53,049 bases of DNA. Origin: Tannerellaceae bacterium. GTDB lineage: Bacteria > Bacteroidota > Bacteroidia > Bacteroidales > Tannerellaceae. Below the pieces are notes generated by a model, which saw only the letters and a program-made list of their open reading frames with translations, did no database searches and had not been told where the DNA came from. The DNA is taken from positions 1 to 53,049 of the forward strand of contig JAISBL010000130.1 in assembly GCA_031266215.1 (NCBI GenBank). The letters are read 5' to 3'. The position numbers were made by a program, and so were the translations under genes. Positions 1 to 53,049 of this stretch are shown piece after piece (the first letter of the stretch is position 1; every line of letters begins with the position of its first letter).

Positions 1-1199
1 CGGAAGTCCGTAGCCCCTCCGCCTGCGCCGCCGTATGTTCCGCCTGCGCCTCCGCCGTTCCAGGCGCCCCCCATCTGTCCTACGTAGATATACAGTGTTT
101 CCCCTTTCTTCATCGCACGAGTGCTCAGGGAATATCCGCCATTGCCACCCTTGCCGCCTATAGAAGGAGCGGCAGCACTACCGGCAGTGCCACCACTGCC
201 GCCCTGCGCGCCCCAGGCCTCCAGCGTGTAAGTGTCGTCGTGGGGAGCGGTGAAGGTCTGCACGTTGCCGGTGTAGGCGAAGTCGAATGTATGGACGTCG
301 TAGATGGTGGCGACGGTGTCTGTGCTCAGGCCATATAGCCTGCCCGCCTCTATCGGAAGATTTGCGCCCGTCATTACGGTAAACGTCTTATCGACGCCGC
401 TTTTCTTCAGCTTCGCGCGTATCTTAACCGTCGTACCGGTCGCGCCGGCCCCCAGCACCGTGGGGTAGAGGTAAAAGCTGCGGCCGCTGTTGGCAAGCTC
501 TGAGGACGACAGTGAATAAGTCAGTCCGCCTGACGAAGGGGCCGCCGGCGCGTAGTCATTCTCAATCATCCGCCCGGTGGGAGCGGCGTTGGATATATCA
601 ACGCCGAGGATGGTACAGTCCGAGTCGTCGATATCCAGCCTCGCCACGCGGCTCTTCATGCTCACCTGTACAGGCGCAGACTGGTTCCCTATATCCTCCA
701 CCGTTATGTACGGTTTGCCGTCAACCTGTGCGTTGGACATAACAAAGGGAGGCGACAGTTTGCCGTTCACCGCCTTCGTCCATGCAGACGTCAGGTCTCC
801 CAGTGTGCTGCCGTCCGACAACTCCGGGACGGGATAATTCGTCGGGACCTGCAGGAGCACAAAGTTGTGCTTTCCACTACCCCGCATGGTGATCGAATAC
901 TGCTGTCCGCCGCCGGCAACGGGAGTTCCGCCGATGTAAGGTATGGCGTATCTCTGCTCAAACCTGAGCGAGGGGCTGAATGCATAGATAACCACAACGT
1001 CGGATTCCAAGCCACCCTCTGCCGCCGAAGCGGCGGTATAAGTCACGACATTGTCCGCCTGCGGCAGGACGAATGAAATCTTTCCGTCGCCTGCCGGTTC
1101 GTCGCCGTCTGCGTTGCCTGTTTCGGCGTAATCGCCTACCTTTGCGCAGGCTGAAATGGCGATCAGCATCGCCACTAGAAAATAACCAGTATATTTCAT
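1..1199 (-). CDS. Fimbrillin-like lipoprotein with glycine-rich C-terminal domain (partial)
   Basis: The reading frame starts at the ATG complementary to 1197-1199 and runs open off the left edge, so the C-terminus is missing. The N-terminus is a lipoprotein signal: MKYTGYFLVAMLIAISAC, with the lipobox Cys at residue 18, so it is probably an envelope lipoprotein. Residues of about 40-260 resemble the FimB/Mfa2-type fimbrillin-like lipoproteins of Bacteroidales, with alternating beta strands. From about residue 300 a segment reading FAYTGNVQTFTAPHDDTY, then TLEAWGAQGG, opens a Gly-rich domain of the kind also found next to ALK/LTK receptor kinases; it continues to the window edge with runs of GGAGG. 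The family assignment is by pattern, not by search. It may be a fimbrial tip or anchor, or a surface lipoprotein of unknown role. Confidence 0.75.
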   Translation of the reverse strand, partial: MKYTGYFLVAMLIAISACAKVGDYAETGNADGDEPAGDGKISFVLPQADNVVTYTAASAAEGGLESDVVVIYAFSPSLRFEQRYAIPYIGGTPVAGGGQQYSITMRGSGKHNFVLLQVPTNYPVPELSDGSTLGDLTSAWTKAVNGKLSPPFVMSNAQVDGKPYITVEDIGNQSAPVQVSMKSRVARLDIDDSDCTILGVDISNAAPTGRMIENDYAPAAPSSGGLTYSLSSSELANSGRSFYLYPTVLGAGATGTTVKIRAKLKKSGVDKTFTVMTGANLPIEAGRLYGLSTDTVATIYDVHTFDFAYTGNVQTFTAPHDDTYTLEAWGAQGGSGGTAGSAAAPSIGGKGGNGGYSLSTRAMKKGETLYIYVGQMGGAWNGGGAGGTYGGAGGGATDF

Positions 1200-1465
1200 G
1201 CTTAATAGTTTTAAATTACGCCAAAGGTATTATATGCCAACGACTTATCACCGACAAAACCATCCCTGAAGTTCACCGTTACCGCGTAATCCCCGCCCCG
1301 ATAGTTCACCTTTCCCGACATCAAACAGGTACAAATATTCACCATATCGACCCGCGCCACATGTGAGGGCGCCCGTGTAAAACGCGCCCGTGAACCACTC
1401 AATACGCTTGTGTGAAGGTTTCCGGTGTGAAAGAGAGCGCTTCTGCCACGTACAGTTGCTCACAT
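1200..1465. other. Gene-free stretch upstream of the lipoprotein
   Basis: No convincing gene. A 17-bp string at 1376-1392 is the exact reverse complement of 13598-13614, part of a dispersed GC-rich motif (CACGGGCGCGTTTTACA). A short minus-strand frame at 1211-1402 ends in a protein-like stretch (KVNYRGGDYAVTVNFRDGF), so it could be a remnant of an exported protein, but it has no credible start. Confidence 0.4.
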
Positions 1466-1570
1466 TAAGGCTCTAAAGACTTCAGGTCTTTAAGACTTTA
1501 AGACTGCACGTCAGGAGGCAATGGCGGCAATGTGGAATGCGCCGGGTGATCTCACGCGAGCGTGCGAAGA
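1466..1570 (+). repeat. Dispersed palindromic repeat, right-hand part, upstream of higB
   Basis: At 1466-1505 a 16-bp period built on AAAGAC/GTCTTT half sites repeats about two and a half times. It is followed by a tail (GGCAATGGCGGCAATGT, then GGTGATCTCACGC) that is found again, reverse-complemented, at 13541-13660. The tail runs to just before the higB ribosome binding site. An in-frame upstream ATG at 1521 lies inside this repeat and is therefore unlikely to be the toxin's true start. Confidence 0.7.
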
Positions 1571-1595
1571 GTTTATAAAGCAGGAGGTTTCTCTT

Positions 1596-1940
1596 ATGTT
1601 CATACAGCAGCTTCGCTCTTTTGCGAACGACCAAAAGAAAGCATTATATTTGCAAGAGCTGTATGAACTTGGAAAAACAACCGACAAAAAGCACAGGTTT
1701 CAACCCGAAATAGTACGAAAATACCAATATTGTATCCGGTATTTGGTTGGTGCAGGTTGCATAGAAACGCTATATTCTGTAAACGCATTGAACTACGAAG
1801 TGTTGAAAGGAGATAAAGCTGGTATTTCTTCTATACGGGTAAGCAAACAATATCGGATTGAGTTCACTGCAACAAGTAACGGAGTGGAGCCCATCGTTAC
1901 CGTGTGCAACATATTGGAATTGTCAAATCACTATAAATGA
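1596..1940 (+). CDS. higB: HigB-like toxin, RelE/ParE superfamily (type II toxin-antitoxin)
   Basis: The predicted product is 114 residues. RelE/HigB-family toxins are ribosome-dependent mRNA endonucleases. The C-terminal half shows the family pattern: a strand ending in basic residues (ISSIRVSKQYRIEF), then a last strand and ILELSNHYK in place of the usual DYH ending. I chose the ATG at 1596 because it has an AGGAGG ribosome binding site at 1582-1587 and gives the usual HigB length; the longer frame from 1521 reads into repeat DNA. The antitoxin gene follows after 7 bp, in the toxin-first order typical of higBA. Both genes are AT-richer than their neighbours, which suggests acquisition. Confidence 0.85.
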   Translation: MFIQQLRSFANDQKKALYLQELYELGKTTDKKHRFQPEIVRKYQYCIRYLVGAGCIETLYSVNALNYEVLKGDKAGISSIRVSKQYRIEFTATSNGVEPIVTVCNILELSNHYK

Positions 1941-1947
1941 AAATATT

Positions 1948-2292
1948 ATGATTACGTTAAAAGGTATTGACCCCCGCATGATAGCGAACAATCTTGAACC
2001 GTCCGAACCAATACATCCGGGTGAACTGTTAAAAGAAGAGCTCGACTCCCGTGGCATATCCCAAAAGAAACTTGCCGAACGTATGGGAATGTCCTACACG
2101 GTATTGAATGAAGTACTTAATTGCAAACGCGCCGTAACCGCCGAATACGCCTTACTGTTTGAAGCCGCTTTAGGTATTGAAGCGGGTATGTGGATAAGAA
2201 TACAGGCCGACTATAATATGCAAAAGGCAAAGCAAAACAAATCCTTCTCCGACCGCCTTGCTGAAATCCGCAAAATAACAGCGGCGCTTTGA
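1948..2292 (+). CDS. higA: HigA-like antitoxin, XRE-family helix-turn-helix
   Basis: The product is 114 residues. HigA neutralises HigB and normally represses the pair by binding its promoter. The sequence has the HigA signature PIHPGELLKEELDSRGISQK (residues about 22-41), leading into a Cro/C1-type helix-turn-helix with KLAERMGMSYTVLNEVLNCKR. The ATG at 1948 lies 7 bp after the toxin stop, so the two are probably cotranscribed and translationally coupled. A longer frame from 1858 would overlap the toxin and adds no family sequence, so I rejected it. The substrate mRNA set of the partner toxin is unknown. Confidence 0.9.
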   Translation: MITLKGIDPRMIANNLEPSEPIHPGELLKEELDSRGISQKKLAERMGMSYTVLNEVLNCKRAVTAEYALLFEAALGIEAGMWIRIQADYNMQKAKQNKSFSDRLAEIRKITAAL

Positions 2293-2439
2293 AAAGTGTA
2301 ATGACCGGCGTCGCCATTAGTGTCCCAATAGCGTAACTCTTTATGTGCCTGCAAACAAACACAATTCTACGTATACTCTGCCATCTCTTATAACAACCTT
2401 ATTATCAGGATATGCGAGATGTCTGCCCTGCCCCGTGCT

Positions 2440-2515
2440 GCGCCTACGGCTTGCGCAGGGATTACTCAATAAAGGCCCTGAGGACTTAAAGTCTTTGGGT
2501 CTTAAAGACTGCATA
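2440..2515 (+). repeat. Dispersed palindromic repeat, left-hand part, downstream of higA
   Basis: The segment GATTACTCAATAAAGGCC at about 2459-2477 is followed by two 16-bp palindromic units (GACTTAAAGTC and GTCTTAAAGAC). The same series occurs reverse-complemented at 13640-13740. This copy lacks the GGCGGCAATGT tail that is present at 1510-1530, so the higBA pair sits between a palindrome-plus-tail copy and a head-plus-palindrome copy in the same orientation. Confidence 0.7.
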
Positions 2516-2548
2516 CAAGAGCCATGCGACACCCGTCAACAATAAGTA

Positions 2549-3217
2549 TCAGGTGCGTTTACTCGCCTCCCAGGCAATCATAGACCTTTTGCAGGGCAGT
2601 CCCCAATAGTATCCGCCTAATTCTCCCGACGACCTTATCACCCGGTGGCAGGGTATGAGGAAGGCTACCGGATTGGCGCCAACGGCAGTGCCCACGGCGC
2701 GGAAAGCTTTGGGATTGCTCAGCCGGGAGGCAATATCGCCATACGTGGCTAACTGCCCCAGGGGTATTTTCAGCAACGTTTCCCATACCTTTAACTGAAA
2801 TTCCGTCCCTTTGACATGCAGCCTTATGTCTGCTGCGGGCCTGCCGGGCGTAAAGACCGCCAGGGCGTCCTGCTGCAAACTGTCCGTTGTGCGCCGGTAG
2901 CGGGCGGAGGGAAACTTGCTGCGTAAATACGCGAGAGCCGTATCTTCATCATCTGCAAACGATATGTGGCAGACGCCTTTGCCGGTTGAAGCAATAAGTA
3001 TGCGCCCGAAAGGGCTTTCCGTAAAATGGTGGTTGAGGGAAAGGTCCCTGTATTCCCCCGTGCTCATGGGTTCGATGTTGATAAACGAACTGTATAGCCG
3101 TCCGGAGCCTGAAATCTTCTTTTCGTACTCAGGGTTAAAAAGGGTGGAGCGGCTGTTCCTCAACGCCTCCCTGGTATATTCCAGACCGGCGGGGCCGAGT
3201 AATTCTTCAGCATTCAT
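2549..3217 (-). CDS. Methylated-DNA--protein-cysteine methyltransferase, Ada-like, shortened N-terminus
   Basis: 222 residues. The C-terminal domain (about 65-218) is an O6-alkylguanine-DNA alkyltransferase, a suicide repair enzyme that moves the alkyl group onto its own cysteine. The active site reads IPCHRVI with Cys190, preceded by the FQLKVWETLLKIPLGQLATY helix that leads to the DNA-binding region. Residues 1-60 match the end of the AraC-type region of Ada fusions (KISGSGRLYSSFINIEPMS, then TGEYR), but the earlier half of that region and any Ada metal domain are absent. It therefore looks like an Ada-type protein that has lost most of its regulatory part. It is the last gene of the minus-strand run, 27 bp after the cytochrome gene. 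Confidence 0.88.
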   Translation of the reverse strand: MNAEELLGPAGLEYTREALRNSRSTLFNPEYEKKISGSGRLYSSFINIEPMSTGEYRDLSLNHHFTESPFGRILIASTGKGVCHISFADDEDTALAYLRSKFPSARYRRTTDSLQQDALAVFTPGRPAADIRLHVKGTEFQLKVWETLLKIPLGQLATYGDIASRLSNPKAFRAVGTAVGANPVAFLIPCHRVIRSSGELGGYYWGLPCKRSMIAWEASKRT

Positions 3218-3244
3218 TGTTGTTTGATTATAGTAAGTAATGTG

Positions 3245-5518
3245 TCAGCCTGCATAGCTGTGCCTTCCTCCGAGGATATAATTGACGCCGAAGTAAGTCA
3301 TCAGCACCGAAAGGAAAATGATCCATATGAAGATGTGGTAAAACAAAGGATTGCGGAACCATGCCAACGCCTGTTTATGGAAAGTCAGGCCCATGAGCAG
3401 GAAAGTAATCAGCGCCCACACCTCCTTGGGATCCCATCCCCAGTAACGCCCCCATGACATATTGGCCCATATGGCGCCGATAAAGATGCCGGCGCCCATA
3501 AGGAAAGTCGCCGGATACATGAACAGTTCGCACGTCTCCTTCATCCGCAACACGTAAGCCGCCCGGCCCTCCCTGCTTCCCCTGCCGGAGAAATATACTA
3601 TAAAGGCGGCCAGGCTGTTCAGGGCCATAAACCCGCACAGCCCGTAGGATACCATGATGGTAAGTACATGGACGTTCAGGAGCGGAGACTGAAGGACGGG
3701 TACCAGCGGTGTGATTTGCGGGCTCATGGAGCTGATATGCGCCACCAGCAGCGTGAACCCGGCCAGCAGGAAGCTGAAGGCCGTTATAAGTGAAGAGTAG
3801 CGGTGCGCAACGATGCCCGTCAGCAGACTGAACCATGACAGCAGGATCATCGTCTCATAACCGTTACTCACCGGGATGCGCCCGCCGATGTAGGCCCGCA
3901 GTCCGAGCGCGGCGCCAGTCACGGCAAAAAGTATCCATAGAAGGATATAGGAAGCGGTCTCTACGCGGGGGTATGACCTGCCCAGTATGCTGCACCGGAT
4001 GAAAAACAGAAGGCACAGGGCGCCAACCGTGAGGTTTATTTTGAATAGCAGCGAAAAGATGCCGGAGCGGTTATACAACTGCTCCGCCTTCATCTGAGCG
4101 GACGAGGGGAGGGTATCGCCGGCCTTTTCCCGTTGCAGGGAAGATAATCTGCCGACGAGCGCGCCGGCCTCATCCACGCTGCCGGAGACGACGCTCTCAC
4201 GGTAGGCGCTGAGGAAATTACGGGCAAAGGCAACCTCCGCACTGTCGGCCTGCGCCGGAGGTATGGATACGTTGGCTGAGCGCCATTGCAGGCGTCCGCC
4301 GCCGGCATCCAGAGGGAAGATACGCAGGAGGTCGCCTGAGAGCAGCGTCTCTATAAGGTTGATCTTCTCGTCTATCTTCCTCGCCTCCTTAAGCCAGCCT
4401 TTGGGATTGTTTGAACCGTATATCAGGCGGTGGTACGGAGCGAGCCTGTATTGGCCCTGATGGTCGAAGAAGTCGATCAGGCCCGCCTGCCCCGATGGCC
4501 GGGTAAGCTGTTTCAACTCATCGCTCCTGACCTCAAACATAAGTACGCGCTGCCACTTTTCAGGGAACAGGAGCCAGCCCCAGAAGACCTGTCCGGCAGA
4601 CGCATATTTATAATGATCCTTCCCGGTGAGCTTGACCGTAAAGTCATGGGCAAGCGTCTGTACAGGCGCAATGCGTCCCTGGTATTCGGCCCATAACTGT
4701 CCTAAGAGGTCCGCCTCGGCGGCGCTTACAGTCAGCGAATCGGGCGTTATCAACGGCTCCTCCGGAGCGCCGGAAGCGGTTGCGGCCTGGCATATCGTCA
4801 ACGCTATTATAACGGCGGCCGCCTTATGCGACAGCTTTTTCAGAAGCAGGCGGAAGCGTTCGCGCTTGTCGAGCAGGACAAAGAGCATCGAAAAGAACAT
4901 CAGGAAGTAGCCCGAATAGGAGAGGAATATCCCCACCGGGTCATGGTTGACGCTCAGCACAGAGCCTTTACCGTCTTCGTCAAACGAAGACTGATAGAAG
5001 CGAAAGCCCCTGTACCGCAGTATATTGTTCATTGATATTTCGCGCTCGAAACGCTCGCCGGTTACGGGGTCGGCCACTTCCACAACGCTGACGTAGTTGG
5101 CAGGCGACTGCGTTCCGGGATAGTATTCTATCTCAAACGATCTGAGTTGGAGGGAAAAAGGCAGATCCCCGGCGGACTGCGCTTCGGCCCTGAAGAAGGA
5201 CGCCGTCACCTCATCTTCGCGCAGGTGCACGTACCCCGTCTTTCCCGCAAGCCGGGTCACCAGCGCGCCCGCGAGGATGAGGAAAAAGGAGGCGTGTAAC
5301 AGAAAAACGGAAAGCCGCCTGTAAGGCAAACGTTCCGTTATATAGTATAATGCAAACATGGCTGCAACAAACCACAGGAGCACAAACCACAGGCTGTTGT
5401 AATACTTCGTGAAGGCGTGGCTGCTCCCGTTTACATGTTCGTCCCATGTGGCCCAGGCCATCACCAGTATTAATATGGTAAGGAGGATGAACGCTGCCGT
5501 TCCTGTCTTCTTATCCAT
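3245..5518 (-). CDS. Cytochrome c biogenesis protein, ResB-CcsA fusion
   Basis: About 757 residues. System II cytochrome c maturation uses ResB (CcsB) and CcsA to carry haem across the membrane and attach it to apocytochrome c. The N-terminal third is ResB-like: membrane segments, then a soluble domain with [21 protein letters not shown] long extracytoplasmic region follows, and the last third is CcsA-like with several membrane helices and the haem-handling WWD-type motif [18 protein letters not shown] about 55 residues from the end, plus a His in [11 protein letters not shown]. Such fusions are common in Bacteroidota. I favour the ATG at 5518, which overlaps the leuB stop by 8 bp; an ATG at 5536 is also in frame. 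The overlap implies cotranscription with leuB. Confidence 0.9.
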
Positions 5519-6596
5519 GACGGAGCTTATTATCACAGATTGCCGACCGGATAAAGTCTCCCACCTCCGAGGTGGTATACGCCCGGCCGCCTTTGGCGAT
5601 ATCCTCAGTCACAACGCCGGCGTCCACAGATGCATCCACAGCCCGGCGGACAGCACGGCCCTCGCCGGCGAGGCCGAAGGCATATTCAAACATCAGGGCG
5701 GCGCTGAGTACAGAAGCCAGCGGGTTTGCCATGTTCCTGCCCGCCGCCTGCGGATAAGAGCCGTGTATGGGTTCGAACACCGAGGTGTGCAGACCGACAG
5801 AAGCAGAGGGCAGCATGCCCATTGAACCGGTTATGACGGAGGCCTCGTCGGTAAGTATGTCTCCGAACATATTTTCGGTCACCATCACATCAAAGCTGCC
5901 GGGCCACTGGATGAGGCGCATGGCGGCATTGTCCACAAACATATATTCCGTTTCCACGCCGGGGTATTCCTTCGCCACCTCCTGAGCGACCTGCCGCCAG
6001 AGGCGCGACGTCGCCAGTACATTCGCTTTGTCTACCACGGTCAGCTTCTTCCGGCGTTTTTCCGCATACCCGTAAGCCAGGCGAATGATACGCTCCACCT
6101 CTACACGGGTATAGATGCAGGTATCGTAGGCGGTATTGCCGTCTTCGCTACGGCCCTGCGGACGCCCGAAATACAGGCCCCCAGTCAGTTCGCGTATGCA
6201 TATGAAATCGACGTTCTCCACCAGGTCGGCGCGCAATGGCGATTTATGTATCAGCGCCGGGAAGGCCGCTACCGGGCGTATGTTGGCAAACAGGCCCAGC
6301 TTCCTGCGCATGGCCAGCAGCCCCTGTTCGGGGCGCACGCGGGCCGAGGGGTCGTTGTCGTATTTCGGATGCCCTATTGCGCCGAAAAAGACCGCGTCGC
6401 TTTCCATGCATATCCGGTGAGTCTCTTCCGGGTAAGGGTCGCCTGCGATGTCTATGGCGGAGGCCCCTACCGGGGCCTCCTTACAATTCAGTTCGTGACC
6501 GAACACCGAGCATACGGCTTCAACAGCCTTCATCCCCTGTTCCGTAACCTCCGGGCCTATGCCGTCGCCCGGTAATAAAGCTATATTGAGTTTCAT
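5511..6596 (-). CDS. leuB: 3-isopropylmalate dehydrogenase
   Basis: 361 residues, normal for the family. It oxidises and decarboxylates (2R,3S)-3-isopropylmalate with NAD+, giving 2-oxoisocaproate, the direct precursor of leucine. Seen: the N-terminal [13 protein letters not shown], the substrate region GLYFGRPQG, the metal-binding [20 protein letters not shown] and the nucleotide-binding [19 protein letters not shown]. It lies downstream of mgsA in the leu block with a 55-bp gap, and its stop overlaps the start of the cytochrome gene. It could also act on the methylmalate intermediate of the citramalate route to isoleucine if the neighbouring second synthase is CimA. Confidence 0.97.
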
Positions 6597-6651
6597 TTTC
6601 CTTTAACAGATTTATGTGAGGTAATAGCGGGCCGCTTTGTATCCGGAGCGG

Positions 6652-7122
6652 TCAGATCTCTTTTGTCCGGACGGCTGCAATGTCTTTGAGCATTATATAC
6701 TTCGGCTCTGTCGGCGTGTAAGACTCTTCGTCCCATAGCGTACTTGTTATCATCAGGTCGGCGCTATAGCGGTTACAGGCTATGGGGACGTTATGCACCC
6801 TGCACTGGCGGAGCAGCATCTGGATGTCAGCCTCGTGAGGCTGCGGGTTGAGGTCGTCGATCAGGAATATGGCGAGGCTGATCTGCTTGCGCACCACCAT
6901 AGCGGCTATCTCTGCATCTCCTCCCAGGGGGCCTGAGTGCATACGGGTTATTTCGGCGTCAACGCCTCTTTCGGCAAACGCCTGGGCTATCAGTCCGCCC
7001 GTCGTTCCGGTACATACCAGATGATGCTGCGAAAGGAACAGGGCGTTATGCAACGTCCATTCCACCATATCGGCTTTACGCCTGTCGTGCGCCACGATGG
7101 CGATAGTTAATTTTTTGTTCAT
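6652..7122 (-). CDS. mgsA: Methylglyoxal synthase
   Basis: 156 residues, typical length. It converts dihydroxyacetone phosphate to methylglyoxal and phosphate, a bypass of lower glycolysis used when phosphate is short or sugar phosphates pile up. Family residues are visible: AHDRRK with His12, the motif HSGPLGGDAEI containing the catalytic Asp69, and the IDDLNPQPHEAD segment with His97. It starts 4 bp after the second LeuA-type synthase gene and lies 55 bp ahead of leuB, so it appears to be transcribed in the leucine operon. That is an unexpected place for this enzyme, since it shares no substrate with leucine synthesis. Confidence 0.96.
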   Translation of the reverse strand: MNKKLTIAIVAHDRRKADMVEWTLHNALFLSQHHLVCTGTTGGLIAQAFAERGVDAEITRMHSGPLGGDAEIAAMVVRKQISLAIFLIDDLNPQPHEADIQMLLRQCRVHNVPIACNRYSADLMITSTLWDEESYTPTEPKYIMLKDIAAVRTKEI

Positions 7123-7126
7123 ACGT

Positions 7127-8635
7127 TTATCCTTCTATTTTGTTTAACATCTTAATGGTTGCTTTTATTGCGGCTTCCGTCTGGTCGCCGTCCAGTCCGC
7201 GCGTTTTAAAGTCTACGCCTGCGAAGTTCCAGCTTATTATGGTTTGTACAAAAGCGTCTGTACGTCCTCCCGGAGGAATAGAGACCGAATAGTTTGTCAG
7301 CATCGGGAAAGGCCTGCCCAGGTCTGAGTATATACTGCGGAGGGCGCGCATGAAAGCATCATATTGCCCGTCTCCGGAAGCCGACTGCTCATAAGCCCGG
7401 CCGCCTATCTCTATCTTCAGCGTCGCCACCGGGCGTAATCCCTGCGCCAAAGATAGGGAATAATTCAGTATCCTTATTTTTGGGTCCGAGGTCTCCTGGT
7501 TCAGTACGTCGCTGATGATATACGGCAGGTCCTGCTGTGTCACCATCTCCTTCTTGTCGCCCAGTTCGATGATACGCTCGGTCACTTTGCGCGTCGTCTC
7601 CTCGTCCATATCAATACCCAGCGCTTCCAGGTTCTTACGGATATTAGCCTTGCCCGACGTCTTGCCAAGGGCGTATTCCCTCACGCGGCCGAAGCGTTCG
7701 GGCAGGAGGTCGTTATAATAAAGGTTGCTCTTACTGTCGCCGTCGGCATGTACGCCGGCGCACTGGGTAAAGACCGACTCTCCCACCAGCGGACGGTTGG
7801 GCGCGATATGGATACCCGAATAAGTCTCGACCAGCCGGCTTGCGTGGTTTATCTTCTCCTCCCTGAGGTTAGTCTCCTCGCCCAACTGGTCTTTCAGTAC
7901 CGCCAGTACGCTGCCTGTCGGAGCGTTGCCGGCGCGTTCGCCCAGTCCGTTTATTGTAGTATGCACGCCCTTTACCCCGGCGCGCACGGCAGAGAAGACA
8001 TTGGCCACGGCCAGGTCATAATCATTATGGGCGTGGAAGTCGAAGTGCAGGCCGGGATACCGGTCTATCATCAGGCCACAGTACTCGTAGGCGTTCAGCG
8101 GATTGAGCACGCCCAGCGTGTCGGGCAGCATAAACCTGCGGATGGGCAGGTCTTTCAGTTCGTCCATAAGGAGGAACACATATTCGGGCGAATCTTTGAT
8201 GCCGTTAGACCAGTCCTCAAGGTATATGTTTACGCCTATGTTCATCTTTTCAGCCAGCCTGACCGCCGCCGATATATCTTCGATATGCCCGGCGGGCGTT
8301 TTATGCAACTGCTCGCTCACATGCCTGTAAGACCCCTTGCAGAGAAGGTTGGCCACGCAGCATCCGGCCTGTTCTATCCACTTCAGCGAGGCGTCGCCGT
8401 CGATAAAGCCCAGCACCTCCAGCCTGTCGAGCCTGCCCGTCCGCCGGGCCCATTCGGCTACGCGCCTGACGCCCTCAAACTCACCGTCGGACACCCTGGC
8501 CGAGGCTATCTCGATGCGGTCAACCCCAAGTTCGTTCAGCAGTATCTGAGCTATGCTGAGTTTCTCATGAGCGGCAAAAGCCACTCCCGATGTCTGTTCC
8601 CCGTCGCGCAGGGTAGTATCCATTATCTCTATCAT
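7127..8635 (-). CDS. Second 2-isopropylmalate/citramalate-type synthase
   Basis: 502 residues. The N-terminal part (about 1-270) is an HMGL/LeuA-type TIM barrel with [16 protein letters not shown], the metal-binding HAHNDYDLAVAN and the NGLGERAGNA segment. The C-terminal part (about 380-500) resembles the LeuA allosteric dimer domain. It is clearly paralogous to leuA at 10667-12163 but diverged. Enzymes of this group condense acetyl-CoA with a 2-oxoacid; with pyruvate as acceptor the product is (R)-citramalate, which LeuC, LeuD and LeuB then turn into 2-oxobutanoate for isoleucine. Placement between leuD and leuB fits a citramalate synthase, but substrate specificity cannot be read from the sequence. 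Confidence 0.85.
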   Translation of the reverse strand: MIEIMDTTLRDGEQTSGVAFAAHEKLSIAQILLNELGVDRIEIASARVSDGEFEGVRRVAEWARRTGRLDRLEVLGFIDGDASLKWIEQAGCCVANLLCKGSYRHVSEQLHKTPAGHIEDISAAVRLAEKMNIGVNIYLEDWSNGIKDSPEYVFLLMDELKDLPIRRFMLPDTLGVLNPLNAYEYCGLMIDRYPGLHFDFHAHNDYDLAVANVFSAVRAGVKGVHTTINGLGERAGNAPTGSVLAVLKDQLGEETNLREEKINHASRLVETYSGIHIAPNRPLVGESVFTQCAGVHADGDSKSNLYYNDLLPERFGRVREYALGKTSGKANIRKNLEALGIDMDEETTRKVTERIIELGDKKEMVTQQDLPYIISDVLNQETSDPKIRILNYSLSLAQGLRPVATLKIEIGGRAYEQSASGDGQYDAFMRALRSIYSDLGRPFPMLTNYSVSIPPGGRTDAFVQTIISWNFAGVDFKTRGLDGDQTEAAIKATIKMLNKIEG

Positions 8636-8662
8636 TGCTTTTCCTCCCCCGCCGGGCGGCGG

Positions 8663-9256
8663 TCAATTGTTCCTGCCGGATTCATACTGCTCTATCTTTG
8701 ATCTGTTGGCCAGAAGGTAGTCTATATCGTCTAGGCCGTTCACAAGGCAATCCTTCTTATAGGCGTTGATCTCAAAAGTCTCGCTGCACAGCGCGGCATT
8801 GTTGACAATGGTCTGGGCGGGCAGGTCTATGGTAAGGGTAGCGGAGGGGTCGGCCGCTACGGAGGCGAATATCCCGCTCAGGAATTCAGGCGAGACTATC
8901 ACCGGCAGGAGGCCGTTGTTCATCGAGTTGTTCCTGAATATATCGGCGAAGAAGCTGCTCACCACGGCGCGGAAGCCATATCCTGAGATCGCCCAGGCGG
9001 CGTGTTCGCGACTGCTGCCGCTCCCGAAGTTTTTCCCCGCCACCAGTATCTCTCCACTGTAAGCCGGCTGGTTGAGGACGAAAGCCGGGTCGGGGCGGCC
9101 TGACCCGTCATACCGCCAGTCGCGGAACAGGTTGTCGCCAAAGCCCTCCCGCGTAGTGGCTTTCAGGAAGCGCGCCGGTATGATCTGGTCTGTATCCACG
9201 TTCTCCAACGGGAGCGGCACGCAGGTGGATGTCAGTATCGTGAATTTATCTCGCAT
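8663..9256 (-). CDS. leuD: 3-isopropylmalate dehydratase small subunit
   Basis: 197 residues. With LeuC it forms the [4Fe-4S] isomerase that converts 2-isopropylmalate to 3-isopropylmalate. The swivelling small-subunit domain is recognisable from PLPLENVDTDQIIPARFLK near the N-terminus, AGKNFGSGSSREHAAWAI in the middle and the later segment FRNNSMNNGLLPV. It lies 10 bp downstream of leuC and 27 bp upstream of the second synthase gene, consistent with one operon. Nothing appears truncated. Confidence 0.97.
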   Translation of the reverse strand: MRDKFTILTSTCVPLPLENVDTDQIIPARFLKATTREGFGDNLFRDWRYDGSGRPDPAFVLNQPAYSGEILVAGKNFGSGSSREHAAWAISGYGFRAVVSSFFADIFRNNSMNNGLLPVIVSPEFLSGIFASVAADPSATLTIDLPAQTIVNNAALCSETFEINAYKKDCLVNGLDDIDYLLANRSKIEQYESGRNN

Positions 9257-9266
9257 AACTTTAGGA

Positions 9267-10670
9267 TTATGATTGTATTAATGTTCTGGGGTCTGTTATC
9301 TTGCCGGTCACGGCAGCCGCGGCGGCCACCAGCGGGCCGGCCAGTATGGTGCGCGAGCCGGGGCCCTGCCGGCCTTCAAAGTTACGGTTAGAAGTAGACA
9401 CGGCGTATTTGCCGGCCGGTATCTTGTCTTCATTCATCGCCAGGCAGGCCGAGCATCCCGGCCGGCGCAGCTCAAAGCCGGCCTCCGCCAGTATCCGGTC
9501 TATCCCTTCGGCGCGTATCTGATCTTCCACCAGCCGGCTGCCGGGCACCAGCCACGCCGTGACGCCGGGGGCCTTCGTCCGCCCTTTGGCTATGGAAGCG
9601 AAGGCGCGGAAGTCTTCTATCCTGCCGTTGGTGCAACTGCCGAGGAAGACATAATCCACCCTCTTGCCCAGCATGGCGTCTCCGGGGCTGAAGCCCATAT
9701 ATTCAAGGGCCCTGCAGAACGAAGCCCGCCCGGCTTCCTCCACGCTGCCGGGCGAAGGTATTCGTCCGCCTATGCCTGTCCCCATCCCGGGGTTGGTACC
9801 GTAGGTCACCATCGGCTCTATATCTTCGGCCCTGAAGACGACCTCCCTGTCAAACACCGCGCCCTCGTCGGTATACAGCTCCCGCCACCCGGCCACAGCC
9901 TTCTCCCATTCCCCGCCACGCGGGGCGAACCGGCGGCCTTTGAGATAACCGTACGTCACGCTGTCAGGGGCTATCATCCCTCCGCGCGCACCCATCTCGA
10001 TAGACAGGTTGCACACCGTCAGGCGGTCTTCCATCGTAGCGTTGCGGATGGCTTCGCCCGCATATTCCACGAAATAGCCGGTAGCCCCCCCGGTGGTCAT
10101 CCTGGCAATTATGTACAGGGCCATATCCTTCGCCGTCACGCCGGGGCGCAGACTGCCGTCTATGGTGATGCGCATCGTCATGGGCTTATGCTGCATGATG
10201 CACTGCGCAGCAAGGGTCATCTCCACCTCGCTGGTACCTATTCCGAAGGCTATGGCGCCCATAGCTCCGTGCGTAGACGTGTGCGAGTCTCCGCATACAA
10301 TGGTCATGCCGGGGAGCGTCAGGGCGTTTTCGGGGCCAATGACGTGTATGATGCCGTTGAGCGGGTCTTTCAGTCCGTAATATGCCAGTCCGAAATCGGC
10401 GGCGTTCTTTTCCAACGCCTCCACCTGCCTCCCTGAGACCGGGTCCTGTATAGGCCTGTCCTGGTTCAGGGTAGGTATGTTATGGTCGGGTACGCAGGTT
10501 ATACGTTCGGGGCGGAAGGGCTTCAACCCCCGCTCGCGCAGTCCGGCGAAAGCCTGCGGACTGGTCACCTCGTGGCAGTAAAGGCGGTCGATGTACAACT
10601 GCGTCGTACCGTCACGGAGCGTATCCACGACGTGCCGCTCCCATATCTTCTCAAACAATGTCTTCTTCAT
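9267..10670 (-). CDS. leuC: 3-isopropylmalate dehydratase large subunit
   Basis: 467 residues, the usual size of the bacterial LeuC subunit. It carries the aconitase-type active site. Seen: [19 protein letters not shown] near the start, [20 protein letters not shown] in the middle, and cysteines of the iron-sulfur site in [15 protein letters not shown] and [17 protein letters not shown]. The start codon overlaps the leuA stop by 4 bp, indicating translational coupling. Together with LeuD it may also process citramalate if the second synthase makes it. Confidence 0.97.
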
Positions 10671-12163
10671 TTCACAAACTTATTAATAGCGTCTATAAAT
10701 GCTTCCGCCGAGGCGGCGATGATGTCTGTATTGGCTGCGAAGCCGTAATACGTATTATTGTCGTACTCCACCTGCATATGCACCTTGCCGACGTCGTCGC
10801 TCCCCTTATCTATGGCCTGTATAAGGAACTCCTGTATCGTCATCGTGCGGTGTATGATGGATTTGACGGCCCTTATGGCTGCGTCTACCGGGCCGTTGCC
10901 CGAGGCGGCGGCTTCGAAGCGTTCGCCCGATATATTGAGGCATATGCTGGCCACCGGCTTCAGCCCCACGCCGGAGGTCACCTGCAGGTACTCCAGCCTG
11001 ATGCGCTGCATGGCGGTCTTGTCACGTCCCGCCAGCATCATGACGTCATCGTCGTTGATATCTTTCTTGCGGTCGGCCAGTTTAAGGAACTCCTCATACA
11101 CCTTGTCAAGCTTATCCTGTTCCAGGTCAATGCCCAGCGCCTGGAGGCGATGCTTCAGCGCCGCCCTTCCGCTGCGCGCCGTCAGCAGTATGGCGCTGTC
11201 GTCTACGCCCACGTCTTTGGGGTCTATTATCTCGTAGCTCTCACGGTTCTTCAGCACCCCGTCCTGATGTATGCCCGACGAGTGTGCAAAGGCGTTACGC
11301 CCCACTATGGCCTTGTTAGGCTGTACGGGCATGTTCATCAGTCCCGACACCATACGGCTGATGCCGTATATCTTCTGGCTGTTGATATTAGTTTCAATGC
11401 CGGCGTCCCTGTGGCTTTTGAATATCATCGCCACCTCCTCAAGCGAAGTGTTCCCCGCCCGTTCGCCTATGCCGTTTATGGTAACCTCCACCTGCCGGGC
11501 GCCGTTCATTACCCCCTCCACGGTGTTCGCCGTAGCCATCCCCAGGTCGTTGTGGCAATGGGTGGAGATAACGGCCCTGTGTATTCCCTTCACGTTCTCA
11601 AGCAGGTAGCGTATCTTCTCCCCGTACTGCGCAGGCAGGCAGTACCCCGTGGTGTCGGGGATGTTTACCACCGTGGCCCCGGCCTGTATTACAGCCTCTA
11701 TGACGCGGGCCAGATACTCATTATCGGTGCGCCCGGCGTCTTCGGCGTAAAACTCCACGTCTTCCACATACCGCCTGGCGTACTTCACACAGGCTACGGC
11801 GCGCTGCAATATCTCTTCGCGGTTGGAGGCGAACTTGTGCCGTATGTGGTAGTCCGACGTCCCTATGCCGGTATGTATACGTTTCCGCCTGGCATGTTCC
11901 AGCGCCTGTGCGGCAGCGTCTATGTCCTTCTCCACCGCGCGCGTAAGGGCGCATATAACGGGCCACGTCACGGCCTTTGATATTTCTACCACGCTCCTGA
12001 AGTCTCCCGGCGACGAGACGGGGAAGCCTGCCTCTATCACATCTACTCCCAGCCCTTCGAGGGACTTTGCCACTTCTATCTTCTCGATGCTGTTCAACTG
12101 GCACCCCGGGACCTGCTCTCCGTCTCTCAGGGTAGTGTCGAAAATAAATAATCTGTCTGCCAT
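10667..12163 (-). CDS. leuA: 2-isopropylmalate synthase
   Basis: 498 residues. It catalyses the first committed step of leucine synthesis, condensing acetyl-CoA with 2-oxoisovalerate. The barrel begins [19 protein letters not shown]; the metal and acceptor sites appear in [18 protein letters not shown] and [29 protein letters not shown] marks the accessory region. The C-terminal 110 or so residues match the leucine-sensing regulatory domain. It is the first structural gene after a leader peptide and terminator hairpin (12193-12342), so expression is probably controlled by leucyl-tRNA supply as well as by feedback inhibition. Confidence 0.96.
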
Positions 12164-12192
12164 AAAGTTTATCGTTTATATAGTTGTTATCA

Positions 12193-12232
12193 CGAAAAAG
12201 CCCCTCTCAACCGGAAGTGAGAAGGGCTTTTG
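12193..12232 (-). terminator. Rho-independent terminator/attenuator in the leuA leader
   Basis: Read on the minus strand, a 12-bp stem (AAGCCCTTCTCA with TGAGAGGGGCTT, one G-U pair) closes an 8-nt loop and is followed by a run of T. Stem limits are 12198-12229. It lies between the leader peptide stop (12256) and the leuA start (12163), the position expected of an attenuator that ends transcription before leuA when leucine is plentiful. Confidence 0.85.
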
Positions 12233-12255
12233 CTTATATCCTTTTGTCTGCGCAC

Positions 12256-12342
12256 TCAGCAGGCGCACACCTCGCTCCCATTCCGCTTACGGAGTAGTAG
12301 CAGGATAATGGAAATAAGATGATTGTTTGCCTGGTTGTACAT
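12256..12342 (-). CDS. leu operon leader peptide
   Basis: A 28-codon minus-strand frame with an ATG start and a TGA stop. Its middle is ISIILLLLRKR: two Ile codons and then CTG CTA CTA CTC, four Leu codons in a row, followed by NGSEVCAC. The terminator hairpin begins 27 nt after its stop and leuA about 93 nt after it. A ribosome stalling at the Leu run for lack of charged tRNA would be placed to favour an antiterminator. The peptide itself probably has no function after translation. I read each codon from the sequence; the regulatory role is inferred by analogy with known amino acid leader peptides. Confidence 0.85.
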   Translation of the reverse strand: MYNQANNHLISIILLLLRKRNGSEVCAC

Positions 12343-12376
12343 TATATTATATATCTGTTTTCTGAACTTTCGGCGG

Positions 12377-12407
12377 CAAAGATAAACCCATTTTTATAAT
12401 CTCCAAA
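12377..12407 (-). promoter_or_regulatory. Promoter of the leu operon
   Basis: On the minus strand a -33 TTTG (12404-12407) and a -7 TATCTTTG (12377-12384) are separated by 19 bp, matching the Bacteroidetes housekeeping consensus TTTG-N19-TAnnTTTG. The -7 box ends about 35 bp before the leader peptide ATG. Confidence 0.8.
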
Positions 12408-12532
12408 CATATGCACATTATTTTAGCTCCGCGGGCGGCGCAGGGCAGGGGGGGTGGCAATAAATGGAGGGTGCGGCGCGTTTTTTGTTTGACTTGATCT
12501 GTTTGTTGTTTAATTCTAAAATTGTATGTCGT

Positions 12533-13261
12533 ATGCTTGAATATTCTTTGCATCCGAACCCGCTTACCGAACGGGAGGATGATTATACGGCCGCCGTGCA
12601 TCCGAAGGTTTCTTATAGTAAGGAGGAGGTCATTGACCTTATGCTTCAGCGTGGTACGCTGATGACCAGGACCGATGCCCTGGCGGTTATCAATAACCTT
12701 GAAGAGACGGTGGCTTATATTGTGGCTAATGGCGGGGTGGTGAATATGCCGCTCTTCAGTACGGGGTTCTCTGTGTCGGGGCTCTTTAATGGGGCGCTCG
12801 ATGTTTTTGACGGTACGAGGCACCGGCTTAATGTGACTGTTCGCGATGGGGTGTTGCTGCGCCGGGCGCAGAAGAAGGTGGAGCTCCATAAGGTTAATAC
12901 GGCTTCGCCGCAGCCTCAGATACTGGAGGTGAAGGACAGCCTTTCGGGTACGGTCGACAGGCTGCTTACTGCCGGTGGTCCGGTGGAGATCATGGGTATT
13001 AATATTAAGGTGGCGGGCGATGATCCTTCTTCGGGTATTTTCTTCGTCGGCCCCGACGGCGTGGAGACGAGGGCGCTGACCGTCATCACTAACAAGCCTT
13101 CGGTCGTTATGGTTGTCGCCCCCATGCTCTCCGAGGGGGCCGACTATCTTGTTAAAGTGGTCACACAGTTTTCAGCAGGCGGCCGCACACTGCAAAATTC
13201 AAAGGTTACTGTTTTCCCGACGCCCCTTATCTGCGTGTACCGTACGCACTCTTCCTCCTGA
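12533..13261 (+). CDS. HU-like DNA-binding/DUF4469 protein, copy 1
   Basis: 242 residues from the ATG at 12533; a longer frame opens at 12464 but its first 23 codons (MEGAARFLFDLICLL and on) look non-coding. Residues about 1-120 resemble the HU/IHF-like DNA-binding domain of Bacteroidales, with a helical stretch (SKEEVIDLMLQRGTLMTRTD) and a beta arm region (NMPLFSTGFSVSGLFNGALD). Residues about 140-240 match the Ig-like DUF4469 module (DRLLTAGGPVEIMGINIKV, then GIFFVGPDG). A second member is at 42558-43295. Its stop is followed after 28 bp by nine 22-bp palindromic repeats, and the second member has the same arrangement. It is divergent from the leu operon. The role is unknown; I infer chromosome-associated DNA binding. 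Confidence 0.8.
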   Translation: MLEYSLHPNPLTEREDDYTAAVHPKVSYSKEEVIDLMLQRGTLMTRTDALAVINNLEETVAYIVANGGVVNMPLFSTGFSVSGLFNGALDVFDGTRHRLNVTVRDGVLLRRAQKKVELHKVNTASPQPQILEVKDSLSGTVDRLLTAGGPVEIMGINIKVAGDDPSSGIFFVGPDGVETRALTVITNKPSVVMVVAPMLSEGADYLVKVVTQFSAGGRTLQNSKVTVFPTPLICVYRTHSSS

Positions 13262-13289
13262 ATTCCTTATACACTACTTTATAAACTCT

Positions 13290-13484
13290 CCACACGCCCT
13301 GTGTGGAGAGCCCACACGCCCTGTGTGGACACCCCACACGCCCTGTGTGGACACCCCACACGCCCCGTGTGGACACCCCACACGCCCTGTGTGGAGAGCC
13401 CACACGCCCTGTGTGGACACCCCACACGCCCCGTGTGGACACCCCACACGCCCCGTGTGGACACCCCACACGCTACTGTGTGGA
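13290..13484 (+). repeat. Tandem palindrome array A: nine units at exact 22-bp period
   Basis: Units begin at 13291, 13313, 13335, 13357, 13379, 13401, 13423, 13445 and 13467, every 22 bp without exception. Each core is a palindrome with arms CCACAC and GTGTGG around a 5-nt centre (GCCCT or GCCCC; GCTACT in the last unit). Spacers are variants of AGAGC or ACACC. There are no CRISPR-like unique spacers. The array starts just after the stop of the DUF4469 gene. Confidence 0.97.
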
Positions 13485-13540
13485 TTCCTCATAAGTATAG
13501 ACCTGAGTCCGGGAGAAGGAAAGCGAAAGTATCATCACAC

Positions 13541-13765
13541 GCCTGCGTGAGATCACCAGATACGTCCGGGTGAGTTTTCGGTGTGCGCTGACGGCGCCAC
13601 GGGCGCGTTTTACATTGCCGCCACTGCCTGTTGCCGTACAGTCTTAAAGACTCACAGACTTTAAGACTTAAAAGACTTTAAGTCCCTGAGGCCTTTATTG
13701 AGTAATCAGGGTTGCGCCCGAAGGCTATCCGCACCGGACGCCTGCGGCGCCACGGACGCGTTCTG
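13541..13765 (-). repeat. Full copy of the dispersed palindromic repeat
   Basis: Read on the minus strand: a GC-rich block, GATTACTCAATAAAGGCC, three 16-bp units of the GACTTTAAGTC/GTCTTAAAGAC type (13640-13688), then GGCGGCAATGT, CACGGGCGCGTTTTACA reversed in place, and GGTGATCTCACGC. The two pieces flanking higBA (1466-1570 and 2440-2515) are parts of this same element. A related GGCGCCACGG(G/A)CGCG motif occurs twice, at 13593-13608 and 13746-13760. Confidence 0.7.
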
Positions 13766-13820
13766 CATGGGAGCCTCCTTAAACGTACATATAGGGGAGA
13801 TGCAGGGGGATGTACGCAAA

Positions 13821-13866
13821 GCCGCCATAAGCGCCTCCGGGGATTATCCTTCGGGCTTATGGCGGC
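13821..13866 (-). terminator. Long hairpin downstream of the tricorn gene
   Basis: Twelve-base arms GCCGCCATAAGC (13821-13832) and GCTTATGGCGGC (13855-13866) are perfect inverted repeats around 22 nt. A second, smaller inverted repeat, CGTACAT/ATGTACG, lies at 13784-13816. The hairpin sits about 50 bp past the stop of the minus-strand protease gene and may end its transcript, although there is no clear T run. Confidence 0.45.
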
Positions 13867-13917
13867 GCATATCATCTGATGGTAAACGGGCGTCCGCTTA
13901 TGTGGCGGGCCGTGGAG

Positions 13918-16900
13918 TTACTGGTTCCAGACGCGCGGCGAGGGGACGGGAGGCAGCGGACGGCGGTCTTTGAGGTCGTTCATCACTTCCTGTATCGCGC
14001 GGTCCAGTTGCTGGTCTTCACCGTTCCACTGGCGTATGGGGTCGTTGTCTATCAGTATGTCGGGGTCTACGCCGTGGTTCTCTATTATCCACTCACCCGT
14101 GCGGGGGTCGTAGCTGGTGAAGAAAGGTACGCGCAGGTCGGTGCCGTCAATGAATGGCAGCGAACTGCTGATACCTACTATCCCGCCCCAGGTGCGCGTC
14201 CCGATGAGCTTACCCAGGCCCAGGGCGCGGAATCCCCAGGGGAACAGGTCTCCGTCGGAGGCGGAGTATTTGTCGATAAGGCAGACCTTGGGGCCTACCT
14301 GTACGGCGTCGGGTATCCTGCCGATGCGGGCTGACCCGCGCGACATGGTCAGGCGGTAGGGTTCGCGGGCGAGGCGTTCGAGTATCATGGGCGATACATT
14401 GCCCCCGCCGTTGGAACGGTCGTCTATGATGAGGCCTTCCTTGTCAAGCTGGGGGTAGAAGTAGCGGGCGAATTCGTTAAGCCCTTCCACGCTCATGTCG
14501 GGGATGTAGATGTATCCTATTTTACCCCCGGAAGCCTTGTCTACCTTACGTATGTTTTCCTGTATCCAGTTGTAGTGGTAGAGCGAGTATTCTTCCTCTA
14601 TGGGGGTGATGACGATCCTGCGGGCCTGGGCGGTTACTTCGGGCCGGGCCGAGAGGAGCAGCTCTGTGGGCGTGCCGGCTTTGCCTGTGAGGAGGGCGTA
14701 AAGGTCGTTTACGCTGTTGGCGGGTATGCCGTCAACGGAGAGGATGTATTCCCCTTCCTTCGCTTCGGCCCCGGGCTGGGTGAGGGGCGAGCGTAACCGG
14801 TCGCTCCAGGAGACTCCGGGGAGTATCCTGTCTATGCGGAAGTAGCCGGTGGCGGGATGGCGGCTGACTTCGGCCCCAAGCAGTCCGGTCGGTATCCGCC
14901 CGGCGCGGCTGAGTTCGCCCGGCGTGATGTAAGCATGGCCGCAGTTAAGTTCCCCTATCATTTCGCCTATCACGTAGTTGAGGTCAAGGCGGTTCTTGAC
15001 GTATGGCAGGAGTACTTCATACTTACGCTTCATCGCCTGCCAGTCGGTACCGTGCATGTTCTCGACGTAGAAGCCGTCGCGCATGGCCCGCCAGGCTTCG
15101 CCGAATATCTGCGCCCATTCCTGTGGGTAGTCGGTTGTGATATGCAGGTTTGCAAGGCTTACCTCATCCTTCAGCTCCACCTTACCGGTGGGGATGTCGG
15201 CCACGTAAAGGGTGCGTCCCTTGCGGAAGAGGGCTTTCCTGCGCCCCGGCTCCACGCTCATGGATGCACCCTGAACGACATCTTCTTCTTTTTGCTTTTT
15301 AAGATCGTAAACCCTGGTATCTCCGTTTATGGTGTAATACACCTTATCTCCCTGGGCGTAGAATCCGCGGTATGAGCCGGCCTTAAGCGGCAGCTTAATT
15401 ATACGGTCTGTTATCCCGGCGGGGTCGAATGTGACGGCAGAGAGGCTGTCCTTCTTTTCCACCGCTTTGGCGGCCGTCGGGCCGGGGTCTTCGGTAAGGA
15501 AGGGCGAAGGGGTGGCGGCCGACAGGAGGGCGAGGTATACCCCGTTCATATCGTCGTAGACGTGGTTCCACTCCAGTGAGCCGTATATAGGCTCGAAGTC
15601 GCGGGCGGAGGTGAAGACGAGGTATTTGCCGTCGGCGCTGAAGACCGGCGACAGGGAGTCGTACCATTTATCGGTCACAGGATATTCCTTCTTTGTGGCG
15701 ATGTGGTAGACGTATACCACCCACATGCTGTTAACGCCAAGTCGCGAGTATGTGAGCCATTTGCTGTCGGGCGAGAAGTTGACGCTGCGTACCTCGCTCA
15801 GCGTATCTTTCAGGATGGTGGTGCGTGCGGCGGAGGAGAGGTCCAGGAGTATGATGCGGTTTTCCCGGTCTGTATAAACGATCGAGGCCGCGTCGGGGCT
15901 CCATCTGAAAGAGCGGATGTAGGTGTCGTTTTTGGTTGTAAGCTGGCGGGGAGGGGTCGCGGCGAGAGCGTCGCGGACGAAAAGCTCGGTCTCGCCCGTC
16001 ACGTCTGATATATAGGCGATGTACCTGCCGTCGGGCGACCACTGCGCCTCGCGCTCATGCGCTCCGGGCGTGCGGGTGATGTTCCGGGCTACGCCTTTGA
16101 GGGCGGGCAGGTCGAAGACTTCACCGCGTGCGGTGACGGCCAGGCGTTCGCCTCCGGGAGAGAGGCTGGCGGCGGTGAGGTAGCGTGCAGCGTCTTTGAC
16201 TTCACTCCGGGCGTATATATTGTCTGAGGCGAGGGTGATGCTGATCTTCTGCGGCGTGCGCGTGGCGACGTCCATCCGGTAGAGGTATCCGCCGTTCTCG
16301 AAGACTATGGTGCCGCCGTGTATGCTGGGGAACTTCACGTCGTAGAGGCTGAAGTCGGTCACCTTCGCAGTCTGCTTTGTGGAGGTGTTGTATACGAATA
16401 TGTTCATCGTACGGTCGCGGTCGGAGAGGAAGAAGATGTTGTCTCCGGCCCACATCGGGATGATGTCCTGGACGTCGTTACGGGTGATGTTTTCTACCGT
16501 TTTGGCGTCGGGGTCGTATATCCATATATCATCTGCCATGCCTCCTTTATAGTATTTCCATGTCCGGAATTCGCGCATGACGCGGTTGTATGCCATACGG
16601 CGTCCGTCGGGCGAATAAGAGCAGAACCCGCCTTCGGGCAGAGGGATGGACTCAGACAGGCCGCCGGCCGGCCCTACAGTCCGGAGGCGTCCTTCAAACC
16701 CGCTTCCTATACGGTTGCGGTAGACTATGCGGCTGCCGTCGGGCGTCCATGTCATGACGATATTGTTAGGCCCCATACGGTCGCCGAGGTCGTCGCGCTG
16801 GTTGGTGGCTGTATAGGTAAGCCTGAGCGGCTCCCCGCCTGTGGAAGGGATGGCGTAGACTTCGGTATTGCCGTCGTATTGTGCGGTGAAGGCGATTGTT

Positions 16901-17127
16901 TTCCCGTCGGGCGAGAAGCGCGGGAACATTTCGTATCCTACGTGTGAGGTGAGCCTGGAGGCTTCGCCTCCGTTGATGGGCGCCTTATACAGGTCTCCTG
17001 CGTAGACGAAGACAATATCTTCGCCGTTGGTGGCCGGGAAGCGCAGCAGGCGCGCCTCTTCCGCTGCGTGCAGTGAGCAAAAAGCCACTGCCCACAGCCA
17101 AAGGATGTGAATAATTATCTTATACAT
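13918..17127 (-). CDS. Tricorn-type S41 serine protease, secreted
   Basis: 1069 residues, the length of a tricorn protease. A signal peptide (IIIHILWLWAVAFCSLHA) predicts export. Residues about 25-600 hold repeated beta-propeller blades such as FPRFSPDGKTIAFTAQYDGN and WSPDGRYIAYISDVTGETEL. A helical core and a PDZ-like segment follow near 760-840, then the S41 domain: DDRSNGGGNVSPMILER and DKYSASDGDLFPWGF, with the putative nucleophile Ser957 and Asp958 matching the Ser-Asp pair of Thermoplasma tricorn. Tricorn trims peptides released by other proteases. It lies 17 bp after rprY, so it may belong to the rprXY operon. Confidence 0.92.
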   Translation of the reverse strand: MYKIIIHILWLWAVAFCSLHAAEEARLLRFPATNGEDIVFVYAGDLYKAPINGGEASRLTSHVGYEMFPRFSPDGKTIAFTAQYDGNTEVYAIPSTGGEPLRLTYTATNQRDDLGDRMGPNNIVMTWTPDGSRIVYRNRIGSGFEGRLRTVGPAGGLSESIPLPEGGFCSYSPDGRRMAYNRVMREFRTWKYYKGGMADDIWIYDPDAKTVENITRNDVQDIIPMWAGDNIFFLSDRDRTMNIFVYNTSTKQTAKVTDFSLYDVKFPSIHGGTIVFENGGYLYRMDVATRTPQKISITLASDNIYARSEVKDAARYLTAASLSPGGERLAVTARGEVFDLPALKGVARNITRTPGAHEREAQWSPDGRYIAYISDVTGETELFVRDALAATPPRQLTTKNDTYIRSFRWSPDAASIVYTDRENRIILLDLSSAARTTILKDTLSEVRSVNFSPDSKWLTYSRLGVNSMWVVYVYHIATKKEYPVTDKWYDSLSPVFSADGKYLVFTSARDFEPIYGSLEWNHVYDDMNGVYLALLSAATPSPFLTEDPGPTAAKAVEKKDSLSAVTFDPAGITDRIIKLPLKAGSYRGFYAQGDKVYYTINGDTRVYDLKKQKEEDVVQGASMSVEPGRRKALFRKGRTLYVADIPTGKVELKDEVSLANLHITTDYPQEWAQIFGEAWRAMRDGFYVENMHGTDWQAMKRKYEVLLPYVKNRLDLNYVIGEMIGELNCGHAYITPGELSRAGRIPTGLLGAEVSRHPATGYFRIDRILPGVSWSDRLRSPLTQPGAEAKEGEYILSVDGIPANSVNDLYALLTGKAGTPTELLLSARPEVTAQARRIVITPIEEEYSLYHYNWIQENIRKVDKASGGKIGYIYIPDMSVEGLNEFARYFYPQLDKEGLIIDDRSNGGGNVSPMILERLAREPYRLTMSRGSARIGRIPDAVQVGPKVCLIDKYSASDGDLFPWGFRALGLGKLIGTRTWGGIVGISSSLPFIDGTDLRVPFFTSYDPRTGEWIIENHGVDPDILIDNDPIRQWNGEDQQLDRAIQEVMNDLKDRRPLPPVPSPRVWNQ

Positions 17128-17144
17128 AACGGGTCATTTAAGTA

Positions 17145-17876
17145 TCACAGAACCTGTATGTCGTCCTCTTTCACCTGTTCTTCGGGAGAGGGTGTGATGA
17201 GTTTATATCCTTTCCCGTGAATATTGATGATCTCTATATTGGGATCATCTTTGAGGAGTTTGCGCAGTTTGGTGATGTATACGTCCATACTGCGTGCGTT
17301 GAAGTAATTATCGTCTACCCATATGGTTTTGAGTGCGTAATTACGTTCGAGTATTTCGTTGGCGTGTGCGCAGAGCAGGCTCAGGAGTTCGCACTCCTTG
17401 GTGGTCAGCTTTGTCACCTTCTCTCCGATCGACAGGGTTTGTTTCTGAGTGTCGAACATGAAATTACCCAGCTTGTAAAAAGGAATATCCTTGAGTTTCT
17501 TCCCTTTCACGCGGCGGAGGATGGCCTCGATGCGAAGCAGGAGTTCTTCCATGCTGAAAGGTTTGGTGAGGTAATCGTCAGCACCGATCTTGAATCCTTC
17601 GAGTATGTCTTCCTTCATTGTTTTAGCAGTGAGGAATATAACGGGTATTTCCGCGTTTACCGCGCGTATATCCTGCGCCAGGGCGAACCCGTCCTTTTTC
17701 GGCATCATGACGTCAAGTACGCAGAGGTCGTATTTACCCTTGAGGAAGCCCTTCAGTCCGGCTTCTCCGTCGGAGAACAAGTCTGTGATATAACCTTTTG
17801 CCTGAAGGTATTCCCTCAAAAGCATTCCCAGGTTCTCGTCGTCTTCGCAAAATAAAATCTTCAGTTTTTCTTCCAT
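17145..17876 (-). CDS. rprY: Response regulator RprY, OmpR family
   Basis: 243 residues. The receiver domain (about 6-120) shows acidic residues ED-D near 11-13, phosphoacceptor Asp55 in LCVLDVMMPKKDG and the conserved Lys in YLTKPFSMEELL. The C-terminal winged helix (about 140-235) shows TLSIGEKVTKLTTKECELL and RSMDVYITKLRKLLKDDP, then HGKGYKL. The N-terminal ELL/CEDDENLG style and the kinase partner match RprY of Bacteroides and Porphyromonas, which is linked to stress and envelope gene control. It is separated by 2 bp from rprX and is therefore cotranscribed with it. Confidence 0.92.
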   Translation of the reverse strand: MEEKLKILFCEDDENLGMLLREYLQAKGYITDLFSDGEAGLKGFLKGKYDLCVLDVMMPKKDGFALAQDIRAVNAEIPVIFLTAKTMKEDILEGFKIGADDYLTKPFSMEELLLRIEAILRRVKGKKLKDIPFYKLGNFMFDTQKQTLSIGEKVTKLTTKECELLSLLCAHANEILERNYALKTIWVDDNYFNARSMDVYITKLRKLLKDDPNIEIINIHGKGYKLITPSPEEQVKEDDIQVL

Positions 17877-17878
17877 AA

Positions 17879-19432
17879 CTATTTTTTTATAAGAGGTAAA
17901 GTGATTATAAATTTCGTTCCTATGTTTCCGGGGCCGTTTTCGGCGCGGATGCTTCCGCTGTGGTCTTCAAGCATTTTGCGCACGTACGCCAGTCCGAGCC
18001 CAAAGCCTTTTACGTCGTGAACATTGCCGGTAGGCACCCGGAAGAAGCGGTCGAATATCTTCTTGAGGTATTCTTTCTTAACTCCGATCCCGTTGTCTTC
18101 CACCGATATGAGCAGCTTCCCGCTTTCGTTCCACGTACGCGCCATAAGTTTGAGAGGGGTTTCGCGGCGCCGGTATTTTACGGCATTGTCCATAAGGTTG
18201 AACAGCACGTTTGTCAGATGCATCTCATCCACATAGATGGCTGAGTTTACGGCTTTCAGATCGACGTCAATCGTTCCTTCGTATTTAGCCACCTTAAGTG
18301 CGAAGGTGTTGGCAATGCCGGCAATCAGGTCGTTGGCGTCTATTTCTTTCAGTTTGAGCGTAGCTCTCTGGCGTTCGAACAAAGACATTTGCAACACCTT
18401 TTCTACCAGGAATCCCAGGCGTTTTGTCTCATCGTTTATGACGCCTGATATATGTTTGAACACATCGGGGCTTTTGGTAATATCCGAGTCTTTAAGCATC
18501 TGTGCAGCCAGCGATATGGTAGAAACCGGCGTTTTAAGCTCATGCGTCATGTTATTGATGAAGTCGGTTTTCATCTCCGACAGTTTCTTCTGGCGGAACA
18601 CTATATATAAGGTGAATATGAATGTGACCAGTAGCATGAGCGAGAATATGACGGAGGGGACGATAAATGTCACTTCGCCGGATATATAGTTCTGCTTGGT
18701 GGGGAAAAATACCCGTATATAGTTCTGCCTCGACGGGGGGTCGTTCGGGAACAATACGCAGGTTTGTATGTCTGAGGCCAGTGAAGGTTTTTTCACCTCG
18801 TCGCTCTCGTATACCGTAGCTCCGTCTTTGTTGATGACTGAAAATACGAATGGCAGGTCAAGCCCGCTATTGGTGAATTCCGTTTTCAGGTAATTGTTCA
18901 GTTGCCTGAAGTTTACCCGCTCTTCTATGGGCTTAAGGCTCGAAGTGTTCAGCATATTGACCAGAACCTCATGCATCAGGGCCTGGTCGTACAGATACCG
19001 GCGCTTATAGGCGTCGTAAAACTCTTTCGAGGTGGTGACTATATTGTTTGACGGTTTTTTTTGCAGTACTGCTGATCCTGTCGGACTGTATTGTGTGCCT
19101 GCGATACTGCTCCGCAGTTCTATACTGCTCTGTATCGAGCCTGCCGTGTTTGACATCTCGAAGCGGAAATGCCCCTGTACGTCGGGTGTCGATGTGGCGC
19201 TTTGTCGTTGGTAATTGCTGACGTCCCTGCTTATATCTTCTTCTATATATTTGCGTGTCTCGTCTAATTCCAGGTTCTTGGATACCTGTAGCAGACATTT
19301 CTTTACGGTTTCGTTGAACTGTTCGCTTCGTGTTTTAAGGATTTCGCCCACATACGTGACCTGTAGATAAAGCAGACCGGCAAAAGCAAAAGCCAGTACG
19401 AGCGCTAATAGCCAAATGGTAGATTTCCTCAT
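17879..19432 (-). CDS. rprX: Sensor histidine kinase RprX
   Basis: 517 residues. Two membrane helices, about 6-26 and 254-279, enclose a periplasmic sensor region of roughly 225 residues with no recognised domain. The dimerisation helix carries FINNMTHELKTPVSTISL with phosphoacceptor His297. The ATPase domain shows the N box (NVLFNLMDNAVKYR), VEDNGIGVKK and GFGLGLAYVRKM. Length, layout and pairing with the adjacent regulator match RprX. It is the first gene of the rprX-rprY-tricorn run. Its signal is unknown. Confidence 0.92.
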   Translation of the reverse strand: MRKSTIWLLALVLAFAFAGLLYLQVTYVGEILKTRSEQFNETVKKCLLQVSKNLELDETRKYIEEDISRDVSNYQRQSATSTPDVQGHFRFEMSNTAGSIQSSIELRSSIAGTQYSPTGSAVLQKKPSNNIVTTSKEFYDAYKRRYLYDQALMHEVLVNMLNTSSLKPIEERVNFRQLNNYLKTEFTNSGLDLPFVFSVINKDGATVYESDEVKKPSLASDIQTCVLFPNDPPSRQNYIRVFFPTKQNYISGEVTFIVPSVIFSLMLLVTFIFTLYIVFRQKKLSEMKTDFINNMTHELKTPVSTISLAAQMLKDSDITKSPDVFKHISGVINDETKRLGFLVEKVLQMSLFERQRATLKLKEIDANDLIAGIANTFALKVAKYEGTIDVDLKAVNSAIYVDEMHLTNVLFNLMDNAVKYRRRETPLKLMARTWNESGKLLISVEDNGIGVKKEYLKKIFDRFFRVPTGNVHDVKGFGLGLAYVRKMLEDHSGSIRAENGPGNIGTKFIITLPLIKK

Positions 19433-19577
19433 ATTATGTCACTCATATCATTTAATGCTGAACAAATAATGTTCTTCCAGTTTAATGTTGACGCAAAAAA
19501 GTGAGAATAGAGGCGTCCAACCGTTAATAATCTACTATCACCTCCAGTGCGCACCTAAATAATTGTATGAATTTTCT

Positions 19578-19901
19578 TCAGCGAATCGCTACTTTTCTAA
19601 CGGTTTCACCTATACGGATAATGTAGTATCCTTTGGCTATGTTTACAACGTATTCGCCACAGGGCTGCTTCATTTCAATATCGGCCACTTTGATGCCTAC
19701 CACGCTGTATATCTCAAGCCGGCTGCCTGCCGGGGCATTAAAAACCTTTATGCGGTTATCGACGGCGATAACTTCTACGGCAGGTGGAGTTGCTTGTTTT
19801 TTTACGACGTCAGAAGACGCGTTCGCCTGTTGTGCATGCAGGGCAAACGAAGAAGTGATATTTAAAACTATCGCCAATAAAAAATAAAAAACAACTTTCA
19901 T
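19578..19901 (-). CDS. Small secreted protein resembling a T9SS C-terminal sorting domain
   Basis: 107 residues. A signal peptide ending ALHAQ predicts export. After a short linker, residues about 45-107 read like the beta-sandwich sorting domain of type IX secretion cargo: NRIKVFNAPAGSRLEIYSVV, then GYYIIRIGETVRKVAIR. Such domains normally cap much larger proteins, so here the domain stands nearly alone. It could be a small T9SS substrate, a remnant, or an unrelated protein with the same fold. It lies upstream of rprX on the same strand with a 145-bp gap. Confidence 0.75.
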   Translation of the reverse strand: MKVVFYFLLAIVLNITSSFALHAQQANASSDVVKKQATPPAVEVIAVDNRIKVFNAPAGSRLEIYSVVGIKVADIEMKQPCGEYVVNIAKGYYIIRIGETVRKVAIR

Positions 19902-19927
19902 ACCTTCAATATCCTATATAGTCAGCA

Positions 19928-19935
19928 CAAATGTA
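19928..19935 (-). promoter_or_regulatory. -7 box for the 19578-19901 gene
   Basis: Minus-strand TACATTTG fits TAnnTTTG and lies about 27 bp upstream of the ATG. No good -33 TTTG is seen. Confidence 0.45.
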
Positions 19936-19989
19936 GACAAAATTCCTTACATACTAATGTATAGGGAAATAGTATGTATAAAAAATGAA

Positions 19990-20193
19990 TTAAGGGTTAT
20001 TTTTCTGCTTCTCTCTCCATCGTGTACGCCGTATCTGGAGCAGTCGTAGCAGTATAATAGCAACCAGTGAAATTCCAATTATAACAAAATACTGCACATA
20101 GTCGGGGTCCGGCTTTCTCCCCGGCCATCCGATAATACTCATCACGATAAGGTACGCGAGTAGTAATACACTTATAATATTAGCTTTCTTCAT
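19990..20193 (-). CDS. Small membrane protein of unknown function
   Basis: 67 residues with two predicted membrane helices, about 5-22 (ISVLLLAYLIVMSIIGW) and 33-52 (YVQYFVIIGISLVAIILLRL), joined by a short loop (PGRKPDPD). The C-terminal tail is strongly basic (QIRRTRWREKQKNN), placing it in the cytoplasm by the positive-inside rule. I recognise no family. It stands alone between argS and the small secreted protein. Confidence 0.65.
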   Translation of the reverse strand: MKKANIISVLLLAYLIVMSIIGWPGRKPDPDYVQYFVIIGISLVAIILLRLLQIRRTRWREKQKNNP

Positions 20194-20287
20194 ATCTCTT
20201 GTGTTATATTTCAGGCTAAGGTATGTTTTTTATTTCAGATACGTACCTCATTAATATACGGCTACTATGAATATGTGATTAAGTTTT

Positions 20288-20295
20288 TACCTTTG
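20288..20295 (+). promoter_or_regulatory. -7 box of the argS promoter
   Basis: TACCTTTG fits the Bacteroidetes -7 consensus TAnnTTTG and lies 35 bp upstream of the argS ATG. No TTTG is seen at the usual -33 spacing. Confidence 0.55.
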
Positions 20296-20329
20296 CGGGC
20301 AAAAATAATACAATTTCAGGTTACAGAAT

Positions 20330-22123
20330 ATGAGTATTGAACGACAGATTACCGATGCTATTGCTACAGGGATACAAAAACTTTACGGAGTGGAAACTCC
20401 GGCGGAGCAGATACAGTTACAGAAAACAAAGAGAGAATTTAAGGGACACCTTACCCTGGTAGTCTTCCCTTTTCTCAGAATGTCTAAGAAATCGCCTGAA
20501 CAGACAGCGCACGAAATAGGCGAGCATCTTGTGGTAAACGAACCATCGGTAGCCTGCTTCAATGTAATAAAAGGATTTCTGAACCTTACGGTTTCCTCTT
20601 CATGCTGGGTAGCCCTGTTGAACGAAATAGGCCGCACAGAAAATTACGGGTCAACACCCGTAACGGAGCAATCTCCACTTGTAATGATAGAATATTCTTC
20701 ACCAAACACCAATAAACCCCTTCACCTGGGGCATTTGCGCAATAACTTCCTGGGCTTTAGCCTGGCCGGAATAATGAAAGCAAACGGATACAGGGTAGTG
20801 AAGACAAATATTGTAAACGACCGGGGTATACACATTTGCAAGTCGATGCTGGCGTGGCTGAAGTGGGGTAATGGAGAAACGCCACAGTCGTCGGGAAAGA
20901 AAGGCGACCACCTGATTGGCGAATATTATGTACTGTTTGACAAGCATTACAAGCAAGAACTGAAAGACCTCGAAGCACGTGGGCTGACCCGCGAGCAGGC
21001 CGAAGCCCGGTCATCGTACATGCACGAAGCCCGCGAAATGCTTCGCAGTTGGGAGTCAGGCGATGAAACGGTAGTTACTCTCTGGAAAACCATGAACAAC
21101 TGGGTCTATTCCGGTTTTAACGAAACATATAAAAAGATGGGTGTCGATTTCGACAAAATCTATTACGAGTCCGAAACCTATCTGGTAGGAAAGGAAGAGG
21201 TGCTGCGGGGAGTGAAAGAAGGCGCCTTCTACCGCCGCGACGATGAATCAGTATGGGCTGACCTGAGAAAGGACGAATTAGACGAGAAATTGCTGCTGCG
21301 CGCCGACGGTACATCAGTCTATATAACACAAGATATAGGGACTGCCAAACTGCGTTTCGACGATTACCCGATCGATAAAATGGTATATGTGGTCGGAAAT
21401 GAGCAAAACTATCATTTTCAGGTACTCTCGATACTACTGGACAAGCTGGGCTTTGCTTTTGGCAAGGGCCTGGTGCATTTCTCTTATGGCATGGTCGAAC
21501 TGCCCGAAGGTAAAATGAAAAGCCGTGAAGGCACCGTAGTTGATGCGGACGATTTAATGGATGAAATGATGCAAACAGCCCGTGAAATATCGCAGGAGTT
21601 AGGCAAATTGGATGAATTGGCACCTGACGAGGTGGAAAATATCGTGCGCATCGTAGGATTAGGCTCTCTGAAGTATTTTATACTGAAAGTAGACCCGCGA
21701 AAGAATATGACTTTTAACCCACGGGAGTCAATTGATTTCAACGGCAATACCGCCTCTTTTATCCAATACACATACGCCCGTATACATTCTGTCTTACGTA
21801 AAGCAAAAGAGCAGGGGCTATCGTTCCCCGACAAATTACCGACGTCCGTTTCAATTTCGGAAAAAGAAGAAAACCTGATCCAATTGCTTGCCGCATATCC
21901 TGCAATTGTACGCGAAGCGGGCGAGGCATACAGTCCGGCTTTGATTGCTAATTATATATACGATTTGGTGAAGGAATACAACCAGTTTTATCATGACTTC
22001 TCTATCCTTCGCGAAGAAAATCCGGAATGGAGGCACCTTCGTCTACTCCTGTCATCCAGCATAGCCGCTGTCATAAAATCAGGCATGGGGTTGCTTGGAG
22101 TTGAAGTTCCGGAGAGAATGTGA
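20330..22123 (+). CDS. argS: Arginyl-tRNA synthetase
   Basis: 597 residues, normal for ArgRS. It charges tRNA-Arg with arginine. The N-terminal Add1 domain (about 1-110) is followed by the class I signature SPNTNKPLHLGHLRNN (HLGH at 132-135). EGKMKSREGTV replaces KMSKS, as usual in ArgRS. The C-terminal anticodon-binding region contains FIQYTYARIHSVLRKA and DLVKEYNQFYHDFSIL, the typical ArgRS ending. It is the first gene of the long plus-strand run. Confidence 0.97.
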   Translation: MSIERQITDAIATGIQKLYGVETPAEQIQLQKTKREFKGHLTLVVFPFLRMSKKSPEQTAHEIGEHLVVNEPSVACFNVIKGFLNLTVSSSCWVALLNEIGRTENYGSTPVTEQSPLVMIEYSSPNTNKPLHLGHLRNNFLGFSLAGIMKANGYRVVKTNIVNDRGIHICKSMLAWLKWGNGETPQSSGKKGDHLIGEYYVLFDKHYKQELKDLEARGLTREQAEARSSYMHEAREMLRSWESGDETVVTLWKTMNNWVYSGFNETYKKMGVDFDKIYYESETYLVGKEEVLRGVKEGAFYRRDDESVWADLRKDELDEKLLLRADGTSVYITQDIGTAKLRFDDYPIDKMVYVVGNEQNYHFQVLSILLDKLGFAFGKGLVHFSYGMVELPEGKMKSREGTVVDADDLMDEMMQTAREISQELGKLDELAPDEVENIVRIVGLGSLKYFILKVDPRKNMTFNPRESIDFNGNTASFIQYTYARIHSVLRKAKEQGLSFPDKLPTSVSISEKEENLIQLLAAYPAIVREAGEAYSPALIANYIYDLVKEYNQFYHDFSILREENPEWRHLRLLLSSSIAAVIKSGMGLLGVEVPERM

Positions 22124-22239
22124 CAATAGGGCATTACGAATAATTAACACGCGTAAAAAACTGTTTATAATGACATATCGTAAGTTTGCAGGACAAATAA
22201 CACATATTTTAAAGACAATTTATTTAATTCTTGTTTATC

Positions 22240-23088
22240 ATGAAGTCTAGTAGAAGAACATTTTTTAAGCAGGGTCTGGCCGGAGCTTTACTGCTTGGCG
22301 GCGCACCATTATTGCAGTCGGCGCCCTGTCAGCTCACACCGAAAGCCCCTAAGAAAACAAATCCATTTTTCCTGGGGATGGCTGGTTATACATTTGTTAA
22401 TTTTGATTTGGAGACAACACTGAAGACATTGAAACGTTTAGACCTGAAGTATCTATGTATTAAAGATTTTCATCTCCCCCTGAACGCCACGGAAGAACAA
22501 ATCAAAGCTTTTCATGAAAAATGCGCCTCTTACGGCGTTACAGGTTATGCAGTAGGCCCAATATATATGCGAAGCGAGGCAGAAGTAGATCAGGCTTTCA
22601 TCTACGCTCAAAAAGTTGGAGTCAAACTGATTGTCGGCGTCCCTAACTATGAGTTACTCAACTATGTAGACAAGAAAGTAAAAGCATACGATTTCCGGTA
22701 TGCCATCCACTTGCATGGCCCGGATATTGCAACCTACCCGGACGCTACCGACGTGTGGGAGCATACGAAAGATTTGGACCCGCGTATTGGCATGTGCTTA
22801 GATATCGGTCATGACTTGAGAAACGGTTGTGATCCGGTAGCCGACTTGAAAAAATATCATACACGCGTATTTGACGTACATATCAAAGACGTAACCGATT
22901 CTTCCAAGGCAGGAGTCAGTATTGAGATGGGACGTGGGAAGATAGATATTCCCGCCTTTGTTAAAGCTTTGCGTGAGGTAAACTACACCGGCTCGTGCAG
23001 CCTTGAATACGAAAAAGACATGAAAGATCCCTTCTTGGGAATCGCAGAATCTATCGGTTATTTTAAAGCTGTATGTGATTACATCTGA
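22240..23088 (+). CDS. Tat-exported sugar phosphate isomerase/epimerase-like TIM-barrel protein
   Basis: 282 residues from the ATG at 22240; an in-frame TTG at 22231 is an unlikely start. The N-terminus KSSRRTFFKQGLAGALLLGG has the twin arginines and hydrophobic stretch of a Tat signal. The remainder resembles the xylose-isomerase-like TIM barrel (AP endonuclease family 2), with metal-site strands in MCLDIGHDLRNG, DVHIKDVTDSSKAG and GSCSLEYEKD. Such exported proteins are abundant in Bacteroidota and usually act on sugars or polyols in the periplasm. Substrate unknown. SIS, PfkB and phosphatase-like genes follow closely. Confidence 0.87.
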   Translation: MKSSRRTFFKQGLAGALLLGGAPLLQSAPCQLTPKAPKKTNPFFLGMAGYTFVNFDLETTLKTLKRLDLKYLCIKDFHLPLNATEEQIKAFHEKCASYGVTGYAVGPIYMRSEAEVDQAFIYAQKVGVKLIVGVPNYELLNYVDKKVKAYDFRYAIHLHGPDIATYPDATDVWEHTKDLDPRIGMCLDIGHDLRNGCDPVADLKKYHTRVFDVHIKDVTDSSKAGVSIEMGRGKIDIPAFVKALREVNYTGSCSLEYEKDMKDPFLGIAESIGYFKAVCDYI

Positions 23089-23113
23089 GTCATGGTAATT
23101 GTATATTGATGCA

Positions 23114-23725
23114 ATGATTATTGATGATATAAAGCAGATACTCAGGCATGAAGCAGATGCGGTGATGAATATTCCGGTCAGCATGGAGTATGAAAGGGCG
23201 GTAAAACTAATTATCGAATATGTTCATGAAAAAACCGGCAAACTGATTACCAGTGGCATGGGTAAAGCAGGACAAATTGCCATGAATATGGCAACCACCT
23301 TTAGCTCGACCGGTACGCCGGCTTTTTTTCTGCATCCAAGCGAAGCACAACATGGCGACCTGGGTATAATTCGTGATAACGACCTCATGCTTTTGGTATC
23401 CAATTCGGGCAAGACACGCGAACTACTTGAACTTATCAGCCTGACGCGTGGACTTGTGCCGGATATGAAGTTTATCGTTATAACAGGCAACCCTGACAGC
23501 AACATTGCAAAAGAAGCTACCGTATGCCTGTTGACGGGAGCGCCTAAGGAAGTTTGCGTATTGGGACTAACTCCCACTACTTCTACAACCGTTATGACGG
23601 TTATCGGCGACATATTGGTTGTCAACACAATGAAGCAGATACAATTCAGTTGCAAAGATTATGCTAAGCGTCATCATGGAGGCTATCTTGGTTCTAAAAG
23701 CCGGGAACAGAGTAAAGAAGAGTGA
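23114..23725 (+). CDS. SIS-domain sugar phosphate isomerase, KdsD/GutQ-like without CBS
   Basis: 203 residues from the ATG at 23114; a TTG five codons earlier is also in frame. The sugar isomerase fold carries SGMGKAGQIAMNMATTFSST, the hallmark HPSEAQHGDLGII and LVSNSGKTRELLEL. This is the arabinose-5-phosphate isomerase pattern (ketose/aldose interconversion in KDO synthesis), but the two C-terminal CBS domains of KdsD are absent. It could be a KdsD of the short type or act on another phosphosugar made by the neighbouring kinase. It is 25 bp after the TIM-barrel gene and 6 bp before the kinase. Confidence 0.87.
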   Translation: MIIDDIKQILRHEADAVMNIPVSMEYERAVKLIIEYVHEKTGKLITSGMGKAGQIAMNMATTFSSTGTPAFFLHPSEAQHGDLGIIRDNDLMLLVSNSGKTRELLELISLTRGLVPDMKFIVITGNPDSNIAKEATVCLLTGAPKEVCVLGLTPTTSTTVMTVIGDILVVNTMKQIQFSCKDYAKRHHGGYLGSKSREQSKEE

Positions 23726-23731
23726 AAAGTT

Positions 23732-24661
23732 ATGAGAAAAGTCATAGGAGTGGGCGAAACCATTCTGGATATTTTGTTTAAGAATGATCAACCGCAAATA
23801 GCTCTGCCGGGAGGCTCCGTATTAAACGGATTCGTCTCTCTTGGCAGGCTGGGAGTCCCGTTGGTTTTCATCAGCGAGTTGGGAAATGACAAGGTTGGAG
23901 AAATCATACGCCGCTTCATGGACGAGAATCATATCCCTACCGACTACGTTGATTGTTTCCCGGATGGTAAAAGTCCAATATCTCTGGCGTTTCTTAATGA
24001 GACAAACGATGCCGGTTATATCTTTTATAAAGACTATCCCAACCAACGCCTGGAAGTTTCACTGCCAAAGATAGAAGAAGATGACATTTTCATTTTTGGG
24101 TCTTATTATGCACTCAACCCTGCATTAAGAGAACGCATTCTGGAGCTTCTTAAATATGCTCGTGAACGAAAGGCAATTATTTATTACGATCTCAACTTCC
24201 GTAATGCTCATGCGCACGAGGTCGTCAAGCTAAGGCCAACAATTATTGAAAATTTTGAATATGCTGATATTATACGCGGTTCGGATGAAGACTTTTTCAA
24301 TCTGTTAGGAATCCGTGATATGGAACGTATTTACGATGAGCATATAAAATTTTATTGTCGACACTTCATTGGTACGCAAGGGTCTGGTGACGTAATGCTT
24401 TTTGCAAACAAACTGTTGGACAGCTTCAAAGTTCCTCCTATTACTCCCGTAAGCACTATTGGTGCAGGTGACAATTTCAATGCCGGCATAATTTACGGAT
24501 TACTGAAATATGGAATAGGGAACAGTAATCTGTCCGAAGTCGGCAAGGATGTATGGGATAAAATCATCCGTTGCGGCATGGACTTGGCCGGCGCATCTTG
24601 TTTGAGTAATACAAACTATATTCCGAAGGATTTTGCTGCCAATTATGTACGTCAGTCTTAA
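23732..24661 (+). CDS. PfkB-family carbohydrate kinase
   Basis: 309 residues, usual for ribokinase-like enzymes. The family is shown by the N-terminal GETILDILFK and GGSVLNGFVSLGRLG and by the C-terminal catalytic motif STIGAGDNFNAG, with Asp247 as the general base. The substrate cannot be assigned; fructokinase is the usual annotation in Bacteroidota. Tight spacing with the SIS gene implies one operon, in which the kinase could supply the phosphosugar that the SIS protein isomerises. Confidence 0.9.
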   Translation: MRKVIGVGETILDILFKNDQPQIALPGGSVLNGFVSLGRLGVPLVFISELGNDKVGEIIRRFMDENHIPTDYVDCFPDGKSPISLAFLNETNDAGYIFYKDYPNQRLEVSLPKIEEDDIFIFGSYYALNPALRERILELLKYARERKAIIYYDLNFRNAHAHEVVKLRPTIIENFEYADIIRGSDEDFFNLLGIRDMERIYDEHIKFYCRHFIGTQGSGDVMLFANKLLDSFKVPPITPVSTIGAGDNFNAGIIYGLLKYGIGNSNLSEVGKDVWDKIIRCGMDLAGASCLSNTNYIPKDFAANYVRQS

Positions 24662-24730
24662 ATATCATTAACCATGAGGGAACGGACATTAGATTGTGTT
24701 AATTTTGTCCGATTTTTAAGTAGATACACT

Positions 24731-25780
24731 ATGATTGCAAAGGTATGTACCATATCGACAGTAATTTTTCTCATGACAGGGTGTGCATCCCAGGCGCCTG
24801 AGATTTACTCGTTATGCCAGCGTGACGGGATAGGAAATTATATCATTAAATGGGAAACTGCTCCGCAGATGGACGGGCAGATGAAGCTTCTTGTTTCCGA
24901 TGATCCCAGCATGTATCAGGCTTCGCCTGCGGGCTATGCCAACATTCGCGACGGAGTGATGACTTATATTACAAATGATAATCTCTCGCGTAAATATTTC
25001 CGTCTTTCATTCGACAACACGTATGAGCAAACGGTGGCCTCACGTTTATTGCTGATGGACAGCGTGCAGAACCTTCGCGATATGGGAGGTTATCTTTCTT
25101 CTCACAGAAAAGCTACACGCTGGGGCAAGGTGTTCCGTTCGGGCGCGATAAGCCGGATGAGCGATAGGGATGTGTTGCGATTAGACAAGTTGAAAATCAA
25201 GACAATTATTGACCTTCGCTCAGAGAATGAAGTTAATGCCTTTCCGGTAAGTTATACGACAGCAAAAGTGATAAATCTCCCCATCCTGTCAGATGCGAAC
25301 GATATAATAAGCCGGATCATGGAAGGTAAAGTACGCAAAGGCGATGGATCGTTGTTCATGCAGGATTTATACCTTCAGTATGTTACGTTAAACAGCCAGG
25401 CATTTGCCAAAGCGCTTAACCTTTTTCTGGATGAAGATAATTATCCCATTTTATTTAACTGCTCAATGGGTAAAGACCGTTCCGGCATACTTGCCGCTCT
25501 CCTGCTTGCTGCTCTGGACATCCCGGAAGAAACCATCTTCAGGGATTATGTGGCGACAAACGACTATATTGATCTCAGACAATATGCAGATTTGGTGAAA
25601 GGTATGGATACCGACGTCCAGGAAGCTCTGACAGTCGTCCTTTCAGCCAATGAAACATTTATTGATTTAGTGTTCCGCAAAATAAAAAAAGAATATGGAT
25701 CCATCGGCCAGTACCTCAGTGAAGAGATGCAACTAACAGACAAACAACGCGAAAAATTAAAAGATATATTGCTCTTTTGA
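24731..25780 (+). CDS. Lipoprotein with tyrosine phosphatase-like domain
   Basis: 349 residues from the ATG at 24731, chosen because it starts a lipoprotein signal (MIAKVCTISTVIFLMTGC, lipobox Cys18); the frame is open from 24674. A fibronectin-like segment (about 25-105) precedes the phosphatase domain: NLRDMGGYLSSHRKATRWGK, FRSGAISRMSDRD, IDLRSE and the P-loop FNCSMGKDRSG with Cys244 and Arg250. This is the Y_phosphatase3 pattern. The usual HC before the loop is NC here. It probably acts outside the cytoplasm on a phosphoprotein or phosphosugar. It follows the PfkB gene and ends the cluster. Confidence 0.88.
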   Translation: MIAKVCTISTVIFLMTGCASQAPEIYSLCQRDGIGNYIIKWETAPQMDGQMKLLVSDDPSMYQASPAGYANIRDGVMTYITNDNLSRKYFRLSFDNTYEQTVASRLLLMDSVQNLRDMGGYLSSHRKATRWGKVFRSGAISRMSDRDVLRLDKLKIKTIIDLRSENEVNAFPVSYTTAKVINLPILSDANDIISRIMEGKVRKGDGSLFMQDLYLQYVTLNSQAFAKALNLFLDEDNYPILFNCSMGKDRSGILAALLLAALDIPEETIFRDYVATNDYIDLRQYADLVKGMDTDVQEALTVVLSANETFIDLVFRKIKKEYGSIGQYLSEEMQLTDKQREKLKDILLF

Positions 25781-25809
25781 GTTGATCCCAAATAAATTAT
25801 CTACTTTTG
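25776..25809 (+). promoter_or_regulatory. Promoter of the DEAD-box helicase gene
   Basis: TACTTTTG at 25802-25809 fits the -7 consensus; TTTG at 25776-25779 is a possible -33 but at 22 bp rather than 19. The predicted transcript would begin about 30 nt before the TTG start at 25844. Confidence 0.5.
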
Positions 25810-25843
25810 CGCTTCTGAATATTTTACACATACATAAACTACA

Positions 25844-27601
25844 TTGAAAACATTTGAAGAATTAGGGGTTGCTTTGCCAATTATCAAAGCAATCCGGGAA
25901 ATGGGTTTTGAATCACCCATGCCAGTACAAGAGGAAGTGATTCCTTTTTTATTGGGAGAAGATAATGACGTAATAGCTTTGGCGCAAACAGGTACAGGAA
26001 AGACAGCAGCATTTGGACTGCCTATCCTGCAAAAAACAGACGCATCCTCCGCACAACCGCAGACTCTCATTCTATGCCCTACCCGTGAACTTTGTTTACA
26101 GATTGCCGACGATCTGAACGATTATTCCAAATACATGCAACAGCTGAAAATACTACCCGTATACGGAGGCTCAAGCATCGAAAGCCAGATAAAGACTCTC
26201 AAGCGGGGCGTACATGTAGTAGTCGCCACGCCGGGACGCTTATTAGACCTGATGAACCGTAAAACGGTAAACCTGGGGCTCATTAAAAACGTTATCCTTG
26301 ATGAAGCTGACGAAATGCTCAATATGGGTTTTTCCGACAGTATAAATGCCATCCTTGCCGAAATCCCTCCCTCACGCAATATGCTACTCTTCTCGGCTAC
26401 TATGCCACAGGAAATAGCGGCCATCACACGCAAATACATGCATGACCCAAAAGAAATTGTCATTGGGAAAAAGAACGAAGGGAATAAAAACATACGACAT
26501 ATCTACTATATGGTAAGAGCACAGGACAAATACCTTGCTCTTAAACGAATTGCCGATTATTACCCTAATATTTACGGCATCATCTTCTGTCGTACACGAA
26601 AGGAGACGCAGGAGATAGCAGACAAACTAATCCAGGACGGTTATAACGCCGATTCACTCCATGGAGAATTGAGCCAGAGCCAACGCGATTACGTCATGCA
26701 GAAATTCCGTATCAAAAACCTCCAACTGCTGGTCGCTACCGACGTGGCTGCCCGCGGCCTGGACGTAGACGACCTTACGCATGTTATAAATTACGGCTTG
26801 CCCGACGATACGGAATACTATACCCACCGTAGCGGGCGTACCGGACGAGCCGGGAAAACCGGCATCTCCATCTCTATATGCCACGTAAAAGAAAAAGGCA
26901 AAATAAGGGATATTGAGCGCTTCATCAATAAGAAATTTGAAAAAGGAGAAATGCCAGCCGGGAAAGATATATGCGAAAAACAAATCCTAAACCTAATTGA
27001 CCAGGTAGAAAAAGTAAAGGTGGACGAAGAAGAGATAGCTACCCTTATGCCATCCATCTTTCGAAAACTCGAATGGCTGGACAAGGAAGATATTATCAAA
27101 CGCATGGTCTCCCTCGAATTTAACCGAATGATTGACTACTACAAAGAGGCTGGCGAAATACATTCGGTAGACGAACATGTGGAAAAGGGCAAACGGACAA
27201 CAGGCGAGCGCAATAACTCACATATGCCGGAAGCAGGTTTCTCGCGATTCTTCCTCAATTTCGGAAAGGCGGACGGGCTGTATCCTAACCAGCTAATCGA
27301 ATTAGTAAACAAATGCGTACCGGGCAAAGTGCGTATCGGTAAAATCGATCTGCGCGAGAATTTCTCTTTCTTTGAAGTGGAAGAAAAAGAAGCTCAGCGC
27401 GTGATGAACCGGATGAACGGCTTTGAAATAGACGGACGCCGTATATCGGTGGAGCCTGCGCAGGGTAAAAAAGGCGAGAAAAGTGAAAAAAGAAACTATA
27501 AAAACAAACGTGAACAACGTGCCCAAACCGTTAATTTCTATGACCGTTTTGACAAACGAGAAAGGAACAAAGACAAACCTTGGCGCAAAAAAAGTAATTG
27601 A
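25844..27601 (+). CDS. DEAD-box ATP-dependent RNA helicase with C-terminal RNA-binding domain
   Basis: 585 residues, beginning with a TTG start, since no ATG lies close and the Q motif follows at once (GFESPMPVQEEVIPF). Helicase motifs in order: AQTGTGKTAAFGLP (48-60), ATPGRLLDL, DEAD at 153-156, SATMPQE, TDVAARGLDVDDL and HRSGRTGRAGK. Residues about 465-545 form a DbpA-type RNA-binding domain (VPGKVRIGKIDLRENFSFFE), and the basic tail is rich in Lys and Arg. Such DeaD/CsdA-like helicases remodel structured RNA during ribosome assembly and mRNA decay, often in the cold. Confidence 0.95.
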   Translation: MKTFEELGVALPIIKAIREMGFESPMPVQEEVIPFLLGEDNDVIALAQTGTGKTAAFGLPILQKTDASSAQPQTLILCPTRELCLQIADDLNDYSKYMQQLKILPVYGGSSIESQIKTLKRGVHVVVATPGRLLDLMNRKTVNLGLIKNVILDEADEMLNMGFSDSINAILAEIPPSRNMLLFSATMPQEIAAITRKYMHDPKEIVIGKKNEGNKNIRHIYYMVRAQDKYLALKRIADYYPNIYGIIFCRTRKETQEIADKLIQDGYNADSLHGELSQSQRDYVMQKFRIKNLQLLVATDVAARGLDVDDLTHVINYGLPDDTEYYTHRSGRTGRAGKTGISISICHVKEKGKIRDIERFINKKFEKGEMPAGKDICEKQILNLIDQVEKVKVDEEEIATLMPSIFRKLEWLDKEDIIKRMVSLEFNRMIDYYKEAGEIHSVDEHVEKGKRTTGERNNSHMPEAGFSRFFLNFGKADGLYPNQLIELVNKCVPGKVRIGKIDLRENFSFFEVEEKEAQRVMNRMNGFEIDGRRISVEPAQGKKGEKSEKRNYKNKREQRAQTVNFYDRFDKRERNKDKPWRKKSN

Positions 27602-27717
27602 AACCTGGTAGCCTCTTTCCACTGATACGCGTTTTTCAGAAAATCTTTGTATATTTAAGCGCTAATTTCTTGACGAATTATATCGGTTGCGAAAGCCTGG
27701 CATAAGGTTGGCTTAGA

Positions 27718-29307
27718 ATGATTATTGTTATGGATGTGAGGGGATTAAAACAAATTATTAGTAGAGGCGAAGGCCCTTTTGTTGATTTTAGTAAATGCAC
27801 TACGGAATTAACCGATTCAGTGTTTCAATCTATCTGCTCCTTTCTTAACAAAGAAGGAGGTAGTATAATTGTCGGAGTACATGACTACGGAAAAATCGTT
27901 GGTGTGGCAGAACTTTTTATTGACAATATGCTCAAAAAGTTTGCCAACGCTATGGAAGAAGAATTTTCGCCCGCCTGTTCTCTTGCGCCGGAAATAGTGG
28001 ACATCAACGGGAAAAAATTGTTTCACATATCTGTACCCAAAAGCGGAGAAGTACATCGTTACAAAAACAAAGTATATGACAGGATGGGAAGCGAAGTATG
28101 TGATATTACGTACAGCTACAATCTGGTTGAAAACCTTTATCTGAGAAAACGCAACGAATCGTCGGAAAATATTGTCTGCCCATTTCTGAGGATGTCGGAA
28201 CTGGACGAAATGGCTTTTCGCGTCATGCGTGAACGCATTGCATCCCATAACCCCTCTCATCCCTGGCTAAGCCTGACTAATGAAGAATTGCTGCACACGA
28301 ACGGATTCTGGCGTAAAGACCCGATAAGCCGGAAAGAAGGTTTTGTGCTGGCGGCCGTTCTACTGTTCGGAAAAGAGGAGACGATACAGAACTACAATCC
28401 TGTCACATACCGCATGGATGCTATCTACAGAAAAATAAGTTATGATAAATTTTTTCATCCATCCTCTAATTATCCGGAAAGCCGCTACGACGACAGGGAT
28501 ATTATCTTCTCAAACCTGATAGATGCATACGCCCGACTTATGAAATTCGTGCAGCGAAACCTGCCGAAAAGAGTTTTAAACAAGCAAACAACCTCTGTCA
28601 ATGTACGGGAAAAACTATTCCGTGAAATCATAACCAACCTGCTTGTACATAGAGAATACACCCATAAATATCCATGCCGGCTACTTGTTTTCTCTGACAG
28701 GGTGGTTACAGAAAACGGCGCGCATACATTCCTGCAAGAAAAGAAATCCTTCAATTCCCTTGATGTAGAGCAGAGAAATCCTCTTATATATAAGGTTTTT
28801 CGAGAAATGAAATGGATTGACGAACCCGGCTCGGGGAAAAACAATATTTTCAGGTACGCTCCTTTTTACGATAAGAGTTATGAAGTAGGGCTGGAAATAA
28901 AAAACGCCGAGAAATTCGTGTTTTCCATCTCTTACGGGAATGAGGAAGGACTTGATGACCTTAATCTGCTCTCCTCTTCTGCCACTTCATCTTCGCTTTA
29001 TACACCTTCACGGCTTCCCGACAAAGCAAAGATAGAATGGATATATGCTTCCCGGCTGTCTGAAGCATGCCCGTCTATTGATATATCATATGTAGATAAA
29101 GCGGAAAGCATTCTGGAGGCCTGTGTTAAGCCGCTTCCCATACAAGACATGATGAGGATGGTCAAACAATCCAATCGTACGCGCTTTCGCCAAAACATCA
29201 TCAAACCTTTGCTGGAAGAAGGGCTTTTAGCCATGCGTATTCCCACAAAACCATCAAGTCCGCTTCAGAAATATTTTACTACCGAAAAGGGGAAGACACT
29301 GCTGTAA
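27718..29307 (+). CDS. Schlafen-type AlbA_2 domain ATP-binding protein
   Basis: 529 residues (an ATG at 27730 is an alternative start). Residues about 8-125 match the AlbA_2 domain (EGPFVDFSKCTTELTDSVFQ, GGSIIVGVHDYGKIVGV, KVYDRMGSEV). The middle and end (about 150-430) fit the HATPase_c_4 arrangement common in these proteins, with LFREIITNLLVHREYTHKYP and FREMKWIDEPGSGKNNIFRY. In this family they are usually called transcriptional regulators or putative RNA/DNA-processing proteins; biochemical roles are little known. The C-terminal 100 residues may contain a winged helix (IQDMMRMVKQSNRTRFRQN). It has no close operon partner. Confidence 0.85.
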   Translation: MIIVMDVRGLKQIISRGEGPFVDFSKCTTELTDSVFQSICSFLNKEGGSIIVGVHDYGKIVGVAELFIDNMLKKFANAMEEEFSPACSLAPEIVDINGKKLFHISVPKSGEVHRYKNKVYDRMGSEVCDITYSYNLVENLYLRKRNESSENIVCPFLRMSELDEMAFRVMRERIASHNPSHPWLSLTNEELLHTNGFWRKDPISRKEGFVLAAVLLFGKEETIQNYNPVTYRMDAIYRKISYDKFFHPSSNYPESRYDDRDIIFSNLIDAYARLMKFVQRNLPKRVLNKQTTSVNVREKLFREIITNLLVHREYTHKYPCRLLVFSDRVVTENGAHTFLQEKKSFNSLDVEQRNPLIYKVFREMKWIDEPGSGKNNIFRYAPFYDKSYEVGLEIKNAEKFVFSISYGNEEGLDDLNLLSSSATSSSLYTPSRLPDKAKIEWIYASRLSEACPSIDISYVDKAESILEACVKPLPIQDMMRMVKQSNRTRFRQNIIKPLLEEGLLAMRIPTKPSSPLQKYFTTEKGKTLL

Positions 29308-29400
29308 TTTCTTATTTTTCATTTTATTCTCCCTACAAGGGGGGTATTCCCTGCAAAAACAAAAGTTCATCTTTGGCGGCAGAATGCTCTGCTACCCATT

Positions 29401-29961
29401 ATGCCGGGAAAAGATTTGATGAGGGAAGACCTCTCTGTTACTATAAATCTGAAAAATATGAAACCATATTCAATTATAGACGCCCCTGATGTAGAACGTT
29501 TCGGCAAGGCTCTGGATATGCTTGACGAGTCCATCGGAGAGCTGCGCCGGGTAGTTCACCATATAATGCCCGAATTATTGGTGCGCGACGGACTGAAATC
29601 ATCGCTCGGAAACTTCTGCCGCACCATCCCCGGCATTCATTTCCATTGCATCGGCGACGACGCCCGATTAGATTCGGGATTGGAGATATTGCTTTACCGG
29701 TGTGCCTGCGAATTAGTCTACAACGCCATGCAACATGCCAAAGCTGCTCACATCGACGTACAGTTAATGATCGACAAGGACCTGATCGCCCTGGCCGTTC
29801 ACGATGACGGGATTGGCTTCGACCCGGAGACCCTCTCCCCAAATTCAGGAATCAGCCATATCCGTAACCGTGTGGCGGCCGCAAAAGGCAGGTTCTCCAT
29901 CCACTCGTCTTCCGGCTCCGGCACGGAGGTGACCATCGAAATAGAAGACGGACAGCCATGA
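29401..29961 (+). CDS. Degenerate NarL-type histidine kinase lacking sensor and phospho-His
   Basis: 186 residues. From about residue 40 it aligns with the kinase at 30906-31733: ELRRVVHHIMPELLVRDGLK, YRCACELVYNAMQHAKAA, and the ATP-site motifs HDDGIGFDPE and SHIRNRVAAAKGRFSIHS. Its first 20 residues include KDLMREDLSVTINLKNMK, which lines up with the RDLHDGLG-SMLS region of the paralogue; the acceptor His is replaced by Met and about three residues are missing. No membrane segment or sensor remains. The last codons overlap the response regulator start by 4 bp, so the pair is cotranscribed. It may be an ATPase-only remnant or a modulator of the regulator. Confidence 0.75.
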   Translation: MPGKDLMREDLSVTINLKNMKPYSIIDAPDVERFGKALDMLDESIGELRRVVHHIMPELLVRDGLKSSLGNFCRTIPGIHFHCIGDDARLDSGLEILLYRCACELVYNAMQHAKAAHIDVQLMIDKDLIALAVHDDGIGFDPETLSPNSGISHIRNRVAAAKGRFSIHSSSGSGTEVTIEIEDGQP

Positions 29962-30587
29962 TACGTGTTCATATAACCGACGATCACAAGTTGATAGTAG
30001 GAGGTATATCCCTGCTTATTAAAGAATCAAATATAGCTACGGTATCGGGCGTGTCTTACTCTGTTGCCGAATGCAGGAAGAAACTGGCTTTCCAGGCGCC
30101 CGACGTCCTTCTGCTCGACATTGAACTGCCGGACGGCGACGGGATAGACTTTTGCGGCGAAATAGTCGCCCGACACCCAGCCCTGAAAGTAATGATCTTT
30201 ACTTCCCATGAAGAATATTCAACCATGCGCCGGGCTATGGCTAACGGTGCGGCCGGATATATCCTGAAAGCCGATCTTGCCGAAGAATTGATCGTCGGTC
30301 TCGAAACGATCATGAGCGGACAGTCTTTCGTGAGCTTCGAAATCGAAAAACGAATAAAAAAGATAGAAGAGCGCCCTGTATGGCTCACTCTGCGCGAACG
30401 GCAGGTGCTCGAAGGTGTGGCCGAAGGATACACCAATCAGGAAATAGCCGACCACCTCGGACTTAGCCTCCAGACTATCAAAAGCTACCACAAAAGCCTC
30501 AACCAGAAAATAGACGCCAACAACCCTACCGAACTGGTGAAAAAAGCTATCGAAATGGGAGAGATAAAAAGAAGAATGCACCCCTGA
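29958..30587 (+). CDS. LuxR/NarL-family response regulator
   Basis: 209 residues. The receiver domain (1-120) has acidic residues at Asp8-Asp9, the phosphoacceptor Asp54 in VLLLDIELPDGDG and the conserved Lys in AAGYILKADLAEEL. The C-terminal GerE helix-turn-helix (about 143-205) reads LTLRERQVLEGVAEGYTNQE, followed by IADHLGLSLQTIKSYHKS. It acts as a DNA-binding transcription factor. The upstream overlapping kinase lacks a phospho-His, so its likely phosphodonor is the intact kinase at 30906, 319 bp downstream. Confidence 0.92.
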   Translation: MIRVHITDDHKLIVGGISLLIKESNIATVSGVSYSVAECRKKLAFQAPDVLLLDIELPDGDGIDFCGEIVARHPALKVMIFTSHEEYSTMRRAMANGAAGYILKADLAEELIVGLETIMSGQSFVSFEIEKRIKKIEERPVWLTLRERQVLEGVAEGYTNQEIADHLGLSLQTIKSYHKSLNQKIDANNPTELVKKAIEMGEIKRRMHP

Positions 30588-30905
30588 CCCTTCCCGATTA
30601 CTCTAAAACGCCACTGCAGGGAATGGAATGACAGAAAAAAACGGTCGTTTATTTTATACACTTTAGCCTGTCGCTGCTTCCGGGATAGCGAAGCGAAGCG
30701 TTATTTGCCTGAACTGTCCTGCCTTAACCGATGTATTTGAATACGGAGACCACGAAAAAACATGCTGTACTGTTAACGAAATTCAAAGCTTATTACCTAT
30801 TTTTGCATATAGAAGAAACGACGGTTTTTTCTATGCCTGAAAAGGCGCATCCATCGCTTGCACAATCGAACTACACGTTTCAACACCTAATACTTACTGC
30901 AACAC
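30588..30905 (+). promoter_or_regulatory. Intergenic stretch with kinase promoter
   Basis: No gene is supported; a short frame at 30731-30976 has no family features and overlaps the kinase start. TATTTTTG at 30798-30805 fits the -7 consensus and would give a leader of about 90 nt before the kinase ATG. A segment at 30686-30706 (GCGAAGCGAAGCGTTATTTG) has a partial reverse-complement match near 43672-43700. Confidence 0.4.
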
Positions 30906-31733
30906 ATGAAAAGAACCATCTGTATACTCACATTATCTGGCTCCACTCCTGCCATGCAGGCGCAGACAAATATTGACAATCTGGTAAACATCCTGAATGC
31001 ACAGACACTCACGTCCGTCATCCTGCTGCTTGCTTTCGGAGTCCTGTTCTTCATCCACAGGTTTAATGTACAGAAACGACGGCTGGCCGAGCAGCAGGTC
31101 AGGCAACTTGAGCAGGAGAATCAACTGGTAGCCGCACAGGCCGTACTCGAAGGCGAAAACGCCGAACGGTCGCGACTGGCGCGCGACCTGCATGACGGAC
31201 TGGGCAGTATGCTCTCACTTATCAGGATAAAGCTCAAAGACGTTAACCCGTCTTCCACAACAGAAGCCAAAGCGGCCGAAAGCCTTGCCAATGCGCTTAA
31301 TATAGTAGATGAATCCATCACCGAACTGCGCCGCGTGGCGCACCATATAATGCCCGAAGCGTTGATGCGCGGCGGACTGAGACCGTCGCTCGAAGACTTC
31401 TGCCTCGCCGTCCCCGGCGCATATTTCCAATACATCGGAGACGACGACGACCGGTTAGACTCCAGCCTGGAGATATTACTCTACCGCTGCGCCCACGAAC
31501 TGGTCAATAACGCAATGAAACACGCCGGCGCCGACCGCATTGACGTCCAACTGATGATATACAACAACATGATCGCCCTCTCCGTTCATGATAACGGAGC
31601 AGGCTTCGACCCCGAAGCCATCCGCCACGGCTCAGGCCTCAGCAACATCCGCAGCCGGGTGGCAGCCGCCAGGGGAGCGCTCAGCATACACTCCATCCCC
31701 GGCTACGGCTCCGAAATAATCATAGAAATATAG
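30906..31733 (+). CDS. NarL-type sensor histidine kinase (HisKA_3)
   Basis: 275 residues. A possible signal/anchor and a membrane helix at about 36-51 are followed by a coiled-coil-like linker (VQKRRLAEQQVRQLEQENQL). The HisKA_3 motif ERSRLARDLHDGLGSMLS carries phosphoacceptor His96. The ATPase domain has LVNNAMKHAGAD, VHDNGAGFDPEA and GSGLSNIRSRVAAARG. There is no sizeable extracytoplasmic sensor. No regulator follows it, so it probably serves the LuxR-type regulator upstream at 29958-30587. Its similarity to the degenerate kinase at 29401-29961 shows a duplication of the kinase gene around the regulator. Confidence 0.9.
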   Translation: MKRTICILTLSGSTPAMQAQTNIDNLVNILNAQTLTSVILLLAFGVLFFIHRFNVQKRRLAEQQVRQLEQENQLVAAQAVLEGENAERSRLARDLHDGLGSMLSLIRIKLKDVNPSSTTEAKAAESLANALNIVDESITELRRVAHHIMPEALMRGGLRPSLEDFCLAVPGAYFQYIGDDDDRLDSSLEILLYRCAHELVNNAMKHAGADRIDVQLMIYNNMIALSVHDNGAGFDPEAIRHGSGLSNIRSRVAAARGALSIHSIPGYGSEIIIEI

Positions 31734-31749
31734 GCCCCGCAGCTATCCT

Positions 31750-31776
31750 TTAAAACGCGCCCGTGGCGCCGCTGCA
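31750..31776 (-). repeat. Dispersed GGCGCCACGGGCGCG motif overlapping the PatB gene end
   Basis: On the minus strand this reads TGCAGCGGCGCCACGGGCG and then CGTTTTA, the same core as 13593-13611, with a relative at 13746-13760 and its right half at 1376-1392. The core folds as GCGCC-ACG-GGCGC followed by TTTT, which resembles a short terminator. Confidence 0.6.
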
Positions 31777-32946
31777 TGCCCGCAGATTGTCCAATGCCCG
31801 TTTCAGGACAGAGCGCGGGCACCCGGCATTAAGCCGCATATACCCCTCTCCGCCGCAACCAAACATTGCGCCGTCATTAAGCGCCAGTCCGGCCTTATCC
31901 TTAAACAAAGCCACAAGCTCCGACTGCCCGAGTCCCAGCGCCCGGCAGTCCAGCCATATCAGGAAAGAAGCCTGCGGGCGGTACAACCGTATGGCAGGAA
32001 TCTCCCTTTCAAGGTAGTCGGCAACGAATGACACGTTACCCATCACGTACGCCAGCATACGGCCCAGCCACTCCGCCCCATGCGTATAAGCAGCCGTAGT
32101 CGCTACGTAAGAGAAAATAGTCCCCTCGTTTAACTCCCTTGCCCGGAGGAAGGAAAAGAACTTATTGCGAATCTCAGGATCAGGTATAACGGCATACGAG
32201 GTAACGATACCCGCTATATTAAACGTCTTGCTTGGCGCCATAAACGTCAGGCTGCATGCAGCAGCCGTATCCGATACCATAGGGAACGGGCAATGACTGA
32301 ACTGCGGATAAGCCATCTCGGCGTGTATCTCATCAGATATGACCAGTATCCCGCGCCGGGCGCATATCTCAGCCAGTCTGCCGAGCGTCTCCTTATCCCA
32401 CACAACCCCTCCGGGATTATGAGGGCTGCAAAGGAGTAAAACCCTGCATCTATCGTCAATCACCGACTCCAGATGCTCCATATCCATCCGGTACTCCCCA
32501 TCATCCCCCGGCTTTAGCGGGTTATTCACCACCTGCCGCCCAAGCATCTCAGGCACCAGGCGGAAGGGATGATACACCGGCGGCTGTATTATCACACTGT
32601 CGCCCGGCTGTGTAAAGCAATCCAGCGCAAAAGCTATTCCCTTGACAATGCCGGGGATATAGCACAGCCACTCGCGTCTTACCTCCCAGTGATGCCTGTA
32701 ATTCTGCCAGTCGATAATACTCTCGTAGTAAGCATCCGGTGCAAAAGTATATCCGAACACCTCATGTTCACAGCGTTTTCTTATGGCGTTTACGATAAAG
32801 TCGGGTGTGCGGAAATCCATATCGGCCACCCATAAAGGAATTAAGTCGGCGTTCCCATAACGCTCTTTCAGCAAATCAACTTTCAGGCAGTTAGTATTGC
32901 GCCGGTCAACAATCTCGTCAAAATTATAAGTACTGGATTCCATCAT
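31750..32946 (-). CDS. PatB/MalY-type PLP-dependent C-S lyase/aminotransferase
   Basis: 398 residues of the aspartate aminotransferase fold type I. The PLP Lys is Lys240 in FMAPSKTFNIAG; Asp205 in VISDEIHAEM and Asn177 in CSPHNPGGVVW contact the cofactor. The N-terminus (FDEIVDRRNTNCLKVD, LIPLWVADMDF) is typical of PatB/MalY cystathionine beta-lyases, which release thiol, pyruvate and ammonia from cysteine conjugates. Its last codons (CSGATGAF and stop) are made by a GC-rich repeat, GGCGCCACGGGCGCGTTTTA, that occurs elsewhere in intergenic DNA, so the end of the gene may have been replaced by the repeat. Confidence 0.92.
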   Translation of the reverse strand: MMESSTYNFDEIVDRRNTNCLKVDLLKERYGNADLIPLWVADMDFRTPDFIVNAIRKRCEHEVFGYTFAPDAYYESIIDWQNYRHHWEVRREWLCYIPGIVKGIAFALDCFTQPGDSVIIQPPVYHPFRLVPEMLGRQVVNNPLKPGDDGEYRMDMEHLESVIDDRCRVLLLCSPHNPGGVVWDKETLGRLAEICARRGILVISDEIHAEMAYPQFSHCPFPMVSDTAAACSLTFMAPSKTFNIAGIVTSYAVIPDPEIRNKFFSFLRARELNEGTIFSYVATTAAYTHGAEWLGRMLAYVMGNVSFVADYLEREIPAIRLYRPQASFLIWLDCRALGLGQSELVALFKDKAGLALNDGAMFGCGGEGYMRLNAGCPRSVLKRALDNLRACSGATGAF

Positions 32947-32978
32947 TATAACTTATGTTTTTATGGTTTATAATGCGT

Positions 32979-32986
32979 CAAATATA
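32979..32986 (-). promoter_or_regulatory. -7 box of the PatB-like gene
   Basis: Minus-strand TATATTTG fits TAnnTTTG and lies 33 bp upstream of the gene's ATG. No -33 TTTG at 19 bp. Confidence 0.45.
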
Positions 32987-33133
32987 CATCAAATAATCAA
33001 ACCGGCAGGACTGCACTGACGAGCCCTGCGGGCGTACGGATTACTGCACCCGCCAGGCCAATGCCGGCTACCACACCGGACTCAGGTTATCCCAAACTCC
33101 TGAAACAGCTTCCTTCCTGTCTGCCCCGTTTTT

Positions 33134-33284
33134 GGCAGGGCGCTTACCTGACGCCTGGTAAGGTGCTTACCAAGGGCTGGTAAGGTGTTTACCAAGGGCT
33201 GGTAAGGTGCTTACCAGGGGCTGGTAAGGTGCTTACCAAAGGCCTGGTAAAGTGCTTGCCAAAAGTCCCGGTAAATACCTCGCC
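33134..33284 (+). repeat. Tandem palindrome array B: seven units at 22-24 bp
   Basis: Unit starts are 33134, 33157, 33179, 33201, 33223, 33246 and 33270. The central four are 22 bp apart with core GGTAAGGTGCTTACC (arms GGTAAG/CTTACC, centre GTG); the outer units have drifted in sequence and spacing. Spacers are mostly AAGGGCT. It lies in a gene-free region (32947-33780) in which I see no DUF4469 gene or remnant. Confidence 0.95.
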
Positions 33285-33453
33285 GGGGAACTAATTGCTG
33301 CGGCGCATCACCGCCGCCGTCACTGGCGGAGAGAGGGCCGGTTACGCGCCTTAGTTCGACATAAGAGAAACCCCCGCTCAAGCGGCGCCACGTGTGCGTC
33401 TTCAGGAGCGCCTCCTTATCCCGCCGGACTCAGCTTTTTACCCGGTGTTTTTT
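33285..33453. other. Spacer between arrays B and C
   Basis: No gene is supported. It holds another relative of the dispersed motif at 33382-33400 (GCGGCGCCACGTGTGCGTC), followed by GCGCCTCCTTATCC, which resembles the sequence after the 13746 copy (GAGCCTCCTTAAAC). Confidence 0.4.
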
Positions 33454-33626
33454 TGAAGGTGCTTCATAGCCCTTATGAAGGTGCTTCATAAGCTCCTATG
33501 AAGATGCTTCATAAGGCCCTATGAAGGTCCTTCATAAGGGCTATGAAGGTCCTTCAAAAATGCTGGTGAAGCGCCTTATTAAGCGTTAGTGAAGTATCTT
33601 CTTAAGTATTAGTGAAATACCCTGCC
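33454..33626 (+). repeat. Tandem palindrome array C: eight units at 22-23 bp
   Basis: Unit starts are 33454, 33476, 33499, 33522, 33544, 33567, 33590 and 33613. The best core is TATGAAGGTGCTTCATA (arms TATGAAG/CTTCATA, centre GTG, GAT or GTC). Later units lose one arm by degrees (TGAAGTATCTTC, then TGAAATACCC), so the array decays to the right. Core sequence is unrelated to array B although the design and spacing are the same. Confidence 0.95.
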
Positions 33627-33630
33627 TGAT

Positions 33631-33667
33631 CCCTCGTCGTCGTCATCAGCAGTGACGACGACGAGGG
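33631..33667. repeat. Perfect 15-bp inverted repeat
   Basis: CCCTCGTCGTCGTCA (33631-33645) and its exact reverse complement (33653-33667) surround TCAGCAG. It follows directly on the last unit of array C and could be a single enlarged palindrome of the same class or a strong hairpin. Confidence 0.9.
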
Positions 33668-33707
33668 CAGGTGGTTGATTTTCGGACATAGAAAACCCGG
33701 GGTAATA

Positions 33708-33753
33708 TTATCGCAGGGGTCTGCGATAACTTATCTCCCACCCCTGCGATAGC
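33708..33753. repeat. Two-unit palindrome pair (array E)
   Basis: TTATCGCAG at 33708-33716 and CTGCGATAA at 33721-33729 are perfect arms around GGGT. A second, weaker unit begins 23 bp later at 33731 (TTATCTCCC, ending TGCGATAG). Taken together, 33709-33720 and 33740-33751 are also a 12-bp perfect inverted repeat. The pair lies 30 bp past the TolC-like gene's stop and may end its transcript. Confidence 0.75.
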
Positions 33754-33780
33754 AGGCGTTCCCCCACGGGGCGGAAGGCG

Positions 33781-35010
33781 TCAGGGGAGGCGGTGCTGAA
33801 AGAGGCGGGAGACGGACTTCTGATAGTCGTTCTCCAGCCGTATGTAACTCTGCAGACTGTCGTAGTAGGTGGATATTTCCACGAAGTATTCTATCATCGT
33901 GATATTGCCTGACGCGAGGGCTTTGTTCAATAACGGGAGGTTGCCCTGATCGTCGAACAATTGCTCGTAACGGTTCATGGATTCCCTGAGCGAGAGGGTG
34001 GTGCGGTAGTGTTGCAGCAGTTCGCTCCTGGTTCGGAGGACGGCGTTGTCGTACCGTAGCCGGGTGTAGACGGTCTCCGTACGCGCCTGCTGCACTTTGC
34101 GGCGGTTGGAGAAGACGGGAAACTTCAGTCCGACCAGGAAACCGCTGAAACGCTCGCCCCTTGCGGCGGTATTCAACTGGTAGCCCAGTTCCATCGAAGG
34201 GAGCCACCCGGCGCGGCTGACGCTGAGGGCCTGCCCGGCCGCGGTCTGCTCATTGCGCAGGGCCCTGAGTTCAGGGTCGGCCCCGGAGACCTCGGCGTAG
34301 AGGTCTTCGAATGAAGCCGTATCCCCTCCGTCGGGCAAAGGCTCGTAGCTGTCGGCGACGAAGGCCGGCGGGATGCCGCCGTTGAGGGCTTCCAGCTCTC
34401 TCTCCCCGGCCTCTATGGCGAGGGCGTTGCGCCGTGACAGGGTCTCTACGTTCAGCAGTTCGAGGCTTATTTTGTTTGCTTCGAGCCGGTTGGCATCGCC
34501 CGTTTCCAGCCGGCGGGCGTATAGCTTCTCAAGCTCCAGGGCGTTGGTGAGGCGGCCGGCAAGCAGTTCCCTCTCCTTGCGCAGCATTATAAGGTCAAGG
34601 CAGATATCTTTGGCGTTCAGAAGTATCTGCCGGCGCAGGCTGGCCTGCCACAGGTCGAGGCTTTGAGACTTTGACCTGGCAAGGCGGCTGCGTCCGGCAT
34701 AAAGGGAGGGGAAGTCGAATGATTGTGAGGCGACCAGTTCGCCGTTTATCCCCAGCCCTTCCCTGTTGCCGTACTGGCGGGTGTAGGATACCTGGGGATC
34801 GGGAAGGGCGTTGGCGGCTGCGTACTGTGATTTGAGGATGAGGGATTGCTGATCGTTCATCTTCAGTTCTTTGTTATTAATGCCGACCGAAAGCAACACG
34901 TCCTGCACCCCGATGGCGGGAGACTGGGCGTGGCTGCCGGCTGCCGGCATAAAGGCTAATGCGGCACATTGGACGAGTATCCCGAAGGGATGTCTGACTA
35001 TTATCTTCAT
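33781..35010 (-). CDS. Outer membrane efflux protein, TolC/CusC family
   Basis: 409 residues with a signal peptide (ILVQCAALAFMPAAGSHAQ). Long heptad-rich helices (SIRLENDYQKSVSRLFQHR near the end, LEKLYARRLETGDANRLEAN in the middle) and the repeated internal halves fit the TolC channel family. It forms the outer membrane exit duct of a tripartite pump. It follows the RND gene with a 7-bp gap and is the last gene of the cusB-cusA-cusC order. Confidence 0.9.
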   Translation of the reverse strand: MKIIVRHPFGILVQCAALAFMPAAGSHAQSPAIGVQDVLLSVGINNKELKMNDQQSLILKSQYAAANALPDPQVSYTRQYGNREGLGINGELVASQSFDFPSLYAGRSRLARSKSQSLDLWQASLRRQILLNAKDICLDLIMLRKERELLAGRLTNALELEKLYARRLETGDANRLEANKISLELLNVETLSRRNALAIEAGERELEALNGGIPPAFVADSYEPLPDGGDTASFEDLYAEVSGADPELRALRNEQTAAGQALSVSRAGWLPSMELGYQLNTAARGERFSGFLVGLKFPVFSNRRKVQQARTETVYTRLRYDNAVLRTRSELLQHYRTTLSLRESMNRYEQLFDDQGNLPLLNKALASGNITMIEYFVEISTYYDSLQSYIRLENDYQKSVSRLFQHRLP

Positions 35011-35017
35011 ATTTTCT

Positions 35018-38000
35018 TTATTTACTTGTCAGGTGTAACTTGTTACTGTACAGATAGACTATTGGGATGACGAAGCCGTTGAGGAAGGTAGACGTAAGAA
35101 GTCCGCCAAGTATAACGATGGCCATCGGGCTTTGTATCTCGTTGCCGGGCAGGTGTCCGCGCAAAGCCAGCGGGACGAGGGCCAGGGCGGCTGTGAGCGC
35201 CGTCATCAGTATAGGGTTGAGACGGTCGAGCGAGCCCTGGATGATGGCGGCTTTGCGTTCCATCCCTTCGCTTATAAGATGCTTGTAATGGCTTACAAGG
35301 AGCATCCCGTTACGGGTGGCGATGCCGAAGAGCGAGATGAATCCTATGATGGCCGGTATGCTTATCTCTCCGCGCGTCAGCCAGAGTATGAATACTCCGC
35401 CTATCAGCGCCAGGGGAAGGTTAAGGAGGATAATGCAGCTCTCGGAAGCGTCTTTGAATTCGTTGAAGAGGAGGAGGAAGATGACCAGGAGCGATAGGAT
35501 GGAGGTTAGCGCGAGGGTGCGGCCGGCCGACTGCTCGCTCTCGAACTGTCCGCCCAGTTCTATATGGTATCCTTCGGGCAGGGAGGGGGTGATCCGGGCG
35601 TCGATGCGCGAGCGGATGTCGTTGACCACCCCGCGCAGGTCGCGCCCCGATACATTGGCCGAGACGACCAGTTTGCGCTGTGCGTTCTCGCGGTTGATAG
35701 TATTCGGTCCTCCGGTAGAACGTATATCAACTACGTAGGATAGTGGGATCTTACCGCCTCCTGCGGGGACGTCAAGCATGAGGTCGCCTATTTCTTCTAT
35801 GCCCCGGCGGTTTTCGTCGGCTACCTTCATGGTGAGGTCAAAGTACTTCCCCTCGTCGTAAACCTGACTTACTGCCTCGCCGCCCAGCATGACGCTGAGG
35901 TATTCTTCAAGTTCGGGAAGCGTGACGCCGTAACGCGCCAGCAGTTCGCGCCGCGGAGAAATCGTCAGTTGAGGACGTTCTGTCTGCTGCTCCACGTTGA
36001 GGTCGGCAATGCCCTCGACGCCGGCGATACCCGCCTGTATCTGCTTTCCGATGGAATACATACGGTTAAGGTCGGAGCCGAAGACCTTGATAGCTATATT
36101 GGCTTTCGTGCCCGACAGCATTGCGTCTATGCGGTGAGATATGGGCTGCCCTATCTCAATATTCACACCTGAGATGGAGGATAGCCTGCGCCTGACGTCG
36201 TCCATCACCTCCTCGCGGCTCCGGTCTTTCAGAATGAAGGGAGCTTCTATCTCCGACTCGTTTACGCCCAGGGCATGCTCGTCAAGCTCCGCTCTGCCGG
36301 TCTTGCGCGCCAGTGTCTGCACCTCCGGCACCTGCATCAGGAGGGCCTCCGCCCGCCTGCCGATACGGTCTGATTCTTCGAGCGAGATGCCCGGCATGGT
36401 GCTTACGTTTATGGTGAACGACCCTTCGTTGAAGGGAGGCAGGAAGTCGCGCCCCAGCGTCGTGAACACTATGATGGATGCGACCGTGAGGGCAAACGTG
36501 CCGCCAAGTACTATCGCTTTCTTCTCTATCGCCTTGTGCAGCATGGCTGAATAGACGCCTTTAAGCCTGCGGGCTACGAAGGATTCGCGGAAATTACCCT
36601 TCCCGCCCTTACCCAGCAGGAGGCTGCAAAGGGCAGGCGTGAGTGTAAGGGCTACCACCGTGGAGGCAAACAAAGCTACGATGAAGGCTACACCGAGCGG
36701 TGCGAGCATCCGCCCTTCCATGCCGCTGAGGAAGAAGAGGGGGACGAAGCTGACGATGATTATCAGCGTAGAGTTCAATATCGGCAGGCGCACCTCGCAC
36801 GAGGCTTCGTATATGACCTTAAGCGCCGGCAGGCGTTGGTCTTCGGATAGGGCCTGGTTCTCGCGCATACGCCTGAACACGTTTTCCACGTCTACGATGG
36901 CGTCATCCACCAGCGAGCCTATGGATATAGCCATCCCTCCGAGGCTCATCGTGTTTATGGTGAATCCCATATAATGCAACACCAGTACCGAAACGATAAG
37001 CGAGATGGGTACTGCCGTGAGCGATATTACGGTGGTGCGCACGTTCATGAGGAAGATGAAGAGTATGATAACGACAAAGAGGCTTCCTTCGAGCAAACTG
37101 TCTTTCACGTTGCGGATGGAGCTGTCTATGAAGTTGCTCTGGCGGAAGATGTCCGTAGATACGTTCACTCCGTCGGGAAGGTCTCTCTTTATCTCCTCTA
37201 TCGCCCGGTCGAGCTGATCGGTGAGGAGTATAGTGCCGGTCTCCGGCTGTTTGGTCACAGTCATCAGCACCGCCGCCTTGCCTTTTTCCGAGGCGACGCC
37301 TATCTGGGGCGATTTGCTGCCGATGCCCACCGTAGCCACGTCTTCCAGCAGCACGGGGACGCCATTGGACGTCTTGACGACGCTCTTGCCCAACTCCCCG
37401 GCCTGGGCGGTGGCAAGGGCGCCGCGGACGATGTATTCATTGTCGTACCGGTAGAGGATACCTCCGCCCACGTTGCGGTTCATATCGCGGCAGGCATCCA
37501 GCGCCTCGTCCAGACTGACGCCGTAGTGCTTCATCCGTTCGGGCGATAGTAGTATCTGGTACTCCTTCATCTCACCTCCGATGACGCTCACCTGAGCCAC
37601 TCCCCCGGTGGAGAGCAGGCGCGGGCGGAGAGTCCAGTCGGCCAGCGTACGCAGGTCGCGCAGGGAGACCGAGTCGGAGGTCAGTCCGATTATCATAACC
37701 TCGCCCAGTATGGACGACTGCGGGGCTATCACCGGCTTGCCGACGCCGGAGGGCATCGATCCGGCCACTACCGACAGCTTTTCAGACACTATCTGCCGGG
37801 CGCGGTATATATCCATTCCCCAGTCGAACTCTACCCAGACTACCGAGAACCCGGTTGTAGACGAGGAGCGCACGCGTCGTACGTTCATCGCTCCGTTTAC
37901 CGCCGTTTCCACGGGGAAGGAGATCAGCCGTTCCACCTCTTCGGGAGCAAGTCCGCCTGCCTCGGTCAGCACGACGACGGTAGGGGCGTTCAGGTCGGGG

Positions 38001-38116
38001 AACACGTCCACGTCGGTATTCACCGCGCAGTACGTTCCCCATATCATAATCAGCAATCCGCAAACCAGCACTGCCATGCGATTATGCAGTGCGTAATGAA
38101 TTATCTTATTTAGCAT
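35018..38116 (-). CDS. cusA: Heavy-metal efflux RND pump, CusA/CzcA family
   Basis: 1032 residues, normal for HME-RND transporters. This inner membrane proton antiporter drives metal cations through a tripartite complex. The N-terminus (MLNKIIHYALHNRMAVLVC, then DVDVFPDLNAPTVVVLTEAG) and segment ETAVNGAMNVRRVRSSSTTG are family hallmarks. Near residue 400 the fourth membrane helix carries GSLVDDAIVDVENVFRRMRE, the proton-relay region. Later ATRNGMLLVSHYKHLI marks the helix-10/11 repeat. The metal cannot be assigned with confidence; the upstream His-rich DUF6769 protein favours copper or silver. Confidence 0.95.
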   Translation of the reverse strand: MLNKIIHYALHNRMAVLVCGLLIMIWGTYCAVNTDVDVFPDLNAPTVVVLTEAGGLAPEEVERLISFPVETAVNGAMNVRRVRSSSTTGFSVVWVEFDWGMDIYRARQIVSEKLSVVAGSMPSGVGKPVIAPQSSILGEVMIIGLTSDSVSLRDLRTLADWTLRPRLLSTGGVAQVSVIGGEMKEYQILLSPERMKHYGVSLDEALDACRDMNRNVGGGILYRYDNEYIVRGALATAQAGELGKSVVKTSNGVPVLLEDVATVGIGSKSPQIGVASEKGKAAVLMTVTKQPETGTILLTDQLDRAIEEIKRDLPDGVNVSTDIFRQSNFIDSSIRNVKDSLLEGSLFVVIILFIFLMNVRTTVISLTAVPISLIVSVLVLHYMGFTINTMSLGGMAISIGSLVDDAIVDVENVFRRMRENQALSEDQRLPALKVIYEASCEVRLPILNSTLIIIVSFVPLFFLSGMEGRMLAPLGVAFIVALFASTVVALTLTPALCSLLLGKGGKGNFRESFVARRLKGVYSAMLHKAIEKKAIVLGGTFALTVASIIVFTTLGRDFLPPFNEGSFTINVSTMPGISLEESDRIGRRAEALLMQVPEVQTLARKTGRAELDEHALGVNESEIEAPFILKDRSREEVMDDVRRRLSSISGVNIEIGQPISHRIDAMLSGTKANIAIKVFGSDLNRMYSIGKQIQAGIAGVEGIADLNVEQQTERPQLTISPRRELLARYGVTLPELEEYLSVMLGGEAVSQVYDEGKYFDLTMKVADENRRGIEEIGDLMLDVPAGGGKIPLSYVVDIRSTGGPNTINRENAQRKLVVSANVSGRDLRGVVNDIRSRIDARITPSLPEGYHIELGGQFESEQSAGRTLALTSILSLLVIFLLLFNEFKDASESCIILLNLPLALIGGVFILWLTRGEISIPAIIGFISLFGIATRNGMLLVSHYKHLISEGMERKAAIIQGSLDRLNPILMTALTAALALVPLALRGHLPGNEIQSPMAIVILGGLLTSTFLNGFVIPIVYLYSNKLHLTSK

Positions 38117-38127
38117 GGCTGTCGGTT

Positions 38128-39258
38128 TTAATGATGATGATCCGGTAGGGCGTTTGAAGCCGAGGCCAGCTTAAGATGATAAGCTCCTTCGGTGACGACG
38201 ACGTCCCCGGCTCTCAGTCCTGAGAGTATCTGCACGTCGGAGCCATTGTCCGCTCCACGGCTTACGGCCTGTTTACGGTAGCAATCCCCGTCCTCGTCAT
38301 CCTCGCGGATGAAGACGGAGAACACACCCTGCTCTTCAATGAGTGAAGTGATCGGGACAGAGATGGCATCGGGTATAGCCGACGTCATAAGGTAAGCTTC
38401 CACGTACCCGCCGGGCAGGATAGCGCCCTTGTTGTCAAACTCGAATGTCACCGGTATGTAAAACATGTCCGGATCCATAGACCTGGCATACGACAACACT
38501 CGCCCGTTGAGGTCAGACAGGCGGTAGAGCTTGTCGTCATAGGGCGTCTTGAAGGATGCGCTCTGTATTGCGGGCAGACTGCCGTAGTATTTCTCCGACA
38601 GTTCCACGCGCAGTTGGAGCCGGCTGTTCTGCGACACGGTGGCCAGCGGACTGCCGGTTTCCACATAATCGCCTTCCTTTACACGCAGGTTCTTCAGGTA
38701 TCCGCCGATGGGCGAGCAAATATCCACGCCGCCGTTCCCGGCGTCTCCTATGGCGGCGAAGGCTGTTTTAGCCATCTCGTAGTCGGATACGGCCTGGTTG
38801 AAGTCCTTCTCAGAGATGATGCGGTCTTTTATTAATACCTGCGCCCTGTCGTACTCGCTTTTCGCCCTTTCGTAAACGGCGCGTGTACGTGTGGCGATAT
38901 CGCCGTCGGCCAGACTGCCGGTGACCAGTGATAGTACGGCCTGTCCCTTCCTCACCGCCGCGCCTTCGATGAAGGCTGACTTTTTAAGCGATACTATTCC
39001 GGAGAATGTAGCGACAAGGGTTTGCTCGTCGCCCTGGGCTGCCAGTATGCGCCCGCTGGTTTTTATGGCCCTGGCGAATGGCGCCGGTTCAACTATCTGC
39101 GTCCTCAGGCCCACGGCCGCTGCTTTTTCCTCATCAAATTCGAAGGTTGAATGTTGTGCTTCTCCTGCGTCATGTTCGCGCCCTTCCTGTTGCGGACGGG
39201 AGCCTCCTCCACATGCAACAAGCAGGCATGCGCAGAAGACAGTAAATATCTTTGTCAT
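38128..39258 (-). CDS. cusB: Efflux RND periplasmic adaptor, CusB/HlyD family lipoprotein
   Basis: 376 residues from the ATG at 39258, chosen because MTKIFTVFCACLLVAC gives a lipoprotein signal (lipobox Cys16); the frame extends to 39297. Barrel-sandwich and hairpin regions are evident: FSGIVSLKKSAFIEGAAVRK, the helical SEYDRAQVLIKDRIISEKDF and the second lipoyl half ICSPIGGYLKNLRVKEGDYV. It links the RND pump to the outer membrane channel. A His-rich tail (DHHH) ends the protein. There is an 11-bp gap to cusA. Confidence 0.93.
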   Translation of the reverse strand: MTKIFTVFCACLLVACGGGSRPQQEGREHDAGEAQHSTFEFDEEKAAAVGLRTQIVEPAPFARAIKTSGRILAAQGDEQTLVATFSGIVSLKKSAFIEGAAVRKGQAVLSLVTGSLADGDIATRTRAVYERAKSEYDRAQVLIKDRIISEKDFNQAVSDYEMAKTAFAAIGDAGNGGVDICSPIGGYLKNLRVKEGDYVETGSPLATVSQNSRLQLRVELSEKYYGSLPAIQSASFKTPYDDKLYRLSDLNGRVLSYARSMDPDMFYIPVTFEFDNKGAILPGGYVEAYLMTSAIPDAISVPITSLIEEQGVFSVFIREDDEDGDCYRKQAVSRGADNGSDVQILSGLRAGDVVVTEGAYHLKLASASNALPDHHH

Positions 39259-39382
39259 ATTGAAAACTTTAATTGAATAATGAAAGAATACCGGCAAGTG
39301 GTGTAGTAGTAAGCGTGGCGGGTAAAGGTATGATCATTGTCCGCCTGCCGGTGTGGTTATCTCACGCCGCCTCTGTTTTCAA

Positions 39383-39802
39383 TCAGCAAAGGGGAGGAGC
39401 GCGCAATCCTGCGGCCGCAGGCGCCCAGACGCTGTGCAATGACTCTGCGTACAGGGCTTTTCCGGCTTCAGTGTCTTTGTCGCCGGGTAGTGGTAAGGTG
39501 GGATTTATATAATCGAAAAGAGTGTACAGGGGAAATAATAATAAGGAGAGGTTGTCATGGGTTTCGGAAGCGTGTTTGCTTAGTGACGCAGAGTTGAAAG
39601 CGATAGTATGTCCGTTACATTCGCAGCTGTGGTGTTCTTCGGCTTCACCGTTGTCTTCACCCGCTGCATTACTATCCTCCCAGAAAAAGACACAGGGCAT
39701 ACCGTCTTCGTGGTGGTGATGAGGCACGACGACTGTCAGTAACAGTATACACCCTGATACCAGCATAAAGAGGTTAAGCCATTTTTCGCGTCTTGTTTTC
39801 AT
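39383..39802 (-). CDS. His/Cys-rich small exported protein, DUF6769-like
   Basis: 139 residues. One membrane or signal helix (about 9-27, LFMLVSGCILLLTVVV) is followed at once by PHHHHEDGMPCVFFW, then EEHHSCECNGH. The clustered His and Cys suggest metal binding on the far side of the membrane. Similar small proteins are found upstream of cusBAC-type operons in Bacteroidota and are called DUF6769. It is 124 bp upstream of cusB on the same strand and could sense, buffer or hand over the metal. The C-terminus (PAAAGLRAPPLC) looks low in structure. Confidence 0.8.
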   Translation of the reverse strand: MKTRREKWLNLFMLVSGCILLLTVVVPHHHHEDGMPCVFFWEDSNAAGEDNGEAEEHHSCECNGHTIAFNSASLSKHASETHDNLSLLLFPLYTLFDYINPTLPLPGDKDTEAGKALYAESLHSVWAPAAAGLRAPPLC

Positions 39803-39810
39803 AATGCGCC

Positions 39811-39818
39811 CAAAGGTA
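39811..39818 (-). promoter_or_regulatory. -7 box of the DUF6769-cusBAC operon
   Basis: Minus-strand TACCTTTG fits TAnnTTTG and ends only 8 bp before the ATG at 39802. Transcription would begin at or within a few bases of the start codon, giving a nearly leaderless mRNA. Confidence 0.6.
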
Positions 39819-39934
39819 GTGTTTCTTTTAAATAACAGTTCCGCTTTTAGGTTTATTAAGTGTATCAGGCGATTAAAGCAAAGCCGTCCGGACGCATGAA
39901 GATCATCCCTCGTGGCGTCGGGGGGCGGCCCGGT

Positions 39935-39978
39935 GCAAAAAGAACGGAACGCACCGCATTGTTGCGGGCATCCCGTTC
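39935..39978 (-). terminator. Rho-independent terminator after the AT-rich island
   Basis: On the minus strand GAACGG (39973-39978) pairs with CCGTTC (39942-39947) and CCGCA with TGCGG inside, followed by TTTTTGC (39935-39941). It lies about 70 bp past the stop of the 78-residue membrane protein and is well placed to end the three-gene transcript. Confidence 0.7.
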
Positions 39979-40046
39979 GTGTTTAACGGCATTACAACAA
40001 ACTGTAGATTTTAGGATAGAAAAAATTGTATTTTCTATTTATGTAA

Positions 40047-40283
40047 TTAGTTAAATGTTTCAAGTATTCTCCACAATAACATCAGAGCTGAAACTATTAA
40101 AGAAAGACAAGTAACAATATAAGATCTACGAGCAGTACTCTTTGTTACAGCTATATTTACATGATCCTTAAAATCATCTATGCCTTTAATTTGAATTAGT
40201 TTGTAAGAACAAACCCAACAAGGGCGCCATAAACGTAAAACACATTTACCTTCTTGCTTCAAATGACATTTATTATTTTCCAT
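40047..40283 (-). CDS. Small Cys-rich single-pass membrane protein of the AT-rich island
   Basis: 78 residues. The N-terminal quarter holds CHLKQEGKCVLRLWRPCWVC, with Cys6, His7, Cys14, Cys22 and Cys25 in a zinc-ribbon-like layout. A polar central segment (GIDDFKDHVNIAVTKSTARR) leads to one membrane helix at about 54-72 (YIVTCLSLIVSALMLLWRIL) near the C-terminus. No family is recognised. It overlaps the preceding gene by 11 bp, so the two are translationally coupled. In a putative defence-like cassette such a membrane protein could be the effector, but that is speculation. Confidence 0.7.
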   Translation of the reverse strand: MENNKCHLKQEGKCVLRLWRPCWVCSYKLIQIKGIDDFKDHVNIAVTKSTARRSYIVTCLSLIVSALMLLWRILETFN

Positions 40284-40650
40284 TTTCTAATGATTTAAAT
40301 ACGTTATTAACTCTTTCATGCTGTTCATACCTGATGTCAAATTTCTTACCCCAATAATCAACAAGCTGATTGTTGATTTTAAAATATTTATTTCTTTTAT
40401 GATTGTTATTATATAAAGGGAAGAGTGACTGTATTCCCGCTTTCGTATACTTGTATGCCGGATAATAATTGTAGTCGTAATGTATCAGGTTATTCCATAC
40501 ATCGTATACTGTGATTCGTAGTTGCTTTTTAGGGACTTTTCTGAATTGCAGACAATAACGACAGAATATCAATATGTCTTTCCTCAAAAAGGATACTTTT
40601 ACATCCGCAAGGTGATATTTTTTTTTACTATATTTATTATTTATTTTCAT
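40273..40650 (-). CDS. Unknown basic protein of the AT-rich island
   Basis: 125 residues, rich in Lys, Asn and Tyr (for example MKINNKYSKKKYHLADVKVS, and DYNYYPAYKYTKAG). No signal peptide or membrane helix; a Cys pair occurs in IFCRYCLQF near residue 30. I recognise no domain. It overlaps the ATPase gene upstream by 14 bp and the membrane protein gene downstream by 11 bp, so all three are one transcription unit. Base composition is clearly AT-richer than that of the metal-efflux genes to its left. Confidence 0.65.
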   Translation of the reverse strand: MKINNKYSKKKYHLADVKVSFLRKDILIFCRYCLQFRKVPKKQLRITVYDVWNNLIHYDYNYYPAYKYTKAGIQSLFPLYNNNHKRNKYFKINNQLVDYWGKKFDIRYEQHERVNNVFKSLENGK

Positions 40651-42244
40651 CTTTGTTTTTCATTTTTGCTTCATTTCCAATATATGGCCCATACACTTTT
40701 GTCATTATCGACACCTTAGAACTACCATATTCCTCAATATATTCCGGCCATTTTGATATGTCCTTAAGGTAGTATAATCCTTTATCAGATATTTTATATT
40801 GCACCGCTGTAACATAAGTATTTTCGCTCATTCTGAACAGTTCATCGGCATTATCTTTTGCATAAGTAAAATCATAGGACAAAAGGAGACGATGGCGTTT
40901 ACGAGCCATGATCCGTAAGGCATATTCAATTTTTTCATCTGTATGACCTACATCGTTTAATTGCTCTTTAAATCTTGGGTCACGATTATCCCGATATATT
41001 TGCATAGCCTCCAACACATTCAGATAAAGAGAATTTCCTCTGCTATTTTTATATTTATGTAAGTTAAAAAAATGATAATGGTTTTGATCATTATCAGAAT
41101 GGTCATCGTCAGGATCTGCAAGGAACATTTTGATTATATCTTTTCGTGGAATTACTTTTCTTCCGCTCTCATCTTCACCAGCTAAATTTTTGTAATTTTT
41201 AATAATAAAGTTCAAACTTCTTATTGCTATTATGAATATTTCTCTCAGATCTTCCAATGATATTTTTCTCATAAAAACAACATATTCATCTGTAAACGGG
41301 TATTTTATAGAAACTAAATTATCCAGGTTTTTTACCCCTAATTTTTCCAATAATTTTCGATATGGTTTATTTTTAGATCGTAATAGTTTTAAACGGTCTA
41401 TTAAGTACTCAAAGACACCATCTTTTGGCGTGGTTTCAGGTACTAATAATATTGGAGCTAATCTCGTGGCAAGAATACTGTGTAATTCCATGGAACGGGC
41501 CTTAATATTTTTTGGTGTATGTACAAACAGATTGGCATAAGTCCCATCATTACGGATAATGGTATTACATAAAGGAGGTCTAACGCACATAAAAATGCTT
41601 ATATTTTTCCCGTGTGCGTAAGGTTTTAGAAATTGCAAAATAGGAAATAATTCATCTTTTTCTGCATAGTCTAAATCATCCACAAAAACTAAAGGCTGCT
41701 TGCTCTTTTTCCCCTCTTTTATTAACTTCTCAAAAGATTCCTGAATAATAAAAAGATTGTTATTAATATTTGCAATTTTATTATCAACTTGAGAACTAAT
41801 ACTAAAGTCCATTTTATCGAAATATTCAGTCATTACAGCAATAAATTTCATTTTTACACCTAGTAGTTTATCATCGGTGGGAATAGTTCTGAAGTCTATC
41901 ATAGTAGGATACAATTTATATTTCTCCAACATTGGAGTGTCATAAAAAAGTCGATGAATAAAATTACTTTTCCCTACACCTGCATGACCAATAAAAAGAA
42001 TGTTATCTCCAGTCGTATACATATTCTCTGCAACTGTTTTAAACTCCATCAATTCCTGTATTCGATTGTGGAATAATTCAAAAAACAGATTAACATTTTC
42101 TCTTGCATACACTGTCGCTATATCGACAAAGGCACGGGAGAAAAAAGTTGAGTAGTTGTCTAATTGCGCTTGCATTTTCTCTTCATCAGAAATTTCTCCA
42201 TTAGTCTGTTTTTCCTGATTAGTGTCGTCTTTTTTCATTTTCAT
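40637..42244 (-). CDS. P-loop ATPase with C-terminal winged-helix-like region
   Basis: 535 residues. The acidic N-terminus is charged and probably flexible. The Walker A motif is GHAGVGKS at 86-93 (Lys92), Walker B is PLVFVDDLDYAEKDE near 184-198, and a sensor-like strand SIFMCVRPP (about 216-224) ends in Arg222. This is the AAA+/STAND-type arrangement of Orc/Cdc6-like or KAP-like ATPases. Residues about 440-515 (EKIEYALRIMARKRHRLLLS, then YKISDKGLYYLKDISKWPEY) read like a winged helix. The exact family is not known to me. It is the first gene of a compact AT-rich three-gene operon. Confidence 0.75.
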   Translation of the reverse strand: MKMKKDDTNQEKQTNGEISDEEKMQAQLDNYSTFFSRAFVDIATVYARENVNLFFELFHNRIQELMEFKTVAENMYTTGDNILFIGHAGVGKSNFIHRLFYDTPMLEKYKLYPTMIDFRTIPTDDKLLGVKMKFIAVMTEYFDKMDFSISSQVDNKIANINNNLFIIQESFEKLIKEGKKSKQPLVFVDDLDYAEKDELFPILQFLKPYAHGKNISIFMCVRPPLCNTIIRNDGTYANLFVHTPKNIKARSMELHSILATRLAPILLVPETTPKDGVFEYLIDRLKLLRSKNKPYRKLLEKLGVKNLDNLVSIKYPFTDEYVVFMRKISLEDLREIFIIAIRSLNFIIKNYKNLAGEDESGRKVIPRKDIIKMFLADPDDDHSDNDQNHYHFFNLHKYKNSRGNSLYLNVLEAMQIYRDNRDPRFKEQLNDVGHTDEKIEYALRIMARKRHRLLLSYDFTYAKDNADELFRMSENTYVTAVQYKISDKGLYYLKDISKWPEYIEEYGSSKVSIMTKVYGPYIGNEAKMKNKDENK

Positions 42245-42357
42245 TTTTTGTTATTGTTAAAAAATCAATTTTGTACTAAAGAATTCAATTACTCTGTATC
42301 AACCCACGACAGTCTACCAATATTCTTAGCACTTGGTTGTTATCTGTTGCGAATTGT

Positions 42358-42387
42358 TTTGCAGGCGCAACGGATGCGTCCTGCAAA
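42358..42387. repeat. Hairpin element upstream of the ATPase island
   Basis: Outer arms TTTGCAGG (42358-42365) and CCTGCAAA (42380-42387) and inner CGCA/TGCG form a near-perfect stem around ACGGA. The centre, GCGCAACGGATGCGTCCTGCA, resembles the dispersed motif GGCGCCACGGACGCGTTCTGCA at 13746-13767, differing at several bases. It lies 15 bp before array D. Confidence 0.65.
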
Positions 42388-42401
42388 CATTCAACCCGGA
42401 G

Positions 42402-42546
42402 TTGACCGAGCTGTCAACCCTGCATTGACCGAACTGTCAACTCAGCATTGACCGGGCTGTCAACACGGTATTGACAGAGGTGTCAATACGGCATTGACTT
42501 AGGTGTCAACACAGGGTTGGCACCTAAGTCAACCCTGTGTTGAATG
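42402..42546 (-). repeat. Tandem palindrome array D: six units at exact 23-bp period
   Basis: Units start at 42402, 42425, 42448, 42471, 42494 and 42517, each 23 bp apart, with a half unit at 42540. The first core is TTGACCGAGCTGTCAA (arms TTGAC/GTCAA, six-base centre). Centres and spacers vary (CGAACT, CGGGCT, AGAGGT, TTAGGT). The array lies immediately 3' of the second HU-like/DUF4469 gene (stop at 42558), as array A lies 3' of the first. Confidence 0.97.
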
Positions 42547-42557
42547 TTTCCCGTTCG

Positions 42558-43295
42558 TCATGCGAATGTCAGTACCTGGTCAAAAGTGATACTGCGGGGC
42601 TCTTTCAGGATGTAGCCCACGGTGTACTGTGTGATTATTTCCAACGTACAGGTCGAACTCATTGGAACCGACGGTATGACGACCATAAGTTCCGAAGGGT
42701 TGTTGATCACTATGTCCGTAGGATCGACCTTCACAGTAGCGCCGCTGTCGCCGTGGAAATAGACGCCTATCGAGTCGTATTTGCCGTCGCCGGCGATTTT
42801 CAGCCTGCTGCCGCTTATGCGGAGGTTGCGGTCGACGGTGAGAAGGTTGTTTATTGACCCGGTCTTGACGTCGAGCACCTGGGCGATGTACCCGTCGGTA
42901 TTGGGAGCCCCCTGTATCTCTACCGTGATGCTGGGGATTTCTTTACGCATAAGGGCGCCCTGGTGAAACTCAAAGATGATGGTGTGCTTGTCGGGGTCGT
43001 ACTGACCGAGTGGGTTGTTGACCACTCCCTTTACGTTTACCGAGGCTGTGAACCATCCGGTGTTGATAGAATAACCGTCGCAGAGCTGGTAACCCATCTC
43101 CTTAAGCCACAGTTCTACGGCATGCTCCATAGCGGCGGCCGTTACGTCCGCCCCTCCGCGGGAGACGGCGATCTCACATACTTCGCTGATATTGAGCGAA
43201 CGATCCGCAATTACACGGATGGAATAGTCATCAGGGTCTTCGGTGAGATAGTTCTTGTACAGGTTTGCCCTGATCTTGTGAAAGATGTTTGACAT
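42558..43295 (-). CDS. HU-like DNA-binding/DUF4469 protein, copy 2
   Basis: 245 residues, same design as the gene at 12533-13261 but strongly diverged. The N-terminal HU/IHF-like part begins MSNIFHKIRANLYKNYLTED and includes ISEVCEIAVSRGGADVTAAA and SINTGWFTASVNVKGVV. From about residue 145 the Ig-like DUF4469 module reads NNLLTVDRNLRISGSRLKIA and GVYFHGDSGATVKVDP. Conservation is better in the C-terminal than the N-terminal half, as would be expected if the DNA-binding part is adapted to the adjacent array, which differs from that of copy 1. A terminator hairpin lies in its 5' leader. Function unknown. Confidence 0.82.
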   Translation of the reverse strand: MSNIFHKIRANLYKNYLTEDPDDYSIRVIADRSLNISEVCEIAVSRGGADVTAAAMEHAVELWLKEMGYQLCDGYSINTGWFTASVNVKGVVNNPLGQYDPDKHTIIFEFHQGALMRKEIPSITVEIQGAPNTDGYIAQVLDVKTGSINNLLTVDRNLRISGSRLKIAGDGKYDSIGVYFHGDSGATVKVDPTDIVINNPSELMVVIPSVPMSSTCTLEIITQYTVGYILKEPRSITFDQVLTFA

Positions 43296-43330
43296 AACTA
43301 AAAAAAAATAAAAGGTTAGTATTATTGATT

Positions 43331-43381
43331 AAAAAAAAGAAACCCGCCTGCAGAAGATGAATATCTTCCAACGGACGGGTT
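43331..43381 (-). terminator. Terminator/attenuator upstream of DUF4469 copy 2
   Basis: Minus-strand AACCCG (43376-43381) pairs with CGGGTT (43341-43346); an inner GAAGAT/ATCTTC hairpin extends it, and a run of T (43331-43338 as A on the plus strand) follows. It ends about 35 bp before the gene's ATG. It may end upstream transcription or act as an attenuator for the gene. Confidence 0.7.
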
Positions 43382-43454
43382 ATATGTTTTTCAGTAAAAG
43401 AGGACAGAGAAAACAGAGCTGTCCCTGCTTGCTTTATTGATTGATTTTTGCTAA

Positions 43455-43491
43455 GCACGTACGCGCGCACGTGTGTGTGTGTGTGTGTGTG
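43455..43491. repeat. (GT)10 microsatellite in a 37-bp alternating purine-pyrimidine tract
   Basis: GT repeats ten times at 43471-43490 and is preceded by GCACGTACGCGCGCAC, so alternation is unbroken over 37 bp. Such tracts slip readily and can adopt Z-DNA. It is about 160 bp upstream of DUF4469 copy 2, in its likely promoter or leader region. Confidence 0.9.
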
Positions 43492-43497
43492 GTGTGT

Positions 43498-43734
43498 CAA
43501 GAGTCGGATAGCTATTAACTAACCGTAAAGGGCCGGGAACACAGATGGATGTCATTATGATTTAAGCTGAGTTAAAATTAACGGATGCAAACATAATTAT
43601 TTTTTTTGTAAAAGCAATACGTCCGCAATGTAAAATGATATGTCACATATAAAATACACCATCCCTTGCAGCGCTTTCGCTTCGCTCGCAAATAACGGCA
43701 CAGAGGCAGCAACAAAGTCTAATGGGCTGTGTGC
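43498..43734. other. Intergenic stretch between DUF4469 copy 2 and porQ
   Basis: No gene is supported. It is AT-rich in its first half, including a run of T at 43600-43607. CTTTCGCTTCGCTCGCAAATAACGG near 43674 partly matches (reverse complement) a segment near 30690. Confidence 0.35.
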
Positions 43735-43736
43735 AA

Positions 43737-43801
43737 CCGCCTGGCAGGGATGCGCACGACCGGTTGGGCGGCCGGGGAGCGGCGCAACCGTGGCGGTTTT
43801 T
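43737..43801 (+). terminator. GC-rich structured element with T run upstream of porQ
   Basis: AACCGCC (43737-43743) can pair with GGCGGTT (43792-43798), enclosing a GC-rich stretch with internal inverted repeats (GACCGG, GGCCGG), and is followed by a run of seven T. It may be a terminator, a structured small RNA or the 5' boundary of the porQ promoter, which lies immediately downstream. Confidence 0.4.
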
Positions 43802-43824
43802 TTCGTTTGTATGGATGTAATTTG

Positions 43825-43832
43825 TACTTTTG
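43825..43832 (+). promoter_or_regulatory. -7 box of the porQ promoter
   Basis: TACTTTTG fits TAnnTTTG and is 22 bp upstream of the ATG at 43855. A GGAGG sequence at 43844-43848 is a usable ribosome binding site. Confidence 0.6.
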
Positions 43833-43854
43833 GCTGATTTATTGGAGGCAAAAA

Positions 43855-44787
43855 ATGAGAAGTCTATATGTTATATTTTTATTTTTACTGACAGCTGCCG
43901 GGACTGCGGCGCAGAATGGGGGCGAGGTTTTTACTTTTTTGCGCTATCCGTCCTCGGCAAGGGTTAATGCTCTGGGTGGGAGTAATGTCTCGCTCGTGGA
44001 ACGCGACCCCTCGCTGGTTTTTCATAACCCTGCGCTGTCCGGCGCTGAGATGGACGGGATGGTGAACCTCAATTATATGAACTTCTCCGCCGGGGTACGC
44101 TTTGGAAGCGCCCTTTATACCCGTGCTCTGGGCGAGACGGGGGCCTGGAGCGTGGGCGCCGCCTATATGAGTTACGGTAATTTCAGGCAGACGACGCCGG
44201 AGAATACCGTGACGGGCCAGTTCTCGGTGGAGGATATAAGTCTGAACGCCATGTACTCCCACAACCTGTCTGAACGCTGGAGGGGAGGGATAGCCATTAA
44301 GTTCCTCTATTCGTCGCTGGAGAGCTACACCTCTATCGGACTTGCGGCGGATGCGGGACTGAGCTATTACGATGAGGAGAGGAATTTTTCGGCCGGTATA
44401 GCCCTCAAACATGCCGGTGCGCAGTTGAAGGCTTATTATGACGAGCGGCAGCCGTTGCCCTGGGACATACAGGCGGGCTTCAGTAAAAGGCTGGAACATG
44501 CTCCTTTCAGGCTGTCGCTTACGGCGGCGTACCTTACTTCATGGGATATGGGCTTTTTTAAGCATTTTGTTGCCGGGGTGGACTTTACGCCTTCGGATAA
44601 CTTCTGGCTCGGTGTGGGCTTCAACCCCAAGATAAACGCCGACATGAAATTGCAGAGCGGTAACTCCCTGGGCGGCTTCTCGGCCGGAGGGGGAGTGAGG
44701 ATAAAAGTCTTTGACGTCGGAGTGTCGGTAGTCCGCTATCATCCGTCGGCCCTGTCTGCGATGCTGTCGCTTTCCGTTACACTGTAA
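43855..44787 (+). CDS. porQ: Type IX secretion system protein PorQ
   Basis: 310 residues from the ATG at 43855; the frame extends upstream to 43729 but lacks coding character there and spans the promoter. A signal peptide (YVIFLFLLTAAGTAAQ) is followed by FLRYPSSARVNALGGSNVSL and FHNPALSGAEMDGMVNLNYM, the PorV/PorQ opening. The many amphipathic strands fit a 14-stranded outer membrane barrel like FadL. PorQ holds the PorU sortase complex of T9SS. Its stop overlaps the convergent oxidoreductase gene by 11 bp. It suggests a functional T9SS in this genome. Confidence 0.9.
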   Translation: MRSLYVIFLFLLTAAGTAAQNGGEVFTFLRYPSSARVNALGGSNVSLVERDPSLVFHNPALSGAEMDGMVNLNYMNFSAGVRFGSALYTRALGETGAWSVGAAYMSYGNFRQTTPENTVTGQFSVEDISLNAMYSHNLSERWRGGIAIKFLYSSLESYTSIGLAADAGLSYYDEERNFSAGIALKHAGAQLKAYYDERQPLPWDIQAGFSKRLEHAPFRLSLTAAYLTSWDMGFFKHFVAGVDFTPSDNFWLGVGFNPKINADMKLQSGNSLGGFSAGGGVRIKVFDVGVSVVRYHPSALSAMLSLSVTL

Positions 44788-45835
44788 GGCCGCCCCGCGG
44801 GCGGTTATTCTGCACTGTTGCAGATGAGCAGCCGTAGATGCGCTGTATTATATCTACCACTTTCATACCTTCAAGTACGTTTGTTGTTATCGGTTCGCCG
44901 GAACCTCCGGCGAGGACGTTTACTACGTTGCGGATGACGTAATGGTGGTTTTGCGCCGAGCCTTTGTACGGGCCGTAGTCGTTGCCGGGATTGGTAGGCG
45001 GCAGGCAGGGCATGTCGTAGTCTTTTACGTGGCAGTATACGACCTTGTCCATGTATTGGCCGCCTATTTTGACGCTGCCGTTACGGGCCACCACCAGCAT
45101 GCTGCTCTCCATGTTCGTGTCCCATACGGACGTGGAATAGCAGAGGGATCCGATGCCTCCGCCGGTGAAGCGGAAGTTTATCATGCCCGAATCTTCAAAG
45201 TCGGTGAGGGCGGCATGGTTGAAATCGGCAAACCGGGCCTGTATATCGGTTATGTCGCCGAACAGCCAGTACATTATGTCGATGAAGTGTGAGAATTGCG
45301 TGAAGAGCGTGCCCCCGTCCAGCTTTGCGTCGCCGTGCCATCCGCCCGGTTTGTAATAGCGTTCGTCACGATTCCAGTAGCAGTTGAGCTGGACCATATA
45401 AATATCTCCCAGCCTGCCCGACTCTATCATCTCTTTTATCCATACAGAGGGCGGGGAGTAGCGGTTTTGCATCACACAGAAGGCTTGTCTGCGGTGTTTG
45501 AGGGCGGCGTAGACCACCTTTTCGGCATCGGCGCGCGTCAGGGCCACAGGTTTTTCTATAACTACATGGTAGCCCGCTTCAATGGCCTGGACGGCCATCG
45601 AAGCATGCAGGCCGTTGGGCGTGCAGATATTGACCACGTCGGCCGGAAGTCCGGCCGCAAGCATGGCGGAGTAATCGCTGAAGAATGGTACGTGATAGTC
45701 GTCGAGGCCAAGCTCCCTGGCGGGAAGGACGTCGCAAAGGGCGACCAGTCCGGCCCCTTCGTCGCGGAGGATCATCTCTGCATGACGCTTGCCGATATGT
45801 CCGCAACCGGCTACTGCGAAGTTTATCCTCTTCAT
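44777..45835 (-). CDS. Gfo/Idh/MocA-family oxidoreductase
   Basis: 352 residues. The N-terminal Rossmann fold (about 1-120) begins with INFAVAGCGHIGKRHAEMIL and contains the family motif VIEKPVALTRADAEK. The C-terminal alpha/beta domain includes GGWHGDAKLDGGTLFTQFSH with the conserved GGG-like strand and a Ser/His-rich stretch. It uses NAD(P) to act on sugars or cyclitols; specificity is not evident. It follows nagB after 9 bp, suggesting a role in amino-sugar or glycan use. UDP-GlcNAc or UDP-ManNAc-type dehydrogenases of this family are an alternative. Confidence 0.9.
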   Translation of the reverse strand: MKRINFAVAGCGHIGKRHAEMILRDEGAGLVALCDVLPARELGLDDYHVPFFSDYSAMLAAGLPADVVNICTPNGLHASMAVQAIEAGYHVVIEKPVALTRADAEKVVYAALKHRRQAFCVMQNRYSPPSVWIKEMIESGRLGDIYMVQLNCYWNRDERYYKPGGWHGDAKLDGGTLFTQFSHFIDIMYWLFGDITDIQARFADFNHAALTDFEDSGMINFRFTGGGIGSLCYSTSVWDTNMESSMLVVARNGSVKIGGQYMDKVVYCHVKDYDMPCLPPTNPGNDYGPYKGSAQNHHYVIRNVVNVLAGGSGEPITTNVLEGMKVVDIIQRIYGCSSATVQNNRPRGGLTV

Positions 45836-45844
45836 ATATGGCGC

Positions 45845-46657
45845 TTATTTAAGCAACGCGTCGGGCGAGAGGTTATCTTTCTCGATGTCTTTGAAGTAAT
45901 TGTAAGTGCCGACCTTAAGCTCGGCGCATGCCGCTTCGTCGGCGACTATGATGCCCCTGGGATGCATCTGGAGGGCGGTGATGGTCCACATCTGGCTGAC
46001 GGCCCCTTCGACTGCCTGCTGAAGCGCGCGCGCCTTGTTATGCCCGTTCACCAGAATAAGCACCTCTCTGGCGTCCATAACAGTGCCCACGCCTACGGTG
46101 AGGGCGGTCTTGGGCACTTTGTTCACGTCGTTGCCGAAGAAGCGCGAATTGGCGATGATGGTATCCGTTGTCAGGGTCTTGACCCGTGTGCGGGATGTAA
46201 GCGAGGAAGCGGGCTCGTTGAAAGCGATATGTCCGTCGGGGCCTATACCGCCGAGGAAGAGGTCGATGCCTCCGGCGGCTTTCATGGCGGCTTCATATTC
46301 ATAGCATTCTTTTTCCAAATCAGCCGCATTGCCGTTAAGGATATGTACGTTTCCGCCGGGAATGTCTATATGGCTGAAGAGATTTTTCCACATGAACGAG
46401 TGGTAGCTCTCGGGATGATCCTGCGGTAGTCCCACGTATTCATCCATATTAAAGGTTACGACGTGGCGGAAGGATACCTGTCCCTGCTTATACAGTTCGA
46501 CAAGGTTGCGGTACATGCCTACGGGCGATGAGCCGGTGGGCAATCCCAGTACGAAGGGCTTCCCTTCCCTGGGATTTGCCTTCCTTATGCGGGCGGCCAC
46601 GTAACGCGCCGCCCAGCGGGAAAGCAGTTCGTAATCAGGTTCGATTATCAGTCTCAT
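45845..46657 (-). CDS. nagB: Glucosamine-6-phosphate deaminase
   Basis: 270 residues, as expected. It converts glucosamine-6-phosphate to fructose-6-phosphate and ammonia, feeding amino sugars into glycolysis. Seen: [20 protein letters not shown], the motif [20 protein letters not shown] and the active site [20 protein letters not shown] (His in GHIAF, Asp in NMDEY). Allosteric-site residues were not assessed. It lies 22 bp after the flavoprotein gene and 9 bp before the Gfo/Idh gene in a minus-strand group led by lgt. Confidence 0.97.
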
Positions 46658-46679
46658 ATTTTCTGTACTATTTTGGTGT

Positions 46680-47870
46680 TTATGCTTCTTTCAGTCTGTC
46701 CGCCACGGCTTTTCCCAGTCTCAGGCAGGCCTCGTATTTGTCTTCCGACATCCCCTGCTTCTGCTCTACCGGTTCGCCGGCCACTTCCCAGTTCATCTTT
46801 TCGGCAAAGGCGGCGAGCCGTTTCAGCGAGGCTCCAGCCCAGGTAAATGAGCCTAAGTAGCCGAAGATACGCTTTTTCACTTCCCGTATCTCTATCTTGC
46901 TCAGTAGCGATTCCACTTCGGGGAACAGTTGGTTGCTGTACGTAGGGCTGCCTATGATCAGGCCTTTGTACCTGAAGACGTCTCTCAGGATATAAGAAGC
47001 GTGGCTTTTGCTTACGTTGTGCATCGCTATATTGCGCACTCCGTTTTCCGACAGCGCTGAGGCGATGGCCTCGGCCATTTGTTCGGTATGGCCGTACATG
47101 CTTCCGTAGGCTATCGTCACCCCTTCTTCGCCTTCGTAGCGGCTCAGGCGGTTGTAGACGGAGACGGCATCCGTCAGGCGTTCGCGCCATACGGGGCCGT
47201 GCGTGGAGCAGATGGTTTGCACATCCAGTCCGGACAGCTTCTGAAGAGCCTTCTGCACCGGGTTCCCATACTTCCCGACAATATTGGCGTAATAGCGCAC
47301 CATCTCATCCATAAAGGGGGATACGTTCATCTGCGCGTCTACTACGCCACCGTCGAGCGTGCCGTATGTGCCGAAGGCGTCAGCCGAGAAGAGCGTCTTC
47401 TCCTTCGGGTCATAGGTGAACATCACTTCGGGCCAGTGTACCATCGGCGCCATATAGAAATGCAACGCCCGGCTTCCGATGTCGAGCGTATCTCCTTCCT
47501 TCACTTCATGGAGGCCGGTCGTGATGTTGTGGTAACCTTCCAGCATGCCGAAGGTCTTACTGTTGCCTACGATCTTTACGCCGGGATACTGCTGCCTGAG
47601 CAACCGTATACTACCTGAATGGTCAGGCTCCATATGGTCTACTATAAGATAGTCCAGCGGACGGCCGTTGAGGGCGCGGGCTGTTTTTTTCAGGAAAACG
47701 TCCGAGTAGCATACGTCTACCGTGTCGATTAATACGGTTTTATCGTCAAGGATCAGATAGGCGTTATAGGATACGCCGGAGGGCAGTGGCCACAGGTTTT
47801 CAAACAATTCTTTCTGGCGGTCGTTTACGCCAACATAAAACAGGTTATTTGCTATTTCTCTTGGGTTCAT
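46680..47870 (-). CDS. A-type flavodiiron protein (FprA family)
   Basis: 396 residues from the ATG at 47870; the frame is open to 47927 but that would extend into lgt. Flavodiiron proteins reduce O2 to water, and some reduce NO, protecting anaerobes. The lactamase-like half binds the diiron centre: HMEPDH supplies His79, Glu81, Asp83 and His84, followed by [21 protein letters not shown] and STHGPVWR. The flavodoxin half binds FMN at [20 protein letters not shown]. Its start overlaps the lgt stop by 26 bp. Confidence 0.95.
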
Positions 47871-48693
47871 ATGTTTTGTTTTTCTTGTTAAGGGCGCGCC
47901 ATACAAAATACAGGCCTGCCAGCACAAAGGGTATGCTGAGTAACTGTCCCATATTTAAAAGCATATTGGCTTCAAACTCTTCCTGATCGTTTTTAAGGAA
48001 CTCGATGAAGAAGCGCGCGCCAAAGATGCAAATCATAAATACGCCAAAGATAAGTCCCTCTTTCCTGTATGCATTTTTCCTGAAATACAACCACATGCAG
48101 AGGACAAAGGTCAGGAGGTAGCACACTGCTTCGTACAGTCCCGTGGGGTGGCTCGGGGCGCTGAATACAGGCTCTGCCCCTCTTTTCCATGCGTTGAGGT
48201 TCTCAATGAAGCGGAATCCCCAGGGTTTGTCAGTCACATGTCCGTATACCTCGTGATTCATAAGGTTCCCCAGGCGGATAAATGCCGCTACCAGTCCGGT
48301 AGGTACGACCAGTTTATCGAAAGTCCAGAGCATGCTTTTATGAGACACGCGTTTAGAATAGAAATAGACGGCGATTATGATGCCCAGCGTCCCGCCGTGG
48401 CTCGCCAGTCCGCCTTCCCATATCAGAAATATTTCTCCGGGATGCTCCAGGTAATAGCTTGGATTGTAGAATAAGATATGCCCTAAGCGGGCGCCTATTA
48501 TAGTCCCGATAACGGTGTACATCAGAAGGGAGTCGATCCAGTTTTGCGGCAGTTTCTCGTTCTTCCACATCCGCGCTACAATCCAGTAACCGATAGCGAA
48601 ACCGACAGCAAAGGCCAATCCATACCAGCGTATTTCGCGCGACCCGATACTGAATATGGCAGGGTCGGCCGTCCAGGTAATATATTCTAACAT
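47845..48693 (-). CDS. lgt: Prolipoprotein diacylglyceryl transferase
   Basis: 282 residues. Lgt attaches diacylglycerol from phosphatidylglycerol to the lipobox Cys of prolipoproteins, the first step of lipoprotein maturation. Several membrane helices and the family motifs are present: IRWYGLAFAVGFAIGYWIV near the start, GGLASHGGTLGIIIAVYFYS and FIRLGNLMNHEVYGHVTDKP with the signature Arg, Asn and Glu, and HPTGLYEAVCYL. It is the first gene of the lgt-fprA-nagB-Gfo/Idh group. It would process the several lipoproteins encoded in this window. Confidence 0.95.
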   Translation of the reverse strand: MLEYITWTADPAIFSIGSREIRWYGLAFAVGFAIGYWIVARMWKNEKLPQNWIDSLLMYTVIGTIIGARLGHILFYNPSYYLEHPGEIFLIWEGGLASHGGTLGIIIAVYFYSKRVSHKSMLWTFDKLVVPTGLVAAFIRLGNLMNHEVYGHVTDKPWGFRFIENLNAWKRGAEPVFSAPSHPTGLYEAVCYLLTFVLCMWLYFRKNAYRKEGLIFGVFMICIFGARFFIEFLKNDQEEFEANMLLNMGQLLSIPFVLAGLYFVWRALNKKNKTYEPKRNSK

Positions 48694-48741
48694 AGCTTCA
48701 CTAAATTAACAGGTTAAATACAGAAATGTACCAAATGGTGG

Positions 48742-48749
48742 CAAAGGTA
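48742..48749 (-). promoter_or_regulatory. -7 box of the lgt promoter
   Basis: Minus-strand TACCTTTG fits TAnnTTTG, 48 bp upstream of the lgt ATG. No -33 TTTG is seen at 19 bp. Confidence 0.5.
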
Positions 48750-48880
48750 ATCATTCCACAAAGACTGGCAAGAACCGGGCCGTATGGCCGGATAAATTTT
48801 ATTCCGGCGTTAGTCCGCCACAAGAACGCTGCTTATCTGCGCACGTCAGTATGTTCCATGATGCAGGGCGGCCATTGGCG

Positions 48881-49573
48881 TTATTGGAAAGAGATGTAGA
48901 CCGATAGCCTTTCGAGGTCGGATTCGGTGAATTCTTCCAACAGGCGTAGATTCTCCCAGCCGGTGAGACGTCCTTTCCGGCGGAATAGCTGCTGTATGGC
49001 GCGCGCCTGCCTGTATGTGATGTAGGGGTGCTTTGACAGAGAATCGGAAGGGAGATAATTTACCGGCAGTCTGGCGATGAAAGAGGTATCGGCATGAAAC
49101 CAGCTCTCCAGCGAGAGATAGCGTTCTTCGTCTATTCCGTACACCTCCCTGAGCTGTCCAACGTGATAGAAGCCGCCAAGCAAAGTCCTGTATTTTACTA
49201 TACGGCCGGCGAAAACACTACCTATGCCGGGGACTTTTTTCAGTGTCGCAGTATCCGCCGTATTCAGTTCGACCACGGTTCCGGCCGGGAATTTCTCCTG
49301 TCGGGGAAAAGAAGATGTCCGTGCCTGCCGGCGTGCAGGAGTTTTTTCTGTCGTTGGCAGTGGCGTTGCAATCTTACGGGTAGTATCTATCGGAATGGGT
49401 GTGGGAGCGTTTTCCGGGTTTACGATATAGCGGGGCTGCTCTTCTGTGACAGCGCCTTCTCTGTATTTGTCGGCGACGATCAGCAATATGCCTCCAACGG
49501 CAATAAGCAATAGCAATAATGTGAGCGCTCTCCTTTCTCCTTTGGAGAAGTATAATAAATCACGCCAGTTCAT
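48881..49573 (-). CDS. Membrane-anchored helix-hairpin-helix protein (ComEA-like)
   Basis: 230 residues. One N-terminal membrane helix (about 16-35, LTLLLLLIAVGGILLIVAD) anchors a mainly extracytoplasmic protein. A Pro/Arg/Thr-rich linker follows. From about residue 100 two helix-hairpin-helix units occur: VELNTADTATLKKVPGIGSV with FAGRIVKYRTLLGG, and a second with YITYRQARAIQQLFRRKGRL. ComEA-type domains bind DNA during uptake; in Bacteroidota such proteins are common but their role in transformation is unproven. It stands alone between lgt and the large secreted protein gene. Confidence 0.88.
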   Translation of the reverse strand: MNWRDLLYFSKGERRALTLLLLLIAVGGILLIVADKYREGAVTEEQPRYIVNPENAPTPIPIDTTRKIATPLPTTEKTPARRQARTSSFPRQEKFPAGTVVELNTADTATLKKVPGIGSVFAGRIVKYRTLLGGFYHVGQLREVYGIDEERYLSLESWFHADTSFIARLPVNYLPSDSLSKHPYITYRQARAIQQLFRRKGRLTGWENLRLLEEFTESDLERLSVYISFQ

Positions 49574-49657
49574 ATATTAAGGTTTTTAAAAGGTGTAATA
49601 ATTCATTTTTGGATATCTGCGCCGCAAAAATATTAAATAAAAAGACATCCGCCATAG

Positions 49658-49867
49658 GCTTTCGGAGAACTATCCCGCCGTGCTCCTTAGATGTGGGTTG
49701 ACAGGCACCGAGCAGGAGTTGATGGTGATTGTGAATGTCCTCAGAGTACCGTCGCAACCGTTATACACTGGAGTTACGGTAATAGTAGCCTGTCCGGCCT
49801 GGGCGGCTGTAAACTGGGGCAGGTTGCCCGTCCCGCTTGCGGCCAGACCGATAGAGGTATTGCTGTT
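49658..49867 (-). repeat. Duplicated sequence, left copy
   Basis: The 3' end of the 829-residue protein gene is nearly identical to 52840-53049, with about ten differences over some 207 bp. Similarity stops just past the stop codon, so the duplication boundary lies at the gene ends. The offset between copies is 3182 bp. Confidence 0.95.
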
Positions 49868-52159
49868 AGTCCATTTAAACGTTGCGCCGGAAGTGGCGGA
49901 ACTGAAACCCGTAGCCGGTATTACTGTGCCGTTGCATCCTGTTATGTTGTTAACGGCATTGACCGTTACCACGGGCAGTATAGTTATAAGGACAGAAGCC
50001 GTGTATACCGTTCCGCACGAACTGTTGGTCACAGCCCTGCGATAATAAGTATTTGCCGTGAGCTGTCCGGGAGAATAAGTTGCTGACGTCGCCCCTGCGA
50101 TATCACTCCATGAGGAGCCGTTGGCGCTGCTTTGCCACTGATATAAGTATGTACCTGTTCCACCGCCCGGAGCAGTAGATTCCGTAAGAGCCTGCGGAGC
50201 GGTGTTGTAGCAGATGGACTGGGCGGAGCCGACAGCTCCCGCCGTCAGGTTGCCGTAGACGGTTACAGTTACCGCCTTACGGGTGTTAACTACATTTTCG
50301 CAGTAGTTGGCTCCCTCTACGCTGACGTAGTATGTCTTGCTGACTGTCAGTTGGGGAGTGGTGAAAGAAGGGCCGGTGTAGAGAGGCGTCGTTGCCGTCT
50401 GCGAGTCATACCACCGGTAGACAACGGGCGCGGTCAGGCCGGCTATTGACGAACCGGTAAGCGTTGCTGTAGTGTTATAGCAGACAGACGTCCCTGTAGT
50501 TGTGATGGTAGCGGCGACGGACTGATTTTTAACGGTGAAGCTGGTTGTAAGCGAATGAGTCTGGTTGTTTGCATCTGTCACATCCATCCTGAAGGTATAC
50601 GCCCCCGGCGTAAGCGTTTTATCCCATTCAAAGTCATCCCTGGCGGAGGTTTCCTCCGTCCCGTTGATATACCATTTGAGGTGTCCGGGGGCGGAACTCA
50701 CCTGGAACTGGGCAACCCCCTTGATATGGAAGGACGTTTGTCCGCAAACTACGTTACCGTCTATATCCTGATAATGTATATCGTTGATGTAAAAGGAAGG
50801 ATTCAGGTTACGCCCGGCAGCTCCGGACAGATAGTAATACGATTCGTAGTCACCGATGCCATATCCCATAACCGTAAGCCCGGCAAGATTGTTGAAGTAA
50901 TATGAAGCCGCCGTATTGGTCAGTTGAAGTGAGTAGAACGACAGTCCGGAGCCTGCGCCATTACCCGTTGTCCATGTGCCTCCGCTCAGTGCGGCAGGTG
51001 TTCCCGCCCCTACGGCCATCGTTGTATTGGCGCGTGTAGCCGTAGGAGTTACAACCAGGGCGTAGTGCCTTGTAAGAACCGTATTTCCCGTTGGGGCGAA
51101 AGGCGCTATGACAGCCATATCGGCAGCCTGCTCCACCGGTGGCACCCAGGCCAGGGCCGGGTCGCCTGTCACGTCTGCCAATACTGCTGTTCCATTACTC
51201 ATGCCCATTAAGAATGAAGCTACGGCAACAGGCTTATCGGCTGATATATAGCATCCCCTTGTTGATAATGCTATTTCCAATTCTACAAACTGTCCGGCGT
51301 TGAGGGTGAAAGAGTTTTCATTGGCGGGGTTCTGCGCCCCGCCTCCGCCATCCGTTTTTTTAATACCACCGGTTTGTGTTACTGTTGTGCCGTTTTGCGA
51401 TGCTACTATCCTCACCCGCTCTCTTCCGCGGTGTGTGACTGGCACCAGGAAGTTGTTCCCCCACGAGTTTACCGGCACCATTTGCTGATAAAGACAGTCG
51501 CAAGCATATATACCTGTTGGAATGAAAGCGCAGGAAGTATTTACATAATATGCGATAGGATGGTTGGCTGTAATGAGCCTGCCTGAAAGGTCGGCATTGT
51601 TATAGTAAGCGGAATATACCTGCCCGGCGCTTAACGTGGCTTTAGAAGTCCCGTTTTCATAAACTGTCGTATTATTTTCCGTAGCAATAACCGTATAACC
51701 ATCGGCATAAGATGAATGTGAATGATACGAAACATGACGGTACTCTGTTCCCAGATTACTGACCGGTAGCACATTTGTGGCATCTGTACTTGCAGGGTAT
51801 TGGTTCAGTGCATATACTGATACCGGCGTTGTAGATTGGATGCGTAGCGATTTGTTTGAAGTGCCGGTTGCATTTGAATACACATTGTTTTTTTGGGTGG
51901 CATTCAAATCGTAGGTATAGACCTGTCCGGCCGGAATGTTCAAAGTGACTGTACTTGAATTTGCCTTGAAAGTGAGGGTGACTACTGCGTTTTGGGTTGC
52001 AGCAATTCTAATTTGCATGGTAATTGTACTATATGCCATATTCGCATTATTCCCGATTGACACATAAAAATCTGTCCCCTGGGTTGTTATTTGCGCAAAT
52101 GAGCTAAAAGATGTTAAGGATAAAAAGAAAGCGAAGAGTAAGGTATATTTTTTCATCAC
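49670..52159 (-). CDS. Large secreted protein with IgGFc-binding-like and Ig-like domains
   Basis: 829 residues with a signal peptide (YTLLFAFFLSLTSFSSFAQ). Residues about 25-440 resemble the IgGFc-binding N-terminal-like domain of secreted Bacteroidota proteins: GTDFYVSIGNNANMAYSTIT, VSVYALNQYPASTDATNVLP and AYYVNTSCAFIPTGIYACD. From about 470 several Ig/PKD-like repeats follow, with VTVYGNLTAGAVGSAQSICY and YQWQSSANGSSWSDIAGATS. It ends abruptly in SVPVNPHLRSTAG with no type IX sorting domain. A nearly identical C-terminus reappears at 52852-53049, so this is a tandem pair of paralogues. Surface adhesin or structural protein is the likely role. Confidence 0.82.
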   Translation of the reverse strand: MMKKYTLLFAFFLSLTSFSSFAQITTQGTDFYVSIGNNANMAYSTITMQIRIAATQNAVVTLTFKANSSTVTLNIPAGQVYTYDLNATQKNNVYSNATGTSNKSLRIQSTTPVSVYALNQYPASTDATNVLPVSNLGTEYRHVSYHSHSSYADGYTVIATENNTTVYENGTSKATLSAGQVYSAYYNNADLSGRLITANHPIAYYVNTSCAFIPTGIYACDCLYQQMVPVNSWGNNFLVPVTHRGRERVRIVASQNGTTVTQTGGIKKTDGGGGAQNPANENSFTLNAGQFVELEIALSTRGCYISADKPVAVASFLMGMSNGTAVLADVTGDPALAWVPPVEQAADMAVIAPFAPTGNTVLTRHYALVVTPTATRANTTMAVGAGTPAALSGGTWTTGNGAGSGLSFYSLQLTNTAASYYFNNLAGLTVMGYGIGDYESYYYLSGAAGRNLNPSFYINDIHYQDIDGNVVCGQTSFHIKGVAQFQVSSAPGHLKWYINGTEETSARDDFEWDKTLTPGAYTFRMDVTDANNQTHSLTTSFTVKNQSVAATITTTGTSVCYNTTATLTGSSIAGLTAPVVYRWYDSQTATTPLYTGPSFTTPQLTVSKTYYVSVEGANYCENVVNTRKAVTVTVYGNLTAGAVGSAQSICYNTAPQALTESTAPGGGTGTYLYQWQSSANGSSWSDIAGATSATYSPGQLTANTYYRRAVTNSSCGTVYTASVLITILPVVTVNAVNNITGCNGTVIPATGFSSATSGATFKWTNSNTSIGLAASGTGNLPQFTAAQAGQATITVTPVYNGCDGTLRTFTITINSCSVPVNPHLRSTAG

Positions 52160-52176
52160 GATTGAGTTGCTGAGTT

Positions 52177-52623
52177 TTACTTCTGTCCATAAAATGTGTA
52201 TTCATCTTTTGCCTGATGAGACGCCTCGTCATCATTGATAGCGTAATTGACGATTTGGCTCAACTGTAGTGTTCCTTCCGAAAGGATACAGTTGTAGTCT
52301 GCCATGTGCGTAGCGAATCTTACCTGTAGCGTATTGCCTTGCAGGCTATAAGTTCCTGCGCTTTGGTAACCGGCATACTCAAAAGTAACCAGGTCGTCGG
52401 CGAACGTTATCTTAACCGGAGTATGGACGAACCCGAAGGACATGTCATCGCCGGGGTAGAAGACTTTGCTCGTCGGGAGGCCGTTGTCTATTGTTTTTTT
52501 GATTTCTACCATGCTGATAGTCCAGGCGCCATGAAGGGCGGAATTTTCAGACTGGGCCAGACTCTGCAGGGGCATTGCGTAAAACAGAAGGAATGTAATG
52601 GAAAAAATTAAGTTGACTTTCAT
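52177..52623 (-). CDS. Small exported lipocalin-like protein
   Basis: 148 residues from the ATG at 52623; the frame extends to 52743, but the first 40 codons cross promoter-like DNA and precede the real signal peptide (MKVNLIFSITFLLFYAMPLQ, then SLAQ). The mature part reads LHGAWTISMVEIKK, VKITFADDLVTFEYAGYQSA and GTYSLQGNTLQVRFATHMAD, a strand-rich pattern like the lipocalin-like domains (DUF4488-type) of Bacteroidota. No ligand residues can be picked out. It starts upstream of the 829-residue protein gene with a 17-bp gap, so the two are probably cotranscribed. Confidence 0.75.
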   Translation of the reverse strand: MKVNLIFSITFLLFYAMPLQSLAQSENSALHGAWTISMVEIKKTIDNGLPTSKVFYPGDDMSFGFVHTPVKITFADDLVTFEYAGYQSAGTYSLQGNTLQVRFATHMADYNCILSEGTLQLSQIVNYAINDDEASHQAKDEYTFYGQK

Positions 52624-52666
52624 GAGTATAATTAATGTTGTAGTAAATGGCATGTTGCAGTTATCG

Positions 52667-52695
52667 CAAAGATGAAAAAGATTATCGCAAAGATA
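52667..52695 (-). promoter_or_regulatory. Tandem -7-like boxes upstream of the lipocalin-like gene
   Basis: Two copies of a 21-bp sequence place TATCTTTG (52688-52695) and CATCTTTG (52667-52674) 21 bp apart on the minus strand. The first matches TAnnTTTG exactly; the second has C for T. They may be alternative starts or an operator repeat. No -33 TTTG is seen. Confidence 0.5.
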
Positions 52696-52839
52696 AAAAG
52701 ATTTTCTGAAAAAGACAGTTAGCGGTAATGTTTCAAGTGGCAAACGCTAAACCTGCGCAGAAGAAAACCGCGAGGCAGGAGAGGAGTCTGGCCAATATCC
52801 CACATTTGAGACTTCCTTTTCCATCCCTCGATAGCCGCG

Positions 52840-53049
52840 GCTTGCAGAGAACTATCCTGCCATGCTCCTGAGATGTGGGTTGACAGGCACCGAGCAGGGG
52901 TTGATGGTGATTGTGAATGTCCTCGGAGTGCCGTCGCAACCGTTATACACTGGAGTTACGGTAATAGTCGCCTGTCCGGCCTGGGCGGCTGTAAACTGGG
53001 GCAGGTTGCCCGTTCCGCTTGCGGCCAGACCGATAGAGGTATTGCTGTT
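52840..53049 (-). repeat. Duplicated sequence, right copy, cut by window edge
   Basis: Matches 49658-49867 with about ten substitutions. The full extent of the duplication cannot be seen. Confidence 0.95.
52852..53049 (-). CDS. Paralogue of the IgGFc-like secreted protein (C-terminal 65 residues only)
   Basis: A minus-strand frame with its TAG stop at 52852-52854 runs open to the window edge. It encodes NSNTSIGLAASGTGNLPQF and ends SVPVNPHLRSMAG, differing from the end of the 829-residue protein at a few positions (for example Ser to Met-containing RSMAG). The start lies outside the window, so the rest of the protein cannot be judged. Confidence 0.85.
   Translation of the reverse strand, partial: NSNTSIGLAASGTGNLPQFTAAQAGQATITVTPVYNGCDGTPRTFTITINPCSVPVNPHLRSMAG

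Follow-up and report, generated by a model that had tools for sequence, protein, structure and literature searches.

Palindromic repeats lying directly behind the gene of a putative DNA-binding protein raise the question of whether protein and repeats form a pair and, if they do, which residues read which bases. The question is posed twice by a 53,049-nucleotide stretch of a Tannerellaceae genome (contig JAISBL010000130.1, positions 1 to 53,049; this whole stretch is referred to here as the window), in which two genes for HU-like proteins with a DUF4469 domain, copy 1 and copy 2, are each followed by a tandem array. A first-pass annotation had proposed that protein and site change together, with the N-terminal part of the protein as the changing element, to give a set of orthogonal pairs. 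We report here a computational analysis of copy 2, its relatives and the arrays beside them. The features of the window are as follows.

12533..13261, plus strand: copy 1, HU-DNA_bdg + DUF4469 protein with a frayed C-terminal motif (LQNSK replacing LLKxPR)
13172..13192, plus strand: copy 1 codons corresponding to the finger, SAGGRTL
13290..13484, unstranded: array A, 22-bp period, CCACAC-5-GTGTGG dyads, 3' of copy 1
33107..33325, unstranded: solo array B, TGGTAAG/CTTACCA; an array of this type also follows the C92:31090 paralogue
33348..33694, unstranded: solo array C, TGAAG/CTTCA, within a dispersed repeat of ~345 bp
42361..42384, unstranded: imperfect hairpin (GCAGG...CCTGC) bordering array D on the side away from the gene
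42390..42544, unstranded: array D, six TTGAC/GTCAA dyads in 23-bp steps with one half-site per end (direct reading, Tandem Repeats Finder, permutation test)
42558..43295, minus strand: copy 2, HU-DNA_bdg (PF14848) + DUF4469 (PF14734) protein of 245 aa (Pfam match, structure model, relatives)
42606..42623, minus strand: finger codons of copy 2, residues 225-230 (TVGYIL), a beta-hairpin tip in DUF4469 and the proposed reader

The genes and their palindromic arrays

Both domains of copy 2 passed the curated Pfam cut-offs, PF14848 with 100.4 bits (cut-off 30) and PF14734 with 72.7 bits (cut-off 22.6), and a Pfam scan at E 0.01 returned these two families only, the Pfam TIG family not being matched. 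Copy 1 matched the same two families. The dyads of array D (TTGAC-6-GTCAA on the plus strand) start at 42402, 42425, 42448, 42471, 42494 and 42517, a spacing of exactly 23 bp, and span 42402 to 42532; a single arm base deviates in the dyad at 42517 (TTGGC..GTCAA), and the terminal half-sites are TTCAA (42390-42394) and TTGAA (42540-42544). Direct reading therefore bears out the six palindromes of exact 23-bp period that had been described behind copy 2, and the half unit that precedes them is also present, although at 13 bp from the stop codon (42558-42560), as against the 12 bp claimed. The array was recovered by Tandem Repeats Finder (42391-42510, period 23, score 128) and the palindromic match of its unit exceeded that of column-permuted units (z 4.9, 0 of 300 permutations as good). 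The hairpin at its gene-distal edge overlaps a stretch, beginning at 42364, that is common to the solo D arrays at contigs C51 and C88. A GT dinucleotide microsatellite lies upstream of copy 2 (window 43471-43497) and likewise upstream of the close C92 paralogue.

As had been noted earlier, both copies in the window carry an array on their 3' side, and the arms of array A (CCACAC/GTGTGG) and array D (TTGAC/GTCAA) have no sequence in common. The palindrome permutation test of array A was borderline (z 1.9, p 0.057). The accompanying claim that the two proteins diverge most in their N-terminal part is weakly true, identity being 23% in the N part and 28% in the C part.

Among the genes examined, an array 3' of the gene is the rule of the family. 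A periodic array followed the stop codon in 128 of 144 full-length HU-DUF4469 genes, each above the maximum of 144 shuffles; the genes sampled were mostly the best by E-value from longer match lists rather than random, and the loci came mostly from the source genome's own family. The period was 23 in 112 of the 128 arrays, the arms varied gene by gene, and 109 arrays started at most 60 bp from the stop. In the autocorrelation controls an array signal was found in 18/136 5' flanks and 2/109 distal 3' stretches, and Tandem Repeats Finder detected arrays in 102/137 3' flanks versus 6/136 5' flanks. Ninety-seven of the 123 arrays tested were palindromic at p<0.05. In the named genomes, arrays stood behind 62 of 78 genes, all with period 23 and 39 of them palindromic at p<0.05. 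DUF4469 itself was present (E 1e-10) in 67 of the 123 genomes of the source genome's family and in 12 of the 395 genomes of a phylum-wide sample, the source genome being among the 12; at the phylum-wide loci an array above threshold lay within 700 bp in 20/24 cases (one of them 564 bp distant, and one locus repeating an earlier one), and 16 of the 20 were palindromic at p<0.05. Three distinct 23-bp arrays stand in series behind one gene at locus L096 (2900-3592), amounting to ~26 units over nearly 700 bp.

Since the arrays lie directly 3' of the gene and probably inside transcripts, they might work as hairpins in RNA, whether as part of the 3' UTR, as terminators or as processing sites, rather than as DNA sites. 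Such a role would be expected to leave a G.U signature at imperfect arm positions, yet mismatches in the arms showed no excess of G.U over A.C (G-T 73 and A-C 78 when scored about the nearer axis, 43 and 61 about the farther one), and the finger-arm association described below also argues against it; we consider the RNA alternative very unlikely.

The source genome (2.7 Mb in 134 contigs, 87% complete) gave 13 profile matches to PF14848 and 14 to PF14734. An array followed 7 of the 10 copies long enough for judgement, with C36, C24 and C9 lacking one, and the arms were TTGAC (twice), CGTACG, TGGAAC, CTTAAGA, CCACAC and TGGTAAG; the CGTACG array is periodic, its palindrome not being significant (p 0.107). 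Contigs C30, C31, C33, C22 and C111 terminate inside HU-DUF4469 genes, so that the assembly may collapse recent duplicates and the copy number may be underestimated. A pattern of two D dyads (at most 3 mismatches) gave 26 overlapping matches on each strand, all confined to six genomic places, the reversed control giving none; two of these places have a gene, one has a gene remnant and three have neither. C-type arrays occupy 21 genome places among the matches listed, two of them at contig ends, and no cognate gene was found for the C-type solo array. Arrays B and C stand side by side in the window (33107-33694) and are also neighbours at C120, C48, C13 and C3, their orientation relative to the neighbouring genes differing among places.

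Other repeats were observed in the same genome. Period-21 tandem arrays form a second class (C24:5411-5701 and 15393-15563, C30:32477-32693, C36:13556-13814, C9:34847-34927), with some palindromic units (cttgcgcaag, cacgtacgtg). A 211-bp direct repeat, 95% identical between its copies, occupies window positions 49657-49867 and 52839-53049, the second copy being the very end of the contig. Two familiar kinds of element were considered for the arrays and rejected. A CRISPR array does not fit, the units being contiguous, 22-23 bp long and composed of short arms and short spacers with no long unique spacers. A plasmid iteron or partition site, or carriage by phages, was set aside after tblastn of copy 2 (E 1e-5) matched 4 of 72,556 plasmid and 2 of 50,697 phage records.

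The part of the protein that tracks the arms

A model of copy 2 built from 49 sequences (mean pLDDT 87.3, pTM 0.49) superseded a first one from 10 sequences (pLDDT 76). Its N domain is HU-like, with Foldseek and VIA-align matches to HU and IHF chains, and its C domain is predicted to be an IPT/TIG-like Ig fold; the relative placement of the two domains in the model is uncertain. The only PDB relative by sequence (E 0.01) is BVU_2165, PDB 4fmr. Between the motifs TQY and LLKxPR of DUF4469 lies a short hypervariable loop (residues 225-230 in copy 2), which forms the tip of a long hairpin in the model (strands 215-225 and 228-237) and is called the finger here; it was first suggested as the matching element by reading the sequences side by side. 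Likeness of the C domain to Rel domains was dropped as a functional sign, as VIA-align puts other Ig-like domains ahead of them, with sugar-enzyme domains aligning better (Z to 11.4).

The association of protein parts with arms was measured by a half-site comparison of arrays, which replaced a whole-unit similarity without dyad register. The first test set was restricted to arrays palindromic at p<0.05 with a period of 22-24 (96 of 123; 95 after duplicate removal). The held-out set consisted of 53 arrays, unfiltered for palindrome or period, from Chryseobacterium, Flavobacterium, Treponema, Prevotellaceae, Tannerella and others, 9 of 62 having been removed as duplicates; two of the 53 proteins were at least 95% identical to earlier-sampled genes outside the first test set. 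In partial Mantel tests on the first set, whose permutations, like those of all the tests on finger-arm association below, ignore shared ancestry, the loop reached p 0.0005, the rest of DUF4469 p 0.003 and the N-domain p 0.28; the per-column test fell short of significance (0.214 vs 0.230 for 95% of permuted maxima), and two other windows, at residues 76 and 195, equalled the finger. The held-out set gave a partial r of 0.271 for the finger (p 0.0005), -0.151 for the N-domain (p 0.997) and 0.235 for DUF4469 without the finger (p 0.0005), and the best 9 of its 246 windows started at residues 218-226, covering the finger, a result unchanged by removal of two proteins at least 90% identical to earlier ones. 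For all 148 arrays the values were 0.150 (p 0.001), -0.024 (p 0.89) and 0.077 (p 0.002), respectively, and the best 14 of 246 windows fell at the finger.

The proposal that protein and site change together is thereby supported far beyond the two copies of the window, with the finger of DUF4469 as the part that tracks the arms, whereas the N-terminal part, which had been put forward as the co-changing element, is not supported in that role. Judged by the refuting condition stated along with the proposal, arrays that bear no relation to the protein clade, the version resting on the N-domain fails. HU domains bind DNA, and the raw correlation of arms with N identity is slightly positive (0.124), as might be expected if the HU domain read the arms; nevertheless, no residual association was left in any set, and loci L138 and L163 combine N-domains that are 98% identical with unrelated arms. 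N-domain specificity was dropped after the tests in the first, held-out, combined and dereplicated sets and is barely credible.

Comparison of pairs of proteins follows the same pattern. Where N-domain identity was at least 85%, mean half-site similarity was 0.362 for unlike fingers (141 pairs; background 0.346), 0.415 for half-like fingers (45 pairs) and 0.757 for like fingers (42 pairs, 28 of which share one Chryseobacterium finger, TQGALL). Where N identity was below 0.6, the 40 pairs with like fingers averaged 0.625, with 70% above 0.5 (background 0.346 and 12.7%), and arms were not shared in 12 of the 40; in the seven remote pairs with an identical finger (GGNTKQLL, AVGSLL or AVSSLL) the arms were alike in all seven (0.75-0.93). 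The most telling of these is L234, which has the finger GGNTKQLL and the arm TATACG in common with L139 and others at 23-27% identity in the N and 38-44% in the C part. Nearest-neighbour prediction of arms gained little from the finger, scoring 0.450 by finger, 0.437 by C-domain and 0.399 by N-domain. Two like pairs of loci from distant genomes of the phylum, L370/L379 and L373/L382, have a finger position of another style (VRTGLLNGSSIRTG, VRSILNGTTTIRSG) and arms that are again like (GGGATAAT, TAAGG).

The signal weakened when each finger string was represented by one protein. In the held-out set (n 37) the finger was no longer significant (r 0.083, p 0.09-0.10), windows at residues 201-207 and 41-48 outscored it, and DUF4469 without the finger gave r 0.26. 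In the combined set (n 124) the finger windows came first, yet their 0.067 was below the 95% permuted maximum of 0.080; the finger given N and C retained r 0.057 (p 0.005). A graded finger-arm relation, weak when each finger string is counted once, was accordingly given up: the evidence rests on identical and near-identical fingers, graded similarity predicts little, and our confidence both in finger-arm recognition and in the overall model was lowered as a result. The values for DUF4469 without the finger, together with the lead of residues 201-207 in the dereplicated held-out set, would fit a reader elsewhere in this domain, alone or with the finger; as the finger windows lead in the combined set, dereplicated or not, this alternative appears unlikely.

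Finger and array might also be associated merely as neighbours, co-inherited as a linked cassette or recently duplicated, with no recognition between them. They are close (median 74 bp from finger end to array start), and at L147/L176 a differing finger and array are set between flanks that are conserved on either side. Moreover, among the 41 pairs that combine an identical finger with an N identity of 85% or more, 28 belong to the one recent TQGALL group of Chryseobacterium (mean 0.69), and the one-per-finger signal is weaker. Linkage would be expected to act equally on the protein tail that lies between finger and array, but with the finger accounted for, residues 232-238 add 0.050 and residues 239-244 add -0.030, next to nothing beside the 0.167 that the finger adds. 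Furthermore, identical-finger pairs from remote genera (L143/L252, L139/L234) differ in their codons and array spacers and have the same arms. We regard linkage as an unlikely explanation, on a par with a reader elsewhere in DUF4469.

The finger undergoes fast amino-acid change: non-synonymous and synonymous differences numbered 800:348 in its codons and 7338:15332 in the rest of the gene, as raw counts over 175 overlapping pairs without site correction. Within one class of fingers a residue can be set beside a base pattern. Fingers of the form x[VI]G..L had TTG in 11 of 11 arrays and those of the form x[VI]S..L had TTTA in 6 of 6, the difference being Gly or Ser at residue 227; among other arrays TTTA occurred in 9/131 and TTG in 55/131. 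This class was picked post hoc and some of its members are related, so that the Fisher p of 8e-5 is optimistic.

The term orthogonal pairs fails as a strict description. The finger TQGALL recurs at five loci of Chryseobacterium taeanense and three of C. taichungense, with the arm GGTCAA at six of these eight, and the repeated TQGALL and SKNSAFL fingers in this genus contradict strict orthogonality. On these comparisons of sequence, the finger is probably the recognition element, with the adjacent dyad arm as its candidate target.

Binding model and possible consequences

Copy 2 and its relatives would be sequence-specific DNA-binding proteins for the tandem palindromes 3' of their own genes. 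The HU/IHF-like N domain may dimerize and bend or wrap the DNA, and the hairpin tip of DUF4469 would read one dyad arm; from the dyad symmetry we infer one dimer per 23-bp unit (two helical turns) and one finger per arm, so that the array would seed a row of dimers. This model, in which a dimer of the HU type places its IPT/TIG-fold fingers on the arms of the dyads beside its own gene, is the best that we can offer and seems somewhat better supported than not. As finger and array are ~75 bp apart, a single recombination tract could exchange both and yield a new pair.

The likeliest outcome of such binding may be local control, in the form of autoregulation, a switch or a roadblock, of the co-directional and often cell-surface operon after the array; granted finger-arm recognition, we would put this at even chances. 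The nearest upstream gene of at least 150 codons is on the same strand in 114/142 cases, and the nearest downstream gene of that size in 96/111 cases of the first set and 28/48 of the named genomes, with the array in the gap. In 95 downstream proteins scanned, LRR_5/BspA was the commonest match (7), followed by TonB plug (5) and others in smaller numbers; the families that recur most have to do with the cell surface (BspA-type LRR, TonB plug, SusD, glycoside hydrolases, polysaccharide synthesis), with few of each. A single fixed neighbour was sought and rejected, since the downstream (95 scanned) and upstream (102 scanned) proteins are equally mixed. In plasmid records of Parabacteroides distasonis, one array-bearing copy has glycosyltransferase genes around it, and a second such copy precedes fimbrillin genes. 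The promoter motif TAnnTTTG is in small excess after arrays on both strands (25 and 20 vs 13.6). In Treponema denticola, deletion of trtA lowers the family member TDE_2259 (log2 -5.18) as well as the BspA gene TDE_2258 (log2 -5.69; PMC12724145), and in two further mutants the two genes do not change in step (PMC7586716). Several points speak against local regulation: solo arrays occur away from gene copies, several paralogues share one specificity, downstream co-direction drops to the above 28/48 in named genomes, and the promoter-motif excess is small and two-stranded. With neighbour and mutant data mixed, local control of the next operon is a reasoned guess.

The main rival on the outcome, itself compatible with finger-arm recognition, is that gene and array are chiefly a selfish, MITE-like dispersed element which spreads and decays, with a protein that works for the propagation or maintenance of the array and not for an operon of the host. 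This would account for the three places with solo D arrays and the 21 listed places with C-type arrays, as it would for the gene remnants that adjoin arrays at C110, C93, C38 and C122 and for the resemblance to BrickBuilt, a 23-nt tandem-repeat MITE of Porphyromonas gingivalis (PMC4596501, as far as the parts consulted describe it). The same holds for L158, where, compared with L157, ~200 bp that include an array with new arms (CTGTC) lie at the gene-side edge of an older TTCCC array common to both; in this case a new specificity may have arisen, one element may have inserted into another, or L157 may have lost the segment. A selfish origin sits less well with a protein that has two known Pfam domains only, neither a transposase, with genes that are often co-directional with both neighbours, and with fingers that change mainly by amino-acid replacement; we consider it rather improbable.

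Local control could be carried further, to a very large natural collection of protein-operator pairs across Bacteroidota and Treponema in which specificity resides in five or six residues of an IPT-like hairpin, a residue-to-base code is readable, finger and array are exchanged as a cassette and each surface operon has a private regulator. Drawn as it is from sequence patterns, this extended reading is tentative and on balance doubtful, and the choice of Gly or Ser at residue 227 for TTG or TTTA would be the first entry of its code on the same doubtful footing.

Comparison with known systems and significance

The domains themselves are already known, and what we consider new is the pairing of protein and array and its proposed reader. 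The structure 4fmr (BVU_2165) has the same two domains as copy 2 and is titled a putative DNA-binding protein; we found no site, adjacent array or reading finger described for it. With the HU/IHF nucleoid proteins the copy 2 family shares its N-terminal fold, and it differs from them in an extra IPT/TIG-like domain, a variable finger and an apparent arm specificity that differs between close paralogues. The C-terminal domains of the Rel-homology proteins NFAT1 and TonEBP have only the fold in common with copy 2, which is bacterial and fused to HU. TDE_2259 has the same Pfam pair as copy 2 and, in the parts of the source consulted, is not studied as a self-site system (PMC12724145).

The nearest known counterpart of the DNA half of the pairing is BrickBuilt, whose 23-nt tandem repeats occur in 19 intergenic copies and can form stem-loops (PMC4596501). 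Its likeness to the solo arrays B, C and D lies in the 23-nt tandem repeats and the several intergenic copies. The consulted parts of that paper name no protein partner, whereas the family arrays described here adjoin HU-DUF4469 genes; a leader and a tail with terminal inverted repeats belong to the BrickBuilt type, and the flanks of the solo arrays were compared by BLAST. A search of the open-licence literature on DUF4469, its Pfam and PDB identifiers, or palindromic arrays with HU or nucleoid proteins in Bacteroidetes found no account of such pairs.

A domain-of-unknown-function family with an HU-like part is thus provided, in most cases examined, with its own candidate binding site beside the gene and with candidate reading residues. 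The well over a hundred candidate pairs are material for learning a protein-DNA code, and the family is a potential source of orthogonal binders as well as a candidate kind of partner for the 23-nt minisatellites of Bacteroidales. It also offers a testable case of specificity and site changing together as DNA neighbours. If the proposed recognition is true, protein and DNA site would be matched naturally and on a large scale in many bacteria, through families of small proteins that each use a tiny variable finger for the palindrome adjacent to their gene.
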